Assembly (NCBI GenBank): GCA_003551565.1
Contig: PUMZ01000169.1
Coordinates: 1-38,732, forward strand
Reading direction: 5' to 3'
DNA length: 38,732 nucleotides
Source of the DNA: Candidatus Brocadiaceae bacterium
Lineage (GTDB): Bacteria; Planctomycetota; Brocadiia; SM23-32
A program made the position numbers and the translations under genes. Below are positions 1 through 38,732 of the stretch, one piece after another (position 1 is the first letter of the stretch; each line of letters opens with the position of its first letter). The notes under the pieces were generated by a model. That model made no database searches, was not told the DNA's origin, and worked only from the letters and a program-made list of their open reading frames with translations.

Positions 1-71
1 GTGCCGAACAACGGGACATTCACGAGCCGCAAGCACCGTTCGACACAGGATCGCTTAACCGTTCAAACACA

Positions 72-1676
72 TCAATGCCTGAAATGCCGGCACCCCGTCA
101 GCACCATGGCGATACCCAGCCTGTCGGCAGCCTCGATCACAGCCTCATCCCCTTTCGCACCTCCGGGTTGCATGACCGCCTTGATCCCGGCCTCGGCGGC
201 CGTTTCCAGGGCGTCGGGGAACGGGAAAAAGGCATCGCTGGCAAGTACGGCGCCTTCCGCACGCGCGCCGGCCTTACGCACCGCGGCCACCGTGGCGTCG
301 ACCCGGCTCATCTGCCCCGCGCCGGCGCCAACCAGCATCCCATCTTTAGCAATGGTAATGGCGTTGGATTTGACATGTTTGCAGCATATCCAGGCGAACT
401 GCAGATCGGCCATCTGCTGTTCCGCAGGCTCTTTTTCGGTGACGACCTCCATCGCGTCTTCGTCAACGGTCAGCAGATCTCTGTCCTGAACCAGCATTCC
501 GCCCACCACGCGACGCATGTCTTTGGACGCCGTATCCGGGATCGCGGTCCCGAAATCACCACATTCGAGTATGCGTGTCCTCTCCGCCCACCGGGCGCCC
601 GACAGCAGGCGCTCCACCGCCCCGGACTCGACGGTTGGTGCGATGACGGCCTCGACAAAATAGGGAAGCTTTTCCCCGTTGTTGTCTGCACGGTAGTCGG
701 CAATGAGGCCCGCAATTTCCTCGGTGAAAGGACGGTTGATTGCCACGATACAGCCGAACGCGCTGAGCGGATCGCCCAGGTAGGCACGCCTGTAGGCTTC
801 GCCGATCTCATCGGCCACGCCCGCCCCGCAGGGGTTGGTATGCTTGATACATACCGCCGCCGGCTTGCGGAACTCCTTCACAAGTTCGAGAGCAGCATTG
901 ATATCCAGGATGTTGTTGAAGGACAATGCCGGGCCGGCGATCTGGTCGGCATTGCTCACACAGGGTTCGTCCACCCCCTTTTCCACGTAAAAAGCGGCCT
1001 CCTGATGCGGGTTTTCCCCGTATTTGAGCCCCTGCTTCAACTCCAGGTCGAACTGCAGTCGATCCCCGGGAGCAACGCCCTGCCTGCCGGGATCGCCCAG
1101 ATACCCGGCGATCGCTGCATCGTAACGGGCGGTATGGCGGAATGCTTCCACGGCGAGCGCGTACAGGGTGGCGCCGGACAGGGAAGCTCCATTCTCTTCC
1201 AGCTCGCAGGCCACCTGATCGTATTGCCCGGGCGCGGTCAGAACGGCCACGTTCGCATGATTCTTGGCCGCCGACCGGATCATGGTCGGCCCCCCGATAT
1301 CGATGTTTTCAACGGCCTCTGCAAGTTCCACATCCGGTCCGGCAACCGTCTGCTCGAAGGGGTAGAGGTTGACAACCACCATGTCGATCGGCTCAATGCC
1401 GTGCTCCTGCATCTCTTTGCGGTGTCCTTCGTCCCCGCGCACCGCCAGAAGGCCGCCATGAATCTTCGGGTGCAGGGATTTTACGCGTCCACCGAGGATT
1501 TCCGGAAAACCCGTATAGGACGAGACGTCTGTGACTTCGATGCCCTGCTCGCGCAGCAGCTTCGCCGTGCCGCCGGTCGAGAGGATTTTTATGCCCAGCT
1601 GGTCGATGCGACGGGCGAAATCAGGCAGCCCGGTCTTGTCGGATACGCTTATCAATGCTGTTTTAACTTCTGCCAT
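72..1676 (-). CDS. purH: Bifunctional AICAR transformylase / IMP cyclohydrolase PurH
   Basis: This cytosolic enzyme catalyses the last two steps of de novo purine synthesis: formyl transfer from 10-formyl-THF to AICAR, then ring closure to IMP. The N-terminal MGS-like cyclohydrolase domain (about residues 1-150) carries the typical ISVSDKTGL and GGRVKSLHPKIHGG segments. The C-terminal transformylase domain includes KHTNPCG at residues 278-284, which holds the catalytic Lys-His pair, and the protein ends in the family-typical GCRHFRH. At 534 residues it is the usual full length. The start is supported by AGGAG about 7 nt upstream on the minus strand. No other purine gene is adjacent, so it appears to be a single-gene unit. 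Confidence 0.97.
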   Translation of the reverse strand: MAEVKTALISVSDKTGLPDFARRIDQLGIKILSTGGTAKLLREQGIEVTDVSSYTGFPEILGGRVKSLHPKIHGGLLAVRGDEGHRKEMQEHGIEPIDMVVVNLYPFEQTVAGPDVELAEAVENIDIGGPTMIRSAAKNHANVAVLTAPGQYDQVACELEENGASLSGATLYALAVEAFRHTARYDAAIAGYLGDPGRQGVAPGDRLQFDLELKQGLKYGENPHQEAAFYVEKGVDEPCVSNADQIAGPALSFNNILDINAALELVKEFRKPAAVCIKHTNPCGAGVADEIGEAYRRAYLGDPLSAFGCIVAINRPFTEEIAGLIADYRADNNGEKLPYFVEAVIAPTVESGAVERLLSGARWAERTRILECGDFGTAIPDTASKDMRRVVGGMLVQDRDLLTVDEDAMEVVTEKEPAEQQMADLQFAWICCKHVKSNAITIAKDGMLVGAGAGQMSRVDATVAAVRKAGARAEGAVLASDAFFPFPDALETAAEAGIKAVMQPGGAKGDEAVIEAADRLGIAMVLTGCRHFRH

Positions 1677-1737
1677 CTATGATCTCCTGGCTTTGAAAAC
1701 TTTATGGAAAGATTCCATGCATCAACAGGGAGCACAT

Positions 1738-1766
1738 ACTATACCGGATAAAAGAACTTTTTGCAA
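1738..1766 (-). promoter_or_regulatory. Candidate sigma-70-type promoter of purH
   Basis: Read on the minus strand, TTGCAA and TATAGT are separated by exactly 17 nt. Transcription would start near 1731, giving a leader of about 55 nt before purH. The -10 is 5/6 and the -35 is 4/6 to consensus. Confidence 0.5.
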
Positions 1767-1809
1767 AGTTGACGGAACACATCAAAGTATAAGGAATACT
1801 ATGCGCCTG

Positions 1810-2076
1810 CGCGGGGTGTCCAGGCCCGCAGGGCCTGCCTGCAGCAGGCAGGCCAACTGCCGTTGCCGTAGCCGTTCGCTGTTGCCGTTGTCGTAACCCA
1901 CAACCCATCACCCAGAACCGAGAACACGCAATCCAACCAGCCCCGCATGGGGCGAAACAAAATCCCGGAAGCAAAGGTTGTGGCGCCCCTTCGGGGCTGG
2001 GCGTGGGTGTGCACTACGGTTCCCCGCGGCTCACTCCGTTCACCGCGGGCTACTGTTGTGACGCCCCTTCGGGGCA
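1810..2076. repeat. Intergenic palindromic repeat block 1 (modules C, D and A)
   Basis: The purH-glgP gap is mostly repeat DNA. It holds module C (CCTGCCTGCAGCAGGCAGG, near 1840), GCCGTT-rich module D (about 1858-1892), and module A (1930-2076). Module A contains CCCCGCATGGGG-like and GCCCCTTCGGGGC palindromes and ends with a CCGCGG...CCGCGG palindrome. Module A recurs nearly identically at 8806-8950, split at 6167-6401, and truncated at 36747-36807. No coding function is evident; the small ORFs here recur only because the DNA recurs. Confidence 0.75.
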
Positions 2077-2100
2077 TCCCTCGGAACGGACGCGCCTCCA

Positions 2101-2130
2101 TTGACATGGGAATCCGACATCATTTATAAT
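2101..2130 (+). promoter_or_regulatory. Consensus sigma-70-type promoter of the glucan phosphorylase gene
   Basis: TTGACA (2101-2106) and TATAAT (2125-2130) are both perfect hexamers, 18 nt apart. The predicted start site is about 2137, at or 1-2 nt before the ATG at 2139, which implies a leaderless or near-leaderless mRNA. No Shine-Dalgarno sequence precedes the ATG. Confidence 0.7.
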
Positions 2131-2138
2131 CATGCGCT

Positions 2139-4277
2139 ATGGAATTCCAGCAACAACTTAAAGACCTGTCCCGCAACCTGTACTGGACCTGGCAACCGGA
2201 GATGATCGACATATTCCGCGACATCGATCCGGGACTCTGGCGCGCGGTGAACCACAACCCAATCGAGTTCCTGTCCCGGATATCACCGGAAAAACTGGAG
2301 GAAAAAGCCGACGATTTGGCGCTGAACGCGCGCATCAACCATGCCTTTCACCACCTGAAAAATTACCTCCAGGACGACATGACATGGGGCAACCTGCACG
2401 CCGCCGCTTTGCATGCCCATCCCGTAGCATATTTTTCGGCGGAATTCGGGCTCCACGAATCCTTGCCGCTCTATTCCGGCGGACTCGGCGTGCTGGCCGG
2501 CGACCATCTCAAAAGTGCCTCCGACCTCGGCGTCCCCGTGGTGGGAGTCGGTCTGTTCTACGCACAGGGCTACTTTAACCAGCGGATGACGGAAGACGGA
2601 TGGCAGACAGAAACATACTTTGCTTCCGATGTGAACAAACTCCCCATAAAAAAGGCGAAGGGAGGGGATGGGGCGCCCCTGGAAGTGGAGGTCCGCACCC
2701 GCACAAGCGCCATCAAGGCGCATGTATGGAGCGCCAGCGTCGGACGAAACAGCCTGGTTCTGCTCGATTCCGACGTCGGTTCCAATTCCCGGCAGGACCG
2801 CACGCTGACATCCACACTTTACGGCGGGGACGATTACACCCGCATACGCCAGGAACTGCTGCTCGGCGTCGGCGGGTTGCGGGCACTGCACAAACTGAAT
2901 ATCAACCCGGGCGTCCTGCACCTGAACGAAGGCCACAGCGCCTTTGCCATCCTGGAGCATGCACGCAAATTGATGGAACTGGAATCACGCCCGTTCGACG
3001 AAGCCAGGGAAAAAACTGCGCAAAAAGTCGTATTCACCACCCATACCCCCATGGAAAGCGGCCATGACAGGTTCCATCCGCACATGGTCAGTGAAGTCCT
3101 TGACCCCATGCGGAACGACCTCGACCTATCCCATGACCATTTGCTCTCGCTCGGACGCATCAATCCCCATGACCAGAACGAGCACTTCTGCATGACGGTG
3201 CTGGGACTGAAATCGTCCCGTTTCACGAACGCCGTCTCTTCCATCAATGCACGGACAACCTGGAAGATGTGGAATGCGATCCTGCCGGGCCCATCCCAAC
3301 ACGAAACGGCGATTAACCATATAACAAACGGAATACATGTCGCCTCATGGCTCGCCGTGCCCATGGCCCACCTTTATACGCGCTATCTGGGCAAAAACTG
3401 GGAAAAGAGGCTCTGCGATCCAGGGACATGGGAAGGACTGAAAAATCTGGATGATGACGAATTCTGGGAACATCTTCAGGTGCTGAAAGCACAGCTGATA
3501 AGGTTCATCCATCGTGAAGTTTGCAGCAAATGCGGCGGCAAATCCGGAAATCTGCTGACAGCCCATGAAAAACTCCGCCTCAGCTCTTCGACTCTGACCA
3601 TCGGGTTCTCCCGGAGATTTTCTGAATACAAAAGGGCCTTCCTCATTTTGAACGACCTGGAGCGCCTGGACCACATCGTCAACCATCCCGATCGTCCGGT
3701 CCAGATCATTTTCTCGGGGAAGGCGCACCCGGCGAACAAACAGGGCAAGACGCTGCTGCAAAAGATTATTAAAGTCAGTCGCGACCCACGCTTCCTCGGG
3801 AGGGTCATTTTCATTGAAGACTACGACATCAACGTTGGACGGCACCTCGTGCAGGGAGTCGACCTGTGGCTGAACACCCCCCGACGCCCCCTGGAGGCCT
3901 GCGGAACAAGCGGACAGAAGGCGGTACTGAACGGAGGATTGAATCTTTCGACCCTCGACGGGTGGTGGCCGGAGGCGTTTGACGGGAAAAACGGTTTTGC
4001 CATAGGAGACGACACGCAGCACTCCGATCCGGCAGAACAGGACAGGCGCGATACGGAATCACTCTACAAAACCCTTGAAGAGACCGTCGTCCCGATGTTT
4101 TACGACCGCAGGGAAAATGGAATTCCCCGCGAATGGATATCCTTCCAAAAACATGCTATCCATACAATCGCCCGGCGTTTCAATGCCAGCCGCATGGTTA
4201 AAGATTATACGCTCCATGCCTACCTGCCGGCCGTTGGCGCCAGGACCTGTTCGCATCGCAATGGCACCGAATACTGA
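2139..4277 (+). CDS. glgP: Alpha-glucan phosphorylase (GT35, short TIGR02094-like form)
   Basis: Predicted cytosolic phosphorylase that releases glucose-1-phosphate from glycogen or maltodextrin. The N-terminus (NLYWTW ... NPIEFLSRIS) matches the small domain that precedes the catalytic fold in this subfamily. It is followed by YFSAEFGLHESLPLYSGGLG and GVGLFYAQGYFNQ, then VFTTHTPMESGHDRF. The pyridoxal-phosphate site is EACGTSGQKAVLN, with the PLP lysine at about residue 594. This fits the phosphorylase signature except for Gln where Met is usual just before the Lys. At 712 residues it is shorter than many relatives of about 850. The start is fixed by homology, since the conserved N-terminal motif begins about 10 residues in, despite having no ribosome binding site. 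Confidence 0.92.
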   Translation: MEFQQQLKDLSRNLYWTWQPEMIDIFRDIDPGLWRAVNHNPIEFLSRISPEKLEEKADDLALNARINHAFHHLKNYLQDDMTWGNLHAAALHAHPVAYFSAEFGLHESLPLYSGGLGVLAGDHLKSASDLGVPVVGVGLFYAQGYFNQRMTEDGWQTETYFASDVNKLPIKKAKGGDGAPLEVEVRTRTSAIKAHVWSASVGRNSLVLLDSDVGSNSRQDRTLTSTLYGGDDYTRIRQELLLGVGGLRALHKLNINPGVLHLNEGHSAFAILEHARKLMELESRPFDEAREKTAQKVVFTTHTPMESGHDRFHPHMVSEVLDPMRNDLDLSHDHLLSLGRINPHDQNEHFCMTVLGLKSSRFTNAVSSINARTTWKMWNAILPGPSQHETAINHITNGIHVASWLAVPMAHLYTRYLGKNWEKRLCDPGTWEGLKNLDDDEFWEHLQVLKAQLIRFIHREVCSKCGGKSGNLLTAHEKLRLSSSTLTIGFSRRFSEYKRAFLILNDLERLDHIVNHPDRPVQIIFSGKAHPANKQGKTLLQKIIKVSRDPRFLGRVIFIEDYDINVGRHLVQGVDLWLNTPRRPLEACGTSGQKAVLNGGLNLSTLDGWWPEAFDGKNGFAIGDDTQHSDPAEQDRRDTESLYKTLEETVVPMFYDRRENGIPREWISFQKHAIHTIARRFNASRMVKDYTLHAYLPAVGARTCSHRNGTEY

Positions 4278-4498
4278 GCCGATAAAGGAGGAACCTTTCG
4301 CGGCAAATACCGTTTTATTCCGCTTTTTTCAAGCGGTGTCAGTGCCGTAGCTGCAAGGAAGGCAAGCGCCGCTGTGTCGTTGATTTATGAAATGCGGGTT
4401 ATGGTTGTTTTGTTTCGTACCTGTGCAGACATGTGGACATTCCGGCGCTCCGGGCTGATCCGCCCCATGCCCTGAACTATGGAGAGGAGACCATCCAA
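4278..4498 (+). other. glgP-M20 intergenic region
   Basis: This gap holds an AAAGGAGGA stretch near 4287 with no usable start codon after it, a small hairpin (CCGCTT-TTTTC-AAGCGG, about 4320-4336), and an inverted copy of dispersed element J at 4379-4402. No gene is supported. The ORF-track start for the next gene (4433) lies inside this gap and lacks a ribosome binding site. Confidence 0.5.
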
Positions 4499-5662
4499 AT
4501 GGCAAATTTTGAAGATTGGGTTATACAACTGCGGAGGGAGTTCCACGCATCTCCTGAACTTGCTTTTCAGGAGAAAAAAACTTCGCGGAAAATTGCCGGC
4601 ATCCTGACCGATTTGAAGCTCGAAGTCACAACAGGCTGCGGGGAAACGGGAGTGACGGGCCTCCTGCGGGGAAAGCGGCCGGGCAAGACAATAGGGCTGC
4701 GCGCCGACATGGACGCCCTGCCGATCGGAGAGAAGAACGATGTGGGCTACAGTTCGCAAACCGATGGGGTCATGCACGCCTGCGGGCATGATGCGCACGT
4801 GGCGCTTATGCTCGGTGTGGCCAGGTATGTTGCCGAGAACGAACTCCATAAGGACTTCCGGGGCAACGTGAAGTTCATTTTCCAGCCCGCCGAAGAAACA
4901 CTGGGAGGTGCAAAGGCCATGATCCGGGATGGTGTGCTGGAAAATCCGCGGGTCGACCTCATGCTCGCCGCCCATGTTTCGAACGATGTGGCGGCCGGAG
5001 AATGCGGTATTTATGAAAACATAAGCAATGCTTCTTCCGACAGCTTCAGCACGCGCATCAGGGGGAGGGGCGGACATGGCGCACATCCGCACAAGACAAG
5101 CGATGCAATACTCGCGTCCTGTTTTTTTGTAACGCAATTGCAGTCAATTGTCTCAAGGAATGTCGACCCCACGCGGCCGGCGGTGGTGTCCGTAGGAATA
5201 ATCAGGGGCGGCACCGCCCCCAACATCCTGCCGGAAGAGGTCGTCATCGAAGGTACGGTCAGAGCCATGGAGGAGGAGGTCAGGCAGCTTGTCAGAAAAA
5301 GGCTCGCCAATTTCGCGCGTGCGCTGAAAGATTCTTATGCGCTGGAGGAAGTGGATTTTGACTTCAGTGACGGATGCCCCCCGTGCGCAAACGATCCGCA
5401 AGCAATTTCCGTGCTCAGGTCGGCCGCGGAGAAAGCCCTGGGACCGGATAAAGTCCGTGTTCTTACGCCCGGGATGGGAGCGGAAGATTTTGCCTGCTTC
5501 GCCGCCGAGAGGCCGTCGGCCCTCATGAGACTCGGAACGGGATATCCCGGGAAAACGACCGCCGGCCCGGCGCACAGCCCGTTTTTCGATATCGACGAGC
5601 AAAGCCTGATGACCGGCGTCCGGGTGTTCGTGACAGCGCTGCAGCAATATCTTGCAGAATGA
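4499..5662 (+). CDS. M20-family amidohydrolase (hippurate hydrolase / N-acyl amino acid amidohydrolase type)
   Basis: Predicted cytosolic zinc amidohydrolase of the M20D type that cleaves N-acyl groups from amino acids or related amides; the exact substrate cannot be read from the sequence. Motifs in order are GLRADMDALPI, HACGHDAHVALMLG (metal Cys and His), FQPAEE (catalytic and metal Glu), AAHV, a dimerisation domain with GRGGHGAHPH, and a C-terminal GPAHSPFFDIDE with the last metal His. I place the start at 4499 (387 aa) rather than the longer ORF at 4433. GGAGAGGAG sits about 9 nt upstream, and the protein then begins at the usual family N-terminus. Confidence 0.9.
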   Translation: MANFEDWVIQLRREFHASPELAFQEKKTSRKIAGILTDLKLEVTTGCGETGVTGLLRGKRPGKTIGLRADMDALPIGEKNDVGYSSQTDGVMHACGHDAHVALMLGVARYVAENELHKDFRGNVKFIFQPAEETLGGAKAMIRDGVLENPRVDLMLAAHVSNDVAAGECGIYENISNASSDSFSTRIRGRGGHGAHPHKTSDAILASCFFVTQLQSIVSRNVDPTRPAVVSVGIIRGGTAPNILPEEVVIEGTVRAMEEEVRQLVRKRLANFARALKDSYALEEVDFDFSDGCPPCANDPQAISVLRSAAEKALGPDKVRVLTPGMGAEDFACFAAERPSALMRLGTGYPGKTTAGPAHSPFFDIDEQSLMTGVRVFVTALQQYLAE

Positions 5663-5663
5663 C

Positions 5664-5745
5664 GCGCTTATTTCACGCGTTTTCAGGCCCGAAGGGCCGA
5701 TTTCAACAATGCCCCGCTTATTTCACGCGCTCTCCGTGGTGCAGA
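5664..5745. repeat. Dispersed element E, two adjacent copies
   Basis: Two copies share the left end CGCTTATTTCACGCG. The first (5664-5710) continues into a GGCCCGAAGGGCC hairpin and ATTTCAACAA. The second (5711-5745) continues into TCTCCGTGGTGCAGATG. Both right ends recur elsewhere: the hairpin type at 6097-6144 and 8671-8720, the other at 15294-15329 (inverted) and 24714-24748. Confidence 0.7.
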
Positions 5746-5800
5746 TGAAATATGCGGGACCAAGAATGGACGAGGCAATCATTGAAAGCCGGACATCCAT

Positions 5801-6016
5801 TCACCGTTCCGTCGTGTCCGCCCGACGCTCCGTCGCTGATGCCAGATCCCTTTGCAATGTCCGCAGCTCTTCCAGCAGATCCCCCCAACATCCTCCCGGC
5901 ACCGCATCCTCCCCCCTGCGGGAGTGCATGCCATCGATCTCTTCGATAAGAGATTGCAAATTGCAATGGATTCTTTCAGTTTCTCCGCTCACATCATCGC
6001 GTTCTATTTTGTCCAT
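5801..6016 (-). CDS. Possible small acidic helical protein
   Basis: This 71-residue ORF is unlike the repeat-derived ORFs around it. It is acidic, free of low complexity, and predicted amphipathic helical (for example LLEELRTLQRDLASATERR near the C-terminus), as in a small coiled-coil protein. It lies in an otherwise gene-free gap of about 960 bp between the M20 and VWA genes, on the opposite strand. The ribosome binding site is weak (GGTGGA about 7 nt upstream). I do not recognise a family. It could be a real small gene, a remnant, or chance. Confidence 0.35.
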   Translation of the reverse strand: MDKIERDDVSGETERIHCNLQSLIEEIDGMHSRRGEDAVPGGCWGDLLEELRTLQRDLASATERRADTTER

Positions 6017-6070
6017 GGCAATCCACCAGAAAATTCAGAATCCAGCAGGCCCTCCGTGTGTCTGGGCCCA

Positions 6071-6401
6071 GGCCCGGAGGGCCGTCTGCAACAATATCCC
6101 GCTCATTTCATGGTTTTCAGGCCCGAAGGGCCGATTTCAACAATAGCCGCGGGCGACCAAATAACAATCCAACCAGCCCCGCAAGGGGCGAAACAAAATC
6201 CGGAAGCAAAGGTTGCAGCAGGTTTGTAGTAAGCCCCTTCAGGGGCTCAGGAGTCCGGAAAATGCCACGCTAAAGGCGGGGACGCCTGCCTGCCGGCAGG
6301 CAGGCTTGAAAGCGTCCACTACGAGCAGGGTTTTCGGCCACGCTCCTGGCGTGCACAAGCTCTACAGTTCCCCGCGGCTCACTCCGTTCACCGCGGGCTC
6401 G
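6071..6401. repeat. Intergenic repeat block 2: element E, and module A split by element B
   Basis: Element E lies at 6071-6144. Module A starts at 6167 and runs to about 6214 (AAAGGTTG). It is then interrupted by an unrelated element B (6219-6346) and resumes around 6365-6401 with the CCCCGCGG...CCGCGGG palindrome. Element B holds the palindrome GCCCCTTCAGGGGC and a CCTGCCTGCCGGCAGGCAGG palindrome. An inverted copy of B without the second palindrome lies at 30092-30199. This looks like one repeat nested inside another. Confidence 0.65.
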
Positions 6402-6402
6402 A

Positions 6403-6432
6403 TTGACTCTTCTCCGTTTATTATGTTACGAT
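6403..6432 (+). promoter_or_regulatory. Possible promoter of the VWA-protein gene
   Basis: TTGACT and TACGAT lie 18 nt apart just downstream of repeat block 2. Transcription from here would give a leader of about 185 nt before the ATG at 6626. The -10 is weak. Confidence 0.3.
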
Positions 6433-6625
6433 AAAGGGAAAGCGCCAGCAACCAACCGTACCCGTACACCACTGCATTGCATTGTCTCTACCGGGGGTGG
6501 AAGCGCTCAGATAAGTGCAGACAGTACATGGCAAATGACACCCGGATGCGCGCGGACATGCACGGAAGATGATAACGGTCGCATTGCCGGTATCGAGAAC
6601 GCCGCAAGGGCGCGGATGAAGGAGA

Positions 6626-8668
6626 ATGAGCGAATACAAGCATATCTTGTCCCATAAACACAGGAAACTGCGCGACAGATCCGCCATCGCCGCACTGAAG
6701 AAATTTTTCAGGGACAGCCCTTTCCTTATAATAAGCATCGCGTTGCATCTTATTATCCTTTTGCTTCTGGCCTTTATAACCTCCGGAGAGCCTGCCGAAC
6801 GGCGCGCGGAGCGCGTCGAGCTGAAAGTCGAGGAAATGCGGTTTGAAGAGGTGGAAATGCAACCCATGATAACCGACCCAGAACGCTTTGTCACCGATCC
6901 CGCGGCCGCCGGAGGGATGGCGGGCGATGATGCCGGCACGGAGAGCGAAAGCCTGGCGGAAGCCGCAGAAGCCGCTGGCGCCGTCGAAGCACCGCGCCCC
7001 GATATATTCGGAATGCAAGAAGTCGTCCGGGGTGGCGGCGAAGGGCAGTGGAGCGACAGAACGGGCCCGGGATTCGCCATGACGGCGGGCGGGGGCGTAG
7101 GGCTTTCCGGAGCGATGGATGAGTTCGCGGTGGAGACAATGAACGCCGCTGCAAGGGGCAAAACCCTGGTCGTGCTGCTTATCGACCGCACCCGCAGTGT
7201 GGTCTACCTGAATCTGCCCCGGCTGGTGGAGCGCATGGACCATTACTTCGAGGCCCTGGAGCACAACCTGACTTCCGAGATGATGGAAAACACCCGCTGG
7301 CTGGTTGTGGGATACGGGCGCAGCGTCACATTCCACACCCGTCCGACCACCGGGCTGGAAGATGTCAAAGCTGCACTGAGGAATATCGAGATCTGTCCGA
7401 GCGGCGAACAGAACATCGGCGCCGCGCTCAATACCATCCTGGATCGGTACAGGGATTACGGACACCGGCGGATGCTGGTTGCCGCCATGACGGACGGTTA
7501 CGGCACCGACCTCCGGGACGGAACGATGATTGAGCGGACCATACGCCGGATGCGCAACAACAATGTCGGCCTGTACGTCTTCGGGCACGAGGCGGCATTC
7601 GCAAGCACCCGCAAACGCGAAAGCCTGAGGCTCGATCCGCAGCAGCTCCAGCCGGAGGACGCAGCGGCCGTCAGGGGTTTTGAAGGACGTACCATTACGG
7701 GCTGGGTCGATGCCGGGCCGGAGTCGCCCCGGCGCGAGTTATGGCGTGGAAGCCGCAGGTGGGGCTGGGACGACGCCCATATGCCCGCTTCGGGGTTTCC
7801 GATGTATGCAATGAACAGAATGGTGCTGGCGACCGACGGGCTGTATTTCCTCCTGCGGGAAGAATCGGATTACGATGACGAAAAAATGTATTCCCGGTAC
7901 CTTCCCGATGTTTGTTCGGTGCGGGAGTATGACAGGCGGGTGCGGGATAAACCGTTGCGCAACGCCCTGCAGCGCGTCTGGGAAGAGTTGCCCGATTTAT
8001 ACCTGACCAGAGATTTCCGCGTGTTCAGTATCGGCGCAGGCGGTCCGAACGACCATTCGGGTCACCTTGCCGGGCAGATCCGGGATCGCCGCGATCGGGC
8101 ACGGGAGGGCCGCCGCTATGCCACCGAGCGCATAAGGGAGCTGAAGGAACTGCTGGAGGATCCGCAGGTGCGTTCGATGAGCAATTACCCCAGATGGCGC
8201 GCACACGCGCAGGTGACGATCGCTGAACTCAAAAGGATGCACTTCCTGCTCGGACAGTACGGCGAGGTTCTCCGGCGCGAGTGGGAAGAGCACGGGCGCC
8301 GCTACAATTTTCCGGACTTTCTGGAAATCTTGCGCTACCACCGGGACGAACATGAACGCAGCTACGCCATTCTCGATTTGCTTGAAGAAGGCATGAGCCT
8401 TCGGCAAGCCATAAGGGAACTGGAAGGCTACCGGTATGATCTCAGCATCGTGGGGGGAAGCGCCCCGGACGATTTTGTGGGCCCCGCCGAAGCAAGAGAA
8501 GAGTATGAAGCCGCCCGCCAATACGCACGGATGATCATCGAGGAACACAGCAACACACCCTGGGAACTGCTCGCACGTCGTATCCTGTCAAATCTCCAGC
8601 CCCTGACATGCCGTCCACGCCAACTTTCACCGGCCACCCAGCCCCGGCCTCCGTCGCTCCCGCTCTGA
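6626..8668 (+). CDS. Membrane-anchored VWA-like domain protein
   Basis: A basic N-terminus is followed by one transmembrane helix (about residues 33-53, FLIISIALHLIILLLLAF), so the bulk is probably periplasmic with a cytoplasmic tail. A Glu-rich and Gly/Ala-rich linker follows, then a von Willebrand A-like domain from about residue 178. Its first metal-site motif reads DRTRS at 187-191, where DxSxS is canonical, and there is a later MTDGYGTD. The C-terminal half is charged and largely helical, with no family I recognise. AAGGAG is only 1-2 nt from the ATG, so the exact start is uncertain. Such VWA proteins often mediate metal-dependent protein contacts; the partner is unknown here. Confidence 0.75.
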   Translation: MSEYKHILSHKHRKLRDRSAIAALKKFFRDSPFLIISIALHLIILLLLAFITSGEPAERRAERVELKVEEMRFEEVEMQPMITDPERFVTDPAAAGGMAGDDAGTESESLAEAAEAAGAVEAPRPDIFGMQEVVRGGGEGQWSDRTGPGFAMTAGGGVGLSGAMDEFAVETMNAAARGKTLVVLLIDRTRSVVYLNLPRLVERMDHYFEALEHNLTSEMMENTRWLVVGYGRSVTFHTRPTTGLEDVKAALRNIEICPSGEQNIGAALNTILDRYRDYGHRRMLVAAMTDGYGTDLRDGTMIERTIRRMRNNNVGLYVFGHEAAFASTRKRESLRLDPQQLQPEDAAAVRGFEGRTITGWVDAGPESPRRELWRGSRRWGWDDAHMPASGFPMYAMNRMVLATDGLYFLLREESDYDDEKMYSRYLPDVCSVREYDRRVRDKPLRNALQRVWEELPDLYLTRDFRVFSIGAGGPNDHSGHLAGQIRDRRDRAREGRRYATERIRELKELLEDPQVRSMSNYPRWRAHAQVTIAELKRMHFLLGQYGEVLRREWEEHGRRYNFPDFLEILRYHRDEHERSYAILDLLEEGMSLRQAIRELEGYRYDLSIVGGSAPDDFVGPAEAREEYEAARQYARMIIEEHSNTPWELLARRILSNLQPLTCRPRQLSPATQPRPPSLPL

Positions 8669-8670
8669 CG

Positions 8671-9137
8671 TAACCCGCTTATTTCAAGCGTTTTCAGGCC
8701 CGGAGGTCCGACAGCAACAACCTGCCTGTGCGTTGCACCTGTCTGCGTCGCGGAAGCGACAGGCAGGCGCAGACAGGGAGCCCTGGGGAATGGGGTATAA
8801 CAACACAACCAGCCCCGCAAGGGGCGAAACAAAATCCCGGAAGCAGAGGTTGTGGCGCCCCTTCGGGGCTGGGCGTGGGTGTGCACTACGGTTCCCCGCG
8901 GCTCACTCCGTTCACCGCGGGCTACGGTTGTGACGCCCCTATCGGGGCTTACCGCAAAAGATGCCAGGGGAAAATACTTTTGCTCAGGCCCGGAGGGCCT
9001 GCCTGCAGCAGGCAGGCCAACTGCCGTTGCCGTTACCCCTAAGCCCTAAGCCCTAAGCTCTAAGCTCTAAGCTCTAAGCTCTAAGCTCTAAGCTATCTGT
9101 CGTTGCCGTAGCCGTTCGCTGTTGCCGTTGTCGTTTT
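8671..9137. repeat. Intergenic repeat block 3 (E, palindrome R1, A, C, D and heptamer array)
   Basis: This is the most complete composite block. In order it has element E (8671-8720), the 40-bp palindrome R1 (8738-8777), module A (8806-8950) running into module C (8990-9030), a 7-bp tandem array (9038-9093), then GCCGTT-rich module D (about 9097-9137). The stretch 8931-9034 is about 105 bp similar to 37202-37304. No gene is supported. Confidence 0.75.
9038..9093. repeat. Heptanucleotide tandem repeat, 8 units
   Basis: Eight uninterrupted 7-bp units: three of CCTAAGC, then five of TCTAAGC. The array lies between modules C and D of block 3. It is absent from the otherwise similar copy at 37202-37304, which has GCCGTTT repeats at that point. 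Confidence 0.9.
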
Positions 9138-9156
9138 TGCCTTCCGCCGTAATATT

Positions 9157-9188
9157 AATTCTTTTCGAGTTTGTTTTTGAAAAGAATT
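9157..9188. repeat. AT-rich inverted repeat
   Basis: AATTCTTTTC and GAAAAGAATT form perfect 10-bp arms around a 12-nt loop. The hairpin is inserted within GCCGTT-rich module D sequence, which continues at about 9191. A similar AT-rich hairpin interrupts another repeat at 36808-36842. It could serve as a weak terminator after the VWA gene. Confidence 0.6.
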
Positions 9189-9437
9189 ATTGCCGTTGCC
9201 GTTATTATTTAAAATTTTCAGCCCCATTTGCGAAAAAGTTTATGCGCAGAACATTTTCGCCGATGATATCGGAGCGGCATCGGATACTCCTAACTCTCTC
9301 TTATAGAAGACATTATCGGATCCAGCGATTCCGGCCCCCTCTCCGACTGGAAATCAGCCGGTGCGATGGGGTAAAATGGAGGCAAATGGAGCCCCTTATT
9401 ATTTTTGCCTCAATCCTCGGAGAACAACTCGGTGGTC

Positions 9438-9478
9438 GGAGATTTCCCCACCGAGACTGGCCCGGTGGGAACGAACGG
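9438..9478 (-). repeat. Dispersed element H, copy 1
   Basis: A 41-bp element with a CCCACC...GGTGGG palindrome and the tail AACGAACGG. A directly repeated copy lies at 10817-10857 on the other side of the URO-D gene. Opposite-orientation copies are at 24391-24417 and 28927-28953. Confidence 0.65.
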
Positions 9479-9579
9479 AGAACACTTGCAGCGCAAAATC
9501 AGTCGAATGAAAATCAAAGGAAAAACATCTTAATATGCGTGTCAGCCCCCCAGGTGCGGGGCGGACCAGTGGAGATACT

Positions 9580-10698
9580 ATGGACATAAAGCCCTGCAGA
9601 CCTAAGTGGAAAGGCACACTGACCGACCGGGAACGGTTCAACAACCAGATGCACTACAAACCGGTGGACCGGTGTTTCAACATGGAGTTCGGCTACTGGG
9701 AGGAAAACTTCCACACGTGGTCCCTGTTTGCGGACAACGGCGTAACGAATAACAGTGAAGCGGACGTTTTTTTCAACTTCGACCGGATTGAGAAGCTGAG
9801 CGGTCAGATATGGATGCATCCCCCCTTCCCGGACAAAGTGGTGGAGGAGACCGAAAACACCAGAATCATAATGAACGGTGACGGGCTGCTGGCGGAAGTG
9901 CCCAAAGACGGACACGACACGATTCCCCATTTTACCGAAGCTTCGGTCAAGACGCCCCGGGACTGGGAAAAAGTCAAAGAACAGCGTTTCCGGCGCGATG
10001 ACCCGGCCAGAGTGGTCGATACCGGGGCCGTCGTGAAAAGGCACCCGCCCTCGCGCGATTATCCGCTCGGGGTGGATTGCGGATCGATGATCGGGAAAAT
10101 ACGCGACATGCTCACGTTCGAGGGACTGGCTTACGCCTGCTACGACTATCCGGAGATGGTCGAGGATATGGTCGAGACCGCCTGCGTGCTTGTGGAAGAT
10201 TTTCTCGACCAGGTGCTCGGGCACATCGATTTTGATTACGCCTTCGGATGGGAAGACATCTGCTTCAAAAGCGGCCCGATCGTCTCGGTCGATTTTTTCA
10301 GGAATGTCGTAACACCCCGCTACAAACGTATCGGGAAGAAACTGCATGACTCCGGCATCGACCTTTGGTACACCGACTGCGACGGTGATGTGCGCCCGAT
10401 CCTGCCGCTTCTGCTGGAAAGCGGCATCAACTGCCTGTTCCCTTACGAAGTCAACTCATGCACACACCCGGCGCAATTGCTCGACGAATACGGCAAGGAT
10501 CTGCGCATCATGGGGGGAGTCGATAAGATCGAACTGGGCAAAGGGCAGGAAGCGATCAAGGCATACCTGGAATCCCTTGCGCCGCTCGTGGAACGCGGGG
10601 GATATATCCCCTTTTGCGACCACCGTTGCCCCCCGAACGTCCGGGAGGAAGACTACCTGTATTACCTCGATTTGAAAGAAGAGATGTTCGGTATGTGA
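9580..10698 (+). CDS. URO-D family protein (uroporphyrinogen decarboxylase / corrinoid methyltransferase superfamily)
   Basis: This is a 372-residue protein of the URO-D TIM-barrel superfamily. Features include the early GTLTDRERFNNQMHYKPVDR segment typical of divergent members, a central GKIRDMLTFEGL and GWEDICFKSGP, and a late IMGGVDKIELGKG followed by GGYIPFCDHRCPP. Proteins of this divergent group are abundant in PVC bacteria and are more likely methyltransferase-like than true HemE; no heme gene or corrinoid protein is nearby. I chose ATG 9580 over the ORF-track start (9535) because GGAG lies 5 nt upstream and the extra residues are not family-like. Direct copies of element H flank the gene. 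Confidence 0.8.
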   Translation: MDIKPCRPKWKGTLTDRERFNNQMHYKPVDRCFNMEFGYWEENFHTWSLFADNGVTNNSEADVFFNFDRIEKLSGQIWMHPPFPDKVVEETENTRIIMNGDGLLAEVPKDGHDTIPHFTEASVKTPRDWEKVKEQRFRRDDPARVVDTGAVVKRHPPSRDYPLGVDCGSMIGKIRDMLTFEGLAYACYDYPEMVEDMVETACVLVEDFLDQVLGHIDFDYAFGWEDICFKSGPIVSVDFFRNVVTPRYKRIGKKLHDSGIDLWYTDCDGDVRPILPLLLESGINCLFPYEVNSCTHPAQLLDEYGKDLRIMGGVDKIELGKGQEAIKAYLESLAPLVERGGYIPFCDHRCPPNVREEDYLYYLDLKEEMFGM

Positions 10699-10816
10699 TC
10701 GGCACCGGATTCGGACCGAAAGTAGACGCCCCGTTAAATTATCAGCTGTGTTTTTCTGAATGCAGATCGGGTTGGATGGCCTGAAGATGTGAGTCCGGGT
10801 GGGTCACGCAATGACC

Positions 10817-10857
10817 GGAGATCCTCCCACCGGTACAGGCCCGGTGGAAACGAACGG
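10817..10857 (-). repeat. Dispersed element H, copy 2
   Basis: A second 41-bp copy in the same orientation as 9438-9478, with a clean CCACCGG-TACAGGC-CCGGTGG hairpin and AACGAACGG tail. It lies between the URO-D gene and pilB. Confidence 0.65.
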
Positions 10858-10958
10858 TAACCACGAATGAAAACAACGAAAACACATGCGAATAAAGGCT
10901 TTTCCCCACATCCTCAACATATTAACGAAGTCCGGCATTGAAGGGGATGATTCAAGAA

Positions 10959-12659
10959 ATGAGCAACAATATCAACAATGCAAACGATGATCCACGGCTG
11001 GGAAGCATACTTCTCAGGAAAGGCGTGATCACAGAGGGACAGCTGGAAAAGGCCCTGCAAAAACAGAAAAAAACGGGGAAATACCTCGGGGAAACCCTGG
11101 TGGAACACACCGGCATCCCGATGGAAGAGGTTTTCAAGGCCCTTGCCGAACAACTGGATATGCCTTACCTGTCGCTGGATTCAGTCGATGACATCGACAT
11201 GTCGGTGTTGCAGCTGATCCCCGAAAAATTCGCTCGCCGCTTCAAAATTCTCCCCCTGGCCATGGAAGAGAACACGCTGCGGCTGGCCGTAACCGATCAG
11301 TTCGACCTGACGGCGCTCGACAGCGTGGCAAGCAATACCGGTTGCGTGATCGAAACATTTTTTACTGGAAGGAAGCAGCTCGAGGAGATGATCGAACGCC
11401 AGTACGGTCGCCTCTCCAGTATCGAGGACGAGCTTCAGGGCCTCGTCATGGAGGAGGATGATTCCGGGCCCGAAGAAACCCGGACAACGCTGGAAGAACT
11501 CGAAGCCGGCGCCCTGGATGCGCCGATCGTCCGGTTCGTGAACCTGCTGATCCATCAGTCGATCGATAAAAACGCCAGCGACCTGCATATTGAACCACGA
11601 AAAAAAAGTGTGGAGGTCCGGGCGCGTATCGACGGTGTATTGCACAACCTCACCCCCCCCACCAAGGCGATGTTCCCCGCCGTCCTCAGCCGGATCAAGA
11701 TACTGGCCGGGCTCGATATCAGCGAACGGCGTCTGCCGCAGGACGGCAAATGTTCGATCGAAAACAAAGATATCGATATCCGCGTCTCGACGCTCCCCAC
11801 CATCTACGGGGAAAAAGTCGTGATGCGGCTGCTGAACAAACGCAACCTGATGCTCGGGCTCCCCGAACTCGGGTTCGAACCCGAACAGCAAAAAGCGTTT
11901 GAAACCGCCCTTCATGCCCCGCAGGGTATAATACTCAATACCGGCCCCACCGGCAGCGGGAAGACAACCACACTCTATTCCGGACTCAATTACGTGCGCA
12001 GCGGAGCGACGAACATCGTGACCGTCGAGGATCCGGTGGAATACGAACTGGCCGGCATCAACCAGGTTCAGGTCAAAGCTCCGATCGGCTTCACGTTCGC
12101 TAACGCCCTGCGCAGCATCCTGCGTCAGGACCCGGATATCGTGATGGTGGGCGAGATACGCGACTTTGAAACCGCTGAAATAGCCGTGCGGGCCGCATTG
12201 ACAGGCCATCTGGTGCTTTCCACGCTGCACACCAACAACGCCGTGGCGACCATCAACCGGCTCAAGGACATGGGCGTCAAGCCCTACATGCTGGGTTCAT
12301 GCCTGGATGTCATCATGGCCCAGCGCCTCGTGCGTCGTATCTGCCGGCACTGCAAGGAACCCGCCAACACACTCGGACCGGTGCGCCGGCAGCTGGGAAT
12401 AGCCGACGATGTCCAGCTGTACAGGGGGGCCGGATGCAAGCGATGCATGAACACCGGTTACTCCGGCCGGGTGGGCATCTACGAACTGCTGAAAGTGACC
12501 AAACCTATCGGAGAGGCCATCAGCCGGGACGCATCGGAAACCGAACTTCTGGACCTGGCAAAACAGGAGGGGATGATCACCCTGCACGAGTGCGGCTTGA
12601 GAAAGATTCAACAGGGACTCACAACACCGGAAGAGATCGAAGCCCGTACCATAGAATAA
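10959..12659 (+). CDS. pilB: Type IV pilus assembly / type II secretion ATPase PilB (GspE family)
   Basis: Cytoplasmic hexameric ATPase predicted to power pilus extension or pseudopilus assembly. The N-terminal MshEN-type domain (LGSILLRKGVITEGQLEKAL, then the PYLSLDS region) precedes the ATPase core. In ORF numbering, Walker A GPTGSGKTTT is at about 336-345, the Asp box is IVTVEDPVEYE, and Walker B is DIVMVGEIRD. A tetracysteine zinc site follows (CRHC at 469-472, CKRC at 500-503). The ORF-track start at 10938 is a TTG codon. ATGs at 10947 and 10959 are better; AAGGGG (10941-10946) is too close for the first and 12 nt from the second, so I prefer 10959 with some doubt. It is followed 20 nt later by pilT. 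Confidence 0.93.
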   Translation: MSNNINNANDDPRLGSILLRKGVITEGQLEKALQKQKKTGKYLGETLVEHTGIPMEEVFKALAEQLDMPYLSLDSVDDIDMSVLQLIPEKFARRFKILPLAMEENTLRLAVTDQFDLTALDSVASNTGCVIETFFTGRKQLEEMIERQYGRLSSIEDELQGLVMEEDDSGPEETRTTLEELEAGALDAPIVRFVNLLIHQSIDKNASDLHIEPRKKSVEVRARIDGVLHNLTPPTKAMFPAVLSRIKILAGLDISERRLPQDGKCSIENKDIDIRVSTLPTIYGEKVVMRLLNKRNLMLGLPELGFEPEQQKAFETALHAPQGIILNTGPTGSGKTTTLYSGLNYVRSGATNIVTVEDPVEYELAGINQVQVKAPIGFTFANALRSILRQDPDIVMVGEIRDFETAEIAVRAALTGHLVLSTLHTNNAVATINRLKDMGVKPYMLGSCLDVIMAQRLVRRICRHCKEPANTLGPVRRQLGIADDVQLYRGAGCKRCMNTGYSGRVGIYELLKVTKPIGEAISRDASETELLDLAKQEGMITLHECGLRKIQQGLTTPEEIEARTIE

Positions 12660-12679
12660 ACAATGGAGATCATGCAACG

Positions 12680-13744
12680 ATGGACGATACACTGAACAAA
12701 ATGCTGACGGAAATGCAGTCGCAGAACGCCTCGGACCTCCATATAACGGTCGGCGTTCCGCCACAATACCGCATATTCGGCACGCTCCAGCCGCTGGAGG
12801 GCTATCCGGAACTCACACCCGATGATACAAAGAAAATGATCTATTCGATGCTCTCCGACGAGCAGATCAAAAGTTTCGAGAAAGATAAGGAACTGGATTG
12901 CTCGGTCGGTCTGAGGGGGGAGGGACGTTACCGCGTCAACGTCTTTTACCAGCGCGACAGCGCCGCGGCCGCCATACGGCGGCTGCCGTTCGATATCCCC
13001 CAGTTCGAGAGCCTCGGCCTGCCCGCAGATGTCATGCGGGAGCTGAGCGAGAAAAACCGCGGCATGATCCTGGTTACCGGCCCGACCGGGAGCGGGAAAT
13101 CCACCACCCTGGCTTCCATGATCGACTATATCAACAGCAATTTCCGCAAGCACATCATTTGCGTTGAGGACCCCATCGAATACCTGCATAACCATAAAAA
13201 GTGCGTGATTGTACAGCGGGAAGTCGGGCAGGACACGAACGATTTTAAAATAGCCCTGCGCCACATCCTGCGGCAGGATCCGGATGTGGTGCAAATCGGC
13301 GAGATGCGTGATCTCGAATCCATACGCTCGATGCTGACGGTCGCCGAAACCGGGCACCTGGCGCTCTCGACGCTCCATACCAACGATACCACAAGCACCA
13401 TCAACCGCATCATCGACGCTTTCCCCCACGAACAGCAGCAACAGATGCGCATACAGCTCTCGTTCGTGCTCCAGGCCGTGATTGCCCAGCAACTGATGCC
13501 CATGCGCGGTGGTAAAGGTATGGTGCTCGCTTACGAGGTGCTGGTGGTCAACCACGCCATCAGGAACCTGATACGCGAAAAGGACATCGGCCAGATTTAC
13601 TCGCAGCTCCAGATGGGCAAGGGGTCCGGTATGCAGACCATGAACGCATGCCTGGCGAACCTTGTCAAAGAGGGCAAAATCACCGAAGCGACCGCGCTCA
13701 CACGCTGCACCAACATGAAGGAGATGAGTTCGCTGTTGAAATAA
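12680..13744 (+). CDS. pilT: Twitching motility retraction ATPase PilT
   Basis: PilB-family ATPase of the retraction type, 354 residues. It has the short PilT N-terminus (SDLHITVGVPPQYRIFG), Walker A GPTGSGKS at 134-141, CVEDPIEY, Walker B DPDVVQIGEMRD, His box TGHLALSTLHTND, and the PilT-specific C-terminal AIRNLIREK...QIYSQLQ. It lacks the PilB zinc cysteines. The ORF track extends it upstream to 12299 inside pilB, which is spurious. The true start is ATG 12680, with GGAG 11 nt upstream. A retraction ATPase beside pilB and pilC points to a dynamic type IV pilus rather than a type II secretion system alone. Confidence 0.95.
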   Translation: MDDTLNKMLTEMQSQNASDLHITVGVPPQYRIFGTLQPLEGYPELTPDDTKKMIYSMLSDEQIKSFEKDKELDCSVGLRGEGRYRVNVFYQRDSAAAAIRRLPFDIPQFESLGLPADVMRELSEKNRGMILVTGPTGSGKSTTLASMIDYINSNFRKHIICVEDPIEYLHNHKKCVIVQREVGQDTNDFKIALRHILRQDPDVVQIGEMRDLESIRSMLTVAETGHLALSTLHTNDTTSTINRIIDAFPHEQQQQMRIQLSFVLQAVIAQQLMPMRGGKGMVLAYEVLVVNHAIRNLIREKDIGQIYSQLQMGKGSGMQTMNACLANLVKEGKITEATALTRCTNMKEMSSLLK

Positions 13745-13764
13745 AAAATTAAGGGGCGTATAAT
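13736..13764 (+). promoter_or_regulatory. Candidate sigma-70-type promoter of pilC
   Basis: TTGAAA (13736-13741) and a perfect TATAAT (13759-13764) are 17 nt apart. The -35 overlaps the last codons of pilT. This would allow pilC to be transcribed independently of pilBT, with a leader of about 50 nt. Confidence 0.55.
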
Positions 13765-13822
13765 AAGACAGAATCAAAGGTAAGGTCTGCATACAAGAAA
13801 ACGATCATCGGGAGGTATTCCA

Positions 13823-15064
13823 ATGCCGCGATACGTTGTTGCATACAAAAACGCCAACAGCGAAACGGTGCGGGAACGGCTGGATGCTCCTTCAAGAGGG
13901 GAGTTGCTCTCGGATTTGCGAGCCAAAGGCGCCATACCAATATCGATCAAGCAAGCGGATGGCGGCGATGCGGCGGATAAGAAAAAAGCAAAATCGGAAC
14001 GGGTACGGACAAAATCCGCTTTTTTCTCAAAAAAGATCAAACTTGGCGAGCTGGCGGTCGTCTTTCGCACCCTCTCCACCATGCTCAGCGGCGGGCTGCC
14101 GATCATCGACTCGGTCTCGGATGTCGGCGCCCAGGCCGGTAATCCCCGGCTCAGGGAGGTGCTCCTCAGCGTATCCGGCGCCATCAGGGAAGGCGCCTCG
14201 CTCTCGGCTGCGATGGAGAAGCATCCCGGCGTTTTTTCGAACCTTATGATATCTATGACCCGCGCCGGCGAGGAAAGCGGACACATGGGGGCGGTGCTGA
14301 ACGATCTGTCCGATTACCTTGAGAGCCAGGTCGAGCTCCGCAGGAAGATAAAAGCCGGCACCCGCTACCCGTTGTTCATCCTCGGGTTTTTTACGCTCGC
14401 TGTGGGCATACTGTTTGTGTTCATCCTACCCCGCTTTGCGGTCATATTCCGGAACCTTGACGCCGACCTGCCGGCGCTGACGGCCCTGGTGATGGGATTG
14501 AGCAGTGCGCTGGCCTCCAATATCGTTTTTATCCTTTTTGGGCTGGCAGCACTGATTACCGGGGGCGTTCTGTTCAAGCGCACAGAAACCGGCAAACGTT
14601 TCTTCGACCGGCTGGTTCTGCGCCTGCCGGTGGTTGGACCGATGGCACAGAAAATCGTCATTGCGCGCCTTTCGCGCACCCTTGGATTGCTGATAGCCAG
14701 CGGCATACCCGTGGTGGAATCCCTCGCCATGTCCGGGCAGATCAGCGGGAATTACGTGTTTGAAAGGAACATCGATCAGATCAAGACGAACATCATACGC
14801 GGTTCGACGCTGTCGGAGGAGATGAAAGGGCGGGCGTATTTCCCGATGATGCTGATACGTATGACGGCTGCCGGGGAGGCCACCGGCAGTTTAGCGGATA
14901 TGCTCCAGCGGGTTTCGCAGCATTTTACCAGGGAGGCATCGGTGAGTATCGATTCAATGCTGGCGCTGCTGGAACCCTTGCTGCTGGCCCTGCTGGGTGT
15001 GGTGGTGGGAGTGGTGATCCTTGCCGTTTACCTGCCTATCTTCCAGCTCGCTACGGCAATGTGA
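13823..15064 (+). CDS. pilC: Type IV pilus inner-membrane platform protein PilC (GspF family)
   Basis: Polytopic inner-membrane platform protein that couples the PilB and PilT motors to pilin addition and removal. The N-terminal region (YVVAYKNANSETVRERL...) is followed by a Lys-rich linker and two GspF repeats. The first has FRTLSTMLSGGLPIIDSV, the second ARLSRTLGLLIASGIPVVESL. Three hydrophobic segments are visible (near FILGFFTLAVGILFVFILP, NIVFILFGLAALITGGVLF and LLLALLGVVVGVVILAVYL). GGAGGT sits 6 nt before the ATG. At 413 residues it is typical length. No pilM-N-O-P-Q secretin genes are present in the window. Confidence 0.95.
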   Translation: MPRYVVAYKNANSETVRERLDAPSRGELLSDLRAKGAIPISIKQADGGDAADKKKAKSERVRTKSAFFSKKIKLGELAVVFRTLSTMLSGGLPIIDSVSDVGAQAGNPRLREVLLSVSGAIREGASLSAAMEKHPGVFSNLMISMTRAGEESGHMGAVLNDLSDYLESQVELRRKIKAGTRYPLFILGFFTLAVGILFVFILPRFAVIFRNLDADLPALTALVMGLSSALASNIVFILFGLAALITGGVLFKRTETGKRFFDRLVLRLPVVGPMAQKIVIARLSRTLGLLIASGIPVVESLAMSGQISGNYVFERNIDQIKTNIIRGSTLSEEMKGRAYFPMMLIRMTAAGEATGSLADMLQRVSQHFTREASVSIDSMLALLEPLLLALLGVVVGVVILAVYLPIFQLATAM

Positions 15065-15093
15065 AAAAACCGTGGTGCGCATGCAAACATTCT

Positions 15094-15329
15094 CAGTATG
15101 ATGCGCTTCTCCAGGGGTTCAGATTCCACACTGTGTATCGGCGCCGGACAAACGGCGGTTGACCTGCCTGCTGCAGGCAGGCCCTGCGGGCGCGTCCTCA
15201 GCGGCGCATCTCCTCCAAAAAGCGGCATTTCGCGTTGACAAATGCAGCCTGTCTGCGCACGCACGCACAGGCAGGCGGCGTTTGCTTTCTGCCACATCTG
15301 CACCACGGAAGACGCGTGAAATAAGCGGG
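15094..15329. repeat. Repeat block between convergent pilC and the GAF gene (elements G, C and inverted E)
   Basis: Element G (15094 to about 15235) starts CAGTATGATGCG, passes CCGGACAAACGGCGGTT and runs into inverted module C (CCTGCCTGCTGCAGGCAGG). It is followed by CTGTCTGCGC...GCAGGCAGGCG palindromic sequence, then an inverted element E (15294-15329). Copies of G lie at 28761-28911 (same orientation) and 37346-37424 (inverted). As the only DNA between two convergent genes, its hairpins may stop transcription from both sides. Confidence 0.65.
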
Positions 15330-15354
15330 GTAGTATTCTGAATTACGCAGGCAA

Positions 15355-16524
15355 TCACTGATCAACCGCCGCGGCAGGGCCGTTGAGCACATCAAGGAAC
15401 GCCTCCACCACCTCCTCATCGTAGAGATGCCCGCTCTTTTTCTCCAACTCGTTTCCGGCCTGCTCGGGCGTGAGTGTCTCCCCGGGTGGGGCATTGGAAA
15501 CCATCCTGTCATAACTATCTGCTATGGCAATGATTTGGGCCATGATCGCCAGCGGTATCTTCTCACGTGCATCGGCCCGGGTCTGCCACACCCCTGTGTA
15601 AGAATCCCTGAGATGAGTGAAAAAACTTTTGACGAAGTCCGCTTTTAAATGTGGCCGGCTCTGCGTGCGGTATGGCGGCGGATCTTTGAGAACCATCCAT
15701 TCTCCCTCGGTCACCCAACCAGGTTTATGCAACAGCGCAGTGCGAATGGCAATCTCACCGATATCATCTAAGCAGGCCATCTCCGATACCGCCCTGACCG
15801 CATCCGACGGCAATTCAAGCCTCCGGGCAAGCAACCCCGCCAGCGCACTCACCCGCTTCAGGTGCTTCCTGTCGGGCATGTTGCACTCCTCTTTCAGAGC
15901 AAGATACTGTTTCGTGATCCGGATACATATTTCCTCAAGACGATGCTGCGAAAAATACAAGCTGAAGAACCCGGCAAGAAGTTCGGCAATCCGTCCATAA
16001 GACTCCTTATAACCGGAATCAAAACCCACAGGATGCGAATAACAGGTGCTCAAAACACCGCGGTTTAAACCAGTTGCAACCAGCGGTGCGGCCATAAGCG
16101 TATATGAGCCCTGGCCAACGCCGTCCCGCGCCGAGAGGCATGGATCGCCACCATTCTCTACAGCGATTTCCTCGACCTCCCACGTTTCAAAAGCCCGACC
16201 GATGACACCCTCGCCCGGGCGGAAAGACGGCGGTGCGTCACAATAGTCGCGTTCTATGTTGTAGCCCGACTTGTGAACAAGCCTGTCGGAAACTTCGTCA
16301 TAAAACCAAATCTCGCCGGATTGAGCACCTGACCTCTGAACGATCCGCATTAAAGCGTAGTTTATAACCTCCTCCGGCTCACGCCGGATGTTCCGGCAAA
16401 AGTGGTCACTGATCTCCCGGGCGAGCAACAGCCATCCCAAACTCTCCTCTTCCGGATCCGGCTTTCCCATCATGGACATTTTTTGCTCCCTTTGTGCTTT
16501 TTGCCACGAAGTCCTCCTCGCCAT
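15355..16524 (-). CDS. GAF domain protein with degenerate HD-GYP-like C-terminal domain
   Basis: A GAF sensor domain (about residues 45-190) is followed by a region whose layout matches HD-GYP c-di-GMP phosphodiesterases (about 215-385): HLKRVSALAGLLARRL, then the usual LHDIGK position reads LDDIGE, then IRTALLHKPGWVTEGEW, then IPLAIMAQIIAIADSYDRMVS. The metal His of the HD pair is Asp, the following Lys is Glu, and the GYP site reads GVW. Catalysis is therefore probably lost and a binding or regulatory role is more likely (inference). The start is uncertain: ATG 16524 (GGAGG 4 nt upstream) or ATG 16479 (GGGAG 6 nt upstream). The longer ORF to 16632 would overlap the prepilin gene. It starts about 40 nt after the prepilin stop, so the two are probably co-transcribed. 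Confidence 0.75.
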   Translation of the reverse strand: MARRTSWQKAQREQKMSMMGKPDPEEESLGWLLLAREISDHFCRNIRREPEEVINYALMRIVQRSGAQSGEIWFYDEVSDRLVHKSGYNIERDYCDAPPSFRPGEGVIGRAFETWEVEEIAVENGGDPCLSARDGVGQGSYTLMAAPLVATGLNRGVLSTCYSHPVGFDSGYKESYGRIAELLAGFFSLYFSQHRLEEICIRITKQYLALKEECNMPDRKHLKRVSALAGLLARRLELPSDAVRAVSEMACLDDIGEIAIRTALLHKPGWVTEGEWMVLKDPPPYRTQSRPHLKADFVKSFFTHLRDSYTGVWQTRADAREKIPLAIMAQIIAIADSYDRMVSNAPPGETLTPEQAGNELEKKSGHLYDEEVVEAFLDVLNGPAAAVDQ

Positions 16525-16565
16525 CCCCCCTCCGGCCCGCATATTGATACGTCGAAAGGACCCCG

Positions 16566-17327
16566 TCAATATCCAACAAACGGATCGATCTCCTGGAACT
16601 GCGTTTCGTTGGTCACGCGACCGTCGGCCCACAGGACATTCACCGTCTTATTGGGATGGCGGTAAACGATTCCCCGTTTTTGCCCTGTGTCATCAAAACT
16701 GCCGTCCGCCTCCATGGTAAGGGGCCGGGGCGCTTCGTCAGAGCTCCCCTCATCGAATCCCACCTGGTCGTTCCTGATAACATAGGGCCCCCCATCGCTC
16801 ACACCGGTGATCGGCCTGCCGTCAAAGAGAAGGATGGTTTGCGACGGCCGTGGAAGAGAATACAGATTCTCCCTGCGATGGGGGGTGGTCTCGTTGCTGT
16901 TCTCGCTCAGCGGAGTGAACCATATGTTGTTAACCGAAAGATAACTTGTTCTTGCATCTCTCTGGTAAAATCCGTCCCCCTCCGGCAGATCCTCTCTATG
17001 GGTCATGGTAAAGCTTTCCTTGGGGCAATGGAACAGGCGCGTGTTGTCACCCACTTCCTCCCCCAGGGGATCGAAATTTCCGTACAGATCGCCTCCCCGC
17101 TCCTCGCATTCATACTCCTGCGGCGACAGACGGCCGGATCGGTTCATCGCATACAATTCGTAAGCCAGACCGACCTGCCTCAGGTTGCTGATGCAGTTCA
17201 CCGACCTCGCCCGCGATCTGGCTCGGTTCAGGGCGGGCATGAGCATGGCGACCAGAATGGCGATCATCGCTATCACCACCAGCAACTCGATCAAAGTAAA
17301 TAACCTTTCTTTTGCCCGGAAAATCAT
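16566..17327 (-). CDS. Type IV prepilin / pseudopilin-like protein (PVC type)
   Basis: A short basic leader is followed by a class III signal, [20 protein letters not shown], the pilin hydrophobic helix, then [23 protein letters not shown]. The residue before the predicted cleavage site is Leu rather than Gly; Glu5 is kept. The C-terminus has [15 protein letters not shown], a variant of the H-x9-DG motif of PVC pseudopilins with one extra residue. The start at 17327 (254 aa) is fixed by GGAGGT 7 nt upstream; the ORF-track extension to 17510 runs into repeat DNA. It is the only prepilin in the window, so it may be a substrate of the convergent pilBTC machinery. Confidence 0.88.
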
Positions 17328-17462
17328 AACCGGCACCTCCCGCGAAAAATAAAAATAACTTCGAACTGCATATCTTCCGCCGAACTTCTTGCGCTCTGAT
17401 GGCGTTAACCTGTTTTTCTCACGAGTCTCCTGTGCTGCCGCTGTGGCAGAAGGCAGACGCCG

Positions 17463-17550
17463 CCTGCCTGTGCGCCGCGCCTGCGCCATCGCATGGCAGG
17501 CAGGTCGCACCTGTCTGCGTCGCGGAAGCGACAGGCAGGCGCAGACAGGC
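17463..17550. repeat. 88-bp intergenic repeat containing palindrome R1
   Basis: This stretch matches 36889-36976 with only about two mismatches and the same orientation. Its 3' half is the 40-bp palindrome R1 (17510-17549), with CCTGTCTGCG and CGCAGACAGG as perfect 10-bp outer arms and an inner TCGC-GGAA-GCGA. R1 also occurs at 8738-8777 and, diverged, at 24788-24827. Confidence 0.85.
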
Positions 17551-17712
17551 AGTATTCATATACGCTAAGTGCAGACTTCTGCACAGATGCGGTGCCGGGC
17601 GCGCTCGCAGGACAAAGCGCCGCCAGGAATCGCAAATCAACAGTTTGATTGTGAAACGAACGTTTATTCATTCCAAAACATTCAGGTTGCAAAGCCTTTC
17701 CTGTTAATTTAT

Positions 17713-17740
17713 GTCTTTGGTTTATGGAATGCGGGTTAAC
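17713..17740 (-). repeat. Dispersed element J, copy after the usher-like gene
   Basis: Read on the minus strand it starts GTTAACCCGCATTCCATAAA and continues CCAAAGAC. Related copies lie at 4379-4402 (inverted), 28708-28738, 32345-32370 and 37451-37477 (inverted). It begins 11 nt after the stop codon of the 979-residue protein. Confidence 0.55.
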
Positions 17741-17750
17741 CGGCGCCGCT

Positions 17751-20690
17751 TCACTCCTCTTCCGGATCGATAACGCCTTCGTCAATGATCTGCACCGCGC
17801 GCTCGCGAAGCCGCACCTTAACGATCACCTCCCCCCGCTCTCCGGGTTCGACCTGCACATTCCTTTCCGGCGCCTCGATCACGTGATACGCGGGCAACCG
17901 GTCATCGTAAACCTTCAGGGTCCATTCTCCCGGCTGCAGGCGTTCGAACAGGAACTCGCCGCGGCGTCCGGTGAGCGTCCGCTGGAGCTCGCCGTCGCGC
18001 CGCATCTCCACAAGGATGCCGCTCAGCCCGCCCTCCGCGCCATCGCCGCGCCCGTCGCCCTGAAGGTTGTTGTTATTGTTGCCATCGCCCAGGATGTTGT
18101 TGTTGTGGAAGTTGTTATTGTTGTTCCACAGGTTGCTGTTATTGTTGCTGCCGTCACCCTGCAGGTTGATCCCCTCCGAAGGCTCACCATCTCCGTCCTG
18201 TCCATCGTTGACCGCCAGGACCACCCTGCCCGCCATCGAACCGCTCCGGGCCATCTCGATACGGACTTCTTTCGTGCGTCCGCCCTCGACTTCGACCCGG
18301 ATCGGCATCTCATCAAGCGGGACATACCCCGGCCCCACGCTCTGCACGTCCACCTTCAGCTCGTGCATGCCGGGCTCGAGGGCGGGGAAAATGAAACGTC
18401 CATCCCGGTCGGTCACCGCCGATGCGCCGTCGGCGAAGAGGATAACGTCCCGCATCACCCGCACGCGCCGTCCGTTGTCCTCCACCACAAGCACCCGGCC
18501 CTCCACGGCGCCGACCGATTGTTTTCTGCGCAGCGGCACGTCGAACGGTACCGTGTAGCCGACATACCCGCTGGTGCGGTCCTCGCGCCCGCGCCGTTCC
18601 GAATGCCGCACCCCCGCCCGGATGGCATGGCCGTTGGGGAGCGTGTAATTCGCCCCCGCACTGTAGCGGGCGCTGCCGCGGCGCTCTTCGTACTCGTAGC
18701 GGCTCACGTCCGCATTGACATGGAGATCGTTCCGCACATCCCAGCGCACCCTGCCGCCATAGCGTCGCGTGGTCCTGATGATCCGGTTGCTCGGATCAAC
18801 GTCGTATCGTTCCCCGTAATTCCCGAAGGCGGAGAGGCGCAGGCGCCGGTGCGGCCGGTAGGTGGCGGTCGAGCCGAAGCTCCACGCCCGGTCCCGCTCG
18901 TCAACAAGCCGGTCGTCCATCCGGCCGCGACGGGCATCGAGGCGCACGCTGCCCCATCCGAACGAGCGCGACAGGGCCGCCAGCGCCGCCTGTTCACGGT
19001 AGTCGAACTCCGGATCGGGATCCGGATTCCTGTCCTCGCGCCGAAATTCCTCCACCCCCAGCGACATCCTGTAAGCGTCGGCCAACCTCCAGCTCACACC
19101 AGCCCGATAGCGCTGCGAGCGCGGCGCCGTGCCGCGCTCGTCGTCGCGGTCCAGGTTCCGATCCCAAAGCGTGCAGGTCAGGTTCCCTCGCAAGGTCCCG
19201 TAGACCGGAAATGTCACGGTTCCGGAGCTGTACTCGGAATCGCGCGAACGGCCGTAATAATCCGGCCCGTAATGCCGGTGGCGCAGGGAATACCGCACGT
19301 CATCGAACAGCGCGCCGCGGTAACTCGCGCTGTAAGCATGGTCCCGCACCCCGCTGTCCCGGTTGCTTTCGCTGTAGCCGTACTCCAGCTCGAGGCTGTC
19401 GCCCGCGAAAAGCTCAAAATCGCCCAGCAGGCTGTAAACGCTGTCGCGCGCCGAAGGCAGGGCGCCGGATGCATCGACGGTGCGCCGCAGCACATTCAGC
19501 CGCAGGCTCGCCGCCTCGTGCGGCGTAACGCCCGCATACGCGCCCACGTCCCTGCGCTTCCTCCGTCGCCATGCGTCCTGAGCGTAAAACGTACCAGCCT
19601 CGAAACCGACACCCTCCGGATGGTAATGAATCCCCCCGCCGCGCGCGAATCGGGTGGTGGTCAGCGGCGAGAGCTCATACCGGCGGTCGCCAGCCTGGAC
19701 GGTGAAATCCGGCTCCGAATAGGTCGCACCAAATTGCTCCCTGCGCCCGTAAACGCCCACATCACGCTCATCGGGCGCGCGGAGAAAAAAATCCAGATGC
19801 CGCTTTCCCTCCTCGTCCAGGTAGCCCGAACCGCGCAGCACGGCCTGGACGCCCGTGTCGCCGTCGTCGAACAGAAAGTCCGTTCGCAGCTCGACGGGGT
19901 ATGTATGGCGCATCGGCTCCAGTTCGCTGATACGTGGCAGAACATCGATCCCGATGCTGAGTGTTTCGGAGACCATTTCATCCCTCATGCGGTCGTTGGC
20001 CGGCAGCGCCTCCGCCGTCAAGCGCACCCTGTGCGTGCGCGGGCGGTCCAGATCCCCATCGGTGCCCCCCTCGATCCGCACCAGCACGCTGCTGCCGGGC
20101 GCGAGCCGTTCCACCTCCTGCGGAATCACCCGCGCCGGAAACCCCTCCCGTTCGCTCACACTCAGCTCCACCGACAGCGTCACGTTGCCGCGGTTGATCA
20201 TCCGCGCCCGGATCTCGTAATCCTTCCCCGCCATCACCCTCTCCGGCGCATCGACGAACAGCAGCTCCAGCGCCTCCACGGGCAGAACGCGAACATCGAC
20301 CGTCTCGCTGTCGCTTATGGCGTCGTCGCGTTCACTGCGCACGCCATACATGATCTCATACACCCCCGCCCGGGCGCCGCGCGGCACCTGAACGGCGACC
20401 TGGCGGGCGAGCTCCTCACCCGGCTCCAGCACGAACCGGCCGGGCGGAACGATCGCATGCCAGCCGTCGGGAAGATCATACCATTCCTCGAACTCTTGCT
20501 CCTGTTCGGTCAGATTATGCACCCGGAACGAGAACGTCACAATGTGGCCGGACTCAGCCTCCTGCAACAGCGGCGTGACTGAATAGATATCGACACCCGG
20601 CCCCTGCGCAAGCAACGCCGTGGACGTTACTCCCAGCAGAACGGCGAAAACCATCAATTGCAGCAGGACTTTATCGATCATAAAAAACAC
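17751..20690 (-). CDS. Usher-like outer-membrane beta-barrel protein with Ig-like and Asn-rich regions
   Basis: A 979-residue secreted protein. A signal peptide (cleavage near STALLAQG, residues 24-30) is followed by two Ig/NEW3-like domains (about 33-135 and 140-250), with phrases such as FSFRVHNLTEQ and VLEPGEELARQVAVQVPRG. Residues 265-720 alternate polar and aromatic residues with repeated turn-rich charged loops, as in a large outer-membrane barrel. Two carboxypeptidase-regulatory/SdrB-like domains follow (about 727-812 and 818-965), with DRDGRFIFPALEPG and GRRGEFLFERLQPGEW. The second is interrupted by an Asn-rich insert. Position after a chaperone-like gene and four pilin-like genes suggests an usher, but standard usher motifs were not recognised. 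The GTG at 20690 or the ATG at 20681 may be the start. Confidence 0.72.
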   Translation of the reverse strand: MFFMIDKVLLQLMVFAVLLGVTSTALLAQGPGVDIYSVTPLLQEAESGHIVTFSFRVHNLTEQEQEFEEWYDLPDGWHAIVPPGRFVLEPGEELARQVAVQVPRGARAGVYEIMYGVRSERDDAISDSETVDVRVLPVEALELLFVDAPERVMAGKDYEIRARMINRGNVTLSVELSVSEREGFPARVIPQEVERLAPGSSVLVRIEGGTDGDLDRPRTHRVRLTAEALPANDRMRDEMVSETLSIGIDVLPRISELEPMRHTYPVELRTDFLFDDGDTGVQAVLRGSGYLDEEGKRHLDFFLRAPDERDVGVYGRREQFGATYSEPDFTVQAGDRRYELSPLTTTRFARGGGIHYHPEGVGFEAGTFYAQDAWRRRKRRDVGAYAGVTPHEAASLRLNVLRRTVDASGALPSARDSVYSLLGDFELFAGDSLELEYGYSESNRDSGVRDHAYSASYRGALFDDVRYSLRHRHYGPDYYGRSRDSEYSSGTVTFPVYGTLRGNLTCTLWDRNLDRDDERGTAPRSQRYRAGVSWRLADAYRMSLGVEEFRREDRNPDPDPEFDYREQAALAALSRSFGWGSVRLDARRGRMDDRLVDERDRAWSFGSTATYRPHRRLRLSAFGNYGERYDVDPSNRIIRTTRRYGGRVRWDVRNDLHVNADVSRYEYEERRGSARYSAGANYTLPNGHAIRAGVRHSERRGREDRTSGYVGYTVPFDVPLRRKQSVGAVEGRVLVVEDNGRRVRVMRDVILFADGASAVTDRDGRFIFPALEPGMHELKVDVQSVGPGYVPLDEMPIRVEVEGGRTKEVRIEMARSGSMAGRVVLAVNDGQDGDGEPSEGINLQGDGSNNNSNLWNNNNNFHNNNILGDGNNNNNLQGDGRGDGAEGGLSGILVEMRRDGELQRTLTGRRGEFLFERLQPGEWTLKVYDDRLPAYHVIEAPERNVQVEPGERGEVIVKVRLRERAVQIIDEGVIDPEEE
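18057..18175 (-). repeat. AAC/AAT triplet-rich repeat encoding an Asn-rich insert
   Basis: Imperfect GTT/ATT triplets on the plus strand encode runs of 2-5 Asn separated by NLQGDG and ILGDG (residues about 842-880). The insert falls in a surface loop of the last Ig-like domain. Triplet tracts of this kind can vary in length between strains. Confidence 0.85.
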
Positions 20691-20756
20691 ATGCTATCTC
20701 AAGGAAAAAACGATATCCGATCATTTCCGAAGTCCTGAAAAGGTGAAATCAACGCC

Positions 20757-21575
20757 TCATTCCGGCTCCGGGATGCTGAAGCTGTATCGCGCCCCGAACA
20801 CGTTGTCGTCGCCAGCGTCCGCAATCACCATCGCGTTATACTCACCGGGCGGCAACTCGGTGATATCCATGACGTAGCGCGCTGATGTGCCGGGATATAT
20901 CCTGCGCCTGCGCGCATCGAAGCGGCCCACGTTCATTCCCCCGGCATCGTGCATCTGTACCCATACGTTCGGGCGAAGGTAACGTTCGCCGGTGTTTTCG
21001 ATATCGACCTGAAGCTCGCGCCGCCCCTTATCGGCCACCAGGCGGCGTCCGATGAAATCGACCGCCACCTTCCCGGTCCCGCCGATGTGCGTCATCACCT
21101 GCAGGGCGTGGCGCGTGCGCGTTCGGATGCCGACCGCCACCTCGTCCTCCCCGGTCTCGACGGGCGCCAGTTCTTCCGGCCGCACCGGCTCGATCATCAC
21201 CATGCTCCAGTACGTGCCCCGCATATCGGGCTCGTCCGGCACCGTGACGCTGAAAAACACCGACTCCGTGCCGCCGGCGGGGACGGTGATCTGCTTCGGA
21301 GTGAGCTCCACCCAGAGCGCGTTCGAGCGCTTGAGCGTGCCGGGCTCGTCGTAGCTCGAGCGCCCCCCGGCAGTGAACGTGTAATCGGTCTGGTAGAGGC
21401 GCAGTTCGATGGGCTCCCCGGCGCGGTTGCGCACGATGATGCGGCCCTCCTCCACGGCGCCGGGTTCGACGGTCAGCTCGCGGGTGAGCCCGCCGACAAC
21501 GGTGAAACTTGCATAAGCGCCATTCGGCATAACAGCGGTGCACGCCAGCAGCAGGATGGTCAATAATTTTTTCAT
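20757..21575 (-). CDS. Periplasmic chaperone-like two-domain Ig-fold protein
   Basis: A secreted 272-residue protein. A signal peptide (MKKLLTILLLACTAVMPNGAYA) is followed by two beta-sandwich domains. Domain 1 (about 22-130) resembles the PapD/DUF916-like fold: ELTVEPGAVEEGRIIVRN early, then ALWVELTPKQITVPAGGTES and a strand ending GTYWSMVMIEP. Domain 2 (about 145-272) has GRRELQVDIENTGERYLRP and ends with ELPPGEYNAMVIAD. This size and two-domain layout suit a fimbrial chaperone, although the classical PapD Arg and Lys anchors cannot be assigned by eye. ATG 21575 has AAGGA about 8 nt upstream; the ORF-track start at 21635 adds a non-secretory tail. The usher-like gene follows after about 65 nt. 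Confidence 0.7.
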   Translation of the reverse strand: MKKLLTILLLACTAVMPNGAYASFTVVGGLTRELTVEPGAVEEGRIIVRNRAGEPIELRLYQTDYTFTAGGRSSYDEPGTLKRSNALWVELTPKQITVPAGGTESVFFSVTVPDEPDMRGTYWSMVMIEPVRPEELAPVETGEDEVAVGIRTRTRHALQVMTHIGGTGKVAVDFIGRRLVADKGRRELQVDIENTGERYLRPNVWVQMHDAGGMNVGRFDARRRRIYPGTSARYVMDITELPPGEYNAMVIADAGDDNVFGARYSFSIPEPE

Positions 21576-21653
21576 GATTGTTTTCCTTTTTTTCCGAGAG
21601 TATGTGTGAGTGTCAACGGCTTCCATATATCTCAAATAACCGGTTCAATTCCT

Positions 21654-21763
21654 GGAGTGCGGCGCAAAACGGAGTGGAGCGCCGCTTTCACCTGTCGTTT
21701 TCCTTTTTTGCCGGATCTGCGAATATCAAAGCGGTGCTCCGCTGTCGCTACGCACCGCACTCC
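21654..21763. repeat. MITE-like imperfect inverted repeat in the operon
   Basis: Arms of about 35 bp (21654-21688 and 21728-21763) both start from the ends with GGAGTGCGG and finish with CCGCTTT, separated by 39 nt. The arms differ in the middle. The structure lies between the last subunit gene and the chaperone-like gene, so it would be transcribed into the operon mRNA and could fold there. Confidence 0.65.
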
Positions 21764-21839
21764 AAAGAGAGCCTTGAGAGGCCCTCAGGTGGATATCCCG
21801 CCCCAGTCTAATCCGAGAAGAACCTTCCAAAAAAAATCT

Positions 21840-22304
21840 TCATTTTTCGCTGAGGGTGAAGGTGACGTCCCATAAATAGGTTCCCTGCGGCGTGCCGGAG
21901 AGTGTCCCCCCGCCGGCCGTCCAGGTTATATCCTCGGTGTATACTCCATCTCCATCACTACCGGTCCATACCGTTAAATTCTGCATGGCCGTTCCGCCGT
22001 CCACCAGCATTTGTTCATCCTGTCCATTCACTTTGACAGTAATATCGAGGTCGGTATCGCCATCACCCTGAACTGCATTGGCAGCGGCCTCGACGATTGC
22101 GTCATTGTAAGTATGCTCAACATGAAATCCACCTTCTACCGTGTCCGAGCCCTCCTCATATCCTCCGTCCTGATCGTACAGAAGGTTCAGTTGCGGTGGG
22201 TCATCGACCGAAATGCTCGCCGCCGTGGCGGGCTCAAGCGGAGGGAGCGCCGTGAGGAGGCAACAGCAGGCAAGAGCGAGGGGTATCGAAAGGGGTTTGT
22301 TCAT
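21840..22304 (-). CDS. Small secreted beta-rich protein S4 (pilin-like subunit)
   Basis: A 154-residue protein with an N-terminal signal peptide (PLSIPLALACCCLLTALPPL) and a predicted all-beta mature part. Its C-terminus GTYLWDVTFTLSEK matches the closing strand of the three upstream paralogues (pattern GxYxxxVTxT), and HVEHTYNDAIVE parallels their HNYDG segment. It is the most divergent of the four and the closest to the chaperone-like gene, separated from it by the MITE-like repeat. The ribosome binding site is weak. A role as a minor or anchoring subunit is inferred from position only. Confidence 0.68.
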   Translation of the reverse strand: MNKPLSIPLALACCCLLTALPPLEPATAASISVDDPPQLNLLYDQDGGYEEGSDTVEGGFHVEHTYNDAIVEAAANAVQGDGDTDLDITVKVNGQDEQMLVDGGTAMQNLTVWTGSDGDGVYTEDITWTAGGGTLSGTPQGTYLWDVTFTLSEK

Positions 22305-22379
22305 GTTCGATTCCGAAGAGAAAAAATTAAAATAAGTAAGAACGATACGGATCGGAACATACTGAGAAATGCTTCGGTA

Positions 22380-22424
22380 AAAGAAGAGAAAGGCCCGCAG
22401 GGACCGCGCTCAGGCGGCCCCTGC
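22380..22424 (-). terminator. Rho-independent-type terminator after S3
   Basis: On the minus strand an 11-bp GC-rich stem (GCAGGGGCCGC with GCGGTCCCTGC, one G-U pair, 6-nt loop) is followed by a short spacer and a pyrimidine run TTTCTCTTCTTTT. It lies 20 nt after the S3 stop and before S4, so it probably lowers transcription into S4, the chaperone-like and usher-like genes. Confidence 0.65.
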
Positions 22425-22444
22425 CGACCTCTTGCGCGGAACGC

Positions 22445-22957
22445 CTACTGAGCGCTCAAAGTGCCTGTGACTACAAAGTCATACGAACCGGCCGGAGTGC
22501 CGGCGAGAGTGCCGGTTGCGCTCAAATCAACATCTCCCTCCCACTGACCGGCATGGAGATCCGAGATCGTCACAGTTTGCGGGAAGCCTGCGGAAACGAG
22601 CTCCTCATCTTCAAGGGCCGGCCCGTCCCAGCCACCCCCCATAATTCTTACGATGGTAATGGTCAGGTCGTTATCGGCAGGCACCTCTGTAACCTCGAGC
22701 ACAACCTGCCCATGTCCATCGTAATTATGCGCCATTACGAACGCGCTTTCTGCGGTGAGCGGGTCCTCTCCAACGTGCTGATAGCCCCCCTCACCATCAT
22801 GTTCCAACGTTATCGCTTCCGGATCTTCCAAAGTCAGTTCCGCAACGCTCTGAACTTCGACCGTCACCGTAGCCGTATCTGTATCCGCCACGGCCGTGGA
22901 ACCGACAAACAACCCTGCACCAGCAAGCACTGCAACGGCGATCATCCAAGATCTCAT
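22445..22957 (-). CDS. Small secreted beta-rich protein S3 (pilin-like subunit)
   Basis: A 170-residue secreted protein whose signal peptide (MIAVAVLAGAGLFVGSTAVA) is almost the same as that of S2. The mature part begins DTDTATVTVEVQSV, has AHNYDGHGQVVLEV and VPADNDLTITIV in the middle, and ends GSYDFVVTGTLSAQ. The whole mature chain is predicted beta-strand and acidic, with no cysteine. GGAGGA lies 7 nt upstream, in a leader nearly identical to that of S2. S2 and S3 look like a tandem duplication. I see no enzymatic motif; a structural subunit is the best guess. Confidence 0.72.
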   Translation of the reverse strand: MRSWMIAVAVLAGAGLFVGSTAVADTDTATVTVEVQSVAELTLEDPEAITLEHDGEGGYQHVGEDPLTAESAFVMAHNYDGHGQVVLEVTEVPADNDLTITIVRIMGGGWDGPALEDEELVSAGFPQTVTISDLHAGQWEGDVDLSATGTLAGTPAGSYDFVVTGTLSAQ

Positions 22958-23040
22958 CTTTCTTCCTCCGCTTGAATCAAAGTAACGACTTTTTCCGTTA
23001 AGATACTCTTTGTATTTGACTTTCTATCGAACTCGTTTCA

Positions 23041-23553
23041 TCAATCCCTGGCTATCATCGTTGCGGTCACCACAAAGACATAATTTCCCGCAGCTGTGCC
23101 GCGAAGTGTACCGTCGGCGGTGACTTCAGCTTCCGCATCGTAAGCGCCCCGCAACGCATCGAAGCTGACCCCCGCCGTGGCTGATCCGTTTTCGACAAGC
23201 GTAGCCGGAAACTGGTCTTCCGCTATGCCTTCTATGCTTGTGACCGTAATCGTAAGGTCTTGATCCTCGGGCACAGTTGTTGCCTCTGTTTCGATAGTTG
23301 CATATCCATCGTAGTTATGATGCATTGCGATGGTGGTAGTGCCCGTCCCGGTTTCATATGCAGCATCCTCACTCAGACCTTCCCCATCATAAGTGTCGAG
23401 CGTGATGGTGAAGTCCTCGATTTCTACGCTTGCTGTCTCCAAAACTTCAACTGTGATTTCAGCGGTATCTGATTCTTCTTGCGCCCTTGCCGTGGAACCG
23501 ACGAACAACCCTGCACCGGCAAGCAACGCGAATGCGATCATCCAATGTCTCAT
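23041..23553 (-). CDS. Small secreted beta-rich protein S2 (pilin-like subunit)
   Basis: A 170-residue secreted protein with signal peptide MIAFALLAGAGLFVGSTARA, followed by ESDTAEITVEVLETASVEIE. The middle has HHNYDGYATIE and VPEDQDLTITVTS, and the C-terminus is GNYVFVVTATMIARD. It shares order, length and leader with S3, and the GGAGGAAGAAAGATG start context is the same. No cysteine and no catalytic motif is visible. The gene starts about 230 nt after a hairpin that follows S1. Confidence 0.72.
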   Translation of the reverse strand: MRHWMIAFALLAGAGLFVGSTARAQEESDTAEITVEVLETASVEIEDFTITLDTYDGEGLSEDAAYETGTGTTTIAMHHNYDGYATIETEATTVPEDQDLTITVTSIEGIAEDQFPATLVENGSATAGVSFDALRGAYDAEAEVTADGTLRGTAAGNYVFVVTATMIARD

Positions 23554-23779
23554 CTTTCTTCCTCCTTGCTTCTCGGGTTAGCACTTGTGCGTCTGAAAAA
23601 ATAATTCTGAACCGTTACGTCGAGAACCGGTGATTCTGCGCTCCATGCGCAGGCGGTTCGGTCCGCCCTGCGTCGGATTTCATTCCCCGGCATCACCTCC
23701 TGTTGTGCGGAATGCGAACGGCCGTTATGTTCACTTTTTCAGCACTATCAAAAGACCGGAACGCTGTCGCCGTCCGGCA

Positions 23780-23802
23780 GGGGGAACGCTTTTCGCTCCC
23801 CC
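23780..23802 (-). terminator. Intercistronic hairpin after S1
   Basis: On the minus strand GGGGGAGCG and CGTTCCCCC form a 9-bp stem (one G-U pair) around a 5-nt loop, 16 nt past the S1 stop. There is no U-run, so it more likely stabilises the S1 mRNA or attenuates transcription than terminates it fully. Confidence 0.55.
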
Positions 23803-23818
23803 ACATTACAAGCGTAAT

Positions 23819-24322
23819 TTATTGTATCGTAAACGTCACGTCCCAGATGTACGTGCCGCCCGGGGTCGCCTCGATGCAATCGGCATCCGCCGACCATGTG
23901 GCATCGAATGCGTTTGCGCCCCCGGGCAGGGCCCGGGTGAACAGCTCTGTTTCCTCTTCTAATTCCTCTCCTTCATCCACCAGAACAAGCTCCGCGTCCA
24001 CGTTTTCATTCAGAACATGCAGCGCCAGCGTTATTCCATTGTTCGGGCCGGCAACTTGCGCGACGTGTGTCACTTCGACCGTTACAATTTCCTTATAATT
24101 ATGGATCATGGTGAGCGATTCCGTGCGGCTGTCCGGTTCGTAGCCTCCGTCGCCATCGTATTCCAGAAACAGGCCGCAATCGTCGACTTCAACCGCCAGA
24201 ATCTCAAGCACATCCACCGTCACGGTGGCCGTATCGGTCTCATCGGCCGTCGCCGCTGCGGCGCCAAGCACGACCAATCCAAACATCGCCGCCATCGCCG
24301 TCACATACCTTTTACCTGCCAT
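23819..24322 (-). CDS. Small secreted beta-rich protein S1 (promoter-proximal pilin-like subunit)
   Basis: A 167-residue secreted protein. The signal peptide runs to about ATADE; the mature part starts DTATVTVDVLEILAVEV and ends GGTYIWDVTFTIQ. It has two cysteines (about 49 and 149), one near each end of the mature chain, which could form a disulfide; S2 and S3 have none. I chose ATG 24322 because AGGAGGT lies 5 nt upstream; the ORF-track start at 24373 has no ribosome binding site and spoils the signal peptide. As first gene after the sigma-54 element and followed by a hairpin, it is the best candidate for the major subunit. The closing GGTY...VTFT strand recalls spore-coat-U/archaic pilin subunits (by-eye resemblance). 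Confidence 0.72.
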   Translation of the reverse strand: MAGKRYVTAMAAMFGLVVLGAAAATADETDTATVTVDVLEILAVEVDDCGLFLEYDGDGGYEPDSRTESLTMIHNYKEIVTVEVTHVAQVAGPNNGITLALHVLNENVDAELVLVDEGEELEEETELFTRALPGGANAFDATWSADADCIEATPGGTYIWDVTFTIQ

Positions 24323-24390
24323 TTGCGACCTCCTGTCCGGAGTTAATCGGATATAACAACGGATACGCCTCACGCATATTCAGCAAAACC

Positions 24391-24417
24391 GGTTCGTTTC
24401 CACCGGATCTGTTCCGG
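24391..24417 (+). repeat. Dispersed element H, copy 3
   Basis: A 27-bp copy of element H (TTCGTTTCCACCGG core) in opposite orientation to the copies at 9438 and 10817. It lies in the 5' leader region of S1. Confidence 0.55.
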
Positions 24418-24491
24418 TGCACGCACGCGCACCCTGCATGACCCGACGGGGAGCCCGGCCGGGAACATTTGTGCGTATGGGGAGTATCTGC

Positions 24492-24506
24492 GCAAAACCC
24501 GTGCCG
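24492..24506 (-). promoter_or_regulatory. Sigma-54-type promoter upstream of S1
   Basis: On the minus strand the sequence is CGGCAC-GGGTT-TTGC: the GG and GC dinucleotides are correctly spaced and only the first T of the -24 element is changed. Transcription would start near 24480, about 160 nt before the S1 ATG. The gene upstream on the same strand encodes a sigma-54 activator, which strengthens the call. Confidence 0.6.
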
Positions 24507-24561
24507 GAAGCATGCTCCTCCGATGGTGCATGGACTTTAACCCTTTTATAAAAAGGTTGTT

Positions 24562-24658
24562 GGATGCCGCAAAGGAACGAATGACATATCTCCCGGCCGG
24601 CAGGGACCCTTGCAAACTGCAATCACACTCTCTGGTTTTGCCATTGCAGGATGCCGCA
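24562..24658. promoter_or_regulatory. Candidate activator-binding repeats upstream of the sigma-54 element
   Basis: GGATGCCGCA occurs exactly at 24562-24571 and 24649-24658, about 55 and 140 bp upstream of the -24 element. Between them is the small palindrome TTGCA-AAC-TGCAA (24610-24622). This is a usual distance for enhancer sites of sigma-54 activators; binding is inferred. Confidence 0.35.
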
Positions 24659-24713
24659 TACCCGGCGGGTAAAGATCCGGTGGGGCACGTCAATGGCGTA
24701 TCATGAGGAATAG

Positions 24714-24828
24714 ACCGCTTATTACAAGCGTCCTACGTGGTGGGAATGTGGCGAAAAGCAATCGCCGCCTGCCCGCGGGTGTCCGCACCGGTCTGCGTCG
24801 CGGAAGCGACAGGCAGGCGCAGGCAGCC
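24714..24828. repeat. Repeat block between the activator gene and the S1 promoter region (E and diverged R1)
   Basis: An element E copy with the CGTGGTG right end (24714-24748) is followed by GCCGCCTGCC-type sequence and a diverged R1 palindrome (24788-24827). The region holds no gene. Confidence 0.6.
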
Positions 24829-24887
24829 TGCATTCTTATATGCGCGAACTGCATTTTTCGCTGCAGATGCACCGCGTCCGGGTTCAG

Positions 24888-27230
24888 TCAGGAAGTGCCT
24901 ATGTGGTAATCTTTCAGCTTGCGGAACAGCGTGCTGGGATCGATCCCGAGTTCGCGGGCAGATGCGGTTTTATTGCCGTCGTTGCGTCGCAGGGCGTTTC
25001 TGATCATCACCTTCTCCATCTCCCGCAGCGTGCCTTTTCCCCCGCCTTCCAGGGCCGACTTCACCTCTTTGTCCACCCGGACGTGCGTGGGGAGGTGCTC
25101 CTCCCTGATCGTTTTTCCGTTGCACAGGACGAAGCAGTGTTCGATGATGCTCTCCAGCTCGCGCACATTCCCGGGATAATCGTAGGTCAGCAGTGAAGCC
25201 ATCACGTTATTATTGGTGCGCATGATGTTTTTGCCCCGGATTCGGTTGTATTTCGCGATGAAATGCTCCACCAGCAGCGGCACATCCCCTTTTCTTTTCC
25301 GCAGGGGCGGAACCTCCAGTGTCATCACATTGATCCTGTAATAGAGGTCCTGACGGAACCCGCCCTCTCTGACAAGCCTTCCAAGATTCCTGTTGGTTGC
25401 AGCCACGATGCGCACGTCCGCCCGGCAGGTGCTGGTGCCTCCCACGGGTTCGTAGGTGCCGTCCTGAAGAACCTGGAGCAGTTTGACCTGGAGCTGTTTC
25501 GGCATCTCGCCGATTTCATCCAAAAACAGCGTTCCGCCCTCGGCCCTCTCGAAACGGCCCGGTTTGTCGCGCTTGGCGTCGGTGAAGGCGCCGGCCTTAT
25601 GTCCGAAAAGTTCGGATTCCAGGAGATTGGTGGGCAGGGCGCCGCAATTGACCTTATGGAACGGCTTCTCGCAGCGGTGGCTGCGGTTATGGATGGCCCT
25701 GGCAACCATATCCTTCCCCGTTCCGCTCTCGCCCTCCAGCAGCACGGGCGAGTCGCTCACGGCGATGTCGGGCAGGTGCTGGAAAAGCTCTTGCATTTCG
25801 CTGCTTTGACTGACGATATCTTCAAAACTGTAGCTCGCTTCGATCTCCTTGCGGAGCTGCCTCTTTTCCATCTCCGCCGATATTCTCTGATACGCATCGG
25901 CCAGTACGTTGGCAAGAACTTTCAGGAGGGCGATCTCGCCGTTGTCCCACGCTTTTTCCCGCCGGACAGAATCGAAACCCAGCGCCCCCAGAAGCTCGCC
26001 ATTGGCGCCGACAGGTATCGTCAGCAGCGAGATGATATCCTGGCGCGCGAACAGTTCCTGCTCCCTCCACGCTTCCGGCGGCATCCGCCCGACATTGTCG
26101 ATCTGCACCACCTCCCGATTCCGGATCAGACCCGTCCACCACGGCAGATCGCCCGCCGGGATATCCTGCAGCGAATCACAGACGGGTTCCACCCCATGGG
26201 CGCACCACTCGTGCGTGTTGGTGAACGTCTTGCCGTCGGAAGCAAAACACAGCAGATAACTTCTGTCCATCCCGAAGAAATTGCCCGCCTTCCGAAGCAA
26301 CCTGCCGATCTTCTCGTCGGCGTTGGCGCTGTTGACCGAAATGAAGTCCGAAGAGATCTCCGCCACCATCTTCTGGAACGCTGTCTGGTATTCGAGCCTG
26401 CTCTCAACATCCTTGCGCTCGGTTACATCCCTGCCGGTGCCCTGGATCTCCACCACCCGGCCATCTTCATCCAGTATGGCACAATCCTCCCACTCCATCC
26501 AGCGCAACCCGCCGACCGTCTTCACGCGGTGTTCGAAGCGCACGCGATGGGGCGGCGCCATGAGCTCGTCCAAACGCTCAAAGGTGCATTCGAGATCCTC
26601 CGCATGCACGAACTCGGTAAAGCTCGTCCCAAGAAGATCCCGCCGTTCCTCCCCAAGAACCCGGCAGGCCGTCTCGTTGGCAAAGACGATCCTGTTCTGA
26701 CGGTCCACGCGCACAAACAGATCCGTATGTGACTCGACAAGCAATCTGTAGAGATCGCCGGCCCTTCTTTCCGAAATATATCCTTCCCCCGGCCAAAAAC
26801 AACGGGTATTCTCCTGAAGTAAGCGCTCATTTTGGTTATTTTTTTGCATGGCGTTATCCGGACTTATGTTACTGAAACCGTCATCGTCCAGGAGCACCTT
26901 CGCCTCTTGCAGCTGAAAACCGGATTCCCGTGCACCGACCTTCGGAGCGTCAAAAGGACTGATGCGGTTGCCGCAGTCGCAGACAACCTCTTCCTCCTCC
27001 CGCGTATCCACAAATATCTGCCCCTCCCGCTGCGCCGCCTCCCGGGCCCAGTCGATTTCCCCCCTCAGCTCCTCCTCCCGGTCTATTTCCGCCCATTCGA
27101 CATTCTGCGGAATAGCATCCGGATCCACATAGGAAGGGGTCAGCGCACCCAGCCCGAACGCCTTTTGCTTGGTCACAAAAAACGAATACTCCGGACCGCA
27201 AACGCACCTGTAATGACAGACCATCGCCAT
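24888..27230 (-). CDS. Sigma-54-dependent activator with Cys-rich N-terminus, PAS and GAF domains
   Basis: A cytosolic enhancer-binding regulator of 780 residues. Residues 1-100 hold CHYRCVCG (Cys5, 9, 11) and VCDCG (Cys84, 86), a possible zinc or redox site. A PAS domain (about 160-272) and a GAF domain (about 285-450) follow. The AAA+ domain (about 470-690) has Walker A GESGTGKD, the sigma-54 contact loop as GAFTDA at 547-552 rather than GAFTGA, GGTLFLDEIGEMP, and R-fingers near FRQDLYYRI. A Fis-type HTH (NKTASARELGIDPSTLFRKL) ends it. There is no receiver domain, so it probably senses a small signal directly. GGAGGAGG 7 nt upstream of ATG 27230 supports the full N-terminus. Its neighbour on the same strand is the S1 operon. 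Confidence 0.93.
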   Translation of the reverse strand: MAMVCHYRCVCGPEYSFFVTKQKAFGLGALTPSYVDPDAIPQNVEWAEIDREEELRGEIDWAREAAQREGQIFVDTREEEEVVCDCGNRISPFDAPKVGARESGFQLQEAKVLLDDDGFSNISPDNAMQKNNQNERLLQENTRCFWPGEGYISERRAGDLYRLLVESHTDLFVRVDRQNRIVFANETACRVLGEERRDLLGTSFTEFVHAEDLECTFERLDELMAPPHRVRFEHRVKTVGGLRWMEWEDCAILDEDGRVVEIQGTGRDVTERKDVESRLEYQTAFQKMVAEISSDFISVNSANADEKIGRLLRKAGNFFGMDRSYLLCFASDGKTFTNTHEWCAHGVEPVCDSLQDIPAGDLPWWTGLIRNREVVQIDNVGRMPPEAWREQELFARQDIISLLTIPVGANGELLGALGFDSVRREKAWDNGEIALLKVLANVLADAYQRISAEMEKRQLRKEIEASYSFEDIVSQSSEMQELFQHLPDIAVSDSPVLLEGESGTGKDMVARAIHNRSHRCEKPFHKVNCGALPTNLLESELFGHKAGAFTDAKRDKPGRFERAEGGTLFLDEIGEMPKQLQVKLLQVLQDGTYEPVGGTSTCRADVRIVAATNRNLGRLVREGGFRQDLYYRINVMTLEVPPLRKRKGDVPLLVEHFIAKYNRIRGKNIMRTNNNVMASLLTYDYPGNVRELESIIEHCFVLCNGKTIREEHLPTHVRVDKEVKSALEGGGKGTLREMEKVMIRNALRRNDGNKTASARELGIDPSTLFRKLKDYHIGTS

Positions 27231-27806
27231 TGTCCGACCTCCTCCGTTGATCCGTTCAACTCAACCATACATGGCCGGAGAAACATGCCCACCGGAACGT
27301 CGTGACAAGCTCGGCTCCGTTGTAAGCCGCCGTCTATTGGAAAAGAACGAAAAACCGGTTCACTCCCTCCCGGGGCGAAATCAGCCATCACGCACTGGAC
27401 GCTGATGTCCAACCGCCATCAAAAAACGTCTCTTTTACCAAGTCCCGCCCCTGCAAATGCCGGATAATGCCATACTCAAAAGAAAACATAACCTTCTCTT
27501 GCCATTGGACATGACTAAAAGCAATTTTTATTCCATTCTCTTTCCCAAAAAACATTTTATGACCTTAAGGCCAATATTTCATTAGACTAAGGTGCTATTG
27601 AATGGTGTTAGATGCCGCCCTCCCGTTCCCTTCACCCGGCCCGGGCATTGCAATTTAAGAGGGGGAGTGGTCAATTTTTGATTGCATTCTGCCATGGGTG
27701 GCCGGACAAAGGGATGCAAACGGCAACCGCCGCAGGGACTCACTGACGGGGACGTCTGGAGACGTCCCCTGCAAACCCACCGGGGGAGGCCGTACACGGC
27801 GAAGGC
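27231..27806. other. ksgA-activator intergenic region, no gene seen
   Basis: This 576-bp gap is AT-richer in its middle than its surroundings. It contains a perfect 9-bp hairpin (GGGGACGTC-TGGA-GACGTCCCC, 27748-27769) about 40 nt past the ksgA stop, which may mark the end of that transcript. No convincing promoter for the activator gene was found, and the small ORFs here lack ribosome binding sites or family features. Confidence 0.5.
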
Positions 27807-28676
27807 CTAACGGGCGCCGGGGAGGGCATTCGCCAGCCGGACAAAATCGCTCACCTCCAGTTTTTCCGGGCGCAGCATTCCCTCCAAGTCGGCTTTTTCC
27901 AGCACCGTGGCGCATGCTTCCTTTCCCCATTCTCTCTTCAACACTTTGCGGAGCGTCTTGCGACGGTTCTGAAACAACACGTTGACCACGCGTGCAAACA
28001 GGGCGTAATTTTCGGCCTTTTTCTCCGGACGGCGGCGCTCCAGCGCAACAAAAGCGGATTCCACTGCAGGAGAGGGCATGAATGCGGAGGGAGGAACCCG
28101 GAAGATGATCCGCGTCTTCGCCCCGTAACGGGCGAAGACGGTCAGCGGCCCGTAATCCTGCCCGCCGGGCCCGGCGGTGAGCCGCTCGGCCACTTCGCGC
28201 TGCAACATCACATGGATGGTGCTGACGGGCTGTTCCCACTCCAGCAGATTGATGATTGCCGGTGAGCTTATCTGATACGGGAGATTGGCGACAACTTTCA
28301 CCGGATTGCCTGAGCAGAGCCGGCGCACGTGGCGCGTGACGTCCGGATCGATCATGTGCTTGCTCTTGAGCAGGTCCCGATGCAGGAGGCAGACATTGTC
28401 CCGACCCGCAAGCCTGTCGGAGGCGACCCGGAACAGTCCGCCGTCGATCTCGATGGAGACGACATCCCGGGCCCTGTCGGCCAGCAGCGCGGTCAAACGG
28501 CCGATGCCTCCCCCGATCTCCAGGACCGTATCCGAGGAGTCTACGGCAGCGGTTCGCAGTATCTCGCAGAAAATCCGGGGAGAAATCAAAAAATTCTGTC
28601 CCAGCATACGGTTGGGCGAAAGCTTATGCGCTTTCAAAACCTCTTTCAGATAGCCGGCGCCAAGACGCTCATGCAT
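27807..28676 (-). CDS. rsmA: 16S rRNA (adenine1518/1519-N6)-dimethyltransferase KsgA/RsmA
   Basis: SAM-dependent enzyme that dimethylates two adjacent adenines in helix 45 of 16S rRNA during small-subunit assembly. The N-terminal LSPNRMLGQNFLISPRI is diagnostic. The SAM loop is VLEIGGGIGRLTALLA, the acidic residue SIEIDGGL, and the catalytic motif NLPYQISSPAI. The C-terminal domain includes PPSAFMPSPAVESAFV and FQNRRKTLRKVLK. At 289 residues it is standard length. A G-rich stretch precedes the ATG at a usable distance. Confidence 0.96.
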   Translation of the reverse strand: MHERLGAGYLKEVLKAHKLSPNRMLGQNFLISPRIFCEILRTAAVDSSDTVLEIGGGIGRLTALLADRARDVVSIEIDGGLFRVASDRLAGRDNVCLLHRDLLKSKHMIDPDVTRHVRRLCSGNPVKVVANLPYQISSPAIINLLEWEQPVSTIHVMLQREVAERLTAGPGGQDYGPLTVFARYGAKTRIIFRVPPSAFMPSPAVESAFVALERRRPEKKAENYALFARVVNVLFQNRRKTLRKVLKREWGKEACATVLEKADLEGMLRPEKLEVSDFVRLANALPGAR

Positions 28677-28707
28677 TGGAACGCCCCCGTGAATTGGTTC
28701 TGCGGCG

Positions 28708-28953
28708 GGCTAACCAGGATTTCATAAACCAAAACAATGATTAGCACAAAGGATGTGCAACAGTATGATAAGTAGCTTTCTTCAGGATTTCAGATTCTAC
28801 CGGTATGTATCTGCACCGGACAAACGGCGGTTGACCTGCATGCTGCAGACGGGCCCTGCGGGCGCATCTCTCAGCGGCACATCTGTTTCAAAAAGCCACA
28901 CTTCGCGCATATCAATCCAGCGAACGCGTTCGTTTCCACCGGGTCTGTTCCGG
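28708..28953. repeat. Repeat block upstream of ksgA (elements J, G, C and H)
   Basis: Element J (28708-28738), element G (28761-28911, with module C-like GACCTGCATGCTGCAGACGG inside) and element H (28927-28953) follow each other. G here aligns with 15094-15235 for about 140 bp, including the AAAAAGC...CTTCGCG right end. No gene is supported. Confidence 0.65.
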
Positions 28954-29081
28954 TTGAAGAACCTCCTCGCTGATCATTATCCACCGGATGCGCCGTGTTG
29001 TCAAGCGAAAGGATGAAGAACAAAAGGGATATCCAAGGTCGATGGTGGCTCCCCGGCGGCGGGGCGGATCGAAGCGGGCGG

Positions 29082-30032
29082 TTACACGGTGACATAGTGT
29101 TGCGTGAACTCCTTTCCTCCGACGCGCATCATCGTCACCTCGGGCGGGCACAGCAGTCTTATGTGCGTCCCCCTGCTGGCGCCCAGTCCCTGGTTGATGG
29201 AAAACACGGTCCGCCCCTGACGGAACACGCCACGGGCGCGGCATGCCCCGACCTTCGAACGGGTCACGATGGCGCCTTTCAACGGCAACCGGATCTGTCC
29301 CCCGTGCGTGTGGCCGAAAAAAGCCAGCTCCGCGCCCCTGGCATCGACTTCCGGCAGGACATCCGGGCTGTGGGCAAGCACGATGGCGGGCGTGCACCCC
29401 ACCCCCCGCCAGGCCTTCTCGTAATCGCAGTGGAAGAAAAAGGTATCGTTGAGGCCAATCACGGCTATCCGCCCCCCTTCCGGAAGGTGCACAAAGCGAT
29501 TGGCATCTTCCAGCACCACCACCCCGTGTTCGGAAAAACCGTTCCGCAAGGCAGCGACGGGGTTGGGCTTGCTGCGCCGGGATTGGACAGGCTCGTTTTT
29601 GTAAATAGAAAGGTATTTTCGCCAGAGCTCGCCGAACCTGTAAAAGTCATGCCCGCCCAGCACGGCAAATGCCCCCAGCCGGGCCTCAATCATTGCGGCC
29701 AGTTCCATGCACGTTGCAAGCCCCGGCGGCGTATCCATGATGTCACCGGTCAGGAAAACAAAGTCCGGTACTCCGGCATCGTCCAGTACGGCCCGCAAGA
29801 ATTCCATTTTCTTCCGGTCTCTGCCGCTGAAATGCGTATCGCTGATATGCAGGATCTTGAGCTCCGGGAAGCGGCCGGAAGGCACGGATAACCCCTCTTC
29901 CCTATCCCGTGGCAGGCGCGGGATGGTGACGTCCCACACCCTGAACCGGCGTGGTTCCAGAACCGCCATCCAGACGAAAAGCAACGCGCCGAGCAGGACG
30001 AGAGGCGGGAGCAGAAAAAAAAACGGGTGCAT
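29082..30032 (-). CDS. Membrane-anchored calcineurin-like metallophosphoesterase
   Basis: A 316-residue protein with an N-terminal transmembrane helix (FFFLLPPLVLLGALLFVWMA) and a metallophosphoesterase domain of the YkuE-like type. Motifs are HISDTHF (Asp65, His67), TGDIMD (Asp97), GGHD at 126-129, LAHSPD and FFGHTHGGQIRLP. The third motif is normally GNHD; the bridging Asn is Gly here while the His and Asp remain. Metal binding may be altered. Its substrate cannot be told; related proteins act on phosphodiesters such as UDP-diacylglucosamine or lipids. AAGGGG lies 12 nt before the ATG. Confidence 0.87.
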   Translation of the reverse strand: MHPFFFLLPPLVLLGALLFVWMAVLEPRRFRVWDVTIPRLPRDREEGLSVPSGRFPELKILHISDTHFSGRDRKKMEFLRAVLDDAGVPDFVFLTGDIMDTPPGLATCMELAAMIEARLGAFAVLGGHDFYRFGELWRKYLSIYKNEPVQSRRSKPNPVAALRNGFSEHGVVVLEDANRFVHLPEGGRIAVIGLNDTFFFHCDYEKAWRGVGCTPAIVLAHSPDVLPEVDARGAELAFFGHTHGGQIRLPLKGAIVTRSKVGACRARGVFRQGRTVFSINQGLGASRGTHIRLLCPPEVTMMRVGGKEFTQHYVTV

Positions 30033-30091
30033 GGAACTGTTATCCCCTTTTCACCTGACAGGCAGGAAGAATTATTGTACAATATCGTGAC

Positions 30092-30199
30092 AGGAGCCTG
30101 GCCGAAAACCCGGCACGTCGTGGACGCTTTCAGGCGTCCCGGGATCAGCGCGACAATGTCCGGACTCCGGAGCCCCTGAAGGGGCTCACTACAAACCTG
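30092..30199 (-). repeat. Element B, inverted copy
   Basis: This 108-bp copy is the reverse complement of much of 6219-6346. It keeps TGGCCGAAAACCC, TGGACGCTTTCA, the GAGCCCCTGAAGGGGCTC palindrome and ACTACAAACCTG, and lacks the CCTGCCTGCCGGCAGGCAGG stretch found in the other copy. Confidence 0.7.
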
Positions 30200-30282
30200 T
30201 CGTCATCTTTGACCCCAGGCTCATCGTAGCTCTTCAGTCCAGTGTACATGCTTTCAGCTTTCCGGTCAATTCGCGGTCGCAC

Positions 30283-30786
30283 ATGTTATTGAAAATCATA
30301 CTGCTGCTGACGCTGACGCCGATTGTTGAATTGTGGATCCTTTTTCGGATAGCCGGTGCAACCAGCCCTGGTTTTACGGTGTTGCTTGTGATCGTAACGG
30401 GCATCATCGGCGGGATCCTGGCGAAAATGGAGGGCCTCAGGGTGCTGGAACAGTTGCAAAGGGAACTTCAAGCCGGGCAACTGCCCGCCGGCCCGCTGCT
30501 CGACGGGGCAATGGTTCTGGTGGCCGGTGCGCTCCTGCTTACGCCGGGAGTGATCACCGATGCGGTGGGTTTCTCGTTGCTTGCCCCACCCTGGAGAAAT
30601 ATACTGAAAAAATGCCTGAAGAGAAAATTGAAAAAAATGATGGCGTCGGGGCGTGTGCGGATGTACAAAGATATGGGATTCGGCCCCATCCATCGCACCC
30701 CCCCGCCGGGAGCCCCGCCACTGGAAAACGACAACGACGACGAGGAGGGAGAACATGAGAACCACCGCGAAAGGCGCAACCAGTAA
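30283..30786 (+). CDS. fxsA: FxsA family membrane protein
   Basis: A small inner-membrane protein of 167 residues. It has the family start LLTLTPIVELWILFRIAG, a second helix GFTVLLVIVTGIIGGILAK, and a third around GAMVLVAGALLLTPGVITD, which carries the conserved LLLTPGxITD motif. The tail is basic then acidic (NDNDDEEGEHE). The E. coli member is known for relieving phage T7 exclusion when overproduced; its normal role is unclear. The last 32 nt overlap the next gene. Confidence 0.92.
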   Translation: MLLKIILLLTLTPIVELWILFRIAGATSPGFTVLLVIVTGIIGGILAKMEGLRVLEQLQRELQAGQLPAGPLLDGAMVLVAGALLLTPGVITDAVGFSLLAPPWRNILKKCLKRKLKKMMASGRVRMYKDMGFGPIHRTPPPGAPPLENDNDDEEGEHENHRERRNQ

Positions 30787-32308
30787 GGACATCTCACCCG
30801 GCAGCCGCAAATGCCCGGGAGAGAACTACGAGGTCACTCCGGCCATATGCACCGCTCGGCAGGCCAACAATTACGCAAAATGCCTGCTTTGCTCGTTTTA
30901 TTCAGGAGATGCAAACGACCTGGCCACGGGCGATCCGAGGATCAAAAAGAGCATCTTCCGTACAAACGTTATCGCGGGTGAAGTGCCGGCGGAGATCAAT
31001 GAATATGTCATGCGGAAGCTGGGCGCCGCCGTGGGCCAGTTCATCAAGGCGCACAGCAACGGAAAAACCCCTGCGGTCATAGCCTGCGACAGACGCGAGA
31101 ACTCCAGGAATCTCAGCCGCATTTTCGGAGAAGGCATGAAGTCCGCGGGGATGCATGCCGTCCACCTCGGCCCTGCCATGCCGGATATGCTCCGGTATGC
31201 CATGATCGAACACGAGATGAGTGCAGCACTGTTTGTCTCCGGGTGCGGAGCCAGGCTGGAAGTCAACGGTGTGCGGATCATTGACCGCGACGGCAGACCC
31301 TTGCTGTTCAATACCGGTATCGAAAAAATCGGGGTGATCGCACGCCGCATGAAGCCGGGCAGATCGCCCTCGCACGGCCGGAGCGACACCCTCAGGATTC
31401 TGCCCGATTACCAGGCTTTTATGATTGAACGGGCGCCCCAATTGCATGCACTGAAAGTCGTTTTAGACGGATCCTACGGGATAGGCGGAGAGATTATTCC
31501 CTATGTCCTGGCCAAAACACCGTTAAAAGTCATCAGATCCCGCTGCGAGCCCGACGGCCGGTCCGAATTGCTGGGACTGCGCTTCCCCGCCGGCCAGGTC
31601 AACACCTCCATGCAGCAGACCATCAGGTCGGAAGAAGCCCACCTGGGCATGGCGACCGATTACGACAGCGATCTGTGTGTGTTTTATGACGAAAAGGGAC
31701 GGGCCCTGCGCAATGACATCGCCGCCGCCCTGATAGCACGCGAAATTCTGGTTCTCAAGCCGGGTTCGAGGATTGCATACGACCTGCGTGCAAGTGCTGC
31801 GTTCAGAGAGGAAATACTGCGCGGAGGCGGACAAGCGCTGCGCACCAGCCCGGTTCCGGGAAGGATGAACGAGGCCGTCATCGCCAAAGGCGCCGAATAC
31901 GCATTCGACCTCAGCGGAAGGCACCTGTTCAAGGCCTTCAAGGGCGGCGAATCCCCGCTGATGGCGCTGATGTTGCTTTGTTCCGCCACACAGCGGCAAC
32001 AAAAACCGCTCTCCGGCCTCGCGGAAAAGGTGTACCGCTATGCCTACAGCGGTGTCCTGAGCCATGAAATGCCCACTCCTGAAAAAGCCGCCTCCGCCCT
32101 TGAAGACCTGGCGGCCGAGTTCCAGGATTGCGAAAAAGACGATATGGATGGATTGACATACAGGTTTCCGTCGTGGTGGTTCTATATCAAAAACAAACCC
32201 GGCTCCCGCATCATCGATCTGTGCGTGGAAGGGCGCACACAGGAGGAAGAAAGGACCGGTCGCCACAGGGTCGAACAGATCATCCGCGGGCATCAAAACC
32301 AGCGGTAA
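30755..32308 (+). CDS. Phosphohexomutase-fold protein with degenerate active site and N-terminal Cys cluster
   Basis: A 517-residue protein with the four-domain layout of alpha-D-phosphohexomutases (ManB/Pgm type): ACDRRENSRNLSRIFGEGM, HALKVVLDGSYGIGG, a metal-loop region and a C-terminal phosphate-site region. All four signature motifs are changed. TASHNP reads VSGCGA (161-166), DGDADR reads DYDSDL (302-307), ExSGH reads DLSGRH (385-390), and RPSGTEP reads KNKPGSR (479-485). The catalytic phosphoserine is therefore absent. Four N-terminal cysteines (20, 32, 43, 46) suggest a metal site. I start it at ATG 30755, with GAGGAGGGAG upstream, inside the end of fxsA; the ORF-track start 30653 is unsupported. 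A binding or regulatory role is inferred. Confidence 0.75.
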   Translation: MRTTAKGATSKDISPGSRKCPGENYEVTPAICTARQANNYAKCLLCSFYSGDANDLATGDPRIKKSIFRTNVIAGEVPAEINEYVMRKLGAAVGQFIKAHSNGKTPAVIACDRRENSRNLSRIFGEGMKSAGMHAVHLGPAMPDMLRYAMIEHEMSAALFVSGCGARLEVNGVRIIDRDGRPLLFNTGIEKIGVIARRMKPGRSPSHGRSDTLRILPDYQAFMIERAPQLHALKVVLDGSYGIGGEIIPYVLAKTPLKVIRSRCEPDGRSELLGLRFPAGQVNTSMQQTIRSEEAHLGMATDYDSDLCVFYDEKGRALRNDIAAALIAREILVLKPGSRIAYDLRASAAFREEILRGGGQALRTSPVPGRMNEAVIAKGAEYAFDLSGRHLFKAFKGGESPLMALMLLCSATQRQQKPLSGLAEKVYRYAYSGVLSHEMPTPEKAASALEDLAAEFQDCEKDDMDGLTYRFPSWWFYIKNKPGSRIIDLCVEGRTQEEERTGRHRVEQIIRGHQNQR

Positions 32309-32336
32309 CAGCGCGCCCCACCCGGACGGCGGAGGA

Positions 32337-32370
32337 GCGCGGGCGTTAACCCGCGCATATTTCATAAACC
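32337..32370 (+). repeat. GC hairpin fused to element J
   Basis: GCGCGGG-CGTTAA-CCCGCGC (32337-32356) is a perfect 7-bp hairpin just after the phosphohexomutase-like gene. It overlaps element J (32345-32370), so this J copy is also a likely transcript end. Confidence 0.5.
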
Positions 32371-32390
32371 AGCGGCATCAATCAATTCCC

Positions 32391-33728
32391 ATGGACAAGA
32401 CATTCCATATCGTGACATTCGGCTGCCAGATGAACAAGCTCGACAGCGAGTTGCTCCGGGCCGCGCTTGAAAAAAACGGAATGCGACCGGTCCGGGCCCC
32501 TTCCGATGCCGACGTGCTTATCTACAATACGTGCAGCGTGCGGCAACATGCCGAAGACAGGGTGCTCTCGCACCTGGGCGGGTGGCGCAAACGGGCAGAG
32601 GCCGATTCCGACTTTATCCTCGGTGTGGTGGGCTGCATGGCGCAGAGACTGGGCGATGAGATCCGGCAACAATTCCCTTTCGTGCGCCTCCTGTGCGGCA
32701 CGCGCTCGTTTCTGAACGTGCCGGAATACATCGGGAAAATATCCAGCACCGGCCGGGCGGTCACCGCAACCGGAGACCGGCCGATACGAATCGAGCGCGA
32801 CCCCGCCATGCGTTCGGAGCCTCATCACGCCTACGTGAGCATCATGCGGGGATGCAGCAATTTCTGCACGTATTGTATTGTCCCGCATGTCAGAGGCCCC
32901 GAAAGAAGCCGCCCTGAAACCGAGATTGTCGATGAAGTGCAACGCCTCACAGCCGACGGTGTCGCCGAAGTCACACTGCTGGGCCAGAACGTTAATGCCT
33001 ACGGACGGCACAAGAATCACAGCGACGGCGCCGAAGGCGGTCTGCCACGGCTGCTGGAACGGGTCAACGCGATCGAAAACATCAAACGCGTGCGATTCGT
33101 GACCAACCACCCCAAAGATATGACGGAGGACATTCTGCGGAGTGTGGCGGACAATGAAAAGGTCTGCGAACACCTGCATATGCCGATCCAGAGCGCATCC
33201 GACAGGGTGCTGAAGGCCATGAACAGGAGATATACCCGCAATCACTACCTGAACACCGTGGAGAAGGCCCGGCGCATAATCCCCGGCATCGCCGTCTCCA
33301 GCGATTTCATCGTGGGCTTTCCGGGCGAGAGCGATTCGGATTTCGAAGATACGCTCGCCCTGCTGCGTAGCGTGCAGTTTCACCAAAGCTACATTTTCCG
33401 CTACTCGCCCCGACCGGGCACGGACGCCGTACAGCTCGCTGACGACGTGCCGGATCAGGTGAAACGTGAGCGTCAGCAGGCGCTGCTCGCCGCCCAGAAA
33501 CAGGTGGATATCCGGCGACGCAACGGGTTGGTCGGCGAAACGCTCGAGGTCATGTGCCACGGCCACAACACCCATCGCCCCGAAGAAGGCCGGCTGATCG
33601 GACGCTCCCGTCGCAGCGATATTGTTGTCTTCGATGGCTGCAATAAGGGGAAGATTAACGCCGGAGACACGCGCCATGTCACCATAGAAAAGGCGACGGC
33701 ATTGACTCTGTTCGGGCGGATCGGCTAA
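32391..33728 (+). CDS. miaB: tRNA-2-methylthio-N6-isopentenyladenosine synthase MiaB
   Basis: Radical-SAM methylthiotransferase that adds the 2-methylthio group to i6A37 of tRNAs reading UNN codons. The N-terminal UPF0004 domain has the second-cluster cysteines Cys12 (FGCQMN), Cys48 (NTCSVR) and Cys82 (GCMAQR). The radical-SAM site is CSNFCTYC (Cys155, 159, 162). VTLLGQNVNAYG and a C-terminal TRAM domain follow. At 445 residues it is full length. No strong ribosome binding site precedes the ATG. The glycerate kinase gene starts 47 nt after its stop. Confidence 0.96.
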   Translation: MDKTFHIVTFGCQMNKLDSELLRAALEKNGMRPVRAPSDADVLIYNTCSVRQHAEDRVLSHLGGWRKRAEADSDFILGVVGCMAQRLGDEIRQQFPFVRLLCGTRSFLNVPEYIGKISSTGRAVTATGDRPIRIERDPAMRSEPHHAYVSIMRGCSNFCTYCIVPHVRGPERSRPETEIVDEVQRLTADGVAEVTLLGQNVNAYGRHKNHSDGAEGGLPRLLERVNAIENIKRVRFVTNHPKDMTEDILRSVADNEKVCEHLHMPIQSASDRVLKAMNRRYTRNHYLNTVEKARRIIPGIAVSSDFIVGFPGESDSDFEDTLALLRSVQFHQSYIFRYSPRPGTDAVQLADDVPDQVKRERQQALLAAQKQVDIRRRNGLVGETLEVMCHGHNTHRPEEGRLIGRSRRSDIVVFDGCNKGKINAGDTRHVTIEKATALTLFGRIG

Positions 33729-33775
33729 AATCGGTGACGTATTCGCTGAACATCTGCAGAAGGACCTGTCAGATC

Positions 33776-34912
33776 ATGAAAATAGCTATCGCACCGGACA
33801 GTTTTAAGGAGAGCCTTTCTGCACCTGAGGCTGCGGAAGCGATCTCCGCGGGCGTTAAAGACGCATGCGGCGAGGCCGAAACCGTCATAGTCCCCCTGGC
33901 CGACGGCGGTGAAGGCACGGTTGAAGCCGTGGTGACCGCCACGGGGGGCCGGTTGGCGACCACTGCCGTTCCCGATCCGCTGGGCAGACCCGTAGAAGCC
34001 GCCTACGGCCTGCTGGAAGATGGCGCGGCAATCATCGAGATGGCTGCAGCCAGCGGTCTGGACCTTCTCTCGCGGGACGAGCGCAATCCGATGCTGACTT
34101 CCACACGGGGAACGGGCGCCCTGATCCGCAGTGCGCTGGACGAAGGGGTCGCCAGTATCATCGTGGGCGTTGGCGGTAGTGCGACTGTCGATTGCGGAAT
34201 CGGAATGGCTGCCGAGCTGGGTGTGGAGTTTTTTGATTCCTCGGGGAAAGCAATCGCCAATCCGGGGGGAGCGGAACTGGGAACAGTCGCAGGAATATCC
34301 ACAGATCATTTGGACAGACGTGTCGAAAGGACACAATTCACCGTGGCATCGGATGTCACAAATCCTCTGGTTGGGCCTGATGGCGCTGCCAGGGTCTATG
34401 CCCCCCAGAAAGGTGCGGACGGCGACATGACCGCACACCTGGAGTGGGCTGTAGAGCATTTTGCCGAAGTGCTCCGCCGTGAGCTGGGTCTGGACGTTAC
34501 CACCTTGCCCGGTGGCGGTGCGGCGGGGGGACTGGCGGCCGGACTGGTCGCTTTTGCCGGAGCTCGCATAAGGAGCGGCATTGAAACGGTTATCGAGGCT
34601 GTCGACCTTGAATCAAAGCTCGAAGGCTGCGACCTGGCCATAACCGGCGAAGGCAAAGCCGACGACCAGAGCGCCTTCGGGAAGACGCCGGCCGGAGTGG
34701 GTGCACTGGCAAAGCGGTACGCCGTCCCGGTGGTTGTCCTGGCCGGGAAACTCGCGGAAGGATATCGCGAACTCTACCGCCACGGCATAACCGCCGCATT
34801 TTCCATATCGGACGGCCCCATGGAGACGGACGAGGCCTTCCGGGAAACACCGCGGCTGTTGCGGCAGACGGCCGAGTCGGTGGTCCGATTGCACATGAAT
34901 GGCGTTGAGTAA
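33776..34912 (+). CDS. glxK: Glycerate kinase (GK1/GlxK family)
   Basis: ATP-dependent kinase that phosphorylates D-glycerate, by family to 2-phosphoglycerate (3-phosphoglycerate in some members), feeding glycolysis. The start IAPDSFKESLSAPEAAEAI is diagnostic, followed by PLADGGEGTVEAV, a glycine-rich VGVGGSATVDCGIGMA, ASDVTNPLVGPDGAARVYAPQKGA, GGGAAGGLAAGL and ITGEGKADDQSAFGKTPAGV. At 378 residues it is full length. AAGGA lies 11 nt before ATG 33776; the ORF-track extension to 33734 is not family-like. No other photorespiratory or serine-cycle gene is nearby. Confidence 0.93.
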   Translation: MKIAIAPDSFKESLSAPEAAEAISAGVKDACGEAETVIVPLADGGEGTVEAVVTATGGRLATTAVPDPLGRPVEAAYGLLEDGAAIIEMAAASGLDLLSRDERNPMLTSTRGTGALIRSALDEGVASIIVGVGGSATVDCGIGMAAELGVEFFDSSGKAIANPGGAELGTVAGISTDHLDRRVERTQFTVASDVTNPLVGPDGAARVYAPQKGADGDMTAHLEWAVEHFAEVLRRELGLDVTTLPGGGAAGGLAAGLVAFAGARIRSGIETVIEAVDLESKLEGCDLAITGEGKADDQSAFGKTPAGVGALAKRYAVPVVVLAGKLAEGYRELYRHGITAAFSISDGPMETDEAFRETPRLLRQTAESVVRLHMNGVE

Positions 34913-34976
34913 CTTCACATCAGGGCATTAAAAGGCTGCCATCATCATTTTTTGCCCGCGGCGGGTGCGCAGGTCA

Positions 34977-36608
34977 ATGGAAGAAAACAGCGATCATTTT
35001 TTCCAGCACGTGGCGCTGGTCAGCATCTTCACCACCGCCAGCAGGGTTCTGGGACTTGTACGGGACATGGCTTGCGCCGCACTTTTCGGCGGTGGAATGG
35101 TCTGGGATGCCTTCAGCTTCGCTTTCAGGATTCCGAACCTGTTCCGGCGGCTTTTCGGTGAGGGTGCGCTCAGCGTGGCATCTCTGCCTGTGTTCACCGA
35201 TTACCTCGAGAATCGCGGGCGTGAGGAAGCCGTTGAACTGATGCGTATCGTGGCCACGGTGATCCTTCTGCTTCTTTTCGCCGTCCTTTTGCTGGGCGTG
35301 GCCTTTTTTGTCGGACTGCCTCTCCTGACCGGCATGAGCGAACGCTGGCGGCTGGTCTTTGCCCTCAGCGCCGTCCTGCTGCCCTACATGCTCTTTGTCT
35401 GCCTCAGTGCGCTGGCCGGTTCCATCCTGCACAGCCTCCGGCGCTTTGCGGTGCCGGCCGCCTCCCCCCTCCTGCTCAACGGCTGCTGGATCATCGCCGT
35501 TCTACTGATAGCTCCGCTCCTGTCCAACAACAGGCAGGAACAGATATTCGTCGTCGCCGCCGGCATCCTTGTCGCCGGTGTTTTCCAGCTCGGCATGCAC
35601 CTGATCGCACTCCAACGCGAGGGCATAACTTACCGCCCCGTTCTGGGGTTGAGGCATCCCGCCGTACGGCGAATTTTTGCTGCCATGGCGCCTGTGACGC
35701 TTGGCATGGCGGCCTATCAGATCAACGTGCTGCTGGACGGAGTGATCGCTATATCACTTGCAGCGCCCGAAGGACGCGAGACGTTCAGTTTGTTCGGCAG
35801 AACCGTTGTGTACCCGATGCAGGTCGGAGCCAACAGCGCCCTGTATTTTGCGGACCGGCTCATGCAATTCCCGCTCGGAATTTTCGGCATCTCCCTGGCA
35901 ACGGCGATATTTCCCGTTTTCAGCAGTTGCGCCGCAAAAAGGGATTGGAAAAGTTTTTCCCATGCCCTCACAGACGGGCTTGGCGCCGTGCTTTTCATCG
36001 CCATCCCTGCCGGCGCAGGACTGATGCTTGTCGGGCGGCCGGCCATCACCTTGCTTTTTCAAAGGGGAGAATTCACCGCAGCGATGAGCTCGCGCACCTA
36101 CATGGTACTTATCGCCCACAGCGCGGGGCTGTGGGCCTATTGCGGACGTCACGTTCTTGAACGCGCATTTTTCGCCTGCAACGATCAGCTCACACCGGTC
36201 AAAATCGCCTCGGGAACTGTTGCCCTGAACGCAGGTCTCAACCTGAGCCTGATCTGGTTGTTCGCCGAGGCCGGCCTCGCCCTGGCCACCGCGATCAGCG
36301 CCACGTTCCAGGTGATTGTCCTCTTCCACATTCTGGTCCAAAAGACCGCTTCGCCGCAGGGCGCCCGTTTGTTAAGGACGTTTGTGAAAACGGTGGTTGC
36401 CACATTGCTTATGAGCTCGACCTGTTTGATCTTATTGCATTATCTTCCGCTCGAACTGGCGGGCAGCCGCACGGCGGGCGCCGCCCTGCGGGTGGCTGCC
36501 ACCGCACTCACGGGGACATTGGTCTATCTGGCAGCCGGGAAAGCACTCCGGATCCCCGAATTCGGGATCGTTTCCGGAATGCTTTTCCGGAAAAAAATTC
36601 ACGGCTGA
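34977..36608 (+). CDS. murJ: Lipid II flippase MurJ (MviN)
   Basis: Polytopic inner-membrane protein of the MOP superfamily that flips lipid II for peptidoglycan synthesis. The N-terminal SIFTTASRVLGLVRDMACAA and FSFAFRIPNLFRRLFGEGALSVASLPVF are characteristic, with the conserved arginines of the central cavity. Long hydrophobic segments repeat through the protein, consistent with 14 helices. Start is either GTG 34965 or ATG 34977; neither has a strong ribosome binding site, and I prefer the ATG (543 aa). Confidence 0.95.
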   Translation: MEENSDHFFQHVALVSIFTTASRVLGLVRDMACAALFGGGMVWDAFSFAFRIPNLFRRLFGEGALSVASLPVFTDYLENRGREEAVELMRIVATVILLLLFAVLLLGVAFFVGLPLLTGMSERWRLVFALSAVLLPYMLFVCLSALAGSILHSLRRFAVPAASPLLLNGCWIIAVLLIAPLLSNNRQEQIFVVAAGILVAGVFQLGMHLIALQREGITYRPVLGLRHPAVRRIFAAMAPVTLGMAAYQINVLLDGVIAISLAAPEGRETFSLFGRTVVYPMQVGANSALYFADRLMQFPLGIFGISLATAIFPVFSSCAAKRDWKSFSHALTDGLGAVLFIAIPAGAGLMLVGRPAITLLFQRGEFTAAMSSRTYMVLIAHSAGLWAYCGRHVLERAFFACNDQLTPVKIASGTVALNAGLNLSLIWLFAEAGLALATAISATFQVIVLFHILVQKTASPQGARLLRTFVKTVVATLLMSSTCLILLHYLPLELAGSRTAGAALRVAATALTGTLVYLAAGKALRIPEFGIVSGMLFRKKIHG

Positions 36609-36719
36609 ACGGATGGCCGGCGGACCCGGATCGAAAACAATTGCCGGCCAAACCAGTTTGAAAAATCCCGGCGGCAACGGCCCGTCCCAGCCCGTTTTTT
36701 CTCGCGTTCTCCATGGTGC

Positions 36720-37010
36720 CTGTGCGTGCGCACATGTCTGCGTCGCGAAAGCAAAGGTTGTGGCGCCCCTCCGGGGCTGGGCGTGGATATGCGCTACGGT
36801 TCCCCGCTAAATCTTTTTCAAAAAGAACTTGAAAAAGATTTAATAGTACGACAAAGAACGACAAGGCCCGGAGGGCCGATTTCAACAACCTGCCTGTGCG
36901 CCGTGCCTGCGCCATCGCATGGCAGGCAGGTTGCACCTGTCTGCGTCGCGGAAGCGACAGGCAGGCGCAGACAGGCCGGTGGAGCGTTCTTTTTCAAAAA
37001 AGAATTCATC
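36720..37010. repeat. Intergenic repeat block 5 (R1/A chimera, inserted hairpin, E tail, 88-bp repeat)
   Basis: The left half of R1 (CATGTCTGCGTCGC) joins module A at the shared GAAAGC/GGAAGC step (36747), and A then breaks at 36807, where an AT-rich hairpin is inserted. An element E tail (36864-36888) and the 88-bp repeat (36889-36976) follow. The small palindrome TTCTTTTT-CA-AAAAAGAA lies at 36987-37004. No gene is supported. Confidence 0.7.
36808..36842. repeat. Perfect 14-bp AT-rich inverted repeat interrupting module A
   Basis: TAAATCTTTTTCAA and TTGAAAAAGATTTA are perfect arms around AAAGAAC. Module A sequence stops exactly at CCCCGC just before it and does not resume. Confidence 0.85.
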
Positions 37011-37201
37011 ACACGGAGAACACTAAGGACACAAAGAACGGCAACGGCAGAAAGCAAGGCTAAAAGAAAACGGATAAGAAAAGATAGTAAGGATAGTTAT
37101 TCTTTGTTTTTATTCCTTTTCTTGGTGCTCTTTGTGCTCTTTGTGCTCTTTGTGTGATGCCGGCCGTTTCCGTTACAGTCCCCCGCCGTGCCTCCGCCCT
37201 G

Positions 37202-37477
37202 CGACGCCCCTACCGGGGCTTACCGCAAAAGAGGGCAGGGGTAACGCTTTCGCTCAGGACCGCAGGGACTGCCTGCAGCAGGCAGGCCAACTGCCGTTGC
37301 CGTTTGCCGTTTGCCGTAACCCATAAACCAGTTTGCCGTTACCCAACAGCTTAAACCGCCGTTTGTCCGGCTCAGATACACACTGCAGAATCTGAAACCA
37401 TGAAGAAAGCGACTTCTCATACTGTTTTTACATCCATTATATTAATTATTGTTTTTGGTTTATGGAATAAGCAGGTT
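37202..37477. repeat. Intergenic repeat block 6 (A end, C, D, inverted G, inverted J)
   Basis: The stretch 37202-37304 parallels 8931-9034 (GCCCCTACCGGGGC palindrome, TTACCGCAAAAGA, module C). GCCGTTT repeats, an inverted element G (37346-37424) and an inverted J (37451-37477) follow. It ends just before the HU promoter. Confidence 0.65.
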
Positions 37478-37489
37478 GGCGTTTGTTAC

Positions 37490-37518
37490 TTGACACACGC
37501 TTGCATTTGACATAAAAT
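37490..37518 (+). promoter_or_regulatory. Sigma-70-type promoter of the HU-queC unit
   Basis: A perfect TTGACA (37490-37495) and TAAAAT (37513-37518) are exactly 17 nt apart. The leader would be about 70 nt before the ATG at 37595. Confidence 0.7.
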
Positions 37519-37594
37519 AGCCCTTCGTCTATTATTAAGTGTCATGAAGTTTTTGGTAGCCGTTACTCCAACCAACATAAGGAGAATGCTTGAC

Positions 37595-37915
37595 ATGGCA
37601 AATAAGACCGTAACCAAGCGAGACTTATCGAAAGCCGTAGCGGAAAAGCATGATATTGTGCAGGCCGAGGCGAAGGAAATCATCCAAACTTTGCTCGACC
37701 AGATTATCGAAGAAATAGCTGCAGGCAACAGGCTGGAGCTGCGTGACTTCGGTGTTTTCGAGCCGAGGGCGAGAGCATCAAGGAAAGCGCGCAATCCGAG
37801 GACCGGCGAGTCCGTCAGTGTCGGGCCCAAGGCTGTGATCGGCTTTAAGGCGGGCAAGAAAATGAGCGCCCGCGCCCAAAACGCTCTCACACAGCTGCAA
37901 AAAGCCGCAAAATGA
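37595..37915 (+). CDS. HU/IHF-family DNA-binding protein
   Basis: A 106-residue histone-like protein. The N-terminal KRDLSKAVAEKHDIVQAEAKEIIQTLLDQI forms the helical dimer body. GNRLELRDFGVFEPRARASRKARNPRTG is the beta-arm with the usual RNP tip that intercalates in bent DNA. FKAGKKM closes the domain, followed by a 14-residue Ala/Gln/Lys tail. ATG 37595 has AAGGAG 10 nt upstream; the upstream in-frame ATGs at 37544 and 37586 are poorer. The gene ends in ATGA, shared with queC. IHF-type bending could matter for sigma-54 promoters, but no link to this gene is shown. Confidence 0.94.
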   Translation: MANKTVTKRDLSKAVAEKHDIVQAEAKEIIQTLLDQIIEEIAAGNRLELRDFGVFEPRARASRKARNPRTGESVSVGPKAVIGFKAGKKMSARAQNALTQLQKAAK

Positions 37916-38613
37916 CAGAGACCTGTCATGGACGGGCAGTGGTTCTTCTGAGCGGCGGTATCGATTCAACCACCGCTCTGGCCTTCGCGTTGCAGGAAAC
38001 GGAGGAATGTATCGCGCTGACATTCCGCTATGGTCAGAAACACATTGCAGAGGTGGAGGCAGCTGCCAGAATAGCCCGGGAGATGGGGGTGAAAAAGCAT
38101 CTGACCATCCCCATCCCGCTCGGGGAATATGTGGCTTCGGCCCTCACCGCGAGAGACGTCCCGGTTCCCGCAGGCGAAACAACCGCAAGCCCCACCCCGT
38201 CCATTCCGGCCACGTATGTGCCGGCACGCAACACGATCTTCCTCTCTTACGCGCTGGCCATAGCGGAAACCACCGCCTCCGGCAGCATCTACACGGGTGT
38301 CAGTTCTGTGGACTACAGCGGATATCCCGACTGCCGCCCTGCGTTCATCCGGGCATTTCAAAACCTTGCCGCGGTAGCGACCCGGTGCGCCGTGGAAGGC
38401 AAACCGGTGAAAATAAAAGCACCTCTGCAATACCTTAATAAAGCCGAGACAATACGCGCGGGGGTCCGGCTCGGCGTGGATTATTCTCTGACACTCAGTT
38501 GCTACGAACCGGACGAAGACGCACGCGCATGCGGCAGGTGCGATTCATGCTGCCTGCGCCGGCGCGGTTTCGAAGAAGCAAACGTCAAAGACCCCACCCC
38601 TTATGTCTTTTGA
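37912..38613 (+). CDS. queC: 7-cyano-7-deazaguanine synthase QueC
   Basis: ATP-dependent enzyme that converts 7-carboxy-7-deazaguanine to preQ0, the precursor of queuosine. The PP-loop is VLLSGGIDSTT (about residues 11-21), followed by LTFRYGQKH, YVPARNTIFLSYALAIAE and YSGYPDCRPAFI. The zinc site is Cys197, 207, 210 and 213 (CYEPDE...CGRCDSC). At 233 residues it is full length. Its ATG overlaps the HU-family stop by 4 nt, so it is probably translated by coupling; a ribosome binding site of its own is not obvious. No queD, queE or queF is nearby. Confidence 0.96.
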   Translation: MTETCHGRAVVLLSGGIDSTTALAFALQETEECIALTFRYGQKHIAEVEAAARIAREMGVKKHLTIPIPLGEYVASALTARDVPVPAGETTASPTPSIPATYVPARNTIFLSYALAIAETTASGSIYTGVSSVDYSGYPDCRPAFIRAFQNLAAVATRCAVEGKPVKIKAPLQYLNKAETIRAGVRLGVDYSLTLSCYEPDEDARACGRCDSCCLRRRGFEEANVKDPTPYVF

Positions 38614-38640
38614 TCCACGTCTAGTGCTTACTTGCATAAC

Positions 38641-38670
38641 TAAGGATAATCTTTGGTTATTTGATTTTTT
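38641..38670 (+). terminator. Weak terminator-like hairpin after queC
   Basis: ATAATC-TTTG-like loop and GGTTAT form a 6-bp stem with one G-U pair, followed by TTGATTTTTT. It is AT-rich and weak. A CGCAGAG-type short repeat follows to the window end. Confidence 0.4.
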
Positions 38671-38732
38671 ACCGCAGAGATCGCAGAGTGCGCAGAGAAC
38701 GGCTTCTATTACGATTGCGACCTTCTTTAAAA

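Follow-up and report, generated by a model that had tools for sequence, protein, structure and literature searches.

A Class-Wide Four-Cysteine Phosphohexomutase Whose Catalytic Motifs Have Degenerated in One Planctomycete Lineage

We find that a gene in the window, the whole 38,732-nucleotide stretch of Planctomycetota DNA analyzed here, encodes an alpha-D-phosphohexomutase (PHM) that has lost most of its catalytic residues, is maintained by purifying selection across its family, and retains an N-terminal four-cysteine (Cys4) module shared with catalytically intact orthologues throughout its class. The window comes from a draft genome whose near relatives include the MAGs M55B116, CSMAG_1167, and SM23_32. 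Our favored explanation, which we consider reasonably probable, is that an ancestral Cys4-containing phosphomannomutase/phosphoglucomutase (PMM/PGM) was displaced, lost catalysis, and was kept for a noncatalytic role linked to the module.

Results

The Window Gene Encodes a Phosphohexomutase Fold

The initial annotation had read from the sequence an open reading frame at 30755-32308, the motif replacements VSGCGA, DYDSDL, DLSGRH, and KNKPGSR, and cysteines at residues 20, 32, 43, and 46, and all of these are present as claimed.

30755..32308, + strand: pseudo-phosphohexomutase gene (Cys4-module alpha-PHM, catalytic motifs lost), 517 aa plus stop, ATG start
30743..30748, + strand: possible ribosome-binding site AGGAGG, six bases 5' of the ATG at 30755
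30950..31312, + strand: PGM_PMM_I domain (PF02878), residues 66-186

The AGGAGG sequence sits within the codons of the upstream gene fxsA, so its presence may be coincidental. The protein has the four-domain alpha-D-phosphohexomutase fold: Pfam matches it to PF02878 (1.6e-14) and PF02879 (2.4e-8), both above cut-off, with PGM_PMM domain III falling under its cut-off (16.9 vs. 20.7 bits); a sequence search of solved structures (PDB) matches X. citri PGM at 6.7e-32; and an AlphaFold model computed with eight orthologues as input (pLDDT 81, pTM 0.78; about 60 pLDDT in the Cys module region) has 5bmn (Xanthomonas PGM) as its best Foldseek match (3.9e-37, TMt 0.89). Against the PMM/PGM equivalog NF007088 the protein scores 180 bits, below the curated cut-off of 618; a class member with intact motifs (L062) also stays under it, though with a much higher score of 511 bits. 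Annotation based on the fold would name these genes phosphomannomutase despite the absent nucleophile.

Most, Not All, Active-Site Residues Are Replaced

The arginine of the DIRG motif is a catalytic residue, and the window protein has an alanine in its place. The active site was mapped onto X. citri PGM, from which the roles of all other residues were taken (PMC6443537).

30962..30979, + strand: (A/S)YDIRG position, reads TNVIAG; catalytic Arg replaced by Ala74
31235..31255, + strand: loop I, phosphoserine loop VTASHNP, reads VSGCGAR; Ser97 replaced by Cys164
31658..31675, + strand: loop II, metal loop DGDxDR, reads DYDSDL; three Asp kept, Arg replaced by Leu
31907..31924, + strand: loop III, sugar loop ELSGHY, reads DLSGRH; Glu replaced by Asp, Ser kept, His replaced by Arg389
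32189..32218, + strand: loop IV, phosphate loop RKSNTEPLLR, reads KNKPGSRIID

With the nucleophile Ser97 (X. citri numbering) replaced by Cys164, the window protein has no phosphorylatable serine at this position. Loop III combines a conservative change, Glu320 to Asp385, with replacement of the candidate general base His324 by Arg389, and in loop IV the residues R414, S416, N417, T418, and R423 have become K479, K481, P482, G483, and D488. Judged from these substitutions, the joint loss of the nucleophile, the DIRG arginine, the general base, and the phosphate anchor should abolish mutase activity, and we would expect the protein to be inactive as a mutase in vitro. The three metal-ligand aspartates (D302, D304, and D306), the sugar-contact serine (Ser322, here Ser387), and Arg280 of X. 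citri PGM (here Arg345) are retained, so some residual or altered activity is possible. The proposal that all four motifs had been lost therefore stands for loops I and IV, is overstated for loop II with its intact aspartates, and is partly overstated for loop III, where Ser387 persists and the glutamate has become Asp385.

Motif Loss Spans One Clade of the Class

Orthologues of the Cys4-PHM gene are found in 67 of 75 class genomes (E<=1e-30). Tabulating the motifs of about 70 members reveals three states: degenerate in every member of the window's family (f1), partly degenerate in its sister family f2 (represented by genome G009) and in f4 (G011), and intact in the rest. Eight of the nine f1 genomes carry the gene, which is degenerate in all eight, spanning six genera. 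The nucleophile position is occupied by Cys in all three members of the window's genus (SGC[GHN]A) and by Gly in the other f1 genera with loop I covered (GGGNYA), and the metal loop of three other f1 genera reads D/D/E or D/A/E. Motif loss is partial in f2, where the serine and DGD are still present, and in f4 the details of the loss are independent. Class members outside these three families are intact (VTASHNP, DGDADR, ELSGHY, and RKSNTEP), apart from two f7 genomes and a few single substitutions, and the serine nucleophile is found in all class members outside the degenerate families where loop I is covered. It had been suggested that close homologues with intact motifs would point to simple decay; degeneracy extends to every one of the closest homologues (68, 48, and 37-40% identity), and one has to go to other families of the class to meet intact motifs. 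Two genomes, G095 and G097, have large PHM ORFs that were considered as possible degenerate comparators; these proved to be GlmM-like with intact motifs.

Families f1, f2, and f4 form one clade in a tree computed with the motif and module columns deleted (99/92; f1+f2, 98/92), and the same clade is recovered with these columns included. Its survival of the deletion speaks against degenerate sequences having been drawn together by long branches or by the motifs themselves, with some residual doubt left by the long branches, which also blur the precise sequence of losses. On this tree, a single loss at the root of the clade could account for loops III and IV, whereas the nucleophile serine requires two losses or more, in f4 and in f1.

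Two other irregularities appear outside the inactive clade. The f7 genomes G067 (L141) and G044 (L047) show early motif drift (NDDVRG, DYDADM, GLSGHY; DLYGRY), and their DYDADM resembles the DYDGDM of the window's genus, possibly a convergent loss in progress. In drafts of f5, an orthologue with intact motifs is split, by an in-frame TGA just past loop I in one genome (L016, G059) and into two ORFs in another (L148, G040), reflecting either sequencing error or real disruption.

The Degenerate Gene Is under Purifying Selection

Between the window genome and G002, the pseudo-mutase has 66.7% amino acid identity, with pN of 0.205 and pS of 0.782, and miaB has 67.0% identity, with pN of 0.208 and pS of 0.826; the constraint on the pseudo-mutase thus equals that on a conserved gene for tRNA modification. 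Its dN/dS between the window genome and G001 is about 0.14, and the reading frame is open, with no internal stops, in eight f1 genomes. The degenerate gene is therefore kept by purifying selection over this divergence. One f1 genome, G003 (85% complete), does not have it, and the gene may be nonessential or merely unassembled there.

The window genome is a draft in 416 contigs, 88% complete and with 6.5% contamination, as one would want for an explanation by simple decay, in which the gene is a relic open by chance or an artefact of sequencing or assembly in a single genome. Against this, the same state recurs without internal stops in eight of eight independent f1 genomes from six genera, pN/pS equals that of miaB, synteny with miaB is kept, and the four cysteines are invariant. 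We regard decay or artefact as exceedingly improbable and reject it.

An Invariant Four-Cysteine Module Predates the Loss of Catalysis

30806..30892, + strand: Cys4 module, C-x11-C-x10-C-x2-C, residues 18-46
30812-30814, + strand: Cys20
30848-30850, + strand: Cys32
30881-30883, + strand: Cys43
30890-30892, + strand: Cys46

Each full-length class orthologue, motif-intact or dead, carries a module with the consensus CPGExYxISxxxCxxRQxxxYPKCxxC, in which the four cysteines and one arginine are invariant (66/66 orthologues) and the cysteine spacing is constant. The module has no match in Pfam. In 14 genomes we saw no convincing copy on another gene, the module occurring once per genome and on this gene only, and none was seen in phylum-level outgroups or PDB relatives. 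The initial annotation had described it as an added N-terminus in connection with inactivation, an association that is overturned by its class-wide distribution: the module predates the loss of catalysis. The same distribution, with its fixed spacing, rules out an N-terminus acquired by chimeric gene fusion, and the single copy on this gene alone rules out a mobile domain in the 14 genomes.

The module has diverged very differently from the rest of the protein. Its identity between f1 and active orthologues (0.53) is the same as that among the active families (0.53), while identity falls to 0.26 against 0.89 in the five catalytic motifs and to 0.30 against 0.55 in the protein body, marking the module as what selection has preserved unchanged in the dead protein. 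The Cys4 module is a candidate metal-binding site.

A Second, Intact Mutase Accompanies the Degenerate Gene

The window genome also encodes a separate PMM/PGM with intact motifs (L002 on contig C155; TASHNP/DGDAD/EHSGH/RKSGTE). Genes of this type are found in 10 of 10 genomes of the window's order, including G003, which has no Cys4 gene, vs. 0 of 63 other class genomes (E<=1e-60); as the order is a single lineage, the contrast amounts to little more than one evolutionary event and constitutes a pattern rather than proof. Outside the order, G011 has another PHM gene with intact loops I-III, and several families with intact copies have few other PHMs alongside the Cys4 gene. The L002-type mutase could, by its motifs, supply the catalytic activity in the window's order.

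An alternative without displacement would have the two genes independent of each other, with the correlation reflecting lineage history and the motif loss having some other cause. The f1 and f2 genomes being one lineage fits this, as does the early drift in the f7 genomes G044 and G067, whose other PHM genes were counted by domain model only. We consider it unlikely, since every genome with a fully degenerate copy whose PHM content was examined, G011 included, has at least one other intact-loop PHM besides GlmM.

Neighboring Genes

30283..30786, + strand: fxsA, upstream; 32-nt overlap (30755-30786); a neighbor only within the window's genus
32391..33728, + strand: miaB-like radical SAM gene (Radical_SAM + UPF0004), 82 nt downstream

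The overlap with fxsA is as originally described and is specific to the window genome; the G002 pair of ORFs either meets end to end or shares about 4 nt. Other genera have a gene other than fxsA upstream, ruling out a general functional link to it. The pairing with miaB is kept in all six other f1 genomes with contigs reaching far enough (G001, G002, G005, G006, G007, and G008), yet is absent elsewhere in the class, so it is not tied to the Cys module. In other families, a GDP_Man_Dehyd/epimerase gene is a neighbor at seven loci, which is consistent with a catalytic ancestral role.

The miaB-like gene has a weak C-terminal TRAM match (18.9 bits vs. a cut-off of 21). Elsewhere in the window, the ORFs at 17724-20579 (+, 952 aa) and 75-1679 (+, 535 aa) have no Pfam match, and 2139-4274 (+) encodes a carbohydrate phosphorylase with DUF3417, of the glucan phosphorylase type.

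Discussion

A Proposed Displacement with Retention for a Noncatalytic Role

Under the favored explanation, displacement followed by retention, the gene would be a vertical descendant of a class-wide PMM/PGM with a unique N-terminal Cys4 module. The ancestral protein would have been bifunctional, and in one lineage a second mutase would have taken over its catalytic job. Sugar and phosphate handling would have been lost first, the state seen in f2, and the serine nucleophile later, with purifying selection retaining the protein for a noncatalytic role that needs both the module and the PHM scaffold. The module would hold a metal in a structural capacity, with Zn2+ the likeliest candidate and an Fe-S cluster a possible one, and may dock the protein on a partner: another PHM, the c-di-AMP cyclase CdaA, or a component of the miaB-linked operon. 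The PHM body, whose D302/304/306 can perhaps still bind a divalent metal, would then serve as a scaffold or regulator. DAC genes are present in 15 of 15 class genomes tested, so CdaA is allowed as a partner and is not discriminated from the other candidates.

The description of the protein as a repurposed, noncatalytic family member is well supported by the f1-wide degeneracy, the purifying selection, and the paralogue with intact motifs. What the protein does is harder to read. Loop III is unusually conserved within f1 (identity 0.72, with an invariant shifted His in DxxG[RL]H), a hint of a retained cleft function, and together with the three kept aspartates and the cysteine at the nucleophile position throughout the window's genus it would suit a neofunctionalized enzyme whose cleft binds Mg2+ and a ligand for other chemistry, such as phosphoryl transfer by Cys164, a phosphatase, or a bisphosphate-type reaction. 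However, the variation between genera at the nucleophile position makes a new enzyme less likely: the other f1 genera have Gly there and altered metal loops, with no common new catalytic set, and conservation within f1 is lowest in loop IV (identity 0.25). We therefore find this reading quite improbable.

The retained fold, Arg345, Ser387, and Asp triad are also what a ligand sensor would keep, one that no longer turns over a sugar phosphate or bisphosphate and still binds and reports it in the manner of PGM5, an inactive protein that binds substrate (PMC7761743). The substrate-binding site kept in PGM5 is not kept here, however, and the poor conservation of the phosphate loop, which anchors the ligand and is rewritten with changes of charge (e.g., R423 to D488 in both the window genome and G002), makes a sensor less likely; we rate it as rather unlikely. 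Of the initial suggestion of a sensor or scaffold, the sensor is thus weakened, and a scaffold or partner-binding role fits better.

Pseudoenzymes are usually duplicates of a still-active enzyme; here, it appears to be the vertical orthologue of a central carbohydrate enzyme that was demoted once another mutase had taken over, which suggests a second job for the ancestor. As both intact and dead orthologues are available for comparison, any function left to the dead ones is a noncatalytic function, and the invariant Cys4 module, which Pfam lacks, provides a handle on it. We tentatively entertain the broader idea that this is an unnamed family, a class-wide PMM/PGM with a metal-binding Cys4 docking module that has always had a second, noncatalytic function, and that one clade of three families handed over catalysis and keeps the module-linked regulation. 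If so, the dead lineage would be a natural separation-of-function mutant.

Comparison with Known Systems

The best profile and structure matches are the actinobacterial-type PMM/PGM (NF007088, PRK09542) and the X. citri PGM (5bmn), which have the four-domain fold in common with the window protein; the latter differs from both in being without the nucleophile serine, the DIRG arginine, the general-base histidine, and the phosphate loop, and from PDB relatives in its Cys4 module. A functionally diverged alpha-PHM subfamily, the Glc-1,6-bisphosphate synthase of cd05800 (Slr1334; PMC9426568), is catalytic, whereas the present protein is without the catalytic residues. GlmM, itself a PHM, binds and inhibits the c-di-AMP cyclase CdaA/DacA (PMC8573169, PMC6368335), providing a precedent for a PHM body as an inhibitory protein-protein partner; GlmM remains an active enzyme, and the CdaA interaction known for GlmM is only proposed for the present protein. 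A search of the open-access literature found no bacterial PHM without the catalytic serine.

The closest parallel is PGM5 (aciculin), a catalytically inactive vertebrate paralogue of PGM1 that has a structural role and binds Glc-1-P (PMC7761743), and the likeness lies in a noncatalytic PHM being retained for a structural role. PGM5 is a vertebrate duplicate in which substrate binding and the phosphoserine are kept, whereas the window protein is without the nucleophile and the phosphate loop, has the Cys module, and is itself the vertical orthologue and not a newcomer. PGM5 is thus a known inactive PHM, and the present clade goes further, as a vertical orthologue carrying an undescribed Cys4 module.
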